From Exophiala sp. HKRS030 (Eukaryota > Ascomycota > Eurotiomycetes > Chaetothyriales > Herpotrichiellaceae), in the NCBI GenBank assembly GCA_023897205.1, contig JAHWDD010000006.1:1178001-1242000 (forward strand): a stretch of DNA of 64,000 nucleotides, given 5' to 3'. Positions 1 through 64,000 of this stretch are shown one piece after another (within the stretch, counting starts at the first letter, position 1; every line of letters begins with the position of its first letter). The notes beneath the pieces are model-generated. The model ran no database searches and was not told the origin of the DNA. It saw nothing but the letters and a program-made list of their open reading frames with translations. The translations under genes and the position numbers were made by a program.

Positions 1-400
1 GGAATTCTTGATAATGGAGGAGTAACCTTGCTTGACAAAGCAACTCCGCCGGATCTTGGTATGCAGCTATGTCGTTGGGCGTGTCGATGAGCCTTTCGTA
101 ATCGAGTCTGTTCGGTGACCCGCATCTTCGAGCCTCATTCTCGTCCCATATGTGCTTCCATTTCACCTTCTCCTGTCGTCGGGCAATATGCCCTCGCCAC
201 AGTTTTTGTATTCTTCTCGCAGCAGCTAATCTCGCCCGGTCTTGTTGCCTCTTCAATCGATCGGCTTGAGCCTGGGCGACTGTAGATGAAGCATTGGTTT
301 GCGTAAGGTTCGTTGATGCAGCCCAGGGATTAGAAGTGTGTCGACCGGAGAGATTGACTTGACGAGTCCTTCGGGCACTGCCCGTGAACGCCTGGTGCAT
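1..400 (-). CDS. hul5: HECT E3 ubiquitin ligase, HUL5/UBE3C type (5' part only)
   Basis: The first 133 codons of a minus-strand gene whose remainder lies left of the window. Translation from the ATG at 400 starts MHQAFTGSARRTRQVNLSGR, the N-terminal signature I associate with fungal Hul5-type HECT ligases, followed by a Ser/Thr/Asn linker and an IQ-like basic helix (ARRIQKLWRGHIARRQEKVK) at about residues 60-80. An in-frame TAA lies a few codons upstream, which supports this start. In yeast, Hul5 acts with the proteasome, extending ubiquitin chains on misfolded or stalled substrates. The HECT catalytic domain and its cysteine are not in the window, so catalytic competence cannot be judged. 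No intron is needed in the visible part. Confidence 0.8.
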   Translation of the reverse strand, partial: MHQAFTGSARRTRQVNLSGRHTSNPWAASTNLTQTNASSTVAQAQADRLKRQQDRARLAAARRIQKLWRGHIARRQEKVKWKHIWDENEARRCGSPNRLDYERLIDTPNDIAAYQDPAELLCQARLLLHYQEF

Positions 401-1538
401 GGCTTTCGACGAGCCGCTCGAGATTAGGAAACGCAGCCTTCTGGGAGTGGTGGGATGCTGTCAGACAAGCGGCGAATATGATCTTGGGGATGTGAGTGAA
501 GGTTATCATGAAGCATTGCTGCCAGTTGGAGGCAGGGACAGGAGGTCCTCTACAAAGGAAATTTAAATCCTTCTAGTACAAATGTCGATTGTCCAGCGGC
601 GAAGGGGAGTGAATGAAATGGAATGACGCCGCGCCTGCCTGGCATGAGGCTGACCTAATCCCTAATCCCGCAGCTCAGCCTGATCTTAGTGCAGCCTCGT
701 CGTTCGCCCGTCTGAAGATCATTTTCTCCAATAGCACAAGTCCGCTAATACTTCTCCATACTGACAACGAGTACTCCGTATGAGCACAAGCATCCATAAC
801 TCCTGACTACCCCTCTCATCCAACCTCTTATCAACATACCTGGATTCAAAGCGATGTTAACATGGAACATGAAAGAAATACCATAAACCCAGGGAAATCT
901 CTCTCACCTCATGTAACGTAACACCTGAATTGCTGCCGACCGTACCCGATATCAACCACAAGTGAGTCGAAACCGGTGAAAGCATCGCAATGGGCATTGT
1001 CCCACGTAGGTGCACCGTGTACATCTGGCAGCTGGGAAGCACTCTACTTTGAATCATGGTGCTGGACAGGCTCGTAACCAACTAGACCTCACGCGATTAT
1101 GACGTGCAGGCAAATCCAGCTGGCTCCAGCCAAGGACTTTGTGGCTTGCACCAACTACAACATACGATGCTGGGCACAGAAAACATGAAGATGCTAGTCT
1201 CTTCTGGCACCACAGAGCTCCAGACTTGAAAACTCAAGCGAGCTCTCACCTGACTCGATTTCTAAAAACGATAGGCCCTCGCTTATACTGTGCAAGATTA
1301 GGTGAGGTCAGGAAAATATACAGAAACAGAGCTTGAATACCTCGTCTCAAGCAGCTGATGCTCTCTTGTCTCGGTGGCGTTTACGAAACAACTCAAGCCA
1401 TATGTGCTTGTCTTGGCCAGCGCTATAAAGGTCTGTCTAAAAAGGTGTTCCTTCTCCATAACATTCTAGACCTACCTAATCCAAAAACCAAGAAGCGTAT
1501 GTTTATGCATATTTTGCAAGACCGTCGACCTTGAAACC
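401..1538. other. Intergenic region upstream of the HUL5-like gene
   Basis: I see no convincing gene here. Short ORFs exist on both strands but have no recognisable domain and no splice-compatible extension. A perfect copy of the intergenic nonamer TACTCCGTA lies at 772-780. The segment probably holds the HUL5-like promoter and 5' UTR. Confidence 0.6.
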
Positions 1539-2358
1539 ATGAATTCAAGAACTACTGCACTCATCCCCGCAAATAATGCTGGAATTGGTAGCACAGATGA
1601 CTGGGTCCCTGACTTGTTCGGCCAGCTCATGAAGACACAACAGGAGAAGACAAAAGCATCGCAGACCGACAGACAAGCTGGGCATGATCTAAATGACCGG
1701 GCCACCAAGCTATACGAAGATTACAACAACATCCAGCAAATCTTACAAAGTGGCCAAGTTACTTATGGGAGCCAGGCATATGTGGATTTGTCCACAACGG
1801 CCCAAGACCTCAGAAACCAAGCACAAGACCTCGACAAACAGCACGTCAAAAAGATCATAGACTCTGCACAAGAGTCTGGCCAATCTACACAGCTCCAGCA
1901 AGACGCCATGACCCTGGCCCAGCACATCTCTCCACAATCACCGCCACTTCCGCAGAATCAACTTCAAACACAATGCCCATCGTCTGGCAATAAAACCCAG
2001 ATTTGCAATCGTGTTGATCATTGCCATTTTGACCATCCTCATGACTGTCATTGCCACCCTCATCATCACCCTCATCTTCATGTCTGGAAGGGTATCTGTT
2101 GGTGTTGTACTTAGTCAGGTCCACGATGGCTTCCCTCCCCAAGGGGAAGCCCAAGTTGTGGGGCTGTCCATGGACAATTCATTAAGTGATATTCCATACC
2201 TAATCAAACATGTCTGCAAAGGGATATTTTGGATGCTGAAAATTGTATCTTATTTCAATTCTGCTACCGGAGCATGTTTATATTGGAAAGTACTATTGGC
2301 AATTACACCATTTTCTGTACCATCCAATCAAACTTACATTTCCATGAGAAGTACTTGA
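1539..2358 (+). other. Possible small coiled-coil/TM protein, reading frame broken or unresolved intron
   Basis: Two plus-strand frames look partly protein-like. The first (ATG at 1539) is a Gln/Asp-rich, probably coiled-coil segment of about 120 residues; past about 1930 it degenerates into an implausible His/Cys-rich tail. The second frame, open from 1912, carries a strong hydrophobic stretch (about 2005-2075, Ile/Leu/Val-rich) preceded by basic residues, typical of a single membrane helix, and ends at 2358. A join needs an intron of length 1 modulo 3 or a frameshift, and I found no good GTRNGT donor. It could be a decayed gene, a lineage-specific gene with an atypical intron, or chance. 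Confidence 0.3.
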
Positions 2359-2824
2359 CGAAAGATCGAAATTCCAAGCATACCCATGTACTTGTGTACT
2401 TGTGTCTTTGTGGCGACTCGGTGCTCAACGCACTCTGGCTTTTAAATTTTTCCAAGGGGTTGACATTAACTGAGGCATCAATATTCTCGTGAAGAGTGCT
2501 CATTCATCGCTTTGACGTTGTTGTGGTTTAGAATGTAGGTAAAGATACCTTTGAGGTACGGAGTAGTGACAAGGCTCGGACATAAACATCCGCTAGTTGT
2601 TTTATTTCCCTCGATTCTTTTCCCCAGATCGTTGCTCCAACATTCCTTTTTGTCTACATTCTCTGTCCTTTGAACATGACAAGTCGGCTTTACGAGTACC
2701 GTGCTATTCGCATTGATTCTCGTGCCACCCAAACACCTCCGCGGGCCAGTACACCGTCCTTGACACGACCACTCCCAAGAACTCACCGTTATAGTTTGAT
2801 GATCACATTCCCTCTCCACCGACC
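2359..2824. other. Intergenic spacer upstream of MED21
   Basis: No gene seen. A perfect TACGGAGTA nonamer lies at 2557-2565. The last 100 bases before the MED21 ATG are pyrimidine- and CCA-rich, as is common in fungal 5' UTRs. Confidence 0.6.
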
Positions 2825-3439
2825 ATGTCCACCGACATCCTCACCCAGCTCCAAACCACCTACGACCAACTCCTGACTCAATTCTTTTCGACGGTTTCGT
2901 ATCTGTCTCAGCGTCACCCTCTGGTCGCCCCCGAACCCGACCCTTCGGACCCGTACACGAACCCACCGGCTGTACACGCGCAGGCCGTCCAGACCCCCAC
3001 CGCCACCAATCCGGACGGGGGTTCCGCGCAAAACGGCGGCCTGTTGCCTGGCCCCGAGGACACCGACCGGAGCGTGTACCCCCTCCGACCCGCGTCGGCG
3101 GGTACGTTCGAGTCCGCCCAGCGAGAGTTGGCCGAGGACCTGGTGGCCAAGGCCCAACAGATTGAGTTTTTGATCTCGCGGCTCCCCGGGATAGGGAGGG
3201 GCGAGGACGAGCAGGCCCGCGAGATCCGGGAGCTGGTCGAGAGGGTCAGGGCGATGGAGGTGAGGCGCAAGACAAAGAGAAAGGAGATGAGGGAGACACT
3301 GAGAAAACTGGACGGGGTGGTGCTGGGGATGGCGCAGAGCGTCGACTACGAGGAAGAGGAGGAAGAGGAGGAAGAGGAGGAAGAGGAGGAATCGAACGCG
3401 GGTCACGACGGTGCGAATGGAACCGTGGCCGGTGTTTGA
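2825..3439 (+). CDS. med21: Mediator complex subunit 21 (Srb7)
   Basis: Intronless 204-residue protein. The N-terminus (MSTDILTQLQTTYDQLLTQF followed by FSTVSYLSQRHPLV) matches the MED21 family, whose conserved start reads like 'DxLTQLQxxxDQLxxQFxxxxxYL'. A Pro-rich linker (about residues 33-85) is followed by a long heptad-like helix (about 95-170) that would pair with MED7 in the middle module of Mediator, acting in RNA polymerase II transcription in the nucleus. The C-terminus carries an uninterrupted run of 14 glutamates (about residues 176-189) encoded by GAG/GAA repeats, then a short unstructured end. The linker makes it longer than yeast Srb7. Its 3' end converges on shugoshin. Confidence 0.93.
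   Translation: MSTDILTQLQTTYDQLLTQFFSTVSYLSQRHPLVAPEPDPSDPYTNPPAVHAQAVQTPTATNPDGGSAQNGGLLPGPEDTDRSVYPLRPASAGTFESAQRELAEDLVAKAQQIEFLISRLPGIGRGEDEQAREIRELVERVRAMEVRRKTKRKEMRETLRKLDGVVLGMAQSVDYEEEEEEEEEEEEEESNAGHDGANGTVAGV
3350..3391 (+). repeat. GAG/GAA trinucleotide repeat encoding polyglutamate
   Basis: An almost pure purine GAGGAA-type repeat inside MED21. Codon mixing (GAG and GAA) suggests some stabilisation against slippage. It is a likely length-polymorphic site. Confidence 0.85.
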
Positions 3440-4012
3440 CATACACAGGCGGGCAAAGACTCAAGCAAATGGGATCTTAAGACATAGAGGGAACCGAAAT
3501 CAAAAGCAATCGCTCCGGCATCACGATGGGCGAATGCGAAATGGGCAGGATCACTACCGTCAATGGGATGTTCTCGTCCACCTACTCTACTTGAAGGACA
3601 TGTGACCAACCCTGTTTCTGGTAAAGGTCAAGGAGAAGAAGACCAAAAGGTAATCGAGCCCAACGATACTCTATTCATGGCCGACACTGGCATGTCATCA
3701 AGGGGAATCATCATTCAAAAGGACCATCGTCTCGACCGCGCCATAACACGGCTCTTTAGGGCTATAAGGAAGGACCTTCTTTAAACCAAAAAAGGAGACA
3801 AAGAAACACAATCCAACACGCTCGCTCAAATGGCCAACAACGGCTTGAAGGCTCACGATGAAAAAGAAACAAAAATGGTCCACACCACATTCTCCAAAAG
3901 AAGACCGTCCCCGAACCAATATGATGGATATCCCGACCGACAAAAAGGTCACCTTGCTCAATCACTCCACATAAAAGGATGCTCGAGTCCTCCGTACAGG
4001 CTGAGAGGTTTT
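3440..4012. other. Convergent 3' spacer between MED21 and shugoshin
   Basis: Both neighbours end here. No recognisable ORF; A-rich stretches around 3780-3900 could hold polyadenylation signals for both genes. Confidence 0.55.
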
Positions 4013-6174
4013 CTAAACCATCGTACTCCTTCGGCGAGTAATCGTCTGATCGGGACCCTGGCTGATGACACCTTTATTCGTAGATGTGTTAGTCGCACTA
4101 GATAGGTTCGAAGCTACGCTGCTCGAGCGCTTCGTGCCTGACGTCCGGGAAGAGGATGCGTCGTCTTTCGAACTTGCTGCAGAGCCGGGCCGTGACGGAG
4201 GCGCTTTGGAGGTTGAGCTCGTCCGGGATAGGGGCGTAGAACCTTGGGCGGGACCTGAAGGGTTTGGTGTAGCTTGAACAGAGTGCCGCCTGGTCACAAG
4301 CCCAGAGGGACTTACCCTCCGTGGTCTTGGTGCCTTGGAGACCTTCTGTGGTTCTTCCATGGGCGAAGATACTGGCGGATCATAGATGCTCAATCGATCT
4401 ACCGCTTCCTTGAGTTGTTCACCGATGCTGTGTCGACGGTCGTGTTTTGGGTCTGTCTGAATCTCTACTCTTTTCGCAGGCCTGCCTCTAGCAACCTCTT
4501 TCCGTTCCTTGTCTCGCAAAGGGCTTGTCGGTTCTTCTTTCTTCATGGGAAGTTCTTTCCACTTTTCATTCTCACCGGCCGTCTTCTCCTGCTTGATTTG
4601 TCCAGCCGCCGATTGGGGCTCTTCTGAGTTCACTCGGTCTGCTGAAGATAGTCGAATGCTTGTCCTGCCGGAAGCGTCTCGCTGTTTCTCGATCCCTTCG
4701 ACAGCCCCGACAAGCTCTTTCGTCGGCCTCCTCATCTTGTCGCGTAGATTTGGCAAGGCGTAGCTGACTGCTGGTCTTGCTCGTCGAGAACCTCGGCCAA
4801 TGCTTCCATTGAGTACGTCCTCGACTGAATTCGTGATCGCGGCTTCCCTGGCTTGATGGGACGTCCGGGTCGAAGGTTCCGTCGAGATCGGAGAAAGAAT
4901 GTCTTCTTCCTGTGCTGCTGGAGTCTTTGGCGGTAGGTCATTTGTCTCGTTTGCCTTTTCTGGGTCCAGGATGATGTCCTGAACCGGGATTGGTAGTGGA
5001 GGGTTCGTTCTACGTGAGTGTTTGGTGCTCGTTGGTTTATGATTTTCGTCGTTGGATCGTGGCTCAGGGTCTGGTTTCTGAGAGACAACGATCTTTCTCT
5101 TCGACGGTGAATTGGTCGTCTTGGGAGCGAGGATCTTCCTATCAGCCACCGACTTTTGTGGCGATGGGATTTTGGACTCAGCTGGTATCTGATTCTCCCG
5201 ACCAGGGGCTCGTGTGAACCTTGACGATTTCTTCCCCGCTGTTACATTGGCGACGGCATCTTGCCGGCGGTGAAACACAAATTCATCGTTCTCGCTCGGT
5301 CGCAATGCAGGTACATCCAGTTCAGTGACGTCCAACTTCCGTTTGGCACCGGTCTTCAATAACATTGGAGTCGGTTTCGTAGATTCGGCAGCTTCTTCAA
5401 TCGGCATGTCTTGCAAGAGAGCACTAGTCCGTCGTTTTCTTCGCTTTTCCACCGCGATAGAAGCCCGCATAAGGTCGTCGCTCGCTCCTTCGAGTGATTG
5501 TCTGGGGTTGTCGTAAGAAACCTCATCGCTGACATCAAAGTGCGCAACCGGCGGGGGGCCTATCTCTGGTGACTCTGAGATCTCCAATGCTGCCTCCTGG
5601 TTTCTGACATTCAAAATCTCGGCACTTTCTAGTGTCCGTCTTGGGTATGATTTGTCCTCCATTATAGCAGGTAGCCGGTTCTCCTGCATGTCTCTTTCGA
5701 GGGCTGCAGCTTCCTTGATTGACTGACGATATTTCCATTCTTGGTCGGCAAGGCCCTCTGTTTGGGTTCGGCTCTTGCGCCTTGTCTTTCTGGCTGCCTT
5801 CTCTGGTAGATCGCCCATCTCGACAAGCAGCATTGCCATTTCACCGACTTTGTGCTGAAGCCGGTCTTTCATGTCCATGATATCTTGACTGACAAAGTTG
5901 ACCCTCCGCCATCTTTCTGCCTCGGCTTTTGCTGCGATTGCTTGTTCTCGGAGAGACACATTGTCGGCGACAAGACGGGAGATTTCAGTTTCTAGATTGC
6001 GTATGCGCAGTGATTGGGTTGAATTGACTCGGGCTATTTCGCGGTTTTGACGGATAAAGCGTCGTTTTACTACAAGGGCGTCAGCGAAACCGCTCCTGCT
6101 CTGATCAATCCGAGAAACATACAAGCATCGATACTTTCCGTGGGAGGAGCCGGAGGATCATTCAGTCTCGCCAT
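4013..6174 (-). CDS. sgo1: Shugoshin (centromeric cohesin protector)
   Basis: Two-exon gene encoding 702 residues. Exon 1 is 6123-6174 (17 codons plus one base). The intron is 6070-6122, 53 nt, with GTATGT donor, CTGAC branch site and TTGTAG acceptor; exon 2 is 4013-6069. Splicing gives an N-terminus of MARLNDPPAPPTESIDALKR, running into a basic coiled coil (residues 18-90, starting RRFIRQNREIARVNS) that is the shugoshin dimerisation and PP2A-docking region. The C-terminal SGO motif (ARPAVSYALPNLRDKMRRPT, about residues 448-467) is the basic segment that binds phosphorylated H2A at centromeres. The region between is long, charged and Ser/Pro-rich. Shugoshin protects cohesin and recruits PP2A/Aurora B. 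It is divergent from Dad2 across about 400 bp. Confidence 0.92.
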
Positions 6175-6576
6175 GGTTTCAATGCACCACAGCACCAAGA
6201 ATGTTTCGACTTTGAGCTCATAACACAAGGACCAGAATTCAAAGAAGGGATTTCAAATGTAGCAAAATCAGCTGCCAGCAACTCCCAAGTCGTTGACAAA
6301 AGACATTCGTTGTCGCTATGGTAAGTTTGTGAATTGTGCTGGTGCTCAAGGGTTTTGTGTTGACATTATCCAAATGGGAATGGCGCCGTTTACTCGCTCC
6401 GCGTCGAGCAACCAATCGCGGTCGCGTTATGGTATCAGGAAGTGGCATGTGCACTGTACTCTACCGTACCCACAAACGCCCCCTCAAAGGCCGCAGTCTG
6501 CCAGTCTTCGCAGAATCTCAGCATTGGTCTTTGGTTCGCTGTTGTTGAGGTACTGGAGCAAGTAAACTCGGTCAAG
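6175..6576. promoter_or_regulatory. Shared divergent promoter, shugoshin / dad2
   Basis: A 402-bp spacer between the two start codons of head-to-head mitotic genes. An MCB-like CGCGTT lies at about 6422-6427 and a GGCGCC at about 6381, but I claim no specific site. Shared timing in G2/M is an inference from gene function. Confidence 0.5.
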
Positions 6577-7174
6577 ATGTCCTACGGCCCACGACAAACA
6601 AACGTCTTCCCGTCAGGTTCGAACTCTACCCTCGGTGGTCTGCACGGCTCCAATACGTCCTTGTTGCGACAGAGCAACCAGACCCAGTCTGCGCTTCAGA
6701 CTAGAATCAATGCGAAACGTGCAGAGCTCGAGAATCTACGGCAACTACGCGACCTGAGTGGGAATCTTGCAGACCAGCTATCGGCGCTTGAAGGAAAATT
6801 GAGTACTTTGAAGGATGGGGCGCAAAGTGTTGCACTCGTACTGGCGAATTGGGAGAATGTCCTTCGCGCAATCAACATGGCAGCCAGTATGTCTTCCCAA
6901 TCCTCTTCCATCTGGATGCATTGTGTGGCTATGTGGTCGAAGCTCGGTTTAACATTCGGCGTTGCGATCATTGGCGAAGTATCAGATGTCGCGATGTAGT
7001 GCCAGATGCTGATATCATGCTTTAGTGAAAGTTCCCGTGCCCAAGGACGATGACGGTGCCGAACAGAAAGATGTCGATGAGAATGACGATTCGGGAAAAA
7101 AGAAGGAAGCGGCGCAGGAACTGCCTGTACCTCTGGTCAGAATACCGGTACAGCAGAATGAAACTGGTGGCTGA
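6577..7174 (+). CDS. dad2: DASH/Dam1 complex subunit Dad2
   Basis: Two exons, 6577-6886 and 7026-7174, separated by a 139-nt intron (GTATGT donor, TTTAG acceptor; phase 1). The 152-residue product starts MSYGPRQTNVFPSGSNST. It contains a helical core (about residues 43-95, including the Dad2 hallmark NVLRAINMA across the splice site) and an acidic/basic linker, ending in ELPVPLVRIPVQQ, a conserved terminus in filamentous fungi. DASH rings or arcs couple kinetochores to spindle microtubule plus ends. The upstream in-frame ATG at 6442 is less likely because the family begins at MSY. It sits with shugoshin and a TPX2-like gene. Confidence 0.92.
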
Positions 7175-8201
7175 TACATGTGTTGGATCTACACATGTCG
7201 AGAATACCTTGCACCAAGGCACTTTATCTGGGGAAGAGACTGAAGGACTGATTGCAGCCTATATCCCAAACCCAAGCACGAAGTCGAATCACTCGGAAGA
7301 CCGGCGAAACATACAATCCTCCAACTCTTTTGGTCGACTCGAAGTTGGCACGATACCAGGCCCGTCGCATTGTCGAGACCGCTTTTAAGGCGCATCTTTT
7401 TCAAGCCAAAGTCACCACGTTCTCAATGTCGACGTCGGCCCATTCATGGCCACCGCCTGTTGTGAATTGGAGAAACAGCCAAACATCACCTAGTACATCG
7501 ATCCTTCGTCCGATCGTGTTACCCCCAGCCGAGACGGCCGAGAAAGGAGCGACATGTTCCAAAAGGCACGGCGGACATGAAGCCGCTATACGGACCACAC
7601 AATTGATCTTGTGGTTCCAATGCCAAACGAGAACACTAGTGTACATTGTTATCGAGGCAGAGACAACAAGTCAAGCACAGATAGAAGGAAGCCAGGAGGG
7701 TATATAATCCAGATAGAAGCTGCCATTGTGAAACTAGCTATAACTTTGGTGCTATGCTATGCTATTCCTTTCCGGGTACAGTAACAGCCCTTCGTCTTCT
7801 CGAACCACATAGCATCACAAACGAGTGACCCGTGCGGCGTGACCGGTAGCCAGGATCAAAGAGTCCTTCTGATCAATGTCTTCTTGACCACCTAAGTAGA
7901 AGTATCTTCTTTTCTCTCGAATCGATGAAACTCCAACCCCGGAAAAAAGAAGACCAATCAATCAATATCGATATCAAAAAAACCAACACCGGCGCTTTGG
8001 GTTAAAAAAAATGGAGATACTAAGAAAAACAAGATTCGTTCATCGTCCAATACTAGCCGATTTCCTTTCCGGTGCCTGTCGAGTCGAGTCAAAGTCAAGT
8101 CGAAGTCGACTTCTCGGGATCCAGATCAGACTCGTCTCGTGTCTGAGCCACCCACCCGTATGACACGGGAGGCAATGCGACCCTGGCCGTGGTTGGTTTG
8201 T
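7175..8201. other. Spacer between dad2 and the TPX2-like gene
   Basis: Convergent 3' region. ORFs of 80-150 codons occur on both strands at 7252-7707 and 7401-7646 but show no domain I recognise. A-rich stretches at about 7930-8030 (AAAAAAG and AAAAAAA runs) look like 3' UTR sequence. A GTCGAGTC/GTCAAGTC direct-repeat cluster lies at 8078-8110. Confidence 0.5.
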
Positions 8202-10058
8202 TCACGAAGCGGCCACGGTCGCACCCCGAGCCGTCTTCTCAGCCGCCTGCATTGCCAACAGCTTTTTCTTTTGCTTCTCCGCCCATTCTCGACTGGCCTG
8301 TCGACCCCGTTCGGCCGCCTCGGCTCTGGCTTTGCGCGTGGCCTCTTCCTTTTCCCGTCTGTCCTTTTCGAGTCTTTCCATTTCGATCTTGGACCTCGCA
8401 AACACCTCCTTGCCGCGTGCCTTTTGGTGCGCCTGGTCCTGTTTCGTCACCGACAGTTTCTGGCCCGCGGCCAACTGGATCGAGGAGACCCTAGGCTTCT
8501 GGGGACTCGACCTCGCCCCCGCCCCCACGACGCTGTTGGTCCGGCGCACGCCCGAGTTGGCCTTCGTGGCGTCCTTGTTGTGGACTCCCGAGTGGAACGA
8601 CGACGGTCGCGGTCTGTTGGGTAGTTCGCCGGCTTTGGGAGCGACGTTCTCCTTGTTCGTCCCGGTCGAATAGATACTCAGGCGTGCCTGACTGGCTTTG
8701 GTGTCGCGGGGAACCACGCTGGGTCGGGACGTCTTGGCCGGTGCCGGGCGGGCTTTGAAGACCTTGCGCTCTCTCTCGGCTTCCTCTTCACGTTTCAAGC
8801 GCTCTTCACGCTGAGCCTTGAGTTTCGCAGAGATGGCCTCGCCGGGAAGACTGAACGTGGGTCTGGTGGGCGGTTTGGCGGACTTTGCCGGAATGAATGC
8901 CGGTTTGTTGGTCGAGAGGGTAGTGCTGGGCACTCGCTTCTTTGTCGTGTTGGGAAGAGACTTGGATGGAGAATTGGAGAATGTGAGTGGTGGCATGGCG
9001 GAGGCAACCGAAGATTCCCTAGGCTTCGAACCGTCGATGATGGGCTTCTTGACTTGCTTCGTGACGTTGATTGGTTTCATGCCCGCTTTCACGCTCGACG
9101 CACGGCTGGTTGCTGTAGATCTCGGCTGGACGCTAGGTCGTCTGGCGGCAGGAGCTGGCTTTGACGGTGACTTCGATGGGGATTTGCGAGCACCTTTTGC
9201 CGGGACCGGTTCAGCCTTTTGTGATGTACCGGGTGTTTTCGAACTAGGGTGAAGATTCGACTTTGCCGGTGTGTTCTTCTGAGACTTGACTGGCGACTCG
9301 ATCTTGAGATCATCCAAAGCCGGAAGTCTCTCAGAGAACTCTTCGATTGCGTCTTCCAAGGCGTCCATAGCGTCTACAGAGTCTTCGATCCTCGGTAGCT
9401 GGTTGTTAGGGTCGTAGGAAGGAGACCGTGCCTCTTCTGGTGTGTAGCGCATCTTGCTGGGCGACCTGGATTTGATTTGCTCCACGAACGAGTCTTCAAT
9501 GCTGTTTACGTGTGGTGTTGTTGTGACTGGTTCAGGTACGTGAATGTCTGGATTGAATTTGGGCGTCTTTGGAACTTCGTTGCGAACTGGGCTGGGAGCT
9601 GGACTGGGTGTAAGGGGCTCGGCTGCCGCGTCCACTACTTCTTCGGGACTGGGCTGTTGCGCGCTTTGTGACTTCAGTGAGGCAATGTCCTGTGTTTGTT
9701 GAGGTTCAGGAGACTGTTCTGGACTCTCGTCTGCAACTTCCTCGGACAACACCGGCCAGATGTGTGCCTCACGATCCTCCGCAACCGAGATCTCCTCCTG
9801 CTCCTCGTTCTTGTCCTTTTTGGTCTGCTTGCCCTTTTTCTTGCCCTTGGACTGCTTCAATGGTGCAGACTCTTCTTCAGCTACAACGGATTCTTCGGCG
9901 ACAGGGTAGTTTTCTGCTGTAATATCTTTGAGGGCTGGTCGGTCGGTCTCGTGGATCTCGCTCGACTCGTGTCGGGAAGTGTCCGCGTCGGTGTCTTCGT
10001 GTATAGGTTGGGTTTCGTCGTGAGCCTGAGCCCGGAGAGCAGCTCTTGTCATGCGCAT
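8202..10058 (-). CDS. Basic low-complexity protein, TPX2-like (spindle-associated?)
   Basis: A 618-residue protein if started at the ATG at 10058 (MRMTRAALRAQAHDE). The open frame runs further up to 10199, but only from a non-ATG codon, and a TTTCAG just upstream may be a 5' UTR splice acceptor. The N-terminal half is acidic and Pro/Ser-rich. The middle is very basic with repeated SPSK/KSPSKSPSK motifs. A segment FSLPGEAISAKLKAQREERL is followed by a charged helix. The C-terminal 60 residues form a long charged helix (FARSKIEMERLEKDRREKEE onward). These resemble TPX2-type microtubule-binding modules. Such fungal proteins have sometimes been labelled carboxylesterases, which nothing here supports. 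Function is uncertain; the location beside shugoshin and Dad2 is suggestive only. Confidence 0.7.
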   Translation of the reverse strand: MRMTRAALRAQAHDETQPIHEDTDADTSRHESSEIHETDRPALKDITAENYPVAEESVVAEEESAPLKQSKGKKKGKQTKKDKNEEQEEISVAEDREAHIWPVLSEEVADESPEQSPEPQQTQDIASLKSQSAQQPSPEEVVDAAAEPLTPSPAPSPVRNEVPKTPKFNPDIHVPEPVTTTPHVNSIEDSFVEQIKSRSPSKMRYTPEEARSPSYDPNNQLPRIEDSVDAMDALEDAIEEFSERLPALDDLKIESPVKSQKNTPAKSNLHPSSKTPGTSQKAEPVPAKGARKSPSKSPSKPAPAARRPSVQPRSTATSRASSVKAGMKPINVTKQVKKPIIDGSKPRESSVASAMPPLTFSNSPSKSLPNTTKKRVPSTTLSTNKPAFIPAKSAKPPTRPTFSLPGEAISAKLKAQREERLKREEEAERERKVFKARPAPAKTSRPSVVPRDTKASQARLSIYSTGTNKENVAPKAGELPNRPRPSSFHSGVHNKDATKANSGVRRTNSVVGAGARSSPQKPRVSSIQLAAGQKLSVTKQDQAHQKARGKEVFARSKIEMERLEKDRREKEEATRKARAEAAERGRQASREWAEKQKKKLLAMQAAEKTARGATVAAS

Positions 10059-10522
10059 ATCGTTCGCTGGCTGAAACAGGTAGACTTGAGAAGGGGCGTC
10101 AGTAAGAATTGTGGCGGGTTTAGGAAATACTGTAGAAGTACAAGTTTGGTGTTTGAAGATGGAACGCGTTTTGTTTGGGGTTCCAAGTGTCCGGGGCAAC
10201 GAGGAGTAACGCAGTAATCACGACTCCGTAGTCGTTGTGCCAAGACGTCTGTCTGTTCTGTCTTGGACTTCAGCCTCCGGATTCATCGTTGGTCCGTCCA
10301 TCCATATCTCGTCGTGCTCCTGAACTGACTAGAAAGAAAGAAAGTTGAGCCCCTCCAGAACAAAGATTAAACTATGATGAACTATCGATGACGGCAAGTC
10401 AATAGATCATCATTGCCACGCTGACCCCGTCTGGCCGAAACCCGGCACCGGGGAGACCTTCACGCGAACAGTCTATGAGTCTCATTCCCTCTTAAGCGAG
10501 ACTCTCTATTGATGTCCAGCTC
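10059..10522. promoter_or_regulatory. Divergent spacer, TPX2-like gene / TRAPPC13
   Basis: Contains the 5' regions of both genes. A (GAAA)n tract lies at about 10331-10344. The 10059-10199 part is open in the TPX2-like frame but is probably UTR. Confidence 0.45.
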
Positions 10523-11646
10523 ATGGCCAGAGCCAGGGCTGATACAGGCGGGTTTCCCAAGGAGCCTCACTCGGTGTCCCTCAAGGGTGAGTTTGTTGTC
10601 GTTTGCAATTACAATTTCTTATTGTGCTAATACAATTAGTTCTAAGGTATTTTGGTGCTCCCAAGGTCACTCATAGCATTTCTTTCTAATCACCGTTCTC
10701 ATCCAAAATTAGGCTCTCACGACCATCACTAGCCCAACAACACCCGCTGCCACGCGAGAGTGAGACCAAGATACCACAAGCAGCTTCCGCTGCATATCCA
10801 AGCGATACCACCGACCAAGAGTTCGTCCTCTCCGGTAATCTTGGGCTTCCGCCTTCTTTTGGCTCAGCTCATGTAGGGGAGACTTTTTCGTGCGCACTTT
10901 GCGCCAACAATGAACTTCCACCAGGCCGAACTTTCAAATCTGTGTCCGGCACCAGGATTATCGCGGAAATGCAGACTCCATCCCAATCTGTCCCGTTGGA
11001 ACTCCTTGCTGCCGATGCCGAAGAGGACCAAGCAGACCCCAATAGATCGCTACAGAGAATAATCCAATTCGATCTCAAGGAGGAAGGCAACCATGTCCTT
11101 GCAGTCAATGTTTCATACACAGAGACAACGTCTGGCGATGGTCAGGCAACCAGTGGAAAGGTACGGTCATTTCGAAAGTTGTACCAGTTTGTTGCTCAGC
11201 CATGTCTGAGCGTGCGGACGAAAGCAACGGAGCTTCCATCAGTCGAAGTTCCTGATAAAAGCCATGGCCCATATGGAAGGGCAATTCTAGCTCGGTACGT
11301 GCTGGAAGCTCAGCTCGAAAATGTGTCCGACAGTTCGATTGTTCTTGAAGAGGCACGACTCCAGGCCAAGGCACCTTTCAGAGCCACATCTCTTAACTGG
11401 GATGCGGAAAGGGATGCTGGAGTCGAAGTTCAAAACCCTTTCGTGAATGTTAGAGACATTATCCAAGTAGCTTTCCTCGTAGAGCAAGAACAGGATGTAT
11501 CTGAAGGGCTCGAGGAATTACGTTCTAGTATGAGAAGGGAGGGCAGAGCAGTGCTAGGCCAACTGGCCATCCAATGGCGGACATCCATGGGTGAACGAGG
11601 TGCTTTGAGTACAGGGAATCTTTTGACGAGGCGGAAGGTGTCATGA
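10523..11646 (+). CDS. trappc13: TRAPP complex subunit 13 (TRAPPC13, DUF974)
   Basis: Three exons by my reading: 10523-10586, a 7-nt microexon 10640-10646 (TTCTAAG), and 10713-11646. Introns are 53 nt (GTGAGT...TTAG, branch CTAAT) and 66 nt (GTATTT...TTAG, branch CTAAT). The joined frame gives 334 residues starting MARARADTGGFPKEPHSVSL, then KVLRLSRPSLAQ, corresponding to the conserved animal TRAPPC13 motif LALKVMRLTKPTL. Later family features are GETFSCAL, FRKLYQF, LEAQLEN and WRTSMGERG. TRAPPC13 is a subunit of TRAPPIII, the Rab1/Ypt1 exchange complex in ER-Golgi and autophagy traffic. The fungal protein is shorter than the human one at its C-terminus. The 3' end faces a DENN gene only 45 bp away. 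Confidence 0.88.
10640..10646 (+). other. trappc13: Seven-nucleotide microexon of TRAPPC13
   Basis: TTCTAAG lies between an acceptor (CAATTAG, branch TGCTAATAC) and a donor (GTATTT). It supplies the last two bases of a Val codon, a Leu codon and the first two bases of an Arg codon, restoring the conserved KVLRLSRP motif. Skipping it would shift the frame, because 7 is not a multiple of 3. Confidence 0.82.
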
Positions 11647-11691
11647 TTGTTCATTTGTCGATGATAAATTTGTACGTCGTAAAAGTTGAAA

Positions 11692-14600
11692 TCATGGTGC
11701 ATGCATGCTGAGCCCGTTCATCTTCCCAGCCACGGTACTGACCCTTAACTTCCTCGGCTTGATCGCTGGTAGATCAGGAACTGTCTCCTCCTGCTTGAAC
11801 AAGCCATCTTCCAGCTTGGCGGGAGTTCGTGTGATGATGCTGTGGTAGTCTCGCCCCTTTGCCGCCGACCCGATTTCTGGTCTTTCAGTGCCTCCTGGTA
11901 TCGCGATGATGCGCCACTGGTGTTGCGACGTGTCAGAGAGTACGTCGGTCTTCATGATCCCAGACACTGATCTCGAAACGAGACTCTTTCGTCCAAGGCC
12001 TGACAGAGATGACCTGAACCCTGCTCGTCCTCGTTTGGCCGCGATGATGGCGTCAAATAGAGCTACCGAAGGTTTCGTGGAGTTCTCCTCGCGATCCATG
12101 ACAAATTCGTTCCACGCTTGTGTTTGTTGGAGCATTTCCATGTAAGCTGCGTGATCGGGAGGTAGGGATCGAATGAACGTTTCACTTTCGAGTTGATAGA
12201 CAGCCCCGAGCTTTCTCTTTTGAGGTGGTGCGGGATACATGAATTTCCGATAGGTGTAGAAAAGGCTTGCCAGGCATCGGACGAATGCTGCTCGAACCTG
12301 GTCGGGATAGAAGGCTGACGAGCAGACGATGGTGATCAGAGAAGCGCACCGGTCATGAATGACAAATCCACACCCAGAGCACCGGTAGTAGCCGTCTTGG
12401 GCTTTCTCATCACAGAGAACACAAGTTGAGGGCCCATCGGTTCCTCGCCATTGCAGGCAATGCCCTTCGACCCAAAACGTGGAATCTGTATTTGTCGCTG
12501 CATGGTGGACGTGCATATGCGGCATTATCGTCGATGCGGCCAAAGTAGATTGGGCATACGTAGAAGGTGCATAAGTGGATGCGCTGCGCATGTCCGGGGA
12601 TGAGATTGTCGAAGGACTTGCATTGTGTCGTACAAAGGGGAGACTAGCCTTTCTTATCATGTGTGTGGATCCAGAGAAACTTCGTTTTGACATGGAATCG
12701 AAATGACCTGATCTCTTCTCTCGCAGAGTCGTTTGTAAACTATACCCTGAATCGTTGCGAGGTGATCCATTACCAAGGCCATAGGAGAAGCCTCCTTTAA
12801 TGGGAGACATTCCATCCGAGTCCGTGTGGAAAGACTGCCGGGCGGTAACAGTTGAGGCTGTTCTGGGCCGATCGATACTCTTCCCCCGAGTTGGCCCCCC
12901 GCTCAAGAAGACATTCAACATTGGTGCACGCCGAATCATATCTGAAGCAGCCTGTGGGCCGAAAGACGTCGAGCTCAAACTGGCCAACTTATCTAAATTT
13001 GTCGATTTAGCGATGGCCGTGAAAGGGGTCTCGATCTCCGCCGAGAAGGCATCATGGGGAAAAGTCTCTGCCGCGTAAGGCGTGCTCCCTGGTGCCACTC
13101 CAAAGCTGTGATGTAGCGGCGCCGCCTGATGTAAAAGGGATATCAATTTCCTTCTTTGTTGTTTCGGCAAATTCGGTGGCGGCCCGACGCTATGCAATTC
13201 ATTCTTGTCGAGATCAACTAGGACAAAGTCGTCTTCTGGCAGGTCATACTTTTCGTACTTGCGGTTGATACCACAAATGTACGGGCAAGGCGCATCGAGT
13301 GCCTGGACAAGTCGTGATGGTAATACAGGAATGTACACCCCGGCCCATTCAAGTGGCCATATCAGATCCAAAATTGCTTTGCTGACTAGTTGAAGCATGG
13401 ATGTGTGTGAAGAAAGTAGGATGATTCTGGATTCGGCCAAGACATATTCGAATAATAATACAATGTTGGGAATAGTGAGTGTTCTGAACAAGGGGTACAG
13501 ATCGGTTGTTCGACTGCCAGGCAGTTCGTTTGCAGCTTCCTTCTTCGCGTACAGTTTGAGTTCTCGTATCGACACCTGGACTTGAACTTTTGAGGACAGT
13601 GGACTGGGGGCCTCCATACATAGGCTAAAAACGTAACGTTCCAAAGGTTGCCACATGCCGACTTTAGGTGAGCTGGGGGGAACTCTGAGGATTCCACCAT
13701 CCGTCATGGGAACCACGACAGCGCGCAACCATTGTCGCCAGAAATTGATCGATGAGGGCTCTTTTCCGAGGATCCCGTAGGCTCTAGGAATCCAATACTG
13801 TGTTTCACCAATGCCCAGACCTTGGATATCAGTCACCGAGCCGTGCCGCAGCGGTCGCAACATATCAGCCATCATGCTGATCTTCTCTTCGACGGCACTG
13901 ATATCATCCTCTAGCTGCTCTCTTTCTTGGGAGTCTGGAGATACCTCGGGAAGTTGTGCCAGCAATCGTGACAACTTGGCACTTTCAGTTGTCAATCTCT
14001 CCTCGAGAGAAGAGGCCAGTTCTCGTTCCGCGTCGGACATGTGTGCATTCCTCCACTCGTCGCATTTCTTCTCAAGGTCCGATGCCAACTGACGGCTCAC
14101 CGGGATCCACAATGTAACTTGGACAGCGAATATCCTGGAGCCGTCGGAGGCGGTCATAGAAAACTCATGCCACGTCGACCTAGGCCTGGAGTCGGCGCAA
14201 ACGACCTTGATATCGTTAGGGAATGCAAACATGGGCACATATTCTGGAAATGGCCCTCGTCCTTTCATGTGATCGAACGTTGACTTGCGAGGATACCTCT
14301 CCAATAGTACGGGCTCGAATTTACGTGTCAATGGATGCTCGTCTGGAGGAACGCGCAACATTTCTGGACTAGGTATTACCGAATTGTAGCTGCTCAATCT
14401 GCGCGATGTTCGGGTTGAGGTGTGTCTCGCCACGGATGGTTGTCGTTTTGTGCTGCTCATATCTTTGAAGGACATGTGTCTGCGGATGCTGCCAAAGTTG
14501 CGATTCGGTAGGGGAGACAGTTCGTCCTCGAGCACAATCTTCTGCGTCTGAGGCCGTGACTTGGGCCGAGATTGCTTGGCTGTCTCTGATGCATTGAAAC

Positions 14601-15057
14601 TGAGGTCGAGGAAAAAGGTGTCTCGATCCGTCGCAAACCTTTTCATTGCCCTTTCGAAGTCTGCTTCACTCAAGGCAGATGACATGCGAGGACCACCAAT
14701 TGGAGCGGGCGGTCGAATGGTCATACTGCTTCGGTTGCTTCTCGGTGATTGCGCCACATCATTCAAACTCTGGATAGCGTCCCTAGCCTCGTCCGAGAGT
14801 TGAGACAGTCTTTGATATGAATCATGTCTCGAGTGGTGGGGAGAAGTCGGGGGCGATTGAAGAATCGAATTTTGGTCGTCTTTGTCATTTGTCGTCGGTT
14901 CCTCCTTTATCGGCACATCAATACCGTTGCTGTCATTAAAGTCGTAAGATAGTCTGGGTTGGGAAAAGGCATCCACCAGCTGTTGACTGTCCAGGCCGGC
15001 AATCCAGAAGTAGTCGGCCAGTGGCCGTGAAGATTCCCTTGATTCGTTTGGGGCCAT
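11692..15057 (-). CDS. DENN domain protein with embedded C1 zinc finger (Rab GEF-like)
   Basis: Intronless, 1121 residues from the ATG at 15057 (MAPNESRESSRPLADYFWIA); the open frame extends ten codons upstream without an ATG. Order: Ser-rich N-terminus (1-235); uDENN (about 240-320) with a coiled-coil insertion (325-400); cDENN (about 420-615, including VLLFEYVLAESRIILLSS and the WPLEWAGVYIPVLPSRLV core); a 240-residue disordered linker; a C1/phorbol-ester-type zinc finger (about 866-912, CVLCDEKAQDGYYRCSGCGF with later HDRC and C); dDENN (about 915-990); and a basic tail. DENN proteins exchange GDP for GTP on Rab GTPases; the C1 could bind lipid. The adjacent TRAPPC13 also belongs to Rab activation, though linkage may be chance. 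Confidence 0.88.
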   Translation of the reverse strand: MAPNESRESSRPLADYFWIAGLDSQQLVDAFSQPRLSYDFNDSNGIDVPIKEEPTTNDKDDQNSILQSPPTSPHHSRHDSYQRLSQLSDEARDAIQSLNDVAQSPRSNRSSMTIRPPAPIGGPRMSSALSEADFERAMKRFATDRDTFFLDLSFNASETAKQSRPKSRPQTQKIVLEDELSPLPNRNFGSIRRHMSFKDMSSTKRQPSVARHTSTRTSRRLSSYNSVIPSPEMLRVPPDEHPLTRKFEPVLLERYPRKSTFDHMKGRGPFPEYVPMFAFPNDIKVVCADSRPRSTWHEFSMTASDGSRIFAVQVTLWIPVSRQLASDLEKKCDEWRNAHMSDAERELASSLEERLTTESAKLSRLLAQLPEVSPDSQEREQLEDDISAVEEKISMMADMLRPLRHGSVTDIQGLGIGETQYWIPRAYGILGKEPSSINFWRQWLRAVVVPMTDGGILRVPPSSPKVGMWQPLERYVFSLCMEAPSPLSSKVQVQVSIRELKLYAKKEAANELPGSRTTDLYPLFRTLTIPNIVLLFEYVLAESRIILLSSHTSMLQLVSKAILDLIWPLEWAGVYIPVLPSRLVQALDAPCPYICGINRKYEKYDLPEDDFVLVDLDKNELHSVGPPPNLPKQQRRKLISLLHQAAPLHHSFGVAPGSTPYAAETFPHDAFSAEIETPFTAIAKSTNLDKLASLSSTSFGPQAASDMIRRAPMLNVFLSGGPTRGKSIDRPRTASTVTARQSFHTDSDGMSPIKGGFSYGLGNGSPRNDSGYSLQTTLREKRSGHFDSMSKRSFSGSTHMIRKASLPFVRHNASPSTISSPDMRSASTYAPSTYAQSTLAASTIMPHMHVHHAATNTDSTFWVEGHCLQWRGTDGPSTCVLCDEKAQDGYYRCSGCGFVIHDRCASLITIVCSSAFYPDQVRAAFVRCLASLFYTYRKFMYPAPPQKRKLGAVYQLESETFIRSLPPDHAAYMEMLQQTQAWNEFVMDREENSTKPSVALFDAIIAAKRGRAGFRSSLSGLGRKSLVSRSVSGIMKTDVLSDTSQHQWRIIAIPGGTERPEIGSAAKGRDYHSIITRTPAKLEDGLFKQEETVPDLPAIKPRKLRVSTVAGKMNGLSMHAP

Positions 15058-17149
15058 CGCTACGCATTGAGGTATCGGACTTGACAATTGCTAGGATGGC
15101 ATTCACTGCATGATTTTCTGGCGGAAGAAAAATGCCTTGTCAGGTGGGAAATTTTTTTGCTGGACGGCAAGAAATGGTGCTGTGGTCGTTTGCAGGGTTG
15201 TGTCGAGATGCCAAAAAAGTATCTATGGATGGCTTATCATTGCTGAGGTGAAGTTCACTGACTATTCCTCACCATCGAACAGCGAGAAACACTGCCAGTC
15301 CTGATCAGCACAAATTTCGGTACGTTTTTCTGGCGAGTTTGGGTCTCTGAAACCTTTACCGAACAGGAATCGGCTCGCCTGCTGCACAGAGAGAGAGAGA
15401 GGGAGAGGGACAGACGGATTCAGAAAGATGGAGTTCGCGATCGGGATATCCGTACAGTAACTGAAAACGCTCTGGCTGGACGTGGCAACAAGGATTGGGC
15501 GAGGAATAGAAAATGGATACTGACAAGGTGAACCCGGCGTCGGGTAGTGAAGTAGCCAGGGGGACGTTGAGGGTACGAAGTAGGAAAAGAGAAGATCGTA
15601 CTCGCGCCAACTGAAAGACAAGGCCCAGGACGAACTAGCTGAATCGGTTTTGAAGTCGGCAGGATGTGAACCTTTGCTATCTCCACCACGAGATAGAATT
15701 AGAATTATACAGTAGGAATTCAGGATTCAGAGAAGCGAGGGGAAAGGGAAAATGGGTTTTGCATGATGCTGGAATGACAGAGGGACATTTTTCTTTGAGG
15801 CAACAATGGGCGAGAAAGACGAGTTACTAAGAGAATTCTGCAGTCAACGCGAGACAGATCGCGACTATGGAGTAAAAGTGAATTTGATTGACCTCTAGGC
15901 TGTTCTAGGGGGATCTTTAGGGTATCACTAGGGCACCTTTAGGGCTCCTTGAGGTTTCTCTCTTGGGTTTTCTGCACCTACAGTACACCATAAACCGTAC
16001 CTAAGGTACCTTAGGGGGCATATCAACAAGTAGGTACCTAAGGTCTGGTCTGGTATACGGAGTAAAACTCTCCTATCGCATCAAATCGAATAAACTCATA
16101 CTCCTTACCCCCTGTCTGCATACTTTATAATTCTCTCGTCACCGTTCCTGTCACATATCGAGTCTACTTCCCGCGTACGAGTAGTTAGAACGCCATTGGA
16201 CCTTGACATTATGGCTTGTGGCGTTTTTGGGATCTTCAGCGTCTACTGTAGCAGAGGACATTCGCATCAGTGGATCGTTCGTTGCGAAATGCGCGTCCAG
16301 GCCAAACCTCGTTTCTAGCTAGTTGCCCACCTTTGCCCTAAAACCCCAGCGCTAAAAGGGCACGGAGCGAGTCGGTCTAGTTAAAGATAGTAAATACGTT
16401 GCCCCTGGCATGTTTCATTGTGCCTTTAGCCTATACCGTGTCTCTCACTTCTCTAACTAGAGGTAGTAGATTCGACACGGGATGACAACTTTTGTATGTA
16501 GGACACACACGAGGTGACCAAAGCATGTAAGAGTGTCAACATGTGTACGAGTAGAATGGTCGTGTCGTTCTCTCGTGTCTAGCCGTCACAAAATCCCCCG
16601 ACATATGCACATGCAACTTTCAAGCATCATTCAATCAGCGTCCAGAAGAACCCATGTCTCTCTCACCCATCCCTGCATTGCTACCTACATTGGCGTCATG
16701 CACTCTGCAAGTGTGGCAATCGATATTACCCCATGCTTCTGACATGCAGATGGAACACTCATCCTGTGTAACGTGTAACTATCTCGGACTTCTGCATAAG
16801 AAATAAGAGGCCCCTTTGCCACAATCTCCATGGCGAACACCAAACCGAGAACCAAGGGAGCGATATTAATGGTGTACGGAATTTAGTACAAAAAGACACA
16901 CCAGCATGCGGGGGGGCGGCTCCTTCAGAGTCCACACTCGAATCGACGTCTCCGAACTCATCACGCTCTGAGGACAACCTCAGGTGGTATGACTTGACTG
17001 AGCTACGTATGACAACATTGCGCGAAAAATGTCGACGCTTACTCCCTCCGTCCTCATATATGAATGAACCGTTGTCCAAACATACCGTACCGGTTCTGAA
17101 TCTACACAATCGCTGACCTTGCAGACTACTCTTTTTTCCCCTCGCAGTC
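15058..17149. other. 2.1-kb intergenic region with palindromes
   Basis: No credible gene. The part next to the DENN gene is its promoter/5' UTR, with a GAGAGA tract at about 15390-15412. The centre is A+T-richer and has a dense cluster of CCTAAGG/TAGGTACC words including a perfect 16-bp palindrome (16000-16015), a second 10-bp palindrome (16031-16040) and the nonamer TACGGAGTA (16056-16064). An ORF on the minus strand at 16759-17199 has no recognisable domain. Confidence 0.55.
16000..16015. repeat. Perfect 16-bp palindrome CCTAAGGTACCTTAGG
   Basis: Self-complementary over all 16 bases. A related palindrome TAGGTACCTA follows at 16031-16040, and CTTTAGGG/CTAGGG words crowd the preceding 100 bases. 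It could be a dimeric protein-binding site or a genome-wide intergenic word; I cannot tell from one window. Confidence 0.8.
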
Positions 17150-17653
17150 ATGTCGACCGCCACGAGTGTAGGGCTTCGTCCTAGCCTTGCCCTCACCATC
17201 CCTCTGATCTCCTCCTCCTTGACCGTCTTTTACGCCATCGTCGAACCCACCATCTTCCTACCGTTCATCAATGCCGCCAAGGTGGACGCCCCGGCGGCCA
17301 ACAAGACCGTTCGTCTTTGGTGGAAGGACTTTCTACCTGCGGGACTCGTCACCGTCTTCACCATCGGCCTCACGGGCGTGGCGGGCGGGATAAACGCGGC
17401 CACGCACTTCCCACACTACAGCCTGCCGAGGAAGCTCTGCTTTGCCGGGGCCGCCTTTTCCGCCGGACATTTTGCCTACGGTTACCACATTTCACAAGTC
17501 ATCAAGTCCATCTGCGACGAGGAGGAAGAGAAAAAGGGCCGCAGCATGGAGTACGTCAAGAAGTGGCTCCGGGTGCACTTGCAGAGAACACTGCTCACAG
17601 ATCTGCCCGCCTTGGTTTGCTTTGCGTGGGTGGCTTTTGGACCTCGGGGATGA
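17150..17653 (+). CDS. Small four-TM integral membrane protein, DUF1772-like
   Basis: Intronless, 167 residues. Four hydrophobic segments are visible at about residues 12-30, 61-80, 95-111 and 148-163, with a charged loop (EEEEKKGRSMEYVKKW) before the last. The layout and the segments LWWKDFLPAGL and FAGAAFSAGHFAYGYH resemble the DUF1772 family, which includes anthrone-oxygenase-like proteins of secondary metabolism and many uncharacterised membrane proteins. No secondary-metabolism genes are nearby, so I do not infer an anthrone oxygenase role. Start: first ATG, just after a pyrimidine-rich TTTTTTCCCCTCGCAG that could be a 5' UTR acceptor. Located in a membrane; organelle unknown. Confidence 0.7.
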   Translation: MSTATSVGLRPSLALTIPLISSSLTVFYAIVEPTIFLPFINAAKVDAPAANKTVRLWWKDFLPAGLVTVFTIGLTGVAGGINAATHFPHYSLPRKLCFAGAAFSAGHFAYGYHISQVIKSICDEEEEKKGRSMEYVKKWLRVHLQRTLLTDLPALVCFAWVAFGPRG

Positions 17654-17995
17654 GTTGTGAGGAATCAACACCCGGGGACTCGCTCCTTTGTGACCGGAGT
17701 ACTCCTCGAGCCTATCATCATAAAATAGCGAATTTTATCGTATAAAAGAGAAGGGAAAAAGAGGCTGGCTTTCATTTTAGGTAACTACCCATGTACAACA
17801 CATTTATCTCCCCCGTGTTGTACCAGGTCCCAGCAAGCTTGTGTTGGTGTTGAACCTGGCGGATGCTCCATGTACAAAAGAAAACCCATGCCAATCAAGC
17901 CACCCCTTTCCTCGATGAACACCAAGAGCCACAAGTAGCAACAACATCAACAACACCAACAACACACCCCTTTCAACCCCTTTTGTTGTTGCTGC
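17654..17995. other. Convergent 3' spacer with CAA repeats
   Basis: Holds the 3' ends of the DUF1772-like gene and the next minus-strand gene. An imperfect (CAA)n/CAACAACACC repeat lies at 17938-17970. Confidence 0.6.
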
Positions 17996-18963
17996 TCACT
18001 TTGTGACCGAGACAGACTCCAGATCCAACTTGGCATAGATCGGTCGACCCTTGGCCCCTCGTCGAACCACCTTTGTTGCTTGCACCGCACCACCCATTTT
18101 GGCGTCGCTCACCCCTTCACTATTTCCAGCACCAACACGGCCACCACCCTCCTTGAGCCCCTTGTTCGCGGCGGTCTTGACAGGCTTCTTTTTGTTGTTG
18201 CTATTGTTCTTCTTTCGTTCCAGAGACGCCGGACTCAACTCGCCTCGTGCCTTTTTCGCGTTCAAGATGTCGTCGACCGCCTTGTTGAAACTCGGCACTT
18301 CCTCCCTCAAGGTGCGGTAGGATCCCTTGGCCTTGAGGGTGCCGGTCCCGAAGCGAATTGCAATATGCTCGGCTAGAAATCTCTTCATCTCGGCGTCCGG
18401 TGGACTAGCCATCCAGAGCATGCGGACGTCCTCGGAATGGATTTGATTGTTGGCCATGGTCTCCATGCGCTTGCCGAGGATGCTTTCGAGGTACTCACAA
18501 CCGACGATCGAGGCGCAGGATCGGGCATAGTACAGGTAGGCAAAGGCCTTGAAGCGAGGGTTGGAGAAGGTCTTGAGTCCCTTGCCGTCGCAGCAAGACA
18601 CCATCCAGGCGAGGACATGCTTGTGGATGACCATGTTTCCTCCGACGATGGTGATGGTCTTTTTGGGTGGAACCAAGTTGAGGAGGTCCTGGGTTTTGGT
18701 CTTGTTGATAGGTGGGAATTCATCCTTCCATTTCTTGGAAAAGGCCATGGCCAACTTTTTTGGGAACCCATCTCTCAAGACTCGAGCTTCGGTGTTGTCT
18801 GACTCTCTGTATAGGACGGTGACGGTTTCGCCATACTTGAGGCTAATTACACACAAAAATGTGGTCAGCAAACGTGGTCATGATAGAAGCATGATTGAGA
18901 TGGTTCTCGATCTACTTACTCTCTGAGCTTTGAAGGGGACAATGAGGTGATTGATTGGGACAT
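17996..18963 (-). CDS. Hypothetical protein, two exons, basic C-terminal tail
   Basis: Exon 1 18920-18963 (MSQSITSLSPSKLR), intron 18843-18919 (77 nt, GTAAGT...AATTAG), exon 2 17996-18842; 296 residues. I do not recognise a family with certainty. The N-terminal two thirds look folded (YGETVTVLYRESD, then a beta-alpha stretch KTITIVGGNMVIHKHVLAWM, CASIVGCEYLESILGKRME and a helix with DVRMLWMASPP). This is loosely reminiscent of BTB/POZ-derived proteins that multiply in some ascomycetes, but I cannot confirm that. The last 90 residues are Lys/Gly/Asn-rich and disordered. The splice join is strong because both sites are canonical and the frame is restored. Confidence 0.72.
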
Positions 18964-20057
18964 TGTTGGGCTGTTTTTGTTCTTGGGAAACAGTCTAAAT
19001 GTCGTTCTTGAGGTGCGGAAAGCTGTCTGTCTGTCAAGATCCAATGAAGGTGGAAAAGTCCGGTCACAAAGAACAAGTTTGCAAGATGATGAGTATGAAC
19101 TTGTGAGACTTGTGTGATGATGGAAGGGAGACAGAGAGATGGAAGAGATGTGATGGAACAGTATTGGCAAGGATGATTCTCGCACTACTTTGGACTTCTG
19201 TTTGTGATGAAAGGTATACAACGAGACAAGAGTTGGAAGGGGAAAGGAAAAGAAGAAGATTTTTATATTCTGTTTGACCCCGAGTCTGAGCCCTGTGAAG
19301 TGAAGTGGTTCTGATTCAGGTATCAAGAGACGATTGTTCAAGGCTTGACACTTGTTGGAGAGGGCATGTCACCCGTTAATTCAGGCAGGTACAATCGTTT
19401 GTAGGGGAGGTAGATACAATACAACAAGACCAAACAAATGAAAGAGAAGTCATGCGTGAATACTCCTTGATTGAGTTATTCAGTCTGCATACAATAGCAC
19501 ACGTTTTGTGGTGGTGATGGTGGTGGTGGCGGCGAAGGGACAAGGCTAGAAGGTGAAGAGCGGAGAAGTCATTTAGGGTGATTCGTGATTTGTGGTTCTC
19601 TATTGATGGTGAATATGAATTGCTCTTATTGTCGTCGTTGGTGCCGTGAATCATGAACATGAAGCGCAAGGAGAATAAGCGGGTGAGAGTTGAATAGGTA
19701 GGGCCGATCTGAAAATCGACTATTTTATACGTCCACGGCAAACATGAAGAAGAGGATGGAGAATGTGTACGACTACGAGTATATGGTATATTTTTGTTAT
19801 TACATCCTGTAGAATCACAGGACTACACAGGTTGCCTGGAGCACTACATCCCGTACCGAATACCAGCCCATGCTGAGAAGGAGGTCCGACACACAAAATC
19901 ATCGCTTCGTTGAGAATGTTGTACAAGGAGATGAGGAGCTTTTTGACTTGGCTTCGCTGGCTTTGATACATGGTATCCCAAAATGATGTGAGATGACATG
20001 CAGTTAATGGCCGCAAAAAAGGTGGTAAGGAGGAACAAAACCCTCGGTTCTTTTACA
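18964..20057. other. Intergenic region, hypothetical gene promoter / acyltransferase 3' side
   Basis: No credible gene. Minus-strand ORFs at 18916-19341 (mostly the 5' leader of the preceding gene) and 19376-19741 (His-run caused by a GTGGTG repeat at about 19507-19535) are not supported by any domain. Confidence 0.6.
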
Positions 20058-22526
20058 TCAAGTCTTGCTTTTCAACTTTGGTGGTCCACTTGTCTTTGTC
20101 GCCAGTTTCGACGGGTTGGAAGCCATGGTTGATTTTGTGCTTGGTGCTGGCTTCGATTCAGGTTTCTTGACCGCCACTGAAGGAGTTCTCGCAGATGGGT
20201 TGGTGACCTTGATAGGTTTCGAGGCGGGTTTTGACGCAGGAGTAGAAGGTTTCTTCTGACCGGCATTTGGAGTCGTCGTAGCCGTGGGCTTGCTGGACGG
20301 TAGTTTAGACGCAGAAACAGGCACGGGTTTAGGTTTAGTCCCACTTCCAACCTTCAGAGGTGTAGGTGTCGCTGTAGATTTCACCTGCTTGGGTGCCGAG
20401 TTCACACTCGATGTGATCGGTTTTGGTGTTGTCTTTGACGGTGCCGTGTTTGTCGATTTAGCCTTCAAAGCTTTGGCAGGCGTTGTCGTCTGTGCCGATA
20501 TACTCATCTTCCTTGCCGTGGCAGGAGATGCTGCTTTCTGTGTAGTCTTTGCTGGACTCGTTGTGTTTGATACCTTGGGGATAGTGGTAGCCGATGCTTT
20601 CTGACCTGATCCAGAGACAGGAGTCTTCCGTGGTCCGATTTTAGGTGCAGTGCCCCTTGTAGACGTCGAATTTGTCGATGCCACGGCAGTCGAAGCGTTA
20701 CTGGATAATGTGACAACCGTACCATATCTAGTATTCTCTTCTGTTTTGACGTCGTCCCAAAACGTCCCCTTGTGTGCTGGAGCATTCTTCTTCTCCTCCA
20801 CTGCTTTGAGATCCTTCCAAAACGTTCCTTTTGGTCTTGTTTGATTTGGCGCCGGCGCTGACACAACTGACCCTCGTCTGCTCTTCTCCTCGGCATCGAC
20901 CTGCGACCAGAATGTCCCTTTCTGGGCAGATGTGCGGTTTGCAATGGCCCCTGGAGCAGTCCTGGTAGTCCCATTCACGCTAGATATTCGACCTCGCTGC
21001 CTCCTTGCTTCCTCTTCCGCCAATTGATGCATGAAATTCTCTTGTCTGTCCGTAATGCTATCAGTGACCATCTTCTGTGGGTCTGAGAGAAATTGCTGGA
21101 TGAAATCGGCGCGGTTGAGCAGAGTCTGTGCTGACGGTGAGTTGAGCAGCTTCTGGACCGCCATGGCACCAGCTTTGAATGTATCCTGTTGCTGTGCCGG
21201 ATCAAAGAAGGAGTCGAGGGTTAACCCGCTGAGCGAGGTTGATGCAGACTTCACTTGCTTGCCAGCCTGTGCACTTGCTCTCTTCACATCATCCGTGCCC
21301 GATTGGAGTGCTTCTCGATTGATACTCTTCCAAAACTTCTGCGGTAGGTCGCCATAGAAGATGTACAATACCATGGCAAGGATGCCCATGGGGGCAAATA
21401 TTTGAAGGAACTCGTACCAGTGGCTTGAGCGAATGGGCACATCCATATGTCCACAGCCGCGAAGTGTCCTGCCGGACTTGTACTTGGTCACACCCGTGTC
21501 TGCAGGAAATTTACCGGTCTGGTACCACTGTTCAATGAGAACATCCTTTTCTCTCCAGCGGGCAAGAAGCCAAAGTTCGAACGCCTTGTCATTGTGAAGT
21601 GGGATGTCTTTGACAGCAAACCGCCGCCAATGCATGCTTACAGACTTCGGAGGCCGTCCTTCGAGATAGCCTGCCTTGAGGGTGAAGATATCTTGAGCAA
21701 ATTGTCCTCGTGGCACCCCTTCGTATGCTACCGTGCAATCGTAAACATAATCAACGGAGTCCTTGAGTTGCTCCAGACAAAAGTGCAGACCGGTGCTGCG
21801 TGGTAGCAGAACATGTCGAGTGTCGGCGATATTGTTCTTTTTTGCCCAAGCGGCACTCTTCGCACGAGTACTTGGGGCCAGGTTGGTACCTTCAGGGAAG
21901 AGGAGGAGCCACATGGGATCCGTGAGCTTGTTCAGCTTCTGAAGTGCAGTTGCCATGTTGGGCCGATCTTGTTCCCAGTTCCGCTTCAGGAAAATGAATT
22001 GATTGAATTGCATGCCCCATCCCAATATTGGAATCTTCTTGAGTGATTCCTTCAAGATAATGTACAACCGTCCATGCATACCATTGCAGTAAGCTATCCA
22101 CCACAAATATAGCCAGTCGGTATAGATCTGGTGGTTCGCGATGAGAAGAAGTCTCTCTGGGAAATCAAGAACGAGGTCGCCATCGACCGACTTGAGGAGC
22201 TGGCCTCGAACAGATGCGTCGCCGGACACAATGACCTTTGTTGGCGCGAATGTCTGTGTCAGGGTCATGGTAAGCAGCCCAAAGGACTGTTTGGTGAAGG
22301 CGATCCATGCGTTGTACCAGTCTTGATTGACCAGAGCCAGCGGAGCTCCTAGAAACTGCGAGAGATTGATGGCAAGTGCTCCGGACAAGAAGTATGTCGA
22401 CAGGGCTACAGCTCTCGATGCGATTGAATATTGCCCTTTTTGTAGAGGCACGCGATCTGGACGCTCCGCTCGGGATTCGAGAGAGAAGCCTGCAGCCGGT
22501 TCTAGTGCTGGTTGGACTGTAGCCAT
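20058..22526 (-). CDS. Lysophospholipid acyltransferase (LCLAT1/CST26-like) with long repetitive tail
   Basis: Intronless, 822 residues. Residues 35-60 and about 375-393 are probable membrane helices. The acyltransferase core shows motif I NHQIYTD (131-137; His132 and Asp137 form the catalytic HX4D pair), motif II-like ILGWGMQFNQFIFLKRNW (167-184) and motif III FPEGTN (210-215). Family enzymes transfer an acyl group from acyl-CoA to lysophosphatidate or lysophosphatidylinositol/cardiolipin in the ER or mitochondrial membranes; the closest remembered types are animal LCLAT1/AGPAT3-5 and yeast Cst26. The catalytic part ends near residue 400. The remaining 420 residues are extra: a helical stretch, three KGTFW repeats (536, 566, 586) and a Lys/Pro/Thr/Ser-rich low-complexity tail. 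The tail's role is unknown. Confidence 0.9.
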   Translation of the reverse strand: MATVQPALEPAAGFSLESRAERPDRVPLQKGQYSIASRAVALSTYFLSGALAINLSQFLGAPLALVNQDWYNAWIAFTKQSFGLLTMTLTQTFAPTKVIVSGDASVRGQLLKSVDGDLVLDFPERLLLIANHQIYTDWLYLWWIAYCNGMHGRLYIILKESLKKIPILGWGMQFNQFIFLKRNWEQDRPNMATALQKLNKLTDPMWLLLFPEGTNLAPSTRAKSAAWAKKNNIADTRHVLLPRSTGLHFCLEQLKDSVDYVYDCTVAYEGVPRGQFAQDIFTLKAGYLEGRPPKSVSMHWRRFAVKDIPLHNDKAFELWLLARWREKDVLIEQWYQTGKFPADTGVTKYKSGRTLRGCGHMDVPIRSSHWYEFLQIFAPMGILAMVLYIFYGDLPQKFWKSINREALQSGTDDVKRASAQAGKQVKSASTSLSGLTLDSFFDPAQQQDTFKAGAMAVQKLLNSPSAQTLLNRADFIQQFLSDPQKMVTDSITDRQENFMHQLAEEEARRQRGRISSVNGTTRTAPGAIANRTSAQKGTFWSQVDAEEKSRRGSVVSAPAPNQTRPKGTFWKDLKAVEEKKNAPAHKGTFWDDVKTEENTRYGTVVTLSSNASTAVASTNSTSTRGTAPKIGPRKTPVSGSGQKASATTIPKVSNTTSPAKTTQKAASPATARKMSISAQTTTPAKALKAKSTNTAPSKTTPKPITSSVNSAPKQVKSTATPTPLKVGSGTKPKPVPVSASKLPSSKPTATTTPNAGQKKPSTPASKPASKPIKVTNPSARTPSVAVKKPESKPAPSTKSTMASNPSKLATKTSGPPKLKSKT

Positions 22527-23254
22527 GTTTGCTATTGTGTAGAGAGTGTCAAGACGATGTTATCGTCTGTGGCAACTGTTCATTGTCGTCGCCAGAATAT
22601 CGAGTACCCTCGCCGCCGTTGTCACTGTCGACTGTCACTTCACAGTGACGATGGTATTCAATTTCCTTACAATTTTTGAGTGACAGGTCCAGAACGCCAC
22701 CTCTGACGTACTAACCCTGTGAAAGACGTGGAGAGGGTCGGAAGCCCTTTGCGTTGTGCGAGGTAGTGAGACGATCAAGTCGTGGGTTTCTGTGGCGTCG
22801 TGAGAAGTAGTGGTAGCAGTCAAGAATGATAGGCGAATTGAATGGGAATCCGCTTCTACCATCCTTGCTTCATCGCTTGTTGCAGGCATCATCAGGCGAT
22901 CGTTGAAAAGGGATTTGTCGAGACTAGCCCGTAGCTACAGGGATGTTTGGGTGCAAAAGGCACAAAAAGCACGAAAAACAGGATATCAACCCTGTGGCTG
23001 TGCGGATCAACTGGACCCCGGATGACGTTCCTCCCCGCTTGACGCCGTCGATATCAATCAATCCTCTCTTCCTTTGTCCTACAGATCGAAAGAGAATCCC
23101 ATCGAGACATGACATCGAGAATCTGTACACTCTACGAGCGTTCTTACTAGTATTTGACATCACCTTCCCCCTTGCTCTTCTTACTTCACCATTTCGACCA
23201 AATCAAAGCTCAGTCACATCCCAAGACTGAGCGATACATTCCCCCCTTGTCCAA
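22527..23254. promoter_or_regulatory. Divergent spacer upstream of acyltransferase and of the 23.3-kb ORF pair
   Basis: Contains promoter and leader of the acyltransferase gene. A plus-strand ORF at 22943-23230 lies in the same frame as the two ORFs downstream (frame of 23255 and 23597) and ends at a TGA only 24 bp before the next ATG. It could be a 5' exon or leader ORF, but I found no clean donor-acceptor pair. Confidence 0.45.
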
Positions 23255-23593
23255 ATGCCTAACGTATCTTTTGATATTTTCTTTGACAAGGACTTTATCA
23301 ACATCACTGCCACTCGAGGACATACGGCTCCCAAGGCAAAACCAGAGTGGAAAGTCCGAACTGCCCCCAAACTCCCTCCCAAGCCTCAACCAGAGGACCA
23401 TAGCGGCACTCCACGTCCACCAGCACGAGAGAAGTTGACCTCGACTCGTCAATCCCTCGCTCCTCCCAAACAATTGCCAGAGAAGGCGGTTGACAACTCT
23501 GACGCAGTCTCCCAGACGTCGAGCGAAAAGGCCAGACGAAAGCCACCCAAGCTTGGTCCTCGCAAGTCCGTCACGGCCACACCAGCAGCTTAA
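23255..23593 (+). CDS. Small basic proline-rich ORF, upstream partner of a same-frame pair
   Basis: 112 codons starting MPNVSFDIFFDKDFINITAT and continuing as a Pro/Lys-rich disordered chain to a TAA at 23591-23593. No family recognised. The next ATG follows after only three bases and in the same frame, so this may be the first cistron of a two-ORF transcript, a readthrough product's N-terminus, or an exon whose annotation needs an intron I cannot see. An upstream start or exon (22943) is possible. Confidence 0.5.
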   Translation: MPNVSFDIFFDKDFINITATRGHTAPKAKPEWKVRTAPKLPPKPQPEDHSGTPRPPAREKLTSTRQSLAPPKQLPEKAVDNSDAVSQTSSEKARRKPPKLGPRKSVTATPAA

Positions 23594-23596
23594 ACA

Positions 23597-24322
23597 ATGG
23601 CGACGCAGTGGGTGTTGGGCAAAGTGTCCGAAGCACTCGCTCCGACCGTTTCGGGCACCGTGGCCACCGCCGGTGCTTTTGCAGGAGGTGCGGTGAACGC
23701 CGTGGGAAACAGCATCAACGGAGTAGGTGAAGGGATCAACAGGTCAATCAGACATTATGGAGATGGAGCAAAGGATTATGGCAATGCCATCATGGACTGG
23801 ACGGCAGCTGATGGGGTCCGGGCGGTGACGGCAAACAATCCCTTGGGGTTGAGTGCCGGTAAGACGGGTGGTAGGCGAACGGTGACACATCCCACCATGT
23901 ACACACCTCCCAAGCCATCGCCGTCGAGGACGTTGATGACGACAAGCAAGTCCGTCCAACCTCAGAAGAGGATCGAGGCCGGTACTCCCAGAAAGGCTCT
24001 TCCTGCCCCCGGTCCAAAGCCAGTTGGCGCAAAGAAGGCTGCCACCACCAACGGTGCCGGGCCGGTGAAGAAGGCCGGTGTCTCTGCGCCGCCACCGTCG
24101 ACCAACAAAACGTCGACAGCACCGAACCCAGGTGCGTTGAGGAAGAAGCCTGGTGAGAATACCACGTCGAACCCGACAGCGAAGAAGACCAATAATGGAG
24201 CAGCCAGGAAGCCTGTGTCGGTGCAGAAGTCGACTCCTGTCAAGCCCAGTCCTGCGAAGAAGAGTAATGCACCAAGTACCAATTACGTGGCTGCTGCCAA
24301 TCCTTTGGGGTTGAAGTTTTGA
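23597..24322 (+). CDS. Conserved fungal hypothetical protein, glycine-rich amphipathic N-terminus, disordered tail
   Basis: 241 residues, no intron. The first 85 residues form a Gly/Ala/Val-rich amphipathic segment (GTVATAGAFAGGAVNAVGNS, then GEGINRSIRHYGDGAKDYGN) ending in the motif ANNPLGLS. I recall this as recurring in small uncharacterised Pezizomycotina proteins. The remainder is a Lys/Pro/Thr/Ser-rich tail, and the C-terminus AANPLGLKF repeats the internal NPLGL motif. Function unknown; membrane or lipid-surface association is conceivable from the amphipathic N-terminus. The ATG has a favourable context (A at -3, G at +4). It lies three bases after the stop of the preceding same-frame ORF. 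Confidence 0.68.
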   Translation: MATQWVLGKVSEALAPTVSGTVATAGAFAGGAVNAVGNSINGVGEGINRSIRHYGDGAKDYGNAIMDWTAADGVRAVTANNPLGLSAGKTGGRRTVTHPTMYTPPKPSPSRTLMTTSKSVQPQKRIEAGTPRKALPAPGPKPVGAKKAATTNGAGPVKKAGVSAPPPSTNKTSTAPNPGALRKKPGENTTSNPTAKKTNNGAARKPVSVQKSTPVKPSPAKKSNAPSTNYVAAANPLGLKF

Positions 24323-25629
24323 TGATGGTACGAGTAGCAAGTGAAATTGACATGTTTGCTGGTATTCTCCGTAGTGTTGTCGCCATTGCGTACTCGTTAT
24401 GATTTGGGAATCTGATTCAGTATTTGGGTCTCTAAATTAGTTTCAAAAAGAAGGAAATTTGAGTATGAAACGACGACCATTATTCCGTGTTCTTGTACTC
24501 TGCAATTCTCTTGATCAGGTTGTGCCGTGCACATCTCTAATGTAGATGGAATTAATATTTATTTGGGGAAGACAACGTCCCCGTCACATCTGCCCAGCTT
24601 TTCTTTCTTTGATTCGACATCAGTTTCTTTTCACGAACTCCAGCGCTTGCTACCCTGTCTGCAACAACCAAAAAAAAAGAATAGCTATACAAGTCAATTT
24701 TTCCATCTTTAATCCTCATCCTCATACTATAAATCTCACCCTTTACACCCTCGCGACCTTGTCGGTCCTTCAAATCTTCTCCTTCACCGTTCCTCTATCC
24801 TTCCCTATCCTCTCCTTTTCTTTTTTCTTTTCTTTTACTTGGTTTAGGTGTGACAAATCACCCATCTCGATCCAAATGTGTCCCTTGATGTCCTCATACA
24901 CCATGGAGGGGTCTGTGGTCCTGGTCATGGAGAGGACATCTTTGTCGGTCGATCCGCTCACTCGGAAACTTTGCCAAAACCCATGACCATGACATTTGTC
25001 GTCGCTGTTGGTATTACTCCACTTGTAAGTCGTCGTGGTAGGGGTCGCCGTGATTGGCATTGTCACCGGTTTTATCGTTCAAAGGGGGGTTATACTTTTG
25101 AGAGCACAAAGACCAGGTCAATACTGTTGTCGTCAAAAGTCAACCTCAAAAAGGTAACAGTAATGATGATTGTTGATCAGGTTGTATTTGAGGAGGCTCT
25201 TTCGAGAGTAACGTGTGAGATTTCGACGATGGAAAGAGAGTACGTTTCGAGTTCGAATGCTAAGGCACACTGGTATGAACGAAGCCATTTTCATTTCCCA
25301 TCATCATCTTCTGTCTCTTATATGTACACCGCGTGAGGACCTTTCTTGTTGGAATCTTGTGGATTTGTCGTTGTGAGGACCTAAAAGTCAAAAGTCAAAC
25401 AATATAGAAACTGATGCCTGGACTTTCAAACCGTCCCACACGTAGAAACACGTATTGATGGAACTTTGACGTACGAAAAGCCAAAGCCAAAACCAAGACG
25501 AAAGAAAGTGATGGATGACCAGACAAGAGTCAGAGTGACAAGTTGAGAAAAGAAGAAGCATTTCGTGCCAAAGATCCACCATGGCCAGATATATACCTGA
25601 GACAGATATCTATACCTACCAGTCACATG
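24323..25629. other. Intergenic region with pyrimidine tract
   Basis: Between a plus-strand 3' end and the 3' end of the epoxide hydrolase. A C/T-rich tract lies at about 24778-24840. A minus-strand ORF (24770-25066) has a protein-like composition between about 24850 and 25000 (TTDPSMVYEDIKGHIWIEMG) but no recognisable family and an A/K-rich artefactual end; it may be a small unrecognised gene. Confidence 0.45.
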
Positions 25630-26928
25630 CTAATCGTACCCGTCCAAACCTTTGACGACCCCATACGCACCACCACCTTTTCTAGAAAACATGTCCCTGA
25701 CATCCTCGATCAAATGTCGAGGTTTCTCCCAGGCGAAAAAATGTCCACCACCGTCGTGTGTCCTCTCGAAAACCACGTCACCTTGTGTTCTCGTCCAACT
25801 CGAGGGCAACACCCTTAGTTCTTTGGGGGAATGACTCAAACCCAACTTGACACCACCACCGATATAACCCACCAAGCCTTGTCTCGTCACCTTCGAAGAC
25901 GAGTCACCCCACGCGTGAGTGGCTTCGTAGTAAATCCTCATGTTGGCGGCCGGACCGGCCGTCGAGAACCAATAAATACTGACCCAAGTACAAACCTCGT
26001 CTTCGGTCCAAGGGTAAGAGTCGGTCCAGTCGTGCAACTTCTCATAGATCCAAGCCAACAACGCAACGGGAGAATCGGCGACCGCGTAACCCAGAGTCTG
26101 TGGCTTCGTGGATTGCAAAGCTCGGTAACCCGACCCCTGTTCGGTGAACCATTTCGTCCTGGCCATGCCTTTTTTGTCTGCGTCGGTGTAGGGCGTCACC
26201 GCATGCTGTAAAGCCAAAAAAGGATGACTGGTCCAACCGGGGGCGTTCCCTTGATCCATGTTGACGTGAGTCGCTTTGCAATGCTCGGGGTACAAGAGTG
26301 ACATGGCTCGAGTGATGTAGTACCCCCAATCACCTCCTTGGGTGACGTACTCTCCGTAACCCAACCTCAACATCAACTTGTGACAGGTCTCGGCGTACTG
26401 GGAAATCCCAAACCCTTTGGCCTTGACACCGTCCGAGAAGCCGTAGTTGGGTAGGGACGGAGCGACAAAGTGGAACGCAGGTGCATCGTCTTCGTCGTCA
26501 GAAACTCCTCCGGCCGTACCACCGCCGCTCGTACTCGTGCCCGTGGAAGGACACGACAAATCCTTCCAGATCTTTGTCGCTTCGATAAAACTCCCCGGCC
26601 AACCGTGGACGAAGAGAAGTGGGATGGCATTTTTTCTGCTCGACTTTGAATGGATGAAGTGGATGCGCAAAGTCTCCGGAAACCCGTCGCATCGGATCTC
26701 GGTCGTGTATTGAGGGAGGGCGTTGAGTTTGCTTTCTGCCGCACGCCAGTCGTACTTGTCTTTCCAATGACCCGTCAGGCGCTTGACGTCGGCCAGAGGA
26801 GCGCCGTAGTCCCATTCCGCACCTTCGATCTCGTCGGGGAACCGCGCCAGAGATAGACGCGTCTTGAGATCGGACAGCTCAGACTCCGGGACGGAGATGG
26901 TGAATGGTTGAATGTCTGTGTCTGTCAT
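25630..26928 (-). CDS. Microsomal-type epoxide hydrolase
   Basis: Intronless, 432 residues. Residues 5-120 match the epoxide hydrolase N-terminal domain (PFTISVPESELSDLKTRLSL, WDYG, WR..E..LN.LPQYT). The alpha/beta-hydrolase core has the oxyanion motif HGWPGS (108-113), the nucleophile Asp200 in GGDWG, and catalytic His396 in GGGHFFAWE; Tyr residues around 333-334 may be the epoxide-polarising pair. A Ser/Gly/Asp-rich loop (about 125-150) is an insertion. The enzyme would hydrolyse epoxides to diols, in detoxification or lipid/secondary metabolism. There is no N-terminal membrane anchor, so it is probably soluble. A TATA-like TATATATAT lies about 100 bp upstream of the start. Confidence 0.9.
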   Translation of the reverse strand: MTDTDIQPFTISVPESELSDLKTRLSLARFPDEIEGAEWDYGAPLADVKRLTGHWKDKYDWRAAESKLNALPQYTTEIRCDGFPETLRIHFIHSKSSRKNAIPLLFVHGWPGSFIEATKIWKDLSCPSTGTSTSGGGTAGGVSDDEDDAPAFHFVAPSLPNYGFSDGVKAKGFGISQYAETCHKLMLRLGYGEYVTQGGDWGYYITRAMSLLYPEHCKATHVNMDQGNAPGWTSHPFLALQHAVTPYTDADKKGMARTKWFTEQGSGYRALQSTKPQTLGYAVADSPVALLAWIYEKLHDWTDSYPWTEDEVCTWVSIYWFSTAGPAANMRIYYEATHAWGDSSSKVTRQGLVGYIGGGVKLGLSHSPKELRVLPSSWTRTQGDVVFERTHDGGGHFFAWEKPRHLIEDVRDMFSRKGGGAYGVVKGLDGYD

Positions 26929-27566
26929 GGTGAGAGAAGAACAAGAAAAGGAAGATGGTGCCGAGGTGTTGGAACTGCTGCTCTGTGAACTGTACTGGAG
27001 AGACGGTGTGCTCAGGTAGGGTTCTATATATATTCCGCAATAGAACTTGATGGTGTTGGGTGGTTTTGTCAGCTTTTCACGACCTACTACATGAATGACT
27101 CATAGTAAAGCACCCTCGTCCTATGAACTAGAATAAATCATGCACAACAATACTGTAAAAGGTGGTGAGTGATGACCATCTGTTGTTTAACGCATGTTCG
27201 TGGATTGAACTATTTGCGGAGTAGCTTCAGTGAGCATTTCCCCGTTTGGCCTAGAGGCCATCGATTCGATACGCCCCGTGCAATCATGTAGAGCCGTTGC
27301 CTGGTATTTAATTTGGGTTGCCGTCAAGTCAAATATCGACGTTTGGCACTTCGTACAGGAGCTAGGTATATATCGTGGTATTCTTGAAATGTATACTTTG
27401 AATCTCCTAAATAGGGTCTGTTCCGATCCTCAGGCACAAAGTCTTCCCATGCCACAAAGTGCTGAATCCGCATCAGTTGACGGAGCAGGTGAAGCGTGTG
27501 TATCCGCAGAGATCATGAGAGTAAAATGGTTTCTTCCTGATTAGAGAAGGCCAGGGAATTCGGCAG
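26929..27566. promoter_or_regulatory. Epoxide hydrolase promoter region, TATA-like box
   Basis: TATATATAT at 27025-27033 sits about 97 bp before the epoxide hydrolase ATG (minus strand), a reasonable TATA position. The remaining sequence to the 3' end of the epimerase gene has no recognisable gene. Confidence 0.5.
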
Positions 27567-28489
27567 CTATAACTTCCCACCTCTTCTCTTCTCGACGGCC
27601 TCCCGCAGAGCATTGATGACTTGACCTGGATCCTTGGCTCCGAACACGGCACTACCGGCGACGATGACATTGGCACCGGCATCCGCTGCCTGATCTATCG
27701 TCGATTCACCCAGACCACCATCAACCTCGATATTCATTTCGGGATACTTTTTGCGAAGTGCAGAAACCTTGGGTAATTCGCTGGCCATGAACTTTTGTCC
27801 ACCAAACCCAGGATGAACAGTCATAACAAGTACCATCTGAAAGATCCGTTAGCTCGCTTCATTGTCGTCTTTTGTGTCCACAATGAAACCCGCGGGAAAG
27901 AAAAGAACCTACATCTGGCCGCTCTGCGGCATTTTCATTATCTAAAATCTCCCACAGCACATCGACACTCGTGTCCGGTTTTATGGCAATGCCAGCCTGC
28001 ATGCCCAAATCGTGAATGTATTTTATCAATTCTTTCGGAGATGTTTTGCGCGTGGTGGTTTTGTCGGCGGGTTCTGTGGCCGCAACGGACGTCACGGCCG
28101 CCTCGTAATGAAAGCAGTAGAGATCACACCCTGCGTCGCGGAATGTCGACACCCATCGATGTGGCTCTGCTATCATCATGTGGCAATCAAAAGTTCCTCT
28201 TCCACCGGCGGTCTTGGGTCGATCGACATGGGTTCGAATCATGGAGACAACGGGAGCTCCAAAGGTCATGTTCGGTACAAAGTGTCCGTCCATCTAGATT
28301 TGTCGGAAGCGGTCGTCAGCCGTCCCGATGCTCACTCTTTCTTTATACTTTCGGCTTTCTTGTTTCAAAACATACTATATCAACGTGAAGCCAGTCGGCC
28401 CCTTGTTCCATTGTTTTTGAACATGCTCCTCCTAATGCGCCAAAGTCGGCACTCAATATCGAAGGGGCTATGATCGCTGGGGGGGACAT
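27567..28489 (-). CDS. rpe1: Ribulose-phosphate 3-epimerase
   Basis: Three exons: 28376-28489, 27913-28293 and 27567-27836. Introns are 82 nt (GTATGT...TCTAG, branch CTGAC) and 76 nt (GTAGGT...TTCAG, branch CTAAC), both phase 0. The 254-residue TIM barrel starts [20 protein letters not shown]. It contains the hallmark metal/substrate motif [16 protein letters not shown] across splice site 1, HPGFGGQKF, and the C-terminal EVDGGLG and [13 protein letters not shown] loops. It interconverts ribulose-5-phosphate and xylulose-5-phosphate in the cytosolic non-oxidative pentose phosphate pathway. An insertion (about 105-130, [12 protein letters not shown]) in a surface loop is longer than in yeast Rpe1. 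A more upstream in-frame ATG exists, but the family start is MSPP. Confidence 0.95.
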
Positions 28490-29221
28490 GTTGCAGGCAG
28501 AGGCTTGTTCCTCTAGAATCTCCAAGATGCTGGAACCGTGGGGTTTAGATAATGAATCAGTCAGGAAAGAGGGTGGATGGAGGTGTAAACGGGGACGTGG
28601 CGGAGTTCAGACCAGACAACGAGATTGATAGAAGGCTGGTATACAGAGTAGACACTCAGACAATCCGACTCTGTGGCTTGTGCTCCTCGTGCAGTGTGTG
28701 TAAAGGTTTCATGTTTCTAAAGCTACGAAATTATTGGAGACGGTGCGTCATTGCGTCGCGCCGTAGAGCAGCCGGCGAGTCAAGAGGGGCAGTAACGGGG
28801 GAGGGGTTCGGAGCCTTACGGAAAGACACGAGGGTGTTCAAGGGCCTCGTATTGCTTACGATGCAGATTGCACTGATCCGTTAAGGTGGTTAGGGAATTA
28901 ATGAGATAACGATGTGTGCTTGCTAATATCCTGAAATCCCCAACTACCTGGAATAGTCGTAACAGCTCCGCCTCGCCGTCAAGAGGAAAAAACAAATACC
29001 TCCGTGTTTGGCTGCGGATCATAATCGAGAATCATCGTCTCGTCTACGCTCACCCACTGCCTCAATGTTGTACAAGTATTGGGAAAGCCAATACAAATCC
29101 ACCATCATGAACAAGAATAATCATACAAAGTCAATAACTAGAGTCCATCGTCGACAGCAGGACTTTGTTGAAAAGACCGTCCCCGTCCTCGCGGCTCGTA
29201 GTTGTGGCACAAAGTCCAGGC
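28490..29221. other. Intergenic region between rpe1 and the Cys-rich hypothetical gene
   Basis: Promoter side of rpe1 and 3' side of the next gene. No gene recognised; short ORFs have no domain support. Confidence 0.55.
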
Positions 29222-29968
29222 TCAATAGTGTTGACAAACTTGACACATTTGCCTCACCCTGGTATGTTGGCACTCTATCGGAGCTGCCGCAAATGGAGGG
29301 ATTTGATTCGCAAAGGCAGCCCCGATACCATTGATCAGTTGCGAGGTGGTGACACTTCCAGATGGGCGTCGGAAAGATGCTTCGTACTGGCTCGAAAGCA
29401 TCGAGTCCTCTCCAGAGCTGGGTCCCCCAGCCTCTACGCACAATGAAGCGTAATCCATGTCCTCGGCTCCGATCATGTTGGAGGAATCTTCAAGGTCGAT
29501 ATCATCTGACTGGCTCAGGTATTGGCCAGTTGTCCATGGGTCTTCATCCTCATCATGTTCCATTGTGGAAACAAGCTCGTTTTGAGCGAGTTCGGTGGTT
29601 GGCAAGTGAGTGTCGTCCACTTCGAAGCTATTGTTGAAGCTGAAAGGCTGGTCGTTCGACTGGATAGTACTGAGGGATGATGGAGCCCATGGAAGGACCG
29701 TCGCCGCATTCTCCGGCATGGGGATAGTCCGCCCCTTGGGGTTGTTGCGTTGATGGCGACTCGTTTCATCTTTCATAGGCGACGTGTGGCAACCACACTC
29801 CTTGCAGCCACAACAGCAGCCACGGTAATAGTCGCCAGAGCATGATGGTTGCTTTGAGACTGTGTCGCGATTTGTTGTGGTGGAGGACTCAGGAGCAGAC
29901 GCTCGCCGATAGGTTGGCTGGACGGCTCTTGGGCCGTCAGAAAAGATAGGTCGAGACATACAAGGCAT
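29222..29968 (-). CDS. Hypothetical protein with Cys cluster and acidic middle
   Basis: 248 residues from the ATG at 29968 (MPCMSRPIFSDGPRAVQPTY). No family recognised. A cysteine cluster CSGDYYRGCCCGCKECGCH (about residues 42-60) could bind metal. The middle is acidic and Ser-rich (DEDEDPWTTGQYLSQSDDID). Near the C-terminus IECQHTRVRQMCQVCQHY carries a second C-H-C-C-H arrangement. The rest is low complexity and probably disordered. No intron is needed. The gene has an unusually long upstream gene-free region (over 4 kb). It could be a regulatory or metal-responsive protein, but that is speculation. Confidence 0.55.
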   Translation of the reverse strand: MPCMSRPIFSDGPRAVQPTYRRASAPESSTTTNRDTVSKQPSCSGDYYRGCCCGCKECGCHTSPMKDETSRHQRNNPKGRTIPMPENAATVLPWAPSSLSTIQSNDQPFSFNNSFEVDDTHLPTTELAQNELVSTMEHDEDEDPWTTGQYLSQSDDIDLEDSSNMIGAEDMDYASLCVEAGGPSSGEDSMLSSQYEASFRRPSGSVTTSQLINGIGAAFANQIPPFAAAPIECQHTRVRQMCQVCQHY

Positions 29969-32900
29969 AGTTGTGGCAAAAGTAAGCAATAGACCCTTGC
30001 AACCTGTGTAGGTTCATGCAGTTCTCATCTAGATACAGCTTTTTTTTTCCTTTGTCGAAATGTTCGTACAGTTGGCGGCAAAGTCAAGTGTTGTACAGAA
30101 GCCAGTAAAACAATAATGTGCCACAAAGGAACAGAAGACTTGGAGGAAGAGTAGTTCAGACCTTGGACCTGAAGTCGGAAATTAACACCAATATAAATAA
30201 GGCATCAAGGCATCGGACAATGAGGGTTCAAGATGGAATCATCATAGTCAGGTGGTGACCAGACAGGGTCAAGGAACTTGGGTAGCGAGTAGAAAAAGCG
30301 TCACGGGGTGTCAACTACCTGCTGGGATTGAAGGAAAAGCGTAGACGGCCCTCATCCGCGGGCCAGTCAATTCTGCCTCGCGATCGCGTTATTCATTGAA
30401 ACAGTATAGCTTGGGCCCTGGATACTGGACCAGCAAAGGGGCCAGAAGAACCGGGCATGAGGAGACCCCTCAACGGCAGAAGCAGAGGCGAGTAGGAAGT
30501 CATCCAAAGGGGGGGTGGTATGACCAGTCCGCTGGAATATCAATGCCCAAGAGAGAAGCTAGGGAAGACCTGCCGTCGTTGCCGTGTTAATTGACATGGT
30601 ATACGCAAAAGAGGAGACCCTGGAGGAAAAAGAAAAGTTATAGTCTTGTCGGTTGTAGTCGGGCAACAGGTCACAAGCAAAAGGGGTGGCTTAGACGAGA
30701 ACAGGAGGAGTTTCATACGAATAAAAAAGGGTCGATCGGCGAACACATGAGTTCTCAGGTATGTCGTACCAGATGTCGAGATCGGATATGCGAGCTTGAA
30801 TACGGGGCGGGGAGCTCTTCCGTGAGGGAAACGAAATCTCCTGGGACGGAGTGAAGCAAATGAAAAGAAGGGACGGAGAGTAACGAAGGAGAGAATGATG
30901 TTGGTCACATGTCGATATACGGGAATGAAGTTTCTCCGAATGCCAGGATTGGAGGAGGTACGAGTACGACAGCATCCAGTAGAAAACGCAGGTTGAGGAG
31001 AGAATGAACCTGAATGGCAGCCTCACTTTGCAGTTATGCCTTGTCTACCACCTACTTTGTACTGACTGATCCCCCCGTCTCCCCTGCAAAAACTCGACCC
31101 TGCATCGACCGGTGAGAGATTCTTTCCCGTCTTTCACTTGCTCTGGTCTTTATGTTGTTGTTCTTCTTCTTCTTCTTCACATCGTCATTGTCAACTCTTG
31201 GCCATCGTGCCTCTAACGTCGGAACCGAGAAGATACTTGTACTCCTCGCACATGCCCTTCTCGCTTGGACCGATCCCGATCCCGATTCTAGGCGACTCAT
31301 TCCGCCTTTGTACTCGTGTTATTCCGTTCAATCCCAAGTTGGTCAAGAAGGAACCAATTCAACCCACGTCACAGACTCCCAGCTGCTCGTGTTTGTACAA
31401 GCTCGACGACTACTGTAGGACAGTCATGCACAGTGGACAACAACTCCCCACTCAAACGTCTAGTCCAAAGAATTGCAGCGGCGTCGACCCAACACCAACG
31501 CCATCAGTGATGGAAGCTTCTCTCATCCTTCTAATGCAGGCGGGTCCCAGCGCTAGAACAACAAAAAGAAAACTAAGAGACTTTACAGTACTCGTCGCGA
31601 GAGCTACGGAGTACATCCACCCGGTTTCGTATTTTGTGCCCACAGCTGATGGCAGTTTGGTCCCAAATGTCGTGCTTCTGTGTGACACCTGACACTTTGA
31701 CGCCAACGTCGACAATCCCCGACTTTATTTTATCATTGATTGACGCTGGAACAAAACACACAACCCTGTCAAAATTGAACCTCTCACCCGCCGGTCGAGT
31801 CAGTTTTGACTCGTTGGGACAATACGGTATGAGTGCTGTACCTCCCCGACCCCGGGCAACTCTTTTTGTCCTTGGCTTCGGGTGTCAGCCCTAATTCGAC
31901 CTTGTCGCCCGTGACCGGCTATCGAACCCTCCCCGCCTTTTTGTGAACATTTTCGTCATCGTGCAGAACGTCTTGCTTGGACTTGCCGCAAAGCGCAAAG
32001 GAAGTTTCTTGGTTGGAAATCATGATCCCCTCTCCCCACCAGCCACCGAAGGCGCATCATTGATCACTGTTCCTTGATCCTTGATCCTTGATCCGACACC
32101 ATCCTTGAACAGCCGACGCCGTATCAAGTCACTCTTCTCTCTCCCACAGGCTATCCCCTTCCGCTGATAAGCTATCTTTTCGGCACCCTCCGACGGTTGA
32201 TCACCTTCTGGAAGGAATCTTTAGACATGTGAGAGGCCACCGCTCGCGCCATGCTCTCACGCGGTCTTTTCATTCGATCAGATAGCCCGAGCCTCCATCC
32301 ACCGCATGTTTTCCAACGACTTTTTGGATGGCGGGAGTTCGACCAAGCCGGCATTAGTTTTTGGCCGCTTGAACACCCCCCCTGTCGAACAATGACTGTG
32401 TTGTGACCAACTCGTACTAGGACCTGCGCCTTTGCCTGATCCCGATGCTAGCACTCGACCTGTCCTCGGGTTTGTCGGCCCTAGCTGCATGAAACTTCGG
32501 GTCAGCATCATACCTAGCTATTGTGTGTCCAAATGATGATGTTGCCGGCTGTAAAGTCAAGTTTGTGTCTTTGTTGGTCAATTTTCCACCGGATCTTCCT
32601 GGTCAGAGTGGTGCTTGGGGTGGCTGTCTTCTCCATGATCACCATTGGCCTTTAACAGTAGTTACTTGTACGGAGAGTAGATCAAGGATTCATCGCGCCC
32701 GTCTCGTCACATGTTGACGCATGCAACTTCGACATTTCACGAGTGACGGTCACAGATGCCATCGACCATCTTCCTTCCTTTATGGTCAGTTCGAGACGAG
32801 AGCGAGAAGAGCGACAGTGTGGCTACTGTAGCAGCCGATAGGGGAATCCTTCCGTGCCACTATACTCGTTGGATATTGAGCCTAGGCATACATGCATCTG

Positions 32901-34283
32901 CATATCAAACGTCCCATCATGTCCATCCCCGTTTTTGGGGTTCCAGGAACCAAATGATCTTTCACGAACCAATGCTCGTCCAGAGGGCGAGAGGTGTTAG
33001 GGGGGAAGGAGTACCACTGTACCTTTTCTTTTTTTCCCCCCCATTCGAGTCCTACCGTACGGAGTTACACTTGCTTGGCTGGGTAAAGCGATCAATCAAC
33101 AATCCCCCGAGTCCACCATGTTTCCAGAGATTTCCAAGTCGAATCGATTGGCGATCCAAAGAAGATTTTTTTTTTGTGTGTGAAACAAGAGCCAAAACCA
33201 AACCTGGCATCTCACTTTTCCCGTCTCCATCTCCGGTCTACACACGTCCATCTTTGGTCGTCGTTGTGTGATGTACGGTACCACAAAGTTGAGGGGAAAA
33301 TGTACTTTTGTACGTTACACACACACGGGGATTCCTCGTCGGCGGCCGTTTTGAAGGCGGACGTGCTTTTGTGGACGGGTGGACCATGGTAAAGTGAGTG
33401 ACAAGCGACAAGATGCGTTCCAGGACAACACACGGTACTTTTGAGTCAACTGAGGCAATTGGGATCCAAAAATCGACAACTTTGGCTGAGAAGGGAATGG
33501 AAGTGAGAAGTGTACGGTACAATACAACCCCAGAACCGAAAACCAGAGCCCCTTGTTCCTGATCCTTCAATCCTTTTCCCACCCTTTTCATACCTTTCGT
33601 TTTCACTCGAAACCCCCCCCGCCACACAGGTTGGAATCCAGGACTGCTCATGGAGTAACGAGTTAGTACGAGGAGGGAACTTGACACGTTTTTGCAATCC
33701 CCCTGGCCAACACCCTGTCCCAACTGACCATGTCCCTGCATCGCTCGGTGTCCACCCAAGGAAGGAGTGAAAGGGGGACCCACAGGTCACAAGTGCTGAA
33801 CAAGGGACAAGGGGGGGCGGGAGGGCAAAAGGCCTACACCGCCTGGACAAGAGTGCAGTAGATCATACACTATAGACCACGTAGAGGAGCGATCTGAGTT
33901 GTATAGAAGAAACAAGACCGAGATAAAGAAGATGAGTAGAAATGGTAAAACGTAATAATATGCTATAGTATACTACTTTTTTACCTCGCAAGTCATTCAC
34001 ATCACGGAGATGGGTATCATCATAAAAGTGAAAAATACTCCGTATATGAATAATAAATCATCTTCCATCCCTTCGTACGAGTAACCCACCATCGTAAGTG
34101 ACATTTCAATACCCATCATAAAGCTGCTCATGCTGTAGCCCGTAACCTGTATTCCGTAGTCATGCTGTGCCGTCATTTGCTTCGCAGGAGAGAATGGCCT
34201 GGCTTGTGTGCCATAACCAATGGTTTTTAACGTTCAATGCCATGCTCAAACAGACATTCCAAGCCCACCGCGTCTCGGTCTGA
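29969..34283. other. 4.3-kb gene-poor region downstream of the XprG-like gene
   Basis: I find no gene with a recognisable domain or a splice-compatible model. ORFs up to about 180 codons (for example 31138-31692, 32756-33271, 33238-33783) have biased compositions caused by C/T or G/A tracts. Recognisable items are (TTC)n at about 31157-31178, the nonamer TACGGAGTA at 31605-31613, the heptamer repeat at 32074-32094, and TACTCCGTA at 34036-34044. It may hold the promoter of the Cys-rich gene, a non-coding RNA, or a lineage-specific gene I cannot see. Confidence 0.5.
32074..32094 (+). repeat. Three tandem copies of TTGATCC
   Basis: Perfect 7-bp units at 32074-32080, 32081-32087 and 32088-32094, within a gene-free stretch. 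Another TTGATCA-like word lies just upstream (about 32060). Confidence 0.9.
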
Positions 34284-36250
34284 TCAAACAACCTCTGAGA
34301 AATATCTCTTACTCGTATGTCGTCCTGGACTCCTTGGGTCGGGCGGTAATGGACCGCTATGATGAACGACATGGGGTCTAAATACCGCATCGACAGGAGG
34401 CATCCAGTCATCCAGACCGAGAGGAAAGTATTCGTATAATTGATCCGCGCTCTCTCCTTCATTGTTGTGAAAGGATAGAGACTTGGTCGGGCCGAGTTCG
34501 GGTCTCTGTACCCCTTGGTGATGAAGAGAACCCTGCTGTTGAGCCATGATTTGTTGAGCGTTGTTGTTGAGCGCGGGTGGCATAGATTGCTGTTGCTGGG
34601 CTGTTGAATTCGGCACGCTCGTCACGCTGACCTGATGGGCGTGCATTCGAGGTCTCGCATGTGAATGGTGTGGATGCTGGAGGTGTGCAGGTGGAGTTGT
34701 ACCGGCCCCATGCTTATTCACAAGTGATGGGCTAGGATTGCTGGTAGGAGGACGGCTAGAGTGTCTCGAACCAGGCTGATGATGGTATGGACTACTTCCC
34801 CCGTTGCCACCTTCGTCATCGCTTCCAAAGTGTAAACTCATCGCACCGGAACCTCCAGCACCCATGTCTGGAGTGAAGGTGAATGGGAACGTGCCTGGAG
34901 TGCCTAGTTCGGGTGTGCTGTCGTGCGAAAAGGTGGGCATGAGCGGCGGGTTCATAGAAGCCGTATATGGTGTGGGAAGGGGCTCCGAGGGAGGCATCTG
35001 CGACATCCAGTTTCCGGTGTCGAGTTCGGGAGTGGGCTTGAAGTCTGATGTGTTGGTGTTGTCGTAGCCTACGGTAGAAGAAGCTTGCATGTCATTGGGA
35101 GGCGTCTTGATTTTTGGTGCCGACGTCACTTGTGGTACCGAGGTCTGGCTGGTGCCTGCCCTTGAGGCGGAGGGGAGATGTTTTCGTGCTGTCGAGCTAC
35201 TGCTCAAGGGTAGATCTTTTCGTGCAGCAAAGTTTCGAGGACTTCGGCCACGTACAATGACGGCGCCGGAGTGCGATTCGGCGATGGGGATTTTGCTGCC
35301 CGTTGATAAAGAGGCCATAATCTTCAAGTGTAGCGTGAAATGTTGCTGGAGTTCCTTCCGACGGCCGTTGTTGGCAGTGGCTATTCTGAACTGCAGTCTT
35401 TTCCACTGGATGGGAAATGTGGTGAAGTCGGTGTCGAGGTCCTGGCCGGACATCTTGTCCAGGGGTATCGTAGGCGGTTCCTTTTCGACCTTGTCTTCGG
35501 GTTTGGGGGCCTCGCCGCTAGCGGGAGTCTTCCAGGGCACAGAGATGATCTTAACTGGGTTGCCCTCGACTGATTCGGTGGCTGACACGGACAGTTCAAG
35601 TTCGTAGATGGGTATTCGGGACCCGTCATCGGTGAAGACATATCGAAGATTTCTGGGGAGAGTGACGTTGCCAGTGATTTGGAAGAGGTTTCTTCGGTAA
35701 CATGTGAGTTCAGGCGGAGGGGGTGGTGCGTCTGGTGTAGCAGGCCATTGGGACTCCGCAAGGAAGAACATCCCATGTAGCTGGGCGTTGATATTTACAG
35801 AAGACCGCCGGAACGAGTCGTCTAGGAGGGTGAAGTTATACTGTGGCATGGAGAAACTGAGGTACTTGCTGTCGCGGTCGATCGAGGGACTCTCGGCCAC
35901 ACCTTCTTGAGGCACTTGGTCAAACTGGGACATCGTACTCTCTGCGAATGGATCGTCATAGCCTGAGGAAAAGCGCTTGAGTAGAGCGGGATGCTGCATG
36001 TTCGAAGATGGAGCAAAGTTCATATCATCACCACTGTCAATGGATTAGCACTCAAGCACTGAAACGGCAAATCCGAAACTGCCTACCTCATATATGGCTC
36101 CGAGTCGAAGTTGGAGTATTGATCTTGCAGGTCCATCACAGATGGTACACTCATATAGTCGAGATTCTGGAGGTTGCCGTCCGCGAACGGCATGGGACTG
36201 TGTAGGTAAGGCATTGCGAGAGGATCAAAGCCGTCCATAGTCACGGCCAT
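34284..36250 (-). CDS. xprG: NDT80/PhoG-family transcription factor, VIB-1/XprG type
   Basis: Exon 1 36087-36250 (54 codons plus two bases), intron 36034-36086 (53 nt, GTAGGC...GACAG), exon 2 34284-36033; 637 residues starting MAVTMDGFDPLAMPYLHSP. The NDT80-like DNA-binding domain spans about residues 110-335: INAQLHGMFFLAES, CYRRNLFQITGNVTLPRN, ELSVSATESVEGN, KRLQFRIATANNGRRKELQQ and GAVIVRGRSPRNFAARKD. The C-terminal half is Pro/Ser/Gln/His-rich, ending in LGLDDWMPPVDAV and SKRYFSEVV. VIB-1/XprG proteins control extracellular protease production, starvation response, carbon signalling and heterokaryon-incompatibility death. The related NDT80-family proteins RON1 and Rep1 control GlcNAc catabolism. 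Two GlcNAc-type genes lie upstream, so a RON1/Rep1-like role must be considered, although the sequence reads as XprG. Confidence 0.88.
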
Positions 36251-39200
36251 GGAACTAGGTTGGGTGTTTTAGGGAGAGAGGAATCGAGGTGCGCGCACAC
36301 GAGCGAAGAGAGGTTTGCTGGATGGGGATATGCAACGGGTTATCGGGAAGAGGTAGGGATTCCCGTCTGCATTCTCAAGAGCAATAAGAATCTGCTCGAG
36401 AGACCGGCGCCACTGCTGGAAGAATCTGAAGAAAATTGGAATATCGATGACCCGGTCCAGTGGGTGGTTATTCAGCAGCTTGAGCGGCGAGAGCTGGAGT
36501 GAATCCCTTTGGTGTGGACGGAGGCGAAGTTGAAGGTATACGCACACACTCACACGCACTCAGAGAAAGAATAACGGCGCAGTCTAGACGACTCTTGGCC
36601 CAGAACACAGAGTACTGTCAGATGGAATATACCGAAGCGGCAAAGGGGATTGACGTCGACAGCAGGTGAGAGAAGTGAGTCGTACGTGTAAAGGTCGTCG
36701 ATAAATTGGAAAAAAAGAGGCGGGACCCAACAATGGTGTGGGACAAAAAGGAATATAGTGCCCGTAAAGGATCTGACAGGTATATAGACTGAAAAGGGCC
36801 CATGCGCCAGAGGACAGCGTCAGTGGCAGACAGTAGCGAAGGTCTGTGTGTTCTCGGTGGCCAGTCGTAATGTCAAATGGCCGGAGTTTGCGATCGAGAC
36901 AAAGATGCACTTTGACCAGGTTGACGGCGGCGGAAGTGAAAGTGGATTGAGGGAATCTTTTAGTCTCCTAAGCTTTACCAGGACCCAAGCCTAGGTTAGC
37001 CGATTTAGCCAGACAATGTCAGGGCCAGTGAGCGGGCAGACTCAACGCCGGTGGCTGGGTTTCTCAGGACCTGTACGAGGGAGTGCGGAAGAGGATGAGA
37101 GGGAGAAGAGAGGAGATGATGGAGGGGAGGGGCAACACCGGCAGCAGCAGGGGAAGGCGCAGGAGGGGGGAGAGAGGCCCTCATTACCCGTAGTAGGGAG
37201 TACAATAGGTTGAATGGCCACTGGACGGATGGGCCACTGGCTGCCACTTAGGCGGCTTATTGACTGCGGTAGAAGGCATCAAGTGGCCTTCTAGAAGGAA
37301 ACGGGGCATGCAGTGCGCCGGGAGAGACAAGACTTCCGACTAAGCCAGGCATTCCCCGTCGCCTCTCCTGCAACCTGCGAGAGCTTGCATTTGCACGCTT
37401 CAACACACTAGCCACCTTTTGTCGAGTTAACTGTAAAGTACGGAATAGAAATGTCTCGGTCAGTTGACACCATCACACATTTCATTCCATGGTACGGAAT
37501 TTCCCTAGTCTTTTGGCCCCAAAAAAGACACTCAAACGAGCTCCTGTACTTCCCTAGGTCAGGTAGTACCTACCAACGGAGTACATACAGTAGTAGTGTC
37601 GATGCCATCGATGCCACCAAATGCCACTACCTTAGGAAGACACCCGTACTCATGAGTACTCGTACACACCAAACATGCAGTTCACATGCGAATAAGACCA
37701 TCCCCCTCGACTGCCTGGGTAAACACATCACTCCCTCAATCTCCTCAAGGATCAGTACACTCAGGGGGCGACCTCGGGGGCTTTCCTCTTCAGCCTCTTC
37801 AGCCGTGCCCACATGCTCACTCAACCACACACGAAACAAAAGAACCACCAATCTCAGGGCTCCAGAGGTGTGTGAGCAAGGAAATCCATGACCCTGACAG
37901 ACAGGCGGCGGGCATTTGCAGTCTTTCATGCCGAGGTTTGAGTTAGCCATTGGACTTGCATCTTTACTTACCTCTCTCTAGCTACTCCGTACACCGAAGG
38001 CCTTGCTGGGAAAAGGCTCGTTAGCCTCGTAGCGCTGCCCGTCAGTTCGATGATAGAAGTTCCCACCCGGAACACCCACCCAGTCAGTGTGCACAAAGGC
38101 CTGTTCCAACGAAGCTAGACTAGCACGCCTGCTGGTGATCCCGCCTGTGTCTCATCAAAATCCAAGAGCGTTGATCATCGCTACGCCCGACACGGCCTGA
38201 CATGCATAATTATAGCTTTTTGTTGGAAAGCGCGTGCGCTTGCCCATTGAGGACAAGCTCGACCTGCACGCTTCGACGGAACACGAATGAATCACATCAT
38301 GGTGCACCACCCATTCACCTCTCGTATCGTAATCGACCATCTGCCAGCACCCAATCGTTCACATAACCATCATTTCTTGTGCTACCGGGCCTGCTGACCC
38401 CCTTTGAAAAGCTGTCACAGGTCAGGTCGTCGGTCGTACAGTGCGAGGCCTGGAGAACAGAAAGAGAGGAAAACGAGAGAAAGAGGGAGAGAGAGAAAAA
38501 ACGCAGTAGAGGCGAAACGAAATCGGTGAAGCCGGTGGGCGGACGCCATCCAGGTACCAGATGCGTGGTGGCGGTCAGATCGCATGTGCCTCGATGATTG
38601 CGCCAGTGAACATTACCCCGAACGGCTCACCTCTGAGCGAGAGAGAATACAGGAAACGAGGCACACGGTAATACTAGAATCAGCCCACCGCGACTTCTTG
38701 GTGGAGTAAGACAACCGAATTGCTGTACGAGTTTCTCTCTATCCGATATTCCGCAATGCCTCGACGGGCTGCTGCTGGGCGTAAACTTATTTTCTGATCT
38801 TGCGAGCTAGCGACGCACACATTATTGAACCAGAAATTGATTTCCCATTCACCGTCATTCTGTCATTATTCTCCCGGGTGCCATGACCACCAGGCGACAC
38901 AGGCGTGTCAGAGGGAGAAAAGCTGAAAAAGCTCGCGCCTCGCCCGATTGACCAAGGAAGGTTGCCTCCGAACTTCCGCTTCCCCTAATTGGGCTAGTCT
39001 TGCTCATTATTACACTAACCTGTTCAAGGCTATCCAATTATTGGCCTCCAGCCCCCAATTTCAAGCCCGTCATTCATCTCTTTTCCCCTGCTCGCTGCCT
39101 CCTTCAGCTTACCCTTCTCGGCTTTCCAGGGCGATCGGTTCGGTCCATTAAAATCCGCCGCTCTGTGCGGCGACCGCTATTCATAATTCCCTCTACCGCG

Positions 39201-39696
39201 CTGTTTGACATGTCTCTTGCGTAGAGATATGCCAATATATCAGATGTGAGCTTCATCCTCAGCTGGCCCTGCGGCTAGAAGCGGCTGGACATGACTGGAC
39301 CCTGCAGCACTCTCCATGACGCACTCGGTGGCCTCGATCACACAGCTCTCACGGAACGTACTGTTCCGAATTCTCAACTTCTTAGATCCCTGTGGCACAA
39401 ATGGTCACGTGTATATTTGAGAGGGGTATTGCGAGTCCGGCATCGTTCGACCCAGAGGTATCCCGGTTCCGATGCACGAGTCATTATTCAGAACCACATT
39501 CATGTTGTTCAGGGTCTTTGTTCAGGGTCTTTGTTGGCCCATGTTGGTTGGCTCCATAGTCGGCGTGCTGTTTGGATTTGTCCTTTTGTGCCCAGGACGA
39601 TGAGTTGGACCTGCATCTGACAGTACGAGTGATTGAGGAAGGAGACCCATGGACGAGACTGTGTTGTACAGATATAGTATATTGGACGTACGCAAA
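36251..39696. promoter_or_regulatory. 3.4-kb gene-free upstream region of the XprG-like gene
   Basis: No gene seen. GA-rich tracts at 37075-37180 and 38455-38520, a TACTCCGTA nonamer at 37983-37991 and a duplicated TTCAGGGTCTTTGTT at about 39507-39532 are visible. Long upstream regions and long leaders are common for fungal master regulators, so this may be an extended promoter, possibly with 5' UTR introns. Part is the 3' side of the GH3-GNAT gene. Confidence 0.5.
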
Positions 39697-42684
39697 TTAG
39701 GTTCCAGGCATCATCGTCCAGTGCATGGGTTCGCTGGACACCTCATCGAAGCTATTCGCAGTAGTGAAGCCCAATGCCTTGAGACCATCGGCGGTCGCGT
39801 CCTCTCGTATCTGTAGCTGGTCAGCACATAGCAGTCTCGCTTCGAGTGAAAGACTCACATAGTCCAGGAGAACAGACCTCAGGCCCTGTTTCTTGAATTG
39901 TTTGATGCCCAACAGAACAAGACCCTGGAATAGAGATTTCCTGTCGCCAGACATGGTTGAAATGACCGGAGACGATATGCAAGCCACCCCAGGCTGTTTG
40001 TACACCGACGGAATGTACTTTGCTATCTGCGACTCTGATCGACACACCAGGATAGATCCTAATATCGACTGATCTGTCGTTTTCTTGGCTCGAATGATGC
40101 CGCAACCCTCTTTGTTGCTCATTGCCGTTTGATAGATCCCTCGAACATCGTTCCTGGCACATCTTTTGAGATGCTCCATCATAACATCGTTGTATTCGTT
40201 GCCATAAACGAGATCAAATTTAACGTCAGGATTGGCCAATTTCTGACCGAGTCCTTCTGGTACTGACCATATCGAGAGATCGCGTATCATCATGGTGGCG
40301 ACTGAGCTTGAAAGGGATGTGTTCCAGCCCAACTTCGCGAACCATTGCCGTAGTTTCTTGTACTCAATAGAACCAAGTTTAGGTATGCCCAGAAACACGT
40401 GCGGAAACCTGACCCCCAACTGAAATTTGGCGGCGCCTTTCTTCTGCAGGAGAGCTCGGATCGCACGGTCATGTAGTGAATGACCAATCGACAGTTGGCG
40501 GCGAGCAGGATCAACAATGATGGCTCCAACATGTCCGACACCGCTACTCTTCGAGTAATATGTTGTGCAGAATCCAAAGAGCTCCTTGGTGCTGCTGTTC
40601 CGGACCACGAAATGGGCTTCTTCGACATCTGGATCTCGAAGCAGGAAAGTGCCACTGTGGATGTTCTTGAGCAGCACGGCCTGCGCTGACGAGTCGTTCT
40701 GACACTGGGCGATTAAAACGTCGAGCGCGGCAGAGTCCCGGTCCTCGCTGAAGCTTTCTACAAGCCACTGCTGCCAGTTCTGACTCGTTTGTAGTTTCTG
40801 GCTGGACGATCCGGGTAGTACTCCCGTCGGGTTGAGTTCCCCGTAAAGGACTTGCACGAGGGCACGAAGGGCGGTCTCAGTAAAGTCATAGGTGCAAACA
40901 TACGTCCCTATCGAAGGGTCTGCCGCAAAATCAAAAGGAGAGCTGACCGCAACCACCACACAGGGTTTCTGCTTGGGCCTTCCATCTGGTCCCACGGCCA
41001 GCTTGCACAGCATTGAGATGTGTTTCGCAAATGCATTTTGGTACATGTTCCTACCAGCATCTGCAGTAACAACAATCACCCCTTGCGCGCGGTTGAGCAG
41101 GTTTTCGTGGAGAGGCCTGACACCGTTTGCTGTGTATGAGGTGTGAGACATCTTTCCATTCCGATGTCTGGCTAACGACCGACCAAGTTCTCGGAACACT
41201 TGCTCGCCACTCATGACTGAGGTGTTGGCATCGACACTGGGGCTCCGACCCAACAATGGTACAGAAGACACATCATGTTGCATTTGGTGGAATATAGCAG
41301 ATGCTGGAAGTGGTTTGACCAATGGCGTCAACAGGAGCAGTTCTTCTTCAGCTTTGACCACCCTTGAGAGCGGCAAAAAATGTTTCTGGTCTCGGACGAC
41401 TGTGATTGACTTGTTGTATGCTGTGGTCGACAGACTGGTGTGAAGCGGCTGTAGCCGTGCAAGATTTTCAATTCCAGGCGGTGAGAAAGCCTTTTCCCAC
41501 GACGTGTATTTCGCCTTCATGTTGAGAATTCTTTGCACTGATTCTTGCACTCGATGTCTTTCGATCATACCATTGTCCAAACCAGCCTTTAGGCCATTGA
41601 TAGCGTCTTCCTGAACTGACATGCTTCTGCAGGTGAGAATCAAGTCGCAGCCGGCCTGGAATGCCATGACGGTACCGCCACTGATCCCTATATTGCGACT
41701 GAGTGCTTCCATCTCCAAGCATTCTGAAACCACCACTCCTTCGAACCGCATTTCATGGCGCAGTAGATCACGCACAATTTGCTCAGAGAGACAGGCATGC
41801 ATGACATTGAGCAGTGAAGAAGTCATCGCAACACCTCCTACCATCATCGAATCAAGGCCTTGTGCAATTGCATTTCGAAAAGGGACAAGGGCACTTTGAC
41901 TCATGTTCTCAAGCGATTCGGTGATAGTAGGCACATCGTCCGGGACGCCAAAGAATTCGAGATTACCATACGAAGGAAAATGCTTTCCACACGTGGCAAC
42001 TCCGCCTTCTTGATACCCTCGAATACACTCAACACCGTAAGCAGACACCTCGTGTGGGTCGTCTCCGAGTGAACGAACACCAAGAGGCTGATTTCTAGCG
42101 TTAGTCAAAACGTCGAGTACAGGACCCAAGATCCAATTGATGCCGCACGAGTTTAACTCTTGAGCAGTTGCGCGTGCGATTTCTTTGGCCAGCTTCTTGG
42201 ACCCCGAAGCGGCGATACCCATAGCGCTGGGAAATTGACGGATATACACCTCATCGTAGAGACTGTTAACGCCGCCATTCTCTTGATCCAGCGCAATGAG
42301 AAGGGGAACGGGGTGACCAGAGCGACGGGCAAGGGTCTGCAATTCAAGCACAAGCTGAGTAGCCTGTTCGGCAGCTGTTTGCGGTTCCAATGTCAGTCAA
42401 CAAACACACGATTTCAACGAAGCAAGCATATAGCATCAGGTTATAAGGGGTAGCACATTTGAGGTTTTGAGCCTTGAGAAGAATCGAGCCTACGTGATAC
42501 TTCTCGATCAAGGTCCGGACTTGGTCAGTGACAGAAGTGCCATCAAAGCCCATCATGAACAATTGGCCGAGTTGCCTGGAATATATAGATCAGCTTGTGG
42601 ATTTCACGGCAACTGTGATGACGGCATGTTCGGTACATACCTCGATTCATCCCACAGGGGTGGTACATCCCCGTTCGTGGCCAT
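39697..42684 (-). CDS. NGS1: GH3 N-acetylglucosaminidase-like / GNAT fusion (Ngs1/Nag3 type GlcNAc sensor)
   Basis: Exons 42641-42684, 42457-42575 and 39697-42374. Introns are 65 nt (GTATGT...TCCAG) and 82 nt (unusual GTGCTA donor, CTGAC branch, AACAG acceptor). Product 946 residues, starting MATNGDVPPLWDESRQLGQL. GH3 domain about 15-580: LIALDQENGGVN, KHFPSYGN (185-192), VVVSECLEMEAL (about 269-280) and ELNPTGVLPGS. The canonical GH3 motifs KHFPGHG.x.DSH and SDDLxM are altered. A GNAT domain follows (about 610-720; VGAIIVDPARRQLSIGHSLH) and a second GNAT-like segment occupies about 760-940. In Candida albicans Ngs1, this architecture senses GlcNAc and acetylates histones at GlcNAc genes, recruited by the NDT80-family protein Rep1. 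Divergent from GlcN-6-P deaminase. Confidence 0.9.
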
Positions 42685-43580
42685 AACGGTATGAAGCACG
42701 TTCTTCCCCACATATAATCTGATTGGATGGGAAAGGGGACGAGAAGGCTGTAGGGGAGGAGGATTGGGAACAGGTGATCCGGGTCAGAGAGAAAGCCGAC
42801 AGACACTGATGCACGAGTTAGACCACTGAGAAATGTCCCAGGTCTGGCGTGGGCGCTGGGCACTGGGCGGACAATGGAGCACTGCGCATGGCGTTAACTT
42901 AGAGAAGCAACATGAGACGTGGGAATCGGTGATGTTGCATTTGTGGTTTTGGAGAGTAACGTTGCCGATGAGTGTGATGGCGATGGACGATGAAAGACGG
43001 AGGTAGAAAAGCTTGACGGATGACACCCTGGTGGACGCCGGCGACGATTCTCAGTGCTACCGAAAGCTGAACAAACGTTACACCAGCGATGGATTGGGAT
43101 CACGTGCCACAGACTGCGATTGCCCCGCCACTTGCCCATCTCTCTCTCTGCGACTGGCATCTCCCGTCCACCATCCAAACTGTCCCTTAACAGTGTGCCG
43201 TTCGTCAGGCTGACATGGCTATCAAACTCACCAGAGAGATATCTGATGGGTCCCTACCGGTGCCGGTGGCCGGTGTGGTCCATTGGTTGGATGATACTGT
43301 ACGCAACTGTTGCATTGTCACCATACCCTTCCGTGGTGATCCTCCCTCCCGCCTTTGCTACCTCTCTCCATGCGGCTACACAATGCGCCCAGTGGTCGAG
43401 ATGTCCTCCTATGAAGAATGGCCCAAGTAAGCCATCGGATGATTGAACTACTGGAAAGTCATCTACGTCAAAGGTTTGTCCTCTCTTCAACATTTCCCTC
43501 CGTTCGTCATTTTCCTACCTTGAGCATTTTCTCGACACCGCTTTTTCTCGCGAATTCATCTACAGAGCCTCTATTGCGAA
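42685..43580. promoter_or_regulatory. Shared divergent promoter, GH3-GNAT gene / GlcN-6-P deaminase
   Basis: 896 bp between two head-to-head start codons. ATTTGTGG at 42939-42946 reads CCACAAAT on the minus strand, containing the CACAAA core of the NDT80 middle-sporulation element. A plus-strand ORF (43215-43430) is not supported by any domain and is probably leader sequence. One core hexamer is weak evidence by itself. Confidence 0.45.
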
Positions 43581-44673
43581 ATGCGGGTCATCATCCGTGA
43601 CAAGGCGCAAAGTGCATCGAGATATGCGGCCAGATACATCATCGACCGCATCAATGCATTCGCTCCAACAGCCGAGAAACCCTTCGTCCTAGGTCTCCCG
43701 ACCGGTAGCAGCCCAGAGATCATCTACAAATATCTAGTACAGGCGCACAAGGCCGGCGAAATCTCATTCGCAAATGTCGTGACGTTCAACATGGACGAGT
43801 ATGTCGGCATATCCGAAGACCACCCCGAATCCTATCACAGCTTCATGTACAAACATTTCTTCGCGCATATTGACATCAACCCTGCCAATGTCAACATCCT
43901 CAACGGCAACGCTCCCGATCTCGCTGCAGAATGCGCCGACTACGAATCGAGGATAGCCAAAGCCGGTGGCATTGACCTATTTCTCGGCGGGATAGGACCG
44001 GACGGACATATAGCATTCAATGAGCCTGGCTCCTCGTTGAAGTCGCGGACAAGAGTAAAGACGCTGGCAGAAGATACAATTCGAGCCAATTCTCGCTTTT
44101 TTGGAGGTGATTTGAGTCAGGTGCCGAAACAAGCCTTGACCGTAGGAGTTGGAACAGTCATGGACGCGAGAGAGGTGCTGGTCATTGTACTCGGCGCGAA
44201 TAAAGCCTTGGCCCTTTCCAAGACCATCGAAGGTGGAGTGAGCCAAATGTGGACGGCTAGCGCACTGCAGATGCACGAGCACGCTATGATTGTATGCGAC
44301 GACCCGGCAACTGATGAGATGTTGGTGAAGACTGTCAAGGTGCGTATATGAGACTCGTGGATCCCAGGGGACGCGCTGACAAGACCTCTCACAGTACTTC
44401 AAGAGCATTGAAAACATGGCCGACGAGGCAGAGACAGGCAAAGAAACTCCTCAGCAACGCCTACCGACCAAGGCAGATAATTGGCGAAGTGCTCTGATGG
44501 ATCTCAAGATCAACACCGACAAGAAAGAGCAGGTGGATGCGGAAGACGGGGAATTGACGCCCGACAGCATGTCTTCGAGGTTGTTGGACTCGGCCATCGG
44601 CATGAATGACAGAAAGATGGACGATTTTCTGTTTGACAGGATGGGTTCAAGGGTTTCGACTTTTGCTGCTTAG
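43581..44673 (+). CDS. NAG1: Glucosamine-6-phosphate deaminase
   Basis: Exon 1 43581-44339, intron 44340-44394 (55 nt, GTGCGT...CACAG), exon 2 44395-44673; 345 residues starting [20 protein letters not shown]. Catalytic residues align in number with E. coli NagB: Asp72 (FNMDEYVG), Asp141 and His143 ([12 protein letters not shown]) and Glu148; the phosphate loop GLPTGSSP is at 38-45. The enzyme converts glucosamine-6-phosphate to fructose-6-phosphate and ammonia, the last step of GlcNAc catabolism. Family proteins end near residue 265-290; here a C-terminal extension of about 75 residues (from [10 protein letters not shown]) is acidic/polar and ends [11 protein letters not shown]. Its divergence from an Ngs1-like gene supports GlcNAc-dependent co-regulation. 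Confidence 0.95.
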
Positions 44674-44915
44674 GGTAGCAACCTATTTTCCTGTCTTTTG
44701 TCTTTTGTCTGATTACGGCTGGGGGGAACAAAATCTTTTTCAAGAAGTATGGCGTAGCCACTACGAAACATATCTCGGATTTAAAGGACAAATACCTTGA
44801 GGGCAACGTATTCTATACTAGGACGAGCGAAAACAATCGTTGTCCTAGAATGTGACCATGATTCATTTTACACTACTCACAAGATACCATTTTCCTTTTC
44901 CTTTGATTCCTTGCA

Positions 44916-46442
44916 TCACAGCTTCGCAAAAACCGTGGGAACCGTGCCGCCCATTTCCACCAGGGTGCTTTTATTCCTGACCCAAGCCTCGAGGCCCCTT
45001 CTCCCATTCTCGACGCCCACGCCGCTTTGTTTCCAACCCCCGACGGCCATCTCAGCCGGGGATTCACCCCAGGTGTTGACCCAAGTGATGCCCGCCTGGA
45101 GTTGCTTGACCACCCGGTGGCACTGGTTGATGTCCTTCCCGAACACGCCGGCGGCCAGGCCGAGTTCGGTGTCGTTCGCCCTCGCGACGGCCTCCTCAAG
45201 CGACGAGTACGGCAGGATGCACATGACGGGCCCGAAGATTTCCTCCTTGACGATCCTCATGTCGTCCGAGCAGTCCGTGAACACGGTCGGCGACACCCAG
45301 TATCCATTTTTGAGCTGCGAGGGCAGGTTCGTCGGTCGCTGGTCGAACCCACCGCAAAGCAATCGTGCCCTGTCCACCGTCGTGCCGTGCCTGATGTACT
45401 GCGTCACCTTCTTGTAGTGGGCATCGCTGACCAACGGACCAAAGTTTGTGTCCATGTCCATCAGATCGCCTGCTCGGACCTCTTTGATCTTCTGGAGCAG
45501 GACCCTTTCGAACTGCGCCTTCAGCGTGTCGGGCACAAACACCCTCGTGCCGTTCGTGCAGACTTGACCCGTGCTGAAAAAGTTGGCCATCATGGCGCCG
45601 TCGACGGCCTGGTCGACGTCGGCGTCCGGCAAGACCACGACCGGACTCTTCCCGCCCAGTTCCATGGTCACGTACTTCATCTCGCCCGCCGCGGAACCCG
45701 CCACTTTTCGTCCCGTCGACACCTGGCCCGTGAAGCTGACCTTGGCGATGTCGGGGTGCTTGGTGAGGTATGAGCCGACGTCTCCCGCTCCGTACACGAC
45801 GTTGAACACGCCGTCCGGCAACCCGGCCTCCTTGTACACCTCGGCGAGGAACTGGGCGTGCAGGGGCGTCACCTCGGACGGCTTGTAAACCATGGCGTTG
45901 CCGGCCGCCAGGCACGGGGCGGACTTCCAGAGGGCGATCTGGATCGGGTAGTTCCAGGCCCCGATGCCCGCGCACACGCCGAGCGGTTCCTTGGACGTGT
46001 AGACCCAGGCCGAGTCGCGGAGGCGGAACGACTCGCCGTTCAAGCCGCCCGACGCGACCAGGTTGGCAAAGTACTCGAGCACGTCGGCGCCCGTTACGAT
46101 GTCGACCGTGGACGTCTCGGAGAATGGTTTGCCAGTGTCGAGGGTCTCGATTTTGGCGAGTTCGTCGTTTCTCGATCGAAGTATCTGTACGGCCTTGTGG
46201 AGGATGCGTGCTCGTTCAATGGGTGGCGTGCTGGACCATGACGGGAATGCTGATTTGGCGGATGAAATGGCCGAGTCTATGGACGATTGGGATGATGTGT
46301 GGATTGTGCAGACCGGTTTGGCGGTTGAGGGGTCAATCGATTGGAACGTCGTGGAGGATGATGAGGATGATGATGAGGATGACTTTTGCGCCCTGCCGGC
46401 GTAGAATGTATGGCGGTCTGGGAGGGAGATGTTGAGCACCAT
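44916..46442 (-). CDS. Betaine-aldehyde dehydrogenase-like aldehyde dehydrogenase
   Basis: Intronless, 508 residues. NAD(P)-binding and catalytic ALDH motifs: [19 protein letters not shown] (155-173), KPSE (187-190), [11 protein letters not shown] (237-247), general base Glu261 in MELGGKSP, nucleophile Cys295 in [10 protein letters not shown], and EEIFGPVM. The NYP in the first motif and GQVCTNGT around the cysteine are typical of betaine-aldehyde dehydrogenases, which oxidise betaine aldehyde to glycine betaine. A run of ten serines at residues 21-30 is a surface insertion. No targeting signal is obvious. It is divergently paired with a choline-oxidase-like gene 1.4 kb away, which strengthens the substrate call. 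Its 3' end converges on GlcN-6-P deaminase. Confidence 0.92.
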
Positions 46443-47844
46443 TGTGTTGTATGGCAGTACTCGTGCCTCAGCAAAAGATGACGGCTATTTGATGTTGAAG
46501 GCGCTTGTCTGTAGGCCTCGACTCAATCTTCTTCTAGAAGTCGGCTTCAACGTTGGATTATTCACGGTGTTTCCTCTGGACGGTTGTGATTGTGATTGTG
46601 ATTGTGGAAGAATTGATGTCATTTACAGTTGTTACCTGGAGTTTTTGAGGTTGTAGCAATTAAAATCCACCTACCACCCTTGCCTCTCCACAGAACCAAT
46701 AGGCAAGCATGGAGAGAGACCTATTACAAAGTATTTCTTGTGACCAGTTCAAAAGACGGTCATTCGAATTTAGGACTCGGAGTAAGGAGTTTTTCTAGGT
46801 GGCAGTTTTAGCCTGGACTTTAGGCCTTTTCTAGCCTGGACTGAAAGATCTTCGCCTAGATGGACCGCTTATCTTTTTTCGACTGTCAGTGATTCTTTTC
46901 CTTTTGCGGGCATACAATGTCAAGTTTGGCTAACAGCCATGCATCCTGTCCACCTGATGCCTCCGCGTACAAGTGAATACACTTGACTCTATGACTCTGG
47001 ACACTACGAGGAGAAGATAACACGAGCACCGATAGAGTAACAGGCATCTAGACCCGACAACAAGCCCTTTTAAAGAGTCAGCCAGCCCGTGTCCCCAGGT
47101 AAATCTCTCCTGTTAAGGAAACTACAACCTCAAGACTGTTTTTACAGACCGCCACAGCCCAGACTACAAGCGGTCACAATACGATAACACTCTCCTAAAG
47201 TATTATGTTGGTTGTATTTTGATCCTTTTCTTTCGGCCTCCACCCATCCATGTTACCAGTACGGATACGAGTACAACGACTTTGCCCCAGCAATTTGTTC
47301 CCACATCAGCTTACAATCCGAGAGGTTGAAAAGGATGATCATTTCTCCTCCATCTAAGAGGCACCGATCACGAATCCTCCACTCCGATGCTTCCGCCTCC
47401 CACGGCCTTTGATTGAATTGACCATTAACAAGCACAGGCCCATTCCAAGGCTTGCAGGGATCTGTGCATGACGCACCTTTTTCAACCCTTGACACTTCTA
47501 AAATAATGAACTAGTGCATCCCTATCTACGGGGGTCACTGTACGTACTTGTCAAATTTTTACTATCTCACGTCCGAAGAGGCTTTCCAACCTGGTCTAGA
47601 GAAAAATACAAGGAAAGAAAAAAACATCTGAATACATATTACGACCCCAGTCAGTGGAGTGACACCTTCTTCTTGAGTGGGCCTGATCTTCTTCTGTAAA
47701 GCCCGTCTTCAAATCTGTAATTCTTCGTTGATTGTGTACTCGGTACTCTATACTTGAACTGTATTCTCGCATCTATCCATCTCTGGGCTTCAACGTCTCA
47801 GTATATACGGGAATTTCAAAACAGACGTCAACCACATCATCAAA
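46443..47844. promoter_or_regulatory. Shared divergent promoter, betaine-aldehyde dehydrogenase / choline oxidase-like gene
   Basis: 1.4 kb without a recognisable gene. A direct repeat TAGCCTGGACT occurs at 46809-46819 and 46832-46842, 23 bp apart (about two helical turns), a candidate for paired factor binding. A GATTGT repeat lies at about 46586-46604. Confidence 0.5.
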
Positions 47845-49697
47845 ATGACTACTACTCATCTTGATGCTTCCGAAGTCGACAGCTATGACTACCTCATCGT
47901 GGGTGGTGGCACAGCGGTAAGTCAATCTAAGAAAAGCACCCCAAGAGCAAGTCTTGAATCACCGAATGAAAAGACAAAATGAGAACCAAAAGAAACAATC
48001 AGACAAACTGAATATCTTGCTAATATTGCCATCGTTGGTACAGGGCTGTGTCATTGCCTCTCGTCTGGCGGAATATCTGCCACACAAGAAGATTCTGTTG
48101 ATCGAAGCTGGACCCAGTGATTTCATGGATGACCGAGTCCTCGATCTCAAGCAGTGGCTCAATCTGTTGGGAGGAGAACTTGACTATGACTATGGCACCA
48201 CGGAGCAACCCATGGGTTTGTTTTTGCACATACTTCCCACCTAGATCGTAACTCACATGTATATCCCCAGGGAATTCGCACATCCGACATTCTCGTGCCA
48301 AAGTTCTGGGTGGCTGTTCCAGCCACAACACCTTGATCTCCTTCCGGCCGTTCGAGTACGACTGCAAAATCTGGGAGTCCATGGGAGCCAAAGGATGGAC
48401 GTTCCCTACCTTTATGCGAGTGCTCAACAAGCTCCGCAACACGGTGCAACCGGTCCACGCCCGACACCGCAATCAGTTGTGCAAAGACTGGGTCGAATCC
48501 TGCAGCACGGCGATGGACATTCCCGTGGTTCACGACTTCAACAAACAAATCTCCAGCACCGGGTCACTCAAGGAGTGTGTCGGGTTTTTCTCCGTCTCTT
48601 ACAACCCGGACGACGGACGACGTTCGTCCGCCAGCGTGGCGTACATCCACCCCATCCTCCGAGGCGAGGAGAATCGGCCCAACCTCAAGATCCTCACCAA
48701 CGCTTGGGTCTCTCGGATCAATGTCAGTGGTGGTGACAAGGTCACCGGCATCGACCTGACTCTTCAATCTGGGACCAGTCTGACCCTGACCGCAAAAACT
48801 GAAACGATCCTCTGCGCCGGTGCCGTCGACACTCCCCGACTCATGCTCCTGTCCGGTCTCGGTCCTGCTTCGGACCTCCAATCTCTGCACATCCCCGTGG
48901 TGAAGGACATCCCCGGGGTGGGTGAGAATCTGCTCGATCACCCAGAAACCATCATCATCTGGGAACTGAATCGACCAGTCCCTCCGAACCAGACCACCAT
49001 GGACTCGGACGCGGGGATCTTTTTACGTCGCGAGGCTCCCGACGCCGCCGGCGCCAAACCCATCCCTACAAACCCACACGCCCTGCCAGATTCCGACATC
49101 GCGGACGTCATGATGCACTGTTATCAGATCCCATTTTGTCTCAACACGACCAGGCTGGGCTACGACACTCCGATCGACGCCTTTTGCATGACCCCCAACA
49201 TCCCCCGACCCCGGTCGCGTGGGAAACTCTACCTCACCTCGTCCGACCCGGCCGTCAAACCGGCCCTCGATTTCCGGTACTTCACCGACCCGGAGGGTTA
49301 CGACGCCGCCACGTTCGTCTTCGGGTTGAAGGCCGCCCGCAAGATCGCCCAGCAGGCCCCTTTCAAGGACTGGATCAAGCGTGAGGTGGCGCCGGGCCTC
49401 AAGGTGCAGACCGACGAGGACCTGAGCGAGTACGCCAGGCGGGTCGCCCACACCGTCTACCACCCGGCGGGGACGACCAAGATGGGTGACGTCCAGAGGG
49501 ACCCCATGGCGGTCGTGGACGAGAGACTGAACGTCAGGGGCCTCCGGGGGTTGAGGATCGCCGACGCCGGTGTCTTCCCCGCCATGCCGACCATCAACCC
49601 CATGTTGACCGTGCTGGCGGTCGGCGAGAGGTGCGCGGAGATCGTCGCCCAGGAAGCCGGCTGGAAGGGCGACGGGGCCGTCAGGGCAATGTTGTAG
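47845..49697 (+). CDS. Choline oxidase-like GMC flavoenzyme
   Basis: Exons 47845-47916, 48044-48215 and 48271-49697; introns 127 nt (GTAAGT...TACAG, branch CTAAT) and 55 nt (GTTTGT...CCCAG). 556 residues, starting MTTTHLDASEVDSYDYLIVG. FAD-binding GGGTAG is at 20-25. GGCSSHN at 95-101 places His100 where choline oxidase of Arthrobacter carries its covalently FAD-linked histidine (His99). The C-terminal GMC signature has His479 in YHPAGTTKMG and Asn524 in TINPMLTVLAVGERCA, the two active-site positions. The enzyme would oxidise choline to betaine aldehyde and possibly on to betaine. The divergent neighbour would complete betaine formation. There is no signal peptide. C-terminal AML could act as a weak PTS1-like end; uncertain. 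Confidence 0.9.
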
Positions 49698-50384
49698 GAT
49701 GAGACCGAGGATTGAAAAGGTCGGAACAAGTGTCGGAACAACGACCAACAGGGGGTTCCGGATTCAAATCCATCCCGAGAAATCAGAATCGACAGACTGA
49801 TCAAACAGAGTAGTCCAACAGAGTACATTTGTTCGGAAGAAGAAGGAAAGAAAAAAGAAATCAACGGGGTCATCTTTGTTACCCGCGGGAGGATTATACT
49901 TACCTTTCAAGGTCAAGCGTCGACAGTATGAGGTTTTTGGAAAAAAATGTCAACCCCGGGACCACTTTGTCGAGCTTGTCACATGGTCTACAGGCGTATG
50001 GGAGGGAAGGGAAGGCAAGGTAAAGATAAGGTATAGGGACCTTATGTTGGGGTGGATTGTGAGGTATGCCCAATACCTATCTACCCGTCCATATCTATCA
50101 ATATTACACAATTACTCAAAAATCATGTGATTGATATACTGTAAAGAGATGCCAGGTCAGAGCACCAAGTATGGGGTAATGAAAGTATAGAGACAAAAAC
50201 AACCGATGCTGATTTAATATAGAGTACCCAAGGTCCTCGTCTGCTCAATTGCTCTACTACACACGCCAAAGAAAGGGGCCCATCACATCGATATAATTAT
50301 TCCGTGTCCACGTAGAATGCTAGTAAAGGGTGACGAGTACGACTACTGACCGGTAGGAGCACACCCAAGCGATACAAAATACTC
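49698..50384. other. Convergent 3' spacer
   Basis: Between the choline oxidase-like gene and the SH3BGR-like gene, both ending here. No ORF with domain support. A GATTCAAATCC at about 49761 resembles a tRNA B box, but no A box or cloverleaf accompanies it. Confidence 0.6.
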
Positions 50385-51757
50385 TTATTCACCCACACTG
50401 ACACCAGCCTTGTCTGCGTCTTTGGCGCTCGAGTCTTGAGGGTCCGTTCCTTTTGTAACTTGCTCCTCTGTTTCATCTGTACTCGTCACGACCTTCTCTT
50501 TATCTTCATCTGTAGAAGTTGACGTTGCTTCTGTTCCTGCTGCTTCTTGTTCTTCTGCCGGCGCTGGTGGGTTTGTAGATGTATCACTCTCCTCGGTAGT
50601 TTCAGGGATGCTCATCTTCTTCTCTATCTCTTTAATCTCTTCGACACTCGCTTCCCCTATGTCACTCCCACGATGTTGTTTGGGCATGTCCACCGGTGGT
50701 GGGTCGGTGCTGACTTCCGACTTTGGAACGGCTGTCTCTGACTTGGGCGTCGGGGACGAATCCACAAGGACAGTCTCACTTTGGTCTGCGGGTGTCGATT
50801 CACTCAGTCGCGACTTCAACTTGGTGATACTGCTTTGCCGTCTCTGCTCGACAATCTGGGCTTCCGTCGACTGTCCTTCGCTGTCGCTGCTGCTGGTGCT
50901 TGTTGTGGCCCCCTCGGACTCGGCGATCTTGTCCACGGATGTTCTCTTGGCACCTTCTGCTGCGAGCTGTGCCGGTGTCTTTGCGGCGGTGACTTCGGAC
51001 ACGGTCTCTGGGGACTCAGCGGCTGCGTCTACGCTCAGTTTCGTCGCGGCAGGCACGGGGATCTGCTCTGTCGTGTCTGGCATCTTGGTGGGTGCTTTGG
51101 CCGCTTGTAGTGCCGCGGCTTTCTTTTGGCCTGCTTTAGCAGCTGCCTCTGCACCAAGTTGTCGCATGGCTATGTTCAAAGGTGTCTCGCCTGGCTTTGT
51201 GGTCCCGCCTTCTGCAGCTGTGGAGTCTTTGGCTTTGGGTTCCGCGATCGAGATGTGACGTGTCTCTGAGGAGGCGCGTGAAGGGGGTCCAGATGAAGCC
51301 GCACTCTTGGTCGTTGGTTCTGGAGCGAGTGTGGGAGGAGCAGGGGTAGGGACAGGGGCGGCGGTGGGTGCCGGGCCACCGAATTCTGAGAAACCGGCGA
51401 CTTGGTCCTGGAGCTCGCCGTATTCGTTCCATTCTTCGATCTGCTCGAGGTCCTGGGAAACATTTGTGTGAGCTAGGTGCCTAGGTATGTAGGCTTGTGA
51501 GAAAAAGCGTGGGCACTACTCACACCAACGATCGTACCGAACTTGACGAGTCCGGGGAGTTTGCGGCCTTTTGATCTCCTACCCCATAGCATACGAGCCT
51601 TTTCGTCTGTTGCGCAGTCTAGCGCTCTAAAGGGAATCTTGTTGGCCTTGAGGATTGTCTCCAGTCTTGAGGTTGCGGTGATGATATGGGAACTTCCGGC
51701 TGTAAGGGAGGTATAGAGGTATAGGGTAGGGTCGGCGGAATACGACATGGCTGCCAT
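50385..51757 (-). CDS. SH3BGR/glutaredoxin-fold domain protein with long disordered tail
   Basis: Exon 1 51524-51757, intron 51453-51523 (71 nt, GTGAGT...TCCCAG, phase 0), exon 2 50385-51452; 433 residues. Residues 10-95 form a thioredoxin-like SH3BGR domain (LYLYTSLTAGSSHIITATSR, ILKANKIPFRALDCATDEKA, GRRSKGRKLPGLVKFGTIVG, DLEQIEEWNEYGEL) in which the redox CxxC is absent, as in the SH3BGR family. The remaining 330 residues are Ala/Pro/Ser/Thr/Glu-rich and disordered, with a short helix (SDIGEASVEEIKEIEKKM). The fungal proteins are uncharacterised; a scaffold role is inference. Either of two starting Met codons (51757 or 51748) is possible. Confidence 0.8.
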
Positions 51758-52334
51758 GGTGGCTGTGTGTCCCTACAAAAGGGAGATAGGAAGCGTTGGA
51801 GTACGGAGTAGAAGTTGCGGTAAAGACAATCAAATCAGACGCGGGGCAGGGGTTCTCAGTACGCTTGGGGAGACTTGGTCAAGACTGAAGAACAGAATGG
51901 AGAGAACAAGAGAATCATAAACTTGTACAACGTGTGAGACATTGGCCGAGAAAGATGAGATAGAGAGGTACTGTACAGTATCTAGTAGGTCACCTGTATG
52001 AGTTGGCAAGGTGCACTTTGTGGTGCCCTCCATGTCCGTCACCTGGTCGCCGCCGTGTGAGTTGATGTCATTTCCGCCAAGCACCTCTAATTGGCTTAGT
52101 GTCGATCTCCTAGTCAACTCATCAGGCTGAGGAAGCCGTGAACTGGGACTGGGATACTCGATGCTCTTGTCCATCGGATATACCATTTGTTCATTGTCAT
52201 CGCTGCAGCTACATACTATACCCGGGTCCATAGCAATTCAAGGTATCGATGTCCCTCATTTGCTTTCACCATCAATGCACTTTCGTCGAATCGTGATCAT
52301 GTCGTAGCTCATCATCTCTCATAGCCCCGAAATC
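51758..52334. other. Intergenic spacer upstream of the SH3BGR-like gene
   Basis: Contains the nonamer TACGGAGTA at 51802-51810, 45 bp before the SH3BGR-like start. A minus-strand ORF at 51830-52231 has no recognisable domain but could be a small exon. Confidence 0.5.
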
Positions 52335-54488
52335 TCAATCCAATCCTTCTCCTACTGATACACTGATCTCCCTTCCTTGTTGCCGGAAGATCTTAGGTCC
52401 CGTTTTACCCTGTTGAGCAGCGATGGCTTCCATTTTCCTCAGCAAACTGCCATCTGTGAACTCGCTGGTAGGAGCAATATCAACCAGTGGCTTCCCGTCA
52501 GCTCCACTGCCGCCTCCTCGATTTCTACCCAACGACTTTCGGCTGGCACTACGGGCAATCAAGCCATTCCCCGAGAATGGGCTCTCTTCAGAAGTACTAC
52601 CACTCGAAGAGTCGATTGTGAACTTGCGTGGGTAGGCGCTGGGAGGAGGACCCTGATTTTTCGAGTGCCGTGGACTTCCCGACCTTCCATCGACGCTGGG
52701 TCTTTCTTGGCTAAAATCAAGAAGTGGCCGAGGTCCATCACTTTGGGAAAGTCGGCGGTGATGTGCACCCTCATGTCTAGCTGCCCTGTCGGTACTTGGC
52801 CTGCCGGAGTCGACACCGTGCAGTGGCTTGGACGATCCAGCTGAATGTGGCAATGACTCCTTAGAGCTTGTCCCCGTAAGTGGTCGCGCAAGTTGTGGCC
52901 GGTTTTGCATACTCTCACCCACCATCTTGTACAAGTACCAGCTTCGCCAGGACTGAACTTCTCTATACCATTTTCCAGCGACATCCTTGTCCTTCGTGCT
53001 GAAGAAATGCACAAAATTGGCGCCTTCGAGAAACATGGATGATTTTTCTTGGCTCTTCAATGCAAAACACATCTTTTTTGGTGGCTTCAGCTTCTTAAGC
53101 TGTTGCGATGCCGGTGTGTACAGGTCGAAGTCGGATAGATGACAGATTTTCGTACCATCAAGACCGTGCTCGTGCTTGGAGGATGTGATTTGGCCATCTT
53201 CTCTCAGTTTCAACCACCGTTTATCCCATTTCCCTGGTCGGCAAGAGTGGTACATCTGGACATTTACACCAGTAGGTTGTTGCCTGGGTGCATCTCTATC
53301 GTCGACCCCTGCCGCAGCACACTCAGACTGGGCCATGATGAACAGATGATGCTGATCATCATGATCCCACGAGTTCATAACATCTCGAACGCGTTCATAT
53401 CGGCGCAATGGTCTTTCCAAACCTAATTGAGAGAATGACTCCAGCAATACTGCTGTTCGGGCATCGATGGGCTCTGTCAAGAGTTGTGCTACAGATCGAA
53501 GGATTTCTCTGCACGTGGTGGTCGGTGTGATGGGCAAAGTAATGACCGACTCTTTGCATAGCACCTTGACCTTTCGCTCACCGGCGTTGACCGCAGATAT
53601 AGGAGCATCGAATTGTGGTGCTGCTGTTGGTGATAGAGGAGTGCGACCCTCACTCTCCTTCCCGGTGCTCCTTGACCTGGTATGAGTCTCGCGCACGGTG
53701 TGCTGTCTATGCACCGCCGACGAAGAACGTTTGTGCTGCTGGTCCTGGTGCGATCCATTGCTTCCTCCAATGACCATCGTCCGTGACTTGGACTTTGGAG
53801 GTTCTTGGTAATTCTGCTTATCTACCTCGCCGTATCTCGCTGGCCTTGTGGGCTGGACATCTCGAACATCTGACAGCGAGACCGCCCCAAGGGATTGTTG
53901 TCTTGCTTCGATCTTTGCTCTCTCGCGACGCTGCTCTCGTGCATCGTGTCGTCGCCGAGCTTCCTCTTGCTTCAACGCTTTTAAGCGACCAAAGTCTCCT
54001 TCGAGGGTCAACCGGGCTTCTTCTCGTGCAATCTCTAACGATCTTCGTAAAGGTTCAGGTGAAGTCCTCTGTATGCCTGGCTCTGGCTTCGTAGGTAGGG
54101 TTTCCAATCTCTCACCATCGTCGCCTGGCTTTTGTCCGTGGCCTATGACCATTCTGCGGCCACCATTGGGCTTGTGTTTGTGGCCTACCTCATCCTGAGG
54201 AGGGCTTGTCGGCACATGTTGTGCGGGTTCTGCGATATGGATTGGACTGGACTGTTGCGCAACATCTTGCGCTGGAGATAGTAAGGGAGGATCTTCCTCA
54301 GCCAGCTTCGCTCTGCGGTGGTATCTCGACGGCAGTCGCGTCAAACAAGTCTGTGAGCTGTTTGGCACAGGCGGCGGAGGAGAAGTGGTTGTCGCCTCAA
54401 GATCTCTCGAAGCCGCTTTGCGCACTGATCTATAGCGCAGGAATTTCTGTGGCTGCGCAGTGGTCTGTCCGGGGTTGGTGGTATTCAT
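52335..54488 (-). CDS. RA-PH domain adaptor protein
   Basis: 717 residues from the ATG at 54488 (MNTTNPGQTTAQPQKFLRYR); the frame is open 8 codons further without an ATG, and an upstream exon cannot be excluded. The N-terminal 290 residues are disordered with a charged coiled coil (EIAREEARLTLEGDFGRLKA to about 190). A Ras-association-like domain (about 300-390: KVKVLCKESVITLPITPTTT, LLESFSQLGLERPLRRYE) is followed by a pleckstrin-homology domain (about 415-525: YHSCRPGKWDKRWLKLREDG, SMFLEGANFVHFFSTKDKDV, WYREVQSWRSWYLYKM). This RA-PH order resembles Grb7/RIAM-lamellipodin adaptors and uncharacterised fungal PH proteins, suggesting recruitment of a small GTPase signal to membranes. The C-terminal 190 residues are Ser/Pro/Gly-rich. 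Confidence 0.8.
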   Translation of the reverse strand: MNTTNPGQTTAQPQKFLRYRSVRKAASRDLEATTTSPPPPVPNSSQTCLTRLPSRYHRRAKLAEEDPPLLSPAQDVAQQSSPIHIAEPAQHVPTSPPQDEVGHKHKPNGGRRMVIGHGQKPGDDGERLETLPTKPEPGIQRTSPEPLRRSLEIAREEARLTLEGDFGRLKALKQEEARRRHDAREQRRERAKIEARQQSLGAVSLSDVRDVQPTRPARYGEVDKQNYQEPPKSKSRTMVIGGSNGSHQDQQHKRSSSAVHRQHTVRETHTRSRSTGKESEGRTPLSPTAAPQFDAPISAVNAGERKVKVLCKESVITLPITPTTTCREILRSVAQLLTEPIDARTAVLLESFSQLGLERPLRRYERVRDVMNSWDHDDQHHLFIMAQSECAAAGVDDRDAPRQQPTGVNVQMYHSCRPGKWDKRWLKLREDGQITSSKHEHGLDGTKICHLSDFDLYTPASQQLKKLKPPKKMCFALKSQEKSSMFLEGANFVHFFSTKDKDVAGKWYREVQSWRSWYLYKMVGESMQNRPQLARPLTGTSSKESLPHSAGSSKPLHGVDSGRPSTDRAARHEGAHHRRLSQSDGPRPLLDFSQERPSVDGRSGSPRHSKNQGPPPSAYPRKFTIDSSSGSTSEESPFSGNGLIARSASRKSLGRNRGGGSGADGKPLVDIAPTSEFTDGSLLRKMEAIAAQQGKTGPKIFRQQGREISVSVGEGLD

Positions 54489-54840
54489 GGTGGAAGATTG
54501 TGCCGGAGACAAGGCATCGAGCCTCTCATCCTACTCAGGTGCGCAATAGTATTTTTGAGAGTAGAATGGAGAGTGTTTGTGTCGCGTGAATAGTCGAGAC
54601 TCGGGAATGCGAAAACAAACATGCATTTCGGTATAAACAGGGACCCCTAATCGGGGGTTTATTCATTGTTTATCAGGCTGGGGGCGTCGCCTACTTGTAG
54701 AATTGGCTCCCCACAGCGGCATAACAATATCTGCAAGGTACCGCCAATGGGCGTTGATTGGCGTCCCTACCAGGCTCTATTTAAATAATCTCGGCTCCTC
54801 ATGCCGCCAGCCTCATCGTCATTTCCAACTTTTCCAGGTC
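54489..54840. other. Short spacer between the EED-like and RA-PH genes
   Basis: Upstream of the RA-PH gene and downstream of the EED-like gene, both minus strand. A TTTAAATAA at about 54780 and a CCCCTAATCGGGGG inverted repeat at 54644-54657 are visible; no gene. Confidence 0.5.
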
Positions 54841-56472
54841 TCATCGATGGAGGACAGCAAATCCTCCATACCCTTCCATTCCCTGCGCAGTCACCTTTGC
54901 TGATTCCCCAACGACAACACACCATTTCCCACAGGGGCTCCAGTCGGCGGCTCTGGCGTTGAAATGGGCTTGGTTCTTAAACTGCAATTCTGTCAGAGAC
55001 ACTCTAGCGTGGGGCTTCATCGTTATGTGGGCATCGTGGATGGGATATCGCTCGTGATCCCGGGGAGTGAACAATGATGCGGTCGCTTCCGAGAATTCGC
55101 TGGTGGCATCCGTTGAGGTTTGCCCTGGCCCAGCCATCGAGCTCGGATTTGAACTCATCGAGGCTGGTGATGAATCCTTGTTGGAATTCTGAGATGCGGC
55201 AGCTGCACGACTCAAACGATCCTGTGGTCGAATAAGCTGTGCCACACCCTTGTGCTTCTTTTTGGGCTTTGGGGCCTTGGCCACATCCAGTCCCCCAGCG
55301 TGACCTAGCGAGAAACGCTCAAGATCCCAGAATCGTAGCTCTGATGCCGCATTCGCAAAGGCCAGGACAGGATGCACCTCCGGATGTGCAACAGAGGGTA
55401 ATAGAAGGCCAAATCGGAGATAGAATTGTTCGACCCAGGGAGTCTCAAACTCGAGTAGTCTCTCATAGGGTGGTTCGTCCTCGTACTCTTCCGCTACCTC
55501 CACATCAACGAGCCCGTTCTCGCGTCGTATGACTTTGCGCATGAAACCATTGCGGGTGTCCAGATAATCTTCGATCTTTGGCGCCGTCACAGAGCTTGGA
55601 GGAGGCTGACTGGAATCAAAGGCTGTCATTTTCCAAAGTACTATCTTATTCTCATTGGCAGCTTTCGAAATTATCAAATCGCCGTAGAATCTTGCACAGT
55701 CCACGAAATTAGAGTGAACTGCTGAGCTGGTGAAATGAGGATAATGAATGCAGTAAACTTCGTTAGAACTTCGTTTCCTGTACTCTGGTGATACTTCCTG
55801 CCAAAAGGATGAGCCGTCAGATAAGTCCGGCATAGCCCACACACATATTCGTTGATCGTGACCCCCAGAGACCAAGTAACGGCCACTTGCATGCCATGAT
55901 ACAGTCAAAACACCTTCGCAGTGCCCTGTTGCTTGACCGCAGATGATTATGGTGGGGGACTCGTGAGGACTCGCATAACGTCGTAGGTCCCATATTCGAA
56001 GGCTCTTATCCATCGAAGCGGTGACCACGATCCAGGGGTAAAGTGGGTGAGTAGCAATGTCGTTAATAACACCATAACCGTGGCCCACCAACGTTGTAAA
56101 AAGGTCACCTTCGAGAACATCCATGATTTTCAATTGACCTGTACCGCCTGCGACCGCGAGCAAAGGTTTCTGTGGGTCGATGTAGCACCAAGAGCAAGAG
56201 TTCAAACCGGGAGAGCTCTTGTCCTCCAACTCCTGCTGATCCACCACATTTTGTAGCGTTGTAAGAAATTGGGAAGGGTCTGACGATATTCGATAAATAA
56301 TGACTCCTTTCTGTTGCAAGACCGCAAATATGGGTTCCTCTTCCGTCGCGGTCGAATACGGATAGAATTTGACGTCGTAGAAAATGAAGCGATCGTTCTC
56401 AACTGGGGATTTGTATTTGTACTTCAACTTTGGAAGAACGAAGGATTCCTTGTTAGGTGCTGCAGGCTTCAT
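54841..56472 (-). CDS. eed: Polycomb PRC2 subunit EED (Esc), WD40 protein
   Basis: 543 residues from the first in-frame ATG at 56472 (MKPAAPNKESFVLPKLKYKY); the frame stays open upstream without an ATG, so a 5' exon is possible. A WD40 propeller spans about residues 20-370 and beyond. Family-specific stretches: EPIFAVLQQKGVIIYR, PLLAVAGGTGQLKIMDVLEG, VGHGYGVINDIATHPLYPWI, TASMDKSLRIWDLRR, GHCEGVLTVSWHASGRYLVS and CIHYPHFTSSAVHSNFVDCA followed by RFYGDLIISKA. These correspond to EED's [20 protein letters not shown] and GDLILSK. EED binds H3K27me3 and stimulates the EZH2/KMT6 methyltransferase in facultative heterochromatin. A loop of about 90 residues rich in Lys, Ser and Gln (near 430-500) interrupts the last blades. 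Confidence 0.88.
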   Translation of the reverse strand: MKPAAPNKESFVLPKLKYKYKSPVENDRFIFYDVKFYPYSTATEEEPIFAVLQQKGVIIYRISSDPSQFLTTLQNVVDQQELEDKSSPGLNSCSWCYIDPQKPLLAVAGGTGQLKIMDVLEGDLFTTLVGHGYGVINDIATHPLYPWIVVTASMDKSLRIWDLRRYASPHESPTIIICGQATGHCEGVLTVSWHASGRYLVSGGHDQRICVWAMPDLSDGSSFWQEVSPEYRKRSSNEVYCIHYPHFTSSAVHSNFVDCARFYGDLIISKAANENKIVLWKMTAFDSSQPPPSSVTAPKIEDYLDTRNGFMRKVIRRENGLVDVEVAEEYEDEPPYERLLEFETPWVEQFYLRFGLLLPSVAHPEVHPVLAFANAASELRFWDLERFSLGHAGGLDVAKAPKPKKKHKGVAQLIRPQDRLSRAAAASQNSNKDSSPASMSSNPSSMAGPGQTSTDATSEFSEATASLFTPRDHERYPIHDAHITMKPHARVSLTELQFKNQAHFNARAADWSPCGKWCVVVGESAKVTAQGMEGYGGFAVLHR

Positions 56473-57314
56473 TTCGGGCGAGGCTGAATTTCTGGTATAT
56501 CCAGAGAAGATATCCAAGATCGCTGTGTCCAGAGTCGGAAGAGTAAGGGAGTATATACAAGCCAGACGGTTAGATCATTGCATCTGGGCAGTGATCGGAC
56601 CAAAGGTTTGCATTTTTCGACAAGATCGTCTTGGGGGCGATTGCATTTTCAGCAATATGGTGCTTGACTGGAATCTCGATATGTATCACCGTGTCCTCGC
56701 TGAAGAACAAGAAGAGGTCACGTCAACGCTCGATGAAGCCAAGTTGACACGGGTGTTGGACGTCGCCAAAATTCCGCCGCTTTGACCACCCTTGTTGACA
56801 ATGGAAGCCTGACAGTCTCAGTTTTTCTGAATCCTTCGCCAAATTGTCGCGTGCTTTGAGACGATTTATATGTCTCTGATTGTCTCAAGCCTTTTTGTGG
56901 TCACCATACCAACACTTCGACAATCGAGCGAGGGGTTGTATGTTTGTGGAGACTTGTTTGTCCAGTGTAAGGATCGTGTGCCCCAGCAGTGGTGGTCGCA
57001 CACCTTTGATACCGCGACTTTTGTGCTAATTGTCTCACCAAGCTTGTTTTAAGACAGTGATATAGCACAATGGGATTTTTCACTTTCATCAAGAAGCGAG
57101 ACATTGAATTGTACGTATCTAAGAATCGCAGCCTTACGCTGCTTTAACTATTGATTCCGCGCTTGGCATTCATGCTCGCTTCCTCCATCGATGTCGACAT
57201 TGTTCTTCCTCTATTACATCATTTTTCTTTAAGAAAATCATCTCAAGCATCGCCACTCGAGTTGTGGTGTCCTGACAAGGAGAACTAGGGCATAGGCAGT
57301 CCCCGAAGTTCACG
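56473..57314. promoter_or_regulatory. Divergent spacer, eed / ski2
   Basis: Head-to-head promoter region. A plus-strand ORF (56384-56785) overlaps the eed 5' end antisense and is not supported. An ATG at 57070 followed 41 nt later by a GTACGT donor, with an AG acceptor at 57294-57295, could add a 5' exon (MGFFTFIKKRDIE...) to ski2; I consider it unproven. Confidence 0.45.
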
Positions 57315-60300
57315 ATGGTAGGAGTCCGATCCTCCCAGAGGTCGCCTGGGCAGATCAAAAGCGATCTTGAGAAAGAATTCTTGTCACCACCTACAACCTT
57401 CAATCCAGAGTGGCTCAACAAACTACAACAGAGATGGGATTATCAGACACCAAATTACACCGAGCTTTGCCAATTGGCTCCAACACAAACAAGAACCATC
57501 ACTCGGTTTACGCGTGAGGGACTTGAAGGCAAAGTGACAGGCTATAAAGAGGTCACTGTACCAGCTTCAAGTGCGACAGCAAAGAACTCCACTTCGCTTC
57601 TTCGAAGACCAGCCAATCGAGCCGATTTTGTGCGAGGAGCTGCCGGATTCTTTCCATTTGCACCAGGTGGTCTTGATGGAGTTGATGCCATCCAAGCTTA
57701 CGAGGACAAGAACCTATTAGAGGAGCAGAACCGAACGATCAAAAAGAAGCGTGGCCTTGATCAGATTATCAGCTTTGGGGGCAAAAATGGTCTCTTGGAG
57801 ATCCCACCAGGTTTAACTCGTGGTATGAAATTTGCAGACCAGAAAACAAAAGAGGCCCAAGAAGACGATCAGGATGTTGAAAAGACATTGGAAGAGGACG
57901 ATAGTGACGTGTTCGGCACACAAGACCGACTTGCAAATGGAGAAGCCACGCCACCACTCACGAATGGCCCCTCAGAAACCGAGGAGGATGACGATGAGGA
58001 TGATGATCAGGACACCGACCTCAACGACTTGTTACCAGTCGAATTTCCTTCTCTTGAACCACACAGTGAATTGATGGCAGCATCAACGAAGAAAACAGGA
58101 CGAGAATGGGCTCATGTGGTTGATATCAACAAGGATATCCCCAACTTCCACGAGCTTGTGCCTGATATGGCTCGGACATGGCCTTTCGAGCTGGACACTT
58201 TTCAAAAAGAAGCTGTGTACCACCTCGAAAATGGAGACTCAGTATTCGTGGCTGCACACACTTCAGCTGGAAAGACGGTGGTTGCAGAGTATGCTATTGC
58301 ATTGGCCGCAAAACACATGACAAAGGCCATCTACACGTCTCCAATAAAGGCACTTTCCAACCAAAAGTTTCGCGATTTCAAGACAGTATTTGATGACGTG
58401 GGGATATTGACTGGCGATGTCCAGATCAATCCTGAGGCTAGTTGTCTGATTATGACAACTGAAATTCTTCGAAGCATGCTGTACCGTGGAGCCGATCTCA
58501 TCCGCGACGTCGAATTTGTCATATTCGATGAAGTACATTATGTCAACGACCTTGAACGTGGTGTTGTGTGGGAAGAAGTCATCATCATGCTTCCGGAACA
58601 TGTCACTCTCATTCTTCTATCGGCTACTGTTCCTAATACCTACGAGTTTGCTTCTTGGGTAGGTCGAACCAAAAAGAAGAATATCTATGTCATCTCAACC
58701 CCCAAGAGACCTGTTCCTCTTGAGCACTATTTGTGGGCTGGCAAGGAGATGCACAAGATAGTCGACTCGGAAAAGAGATTCCTGCAGAAAGGCTGGAAAG
58801 CAGCGAACGACATCATGTCTGGACTCGACAAGGTGAGAGAGCAAAAGGCCATCGAAGCGCAAACTCCATCCCGAGGTGCTCCTCAAAGAGGTGGCCGTGG
58901 TCAACAAGCACGTGGTGGACCTCAACGTGGCGGATCAAAGCAGCGAGGAAGTCAGAATCAAAGAGGTGGCTCACAACAGCGAGGACAAGTTGCAAGTCGT
59001 GGTCACGGAAATATTGCGCGCACAGGAAGAGGTGGTGGCAGAACGACTGCGGCACAAGACCGGAATCTCTGGGTCCATCTTGTACAACATCTGAAAAAGG
59101 AGAATCTTCTACCCGCCTGTATCTTCGTGTTCTCCAAGAAGCGATGCGAGGAGAATGCCGACTCTCTCTCAAACCAAGACTTTTGTACAGCCACCGAAAA
59201 AAGTGCCATTCACATGATCATTGAAAAATCGATTGCGCGATTAAAGCCGGAAGATCGGGTTTTACCTCAGATTAGACGATTACGAGAAATGCTTGGACGT
59301 GGCGTCGCGGTGCATCACGGCGGCCTTTTACCGATTGTCAAGGAGATCGTCGAGATATTGTTTGCGAGGACGTTGGTGAAAGTCTTGTTCGCCACGGAGA
59401 CATTTGCAATGGGCTTGAATCTCCCCACGCGAACGGTGGTTTTCTCGGGTTACCGTAAGCATGATGGACGTGATTTCCGTAACCTACTTCCGGGTGAATA
59501 CACTCAGATGGCTGGTCGTGCCGGCCGCAGAGGCCTTGACACCGTCGGTACGGTCATCATCGTCTGTCCCGGCAAATCCGAGGCACCTCCTGCAGGTGAA
59601 CTGACTCAAATGATCACTGGGCCCGCGACGAAACTCCGCAGCCAATTTCGACTGCATTACAACATGATACTGAATCTGATGCGAGTTGAGGCTCTGAAGA
59701 TTGAAGAAATGATCAAACGCAGTTTCTCCGAGAATGCGACTCAAGCCTTACTGCCACAACACGAGAAGCAGGTGGCTCTGTCTCAGGCAAACCTTGACAA
59801 GATCAAACGTGAGCCTTGTGATATCTGTGATATTGACCTAGAAGCATGTCATGCAGCAGCCATGAGGTTTGAACAACTAACGAAGGAACTACACATCAAT
59901 CTATTGTCGTCGCCGGTTGGCCGTCGGCTCTGGCAAGCCCGCAGATTGATCGTGTACAAAAAGGTAATATCATCAATTCCGTGAGAGACCTATGGGTTCG
60001 GCTGACTTTAGTTTTCTCATAGGACGGTATTCGAAAAGTGGGTGTTATGCTCGACGATGGCCCACGAGGTGGCCCTGTGCCTCACCTCAACGTTCTGGAA
60101 GTATCCGAGATCGATGCCCAGCGATCGACGAAGGATTTATTACCCTACCTCCCGCGGTTCCGCAGGATGTATGCCCCATTGCCAGACAAGCCGGCCAAAG
60201 TGAAACAAAGCGTGACCCAAGTCTTGTTGGACGACGTGCAATGCGTGACCCAGACGCTTGTAAAGGTTAGAGGACCCCCCTGGTACTTGAAAGTTAGGAA

Positions 60301-61306
60301 AGGTAATGCTTACATTTTGGAACACTCTTGTTCTTCTTACAGGTCGATTTGAGGTCGTTACTAAGTTCACAACTAGTGCAAAAACAATTTGCTGAAGAAG
60401 ATTTTGTTGAGGCATATTCGTCATGGGATACGAGCGTCTGGGACGAACAAGAGTGGAATAAAGTGCACGATTTGCATATTCGAGAATTGCTTGCCGCGAG
60501 GAGCAAAGTGGCGGCCATCGCGCAAGACGCCCAATGTCTTGACTGTCCTCATTTCTTGAAACATTATGGCATGCAGCATGACGAGTGGCTGATCAAGGAG
60601 AACATTGAAGCATTAAAAATGTTGATGTCTGATCAGAACCTGTCATTGCTGCCGGATTATCAACAGCGAACTGAAGTCTTGAAAGATTTGGGTTTCATTG
60701 ACGAAGAGTCTCGTGTCCAATTGAAAGGCAAGGTTGCTTGTGAGATTCATTCCGCAGATGAATTGGTTCTGACCGAGTTGATCTTGGAAAACGTATTGGC
60801 ACAGTATGTGACCCCTCCCCTGCGTGCTCATTTGTGGATAGTGCTGATTGTTGTGCTCGTTTAGATTCGAACCGGAAGAGATTGTCGCCCTTTTGTCGTG
60901 TTTTGTGTTTCAGGAAAAGACTGACAATGAACCCCAACTCAGCGAGAACCTCAAACGGGGTAAAGAAGCGATCATCGAAATTGCGGAAAAGGTCAACAAG
61001 TACCAAATCTTACATCAGGTCATCTTGTCGTCGGACGACGCCAATGATTTCGAGTCCCGCCCCAGATTCGGTCTGGTGGAGGTTGTGTACGAGTGGGCGA
61101 GAGGAATGTCCTTCAATCGTATCACCGACCTCACGGATGTCATGGAGGGGACGATTGTCAGGGTCGTCACGAGGTTGGACGAGACTTGCAGAGAAGTCAT
61201 GAGTGCCGCGAGACTCATCGGTGATCCTTCATTGTATCAAAAGATGGACAAAGCCAGGGAGTTGATTCGAAGAGACGTGGTTTTCACCGCAAGTCTTTAC
61301 ATGTAG
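57315..61306 (+). CDS. ski2: SKI2 DExH-box RNA helicase (Ski complex)
   Basis: Exons 57315-59963, 60023-60265, 60343-60803 and 60865-61306; introns 59 nt (GTAATA...CATAG), 77 nt (GTTAGA...TACAG) and 61 nt (GTATGT...TTTAG). 1264 residues if started at 57315. The N-terminal Ski3/Ski8-binding region has [18 protein letters not shown] and [10 protein letters not shown]. Helicase motifs: Walker A AHTSAGKT (314-321), DEVH (405-408), SAT (436-438), and motif [18 protein letters not shown]. The arch domain carries an RGG-rich insertion (about 520-576). The C-terminal DSHCT domain ends with [18 protein letters not shown]. The Ski complex feeds mRNA 3' ends into the cytoplasmic exosome, including stalled and aberrant transcripts. 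Start uncertain because an upstream exon is possible. Confidence 0.93.
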
Positions 61307-61803
61307 TAGAGACAGGGTAGAGACGGCGTTGGTTGCTTCGGACTTGTTTACTTTTACTTGGGACAGGGTTAGTTGAACAGTGTACTGTACCACATTTCTC
61401 AGTACTATTATTAGACCAGGTTGAAAAAAGTTAGAGAGAAGAGACAAAAACAAGTTTATGACAAGTTACAAGATGTCAAGTCGTCAAGTTTTAAATCAAG
61501 TGTAAGAAGGTAGAATAGCAGTCAAACTGCTCATCATAACCATGAATATCAAAAAGTCCTCGTGATGACTTTTTGTACTTGAAGGTAAGGTATTAGGTGA
61601 GGTATGTAGATATTTGATTCCCCCCCCCCCCACTCTTGACTTCTCGTACTCGTATCCGTCAACTCCTCATCTACGGGAGTATATCTAAACATCTCATCAA
61701 GGTGTCTTTTCTCACCGTACTCTGGGTATGTACAGCATCAGACCAAACACAAATCCCATCGACCCTTGTTTTGAGGTTCGATCTTTTTGCACGAAACAAA
61801 AAA
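61307..61803. other. Spacer between ski2 and the metallo-beta-lactamase-fold gene
   Basis: 3' end of ski2 and promoter/leader of the next gene. A 12-base C tract (61620-61631) lies 170 bp before the next ATG. No gene. Confidence 0.6.
61620..61631 (+). repeat. Poly-C tract (12 C)
   Basis: An uninterrupted C homopolymer in the presumed promoter or leader of the metallo-beta-lactamase-fold gene. Likely length-variable or a sequencing-error hotspot. Confidence 0.9.
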
Positions 61804-63287
61804 ATGTCCACCTCCACTCCGACCTTGATCACGAGTGACGATCTCTTGGTATGCGTCACATGCGGTGCGCAATACGACGTCGACGAACCCGAGGGGAAAG
61901 ATACGTGTAGGATATGTGATGTAGGTTGAACGGTGCTCATGGAAAAGTTTACCGTACCGATGGTGGTTTTGTCTGCTTTGACGTCGACGTCGATGCGCTG
62001 ATACTCTCGCTTCTTGTTTTGTCCAAAGGACCCACGTCAATTCATCCCACCGTCGGGACAATCTTTCACGACCTTGGGGAAACTCAAGAACCATCAGCAG
62101 CACAAGAATGTGTTTGAAAAATGCCCTCGAAACGATACGGTGATTGAGATACATACGGAACCCAAGGTACGTACCTACTTTACCTTCTCTTCCCAGCAAT
62201 CCCCCTTGATCCATCCAGACTTGTTACTCACAGAGTCTCATCTACACATTAGTTCGGTATAGGTCAAGGTGCTCGACTCATACGTACGCCGCACGGAAAC
62301 GTCCTTTGGGATCTCATCGCCTATCTTGATCAGGAGACTGTGGACAAGGTAAAAGGACACATACCTATATACACACACTCTCTCTCTCTCCCCGCGTAAA
62401 TCTACATCATTTACATTTACTGACTCGGTTCATGAACTGTACTAGATCACAGAATTAGGAGGATTAAAATTCATAGTCATTTCTCATCCACATTTTTATA
62501 CGTAGGTACCACTTTCCCAGTACCAACCAGTATCAGTACCTGCACCATCATCGACACTCTGGCATTCCATTGTTCCTGTCGTCTTATCCCTGTTCGAGTC
62601 ATCATAATTTCGCCAGTACATCTGACATGGATATTGTTGTTGTTCCAGAACATGGGCAGATTGGTCCACTACTTTTCAATGTCCAGTGTATATTCCCGAA
62701 GTTGACTCGGTCTGGATGAACCGCAAAGATTGTCCGACCGCAACACTCAAATTCCTCAAAGAGCCCGCGACGGAACTCCTCCCAGGTCTCACGGCGGTGA
62801 TATGCGGGGGTCATTTTCCAGGGAGTATGGTCTTGCATTCTGCGCCACCAAACACTCCCATCCCGACATTGTTTGTCGCGGACACAATTTTCGCCGTGGC
62901 TTCGGGACATAATCCGGACCCCGGCAAGAGAAATGACACGATATCCTATCAATTCTTGTGGAGTATCCCGAATTTCATCCCATTGCCACCAGACACGGTG
63001 ATGCAGATTTGGAAAGCTCTCAAGCCGTTCGAGTTCAAGGCGACGTATGGTGTTTTCGCCAAGATGACCAATGTTTGTGAGTTTGTTTATCCGCATCGTC
63101 CTTCTGTCTCTCTCTTCTCCCTTCTCTAAAAAAATTCATGCTGATGGGTGCTTGATAATGCGATCACCAAACAGTCGAAAAACCTGGCCAGACATTGAGT
63201 TTAAAAGACAGAGTTTTGCAGAGTGCAAAGATTGCAGTCAAGGCGATGGGGTATAGTGACCATGCCATCTTTGCAGAAGAGTTGTAG
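61804..63287 (+). CDS. Metallo-beta-lactamase-fold protein with N-terminal zinc ribbon (six exons)
   Basis: Exons 61804-61920, 62029-62166, 62253-62348, 62446-62501, 62649-63076 and 63175-63287; introns of 108, 86, 97, 147 and 98 nt with GTAGGT, GTACGT, GTAAAA, GTAGGT and GTGAGT donors. The joined frame gives 315 residues. A four-cysteine ribbon CVTCGAQYDV...DTCRICD is at about 17-38, then DPRQFIPPSGQSFTTLGKLK. The lactamase-like core includes GQGARLIRTPHGNVLWDLIA, FIVISHPHFYTTWADW (the HxHxDH position degenerates to HPHFYT), GGHFPGSMVLH and TLFVADTIF. The C-terminus is FEKPGQTLSLKDRVLQSAKI plus 25 residues. This ribbon-lactamase pairing recurs in fungal and bacterial uncharacterised hydrolases; the substrate is unknown. 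Confidence 0.85.
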
Positions 63288-63439
63288 TTGTTCACGTATG
63301 CAAGTATGCAAGTATGCTTTTTCGTCCGTCGCCCACAAAAGAAATTCGTGAATAGTGATGATTGTTGGATATCTCTTGACGAGTTTGGATATTGTGAAAG
63401 CAAAGTGCTGTATGGGTGTGTTCGTCGGTGTGTCCCACT

Positions 63440-64000
63440 TCAAACCAATAGTACTGCGTTCAGACATCCATCTCTACTTGGGTCGTTTGTGACTTGAGCG
63501 TATTTGCCCCAAACAACCTTTCCACCTGTAGTGACGAGACCCAATTCGGATACATTGACTTCTATTTCGTTGTTAGCCAATCACTCCTAAAGAGAAAGAT
63601 GCATGCGTCAAAAACTTACCAATGACAGTTCCTTTCGTCAAGACACCCAACTGAGTGTATAACGGGTTCTGAGGATTTTTCTTGACGGATATGATGGGCA
63701 ACTGCACCGTCACTCCCAGTTCCGGGTGCGTGACGTTTGCTTTTTTGTACCTCAAACCCATGGGCCTGATAAATCGCTCGTACTTGACGGGTCTCCGTGT
63801 GAAATCCGGTCCCACGAACGTAGGTTGTGTGATCATTCTCTTCCAACTCTTTTTGGCAGTCTTTTTTCCCGTCTTGACGACTTTAAACATTTCTTCCTCG
63901 CTGATACCTTTCACTTTGGGCAAGGGAACTGAAAATTTCGCGGCCTTTTCATTTCTTTTATTCTTGATCGCACTCGACAGGGCTTTGGCATTGTTGGCTT
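63440..64000 (-). CDS. nsa2: Ribosome biogenesis protein NSA2 (3' part, 5' end off window)
   Basis: Exon 63620-64000 (continuing past the right edge), intron 63562-63619 (58 nt, GTAAGT...AATAG), last exon 63440-63561. The encoded segment matches the C-terminal two thirds of yeast Nsa2: [80 protein letters not shown] and, after splicing, [20 protein letters not shown] and GCLNAVLLV. Nsa2 is an eS8-fold assembly factor of the pre-60S ribosomal particle acting in 27S pre-rRNA processing in the nucleolus. Its 3' end converges on the metallo-beta-lactamase-fold gene 150 bp away. Confidence 0.95.

Follow-up and report, generated by a model that had tools for sequence, protein, structure and literature searches.

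The locus considered here raises the question of whether seven nucleotides, TTCTAAG, form an exon of their own in the TRAPPC13 gene of Exophiala sp. HKRS030, and whether the use of such an exon is obligatory. The window, i.e., the whole 64,000-nucleotide stretch of DNA that was analysed, is a segment of contig C6 of an assembly comprising 59.8 Mb in 50 contigs. Comparisons of DNA and of protein models lead, with high confidence, to the conclusion that TTCTAAG is a genuine coding exon of 7 nt in a black-yeast TRAPPC13 gene and that its use is very probably constitutive.

Gene structure and identity of the product

All parts of the gene are located on the plus strand. Exon 1 (10523..10586, 64 nt) starts with an in-frame ATG at 10523 and encodes MARARADTGGFPKEPHSVSLK and the first base of a Val codon; the residues SLK at its end are retained in homologues. 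Intron 1 (10587..10639, 53 nt; GTGAGT...GCTAATACAATTAG) and intron 2 (10647..10712, 66 nt; GTATTT...TTTCTAATC...AATTAG) are both of the GT-AG type, and the microexon TTCTAAG between them (10640..10646, 7 nt) completes Val22, gives Leu23 and starts Arg24. Exon 3 (10713..11646, 934 nt including the stop codon) extends from LSRPSL to the C-terminus and is open to its stop. The coordinates given in a sequence-only reading of this DNA proved exact, and GTGAGT at 10587, TTCTAAG at 10640–10646, GTATTT at 10647 and AATTAG ending at 10639 and at 10712 are all present. Inspection by eye places a CTAAT-like branch site in both introns; the CTAAT of intron 1 is taken to be branch-like by comparison with the consensus. 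With a length of 7 nt and GT-AG introns on both sides, the internal exon lies within the size range of microexons (not above 30–36 nt).

Joined together, the 64, 7 and 934 nt form a single 334-aa frame (...HSVSLK-VLR-LSRPSLAQQ...), and reconstruction of the frame bore out both the proposal that the seven nucleotides are required for the in-frame joint SLK-VLR-LSRPSL and the proposal that skipping them shifts the frame. The length of the microexon is not divisible by three and there are stops in both introns, so that the predicted protein breaks off after 27–37 residues when the microexon is skipped or an intron retained: after 27 if the microexon is skipped, after 35 if intron 1 is kept and after 37 if intron 2 is kept. 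Since each of these departures gives an early stop, the microexon is probably obligatory. The frame is also open in 21 two-exon models that begin at ATG 10523 and use other donors or acceptors; without the microexon, the frame would be kept only by cryptic sites of this kind, at the cost of conserved residues.

The assignment of the gene to TRAPPC13, made in the same reading, was supported by Pfam profiles, which place the 334-aa product in the TRAPPC13 (DUF974) family: TRAPPC13_N matches with 177.3 bits (cut-off 25.3) over positions 1–159 of the 159 of the profile, and TRAPPC13_M matches with 55 bits (cut-off 27.7). PDB sequence searches with TRAPPC13 found no matching chain; a Foldseek search of the PDB returned generic beta-domain matches whose TM-scores were low, among them yeast TRAPPII chains (ranks 11 and 17). 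The first predicted beta strand covers residues 18–24 (mean pLDDT 62 there), and V22-L23-R24 forms its second half; the seven bases would supply most of these three residues.

The second copy and the doubled gene content

The assembly contains a second TRAPPC13 copy, located on contig C3 and 74% identical over exon 3; a family profile search of the assembly did not find a third. In the C3 copy, exon 1 (L002 1254–1317) is followed by an 82-nt intron with the donor GTAAGT, the microexon TCCTAAG (L002 1400–1406), which again encodes V-L-R, a 93-nt intron with the donor GTAAGG, and exon 3 (L002 1500–2433). The two microexons differ by a single synonymous change (GTT to GTC). When the inter-exon stretches of the two copies (126 and 182 nt) are compared without gaps, the best 23-base matches span the microexon and have 21 of 23 bases identical, whereas none of 200 shuffled pairs exceeded 17 of 23; the intron sequence is otherwise hardly alignable. 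The last 12 bases of intron 1, TAATACAATTAG (10628–10639), are identical in the C3 copy and possibly form an element in which branch site and acceptor lie close together. In the whole assembly, the 22-nt pattern TAATACAATTAGTYCTAAGGTA is found at the two TRAPPC13 genes and nowhere else. The C3 copy is, in our assessment, the best evidence for the microexon. Alignment of orthologous loci had been proposed in the sequence-only reading as a check; at the DNA level, the 7-nt exon is kept in this one second copy, and beyond it conservation is deduced from protein models.

The donors of the two copies bear on the possibility that the microexon acts as a regulated switch, in which skipping or retention would lead to an early stop and lower TRAPPC13, perhaps via nonsense-mediated decay. 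The early stops predicted for the skip and retention forms would suit such a switch, as would the donor of intron 2 in the window, which to the eye looks weak (GTATTT, less strong than its C3 counterpart GTAAGG), and regulated inclusion has a precedent in the 20-nt exon of Trichoderma Xlr2 (PMC11121469). Both donors of the C3 copy, however, look strong (GTAAGT and GTAAGG) and fit steady use; a regulated switch is considered unlikely, and constitutive inclusion is the preferred reading.

The product of exon 3 of the C3 copy is identical at 311 of 311 residues to homologue P0018 (ENA source only). A 49-row tree joins the C6 copy to P0001 (Knufia peltigerae, order Chaetothyriales) and places the C3 copy, with starred support, in a group with P0010 (Exophiala mesophila) and P0020; resolution is poor at the forks nearer to the C6 copy. 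Since the C6 copy goes with P0001 and the C3 copy with P0018, P0010 and P0020, the two copies most likely stem from two separate lineages and not from a recent duplication.

The doubling extends beyond TRAPPC13. Gene content is near double for the genes tried, and not evenly so. The open reading frames of the window (1–64000) match C3:7521294-7594416 in the same order, with best matches of about 30–98% aa; 17 loci of the CCT/Hsp60 type form eight pairs (84–95% aa) and one single; and the RNA polymerase second-subunit domain has four matches in the assembly, where three would be expected for one genome and six for two. True duplication was first suggested by gene pairs on one contig. It was rejected in view of at least four internal TTAGGG arrays beside 100-N runs (C3:7520085-7520280, C2 near 3973000, C10 near 1502000 and C12 near 914900), which show that the long scaffolds may be chimeric, joined at telomeres through 100-N gaps; two further TTAGGG arrays inspected among the matches listed, on C8 and C11, are situated at contig ends. 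The doubling would be accounted for by a hybrid or by a scaffolded assembly that combines two related black yeasts, and, since searches of the assembly for COX1 and 5.8S rRNA gave no match, both the mixture and the hybrid stay under consideration. Duplication was argued against for Cladophialophora immunda in PMC4319495.

A 1,132-aa open frame on the minus strand (11692–15090 of the window), DENN-like by eye, lies downstream of TRAPPC13 and is convergent with it; this arrangement is kept on C3 (69% aa).

Homologous proteins and competing gene models

The homologues compared were the best 120 of 1,721 matches, 83 of which come from annotated genomes (ncbi source, including P0029) and 37 from jgi, lgn or ena only. 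The nearest of them, P0001, is identical to the window TRAPPC13 at 333 of 334 residues and has the correct joint. The exact SLK-VLR-LSRPSL-type joint is present in 65 of the 83 annotated-genome homologues and in 6 of the other 37 (best 120 of 1,721 matches). A further protein search, seeded with P0033 in order to leave the nearest clade, yielded mostly the same proteins and 16 new ones, 11 of them with the exact joint. The expectations that most gene finders miss the exon and that public models of this gene are probably truncated or wrong at the N-terminus did not hold for these homologues; the view that public models are mostly wrong was abandoned, and what is left of it is that models of relatives err at this single joint in 18 of the 83 annotated-genome entries (again among the best 120 of 1,721).

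In nine of these 18 models, SLK and L.RP are both retained and the joint between them is wrong; of the rest, three are without L.RP, four without SLK and two without either. They include Aspergillus (P0078, P0102, P0107), Talaromyces marneffei (P0090), Thermoascus (P0105) and several Chaetothyriales, as well as Helicocarpus and Emergomyces (P0108, P0116) of the order Onygenales. Two entries of Cladophialophora carrionii differ at the joint, P0008 having VLR and P0024 lacking it. Among the 120 listed homologues, 24 are without SLK and with L.RP, and in all 24 Arg directly precedes L.RP, as would be expected if an AG|G acceptor were read through with the frame kept; P0103 and P0105, which belong to these 24, show V-L-R there. 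The same split of the joint may be supposed for other Eurotiomycetes, with VLR in a protein model not in itself proving a separate 7-nt exon in that species. Scans of viral-contig and genome-contig collections for the TRAPPC13 DNA of relatives found no relative.

Competing structures of the gene were ranked as well. ATG starts from 10460 to 10799 and introns of at least 40 nt gave 403 open models (316 proteins), 57 with two exons and 346 with three; no open one-exon model was found among these starts. On a 36-row profile built without P0001, which, together with the alignment used for conservation and folding, was chosen by the authors and leans towards the result (exact joint in 35 of 37 alignment rows vs 70 of 119 other listed homologues), the microexon model ranked first of 316 with 580.6 bits, followed by a model with a 19-nt exon (566.8), and the best two-exon model reached 564.0. 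On a 119-row profile of all other listed homologues, with right and wrong joints alike, the microexon model was again first (583.2 vs 573.5, a lead of 9.7 bits). When the profile was restricted to the 49 homologues that lack the exact joint, the microexon model came third, in a series of scores (575.1, 574.5, 574.1 and 574.0) that do not separate; this outcome is expected because the profile has lost the joint. Pfam TRAPPC13_N, a profile that was not built by the authors, gave the microexon model 177.3 bits and the best two-exon model 160.3; with N-terminal pieces, the scores were 179.1 for the microexon model and 166.7 for the 19-nt-exon model. The 19-nt exon (10647–10665) is the one other phase-correct candidate in the real inter-exon stretch, and it was discarded as an alternative, scoring lower on the 36-row and 119-row profiles and on Pfam TRAPPC13_N.

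The best of the two-exon models dispenses with the microexon altogether and removes a single intron from a cryptic donor, GTTTGT at 10591, to the acceptor at 10712, which leaves an open frame with the joint SLK-GE-LSRPSL, one residue shorter. Similar joints are found in the models of some relatives, e.g., SLK-GR-LSRPS in P0004, and on the 49-row profile this structure is level with the microexon model (574.0 vs 574.1). It falls behind, however, by 16.6 bits on the 36-row profile, by 11.1 bits on the 119-row profile (572.1 vs 583.2) and by 17 bits on the Pfam profile; moreover, the GTGAGT situated four bases upstream goes unused in it, and it offers no explanation for the conserved TYCTAAG island. 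Splicing of a single intron is, on this evidence, very improbable, and the structure with the 7-nt exon is preferred.

The chance expectation was estimated from 20,000 dinucleotide shuffles with the donor and acceptor fixed, introns of at least 40 nt and an exon of 1–30 nt. Some phase-correct, stop-free exon of 1–30 nt appeared in 9,036 of the 20,000 shuffles; frame restoration is for this reason weak evidence, and it was rejected as a proof of the microexon. That the apparent exon is a coincidence within a single long intron of a gene that is dead or not used, as the ease of frame restoration would allow, is scarcely credible, given that a 7-nt exon spelling V-L-R arose in only 14 of the 20,000 shuffles (a conservative variant in 58), that the 334-aa frame is open and nearly identical to an annotated public protein, and that the C3 copy keeps the microexon.

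Proposed splicing and comparison with known microexons

Both introns around the microexon are short, and each is equipped with a donor, a branch-like site and an acceptor of its own; the splicing machinery most probably recognises the introns rather than the exon (intron definition). Splicing factors at both edges could hardly share a 7-nt exon. Introns 1 and 2 would be removed stepwise, one and then the other, because factors bound at both edges of the exon would collide.

In each of the orders Chaetothyriales, Eurotiales and Onygenales there are protein models that break at this very joint. The 7-nt exon may be ancient and near-obligatory across the Eurotiomycetes as a whole (these three orders), held by selection on the composite TAATACAATTAG|TYCTAAG|GTA; the chances that this broader proposal is right are put at about even. 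If it is true, the exon would offer a natural test bed for the intron-defined splicing of an exon too short for two-sided recognition. The microexon is a handle on the splicing of exons below the footprint of the splicing machinery, and gene finders and RNA aligners can usefully be benchmarked against a conserved exon of 7 nt in a trafficking gene.

Any effect of the exon on TRAPPIII is presumptive; TRAPPC13 of Aspergillus nidulans is a TRAPPIII subunit according to PMC6946167. Growth of Fusarium graminearum lacking TRAPPC11, 12 and 13 together is described as normal in PMC12578332, so the microexon need not matter for growth.

Searches of an open-access literature library turned up no paper on a TRAPPC13 microexon. 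In Schizosaccharomyces pombe, a study by Romfo from 2000 reportedly dealt with micro-exon splicing by intron definition, the same mechanism as that proposed for the TRAPPC13 exon. The statement that exons this short are rare in fungi, made in the sequence-only reading, is weakened by published exons of 1, 8 and 20 nt (PMC12940212 and PMC11121469). The 1-nt exon of Fusarium CYP621A, confirmed by RNA reads, is likewise an ultra-short exon, located in a conserved motif of a protein from a filamentous ascomycete, and its omission breaks the phase; it differs in its length (1 nt vs 7), in belonging to a P450 gene and in its confirmation by RNA, the TRAPPC13 exon being known from genomic sequence (PMC12940212). 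The 8-nt exon of Phanerochaete CYP5141A1 is of nearly equal size and also lies inside a conserved motif, but it belongs to a P450 gene of a basidiomycete (PMC12940212). The exon of Trichoderma Xlr2 is a fungal microexon as well, with a length (20 nt) that is not a multiple of three, and is absent from the JGI model of Xlr2; its inclusion, in contrast, depends on glucose, as described in PMC11121469. The 7-nt exon of TRAPPC13 is an addition to these published fungal microexons, which include shorter ones; it overturns nothing and provides a further example of a known phenomenon.
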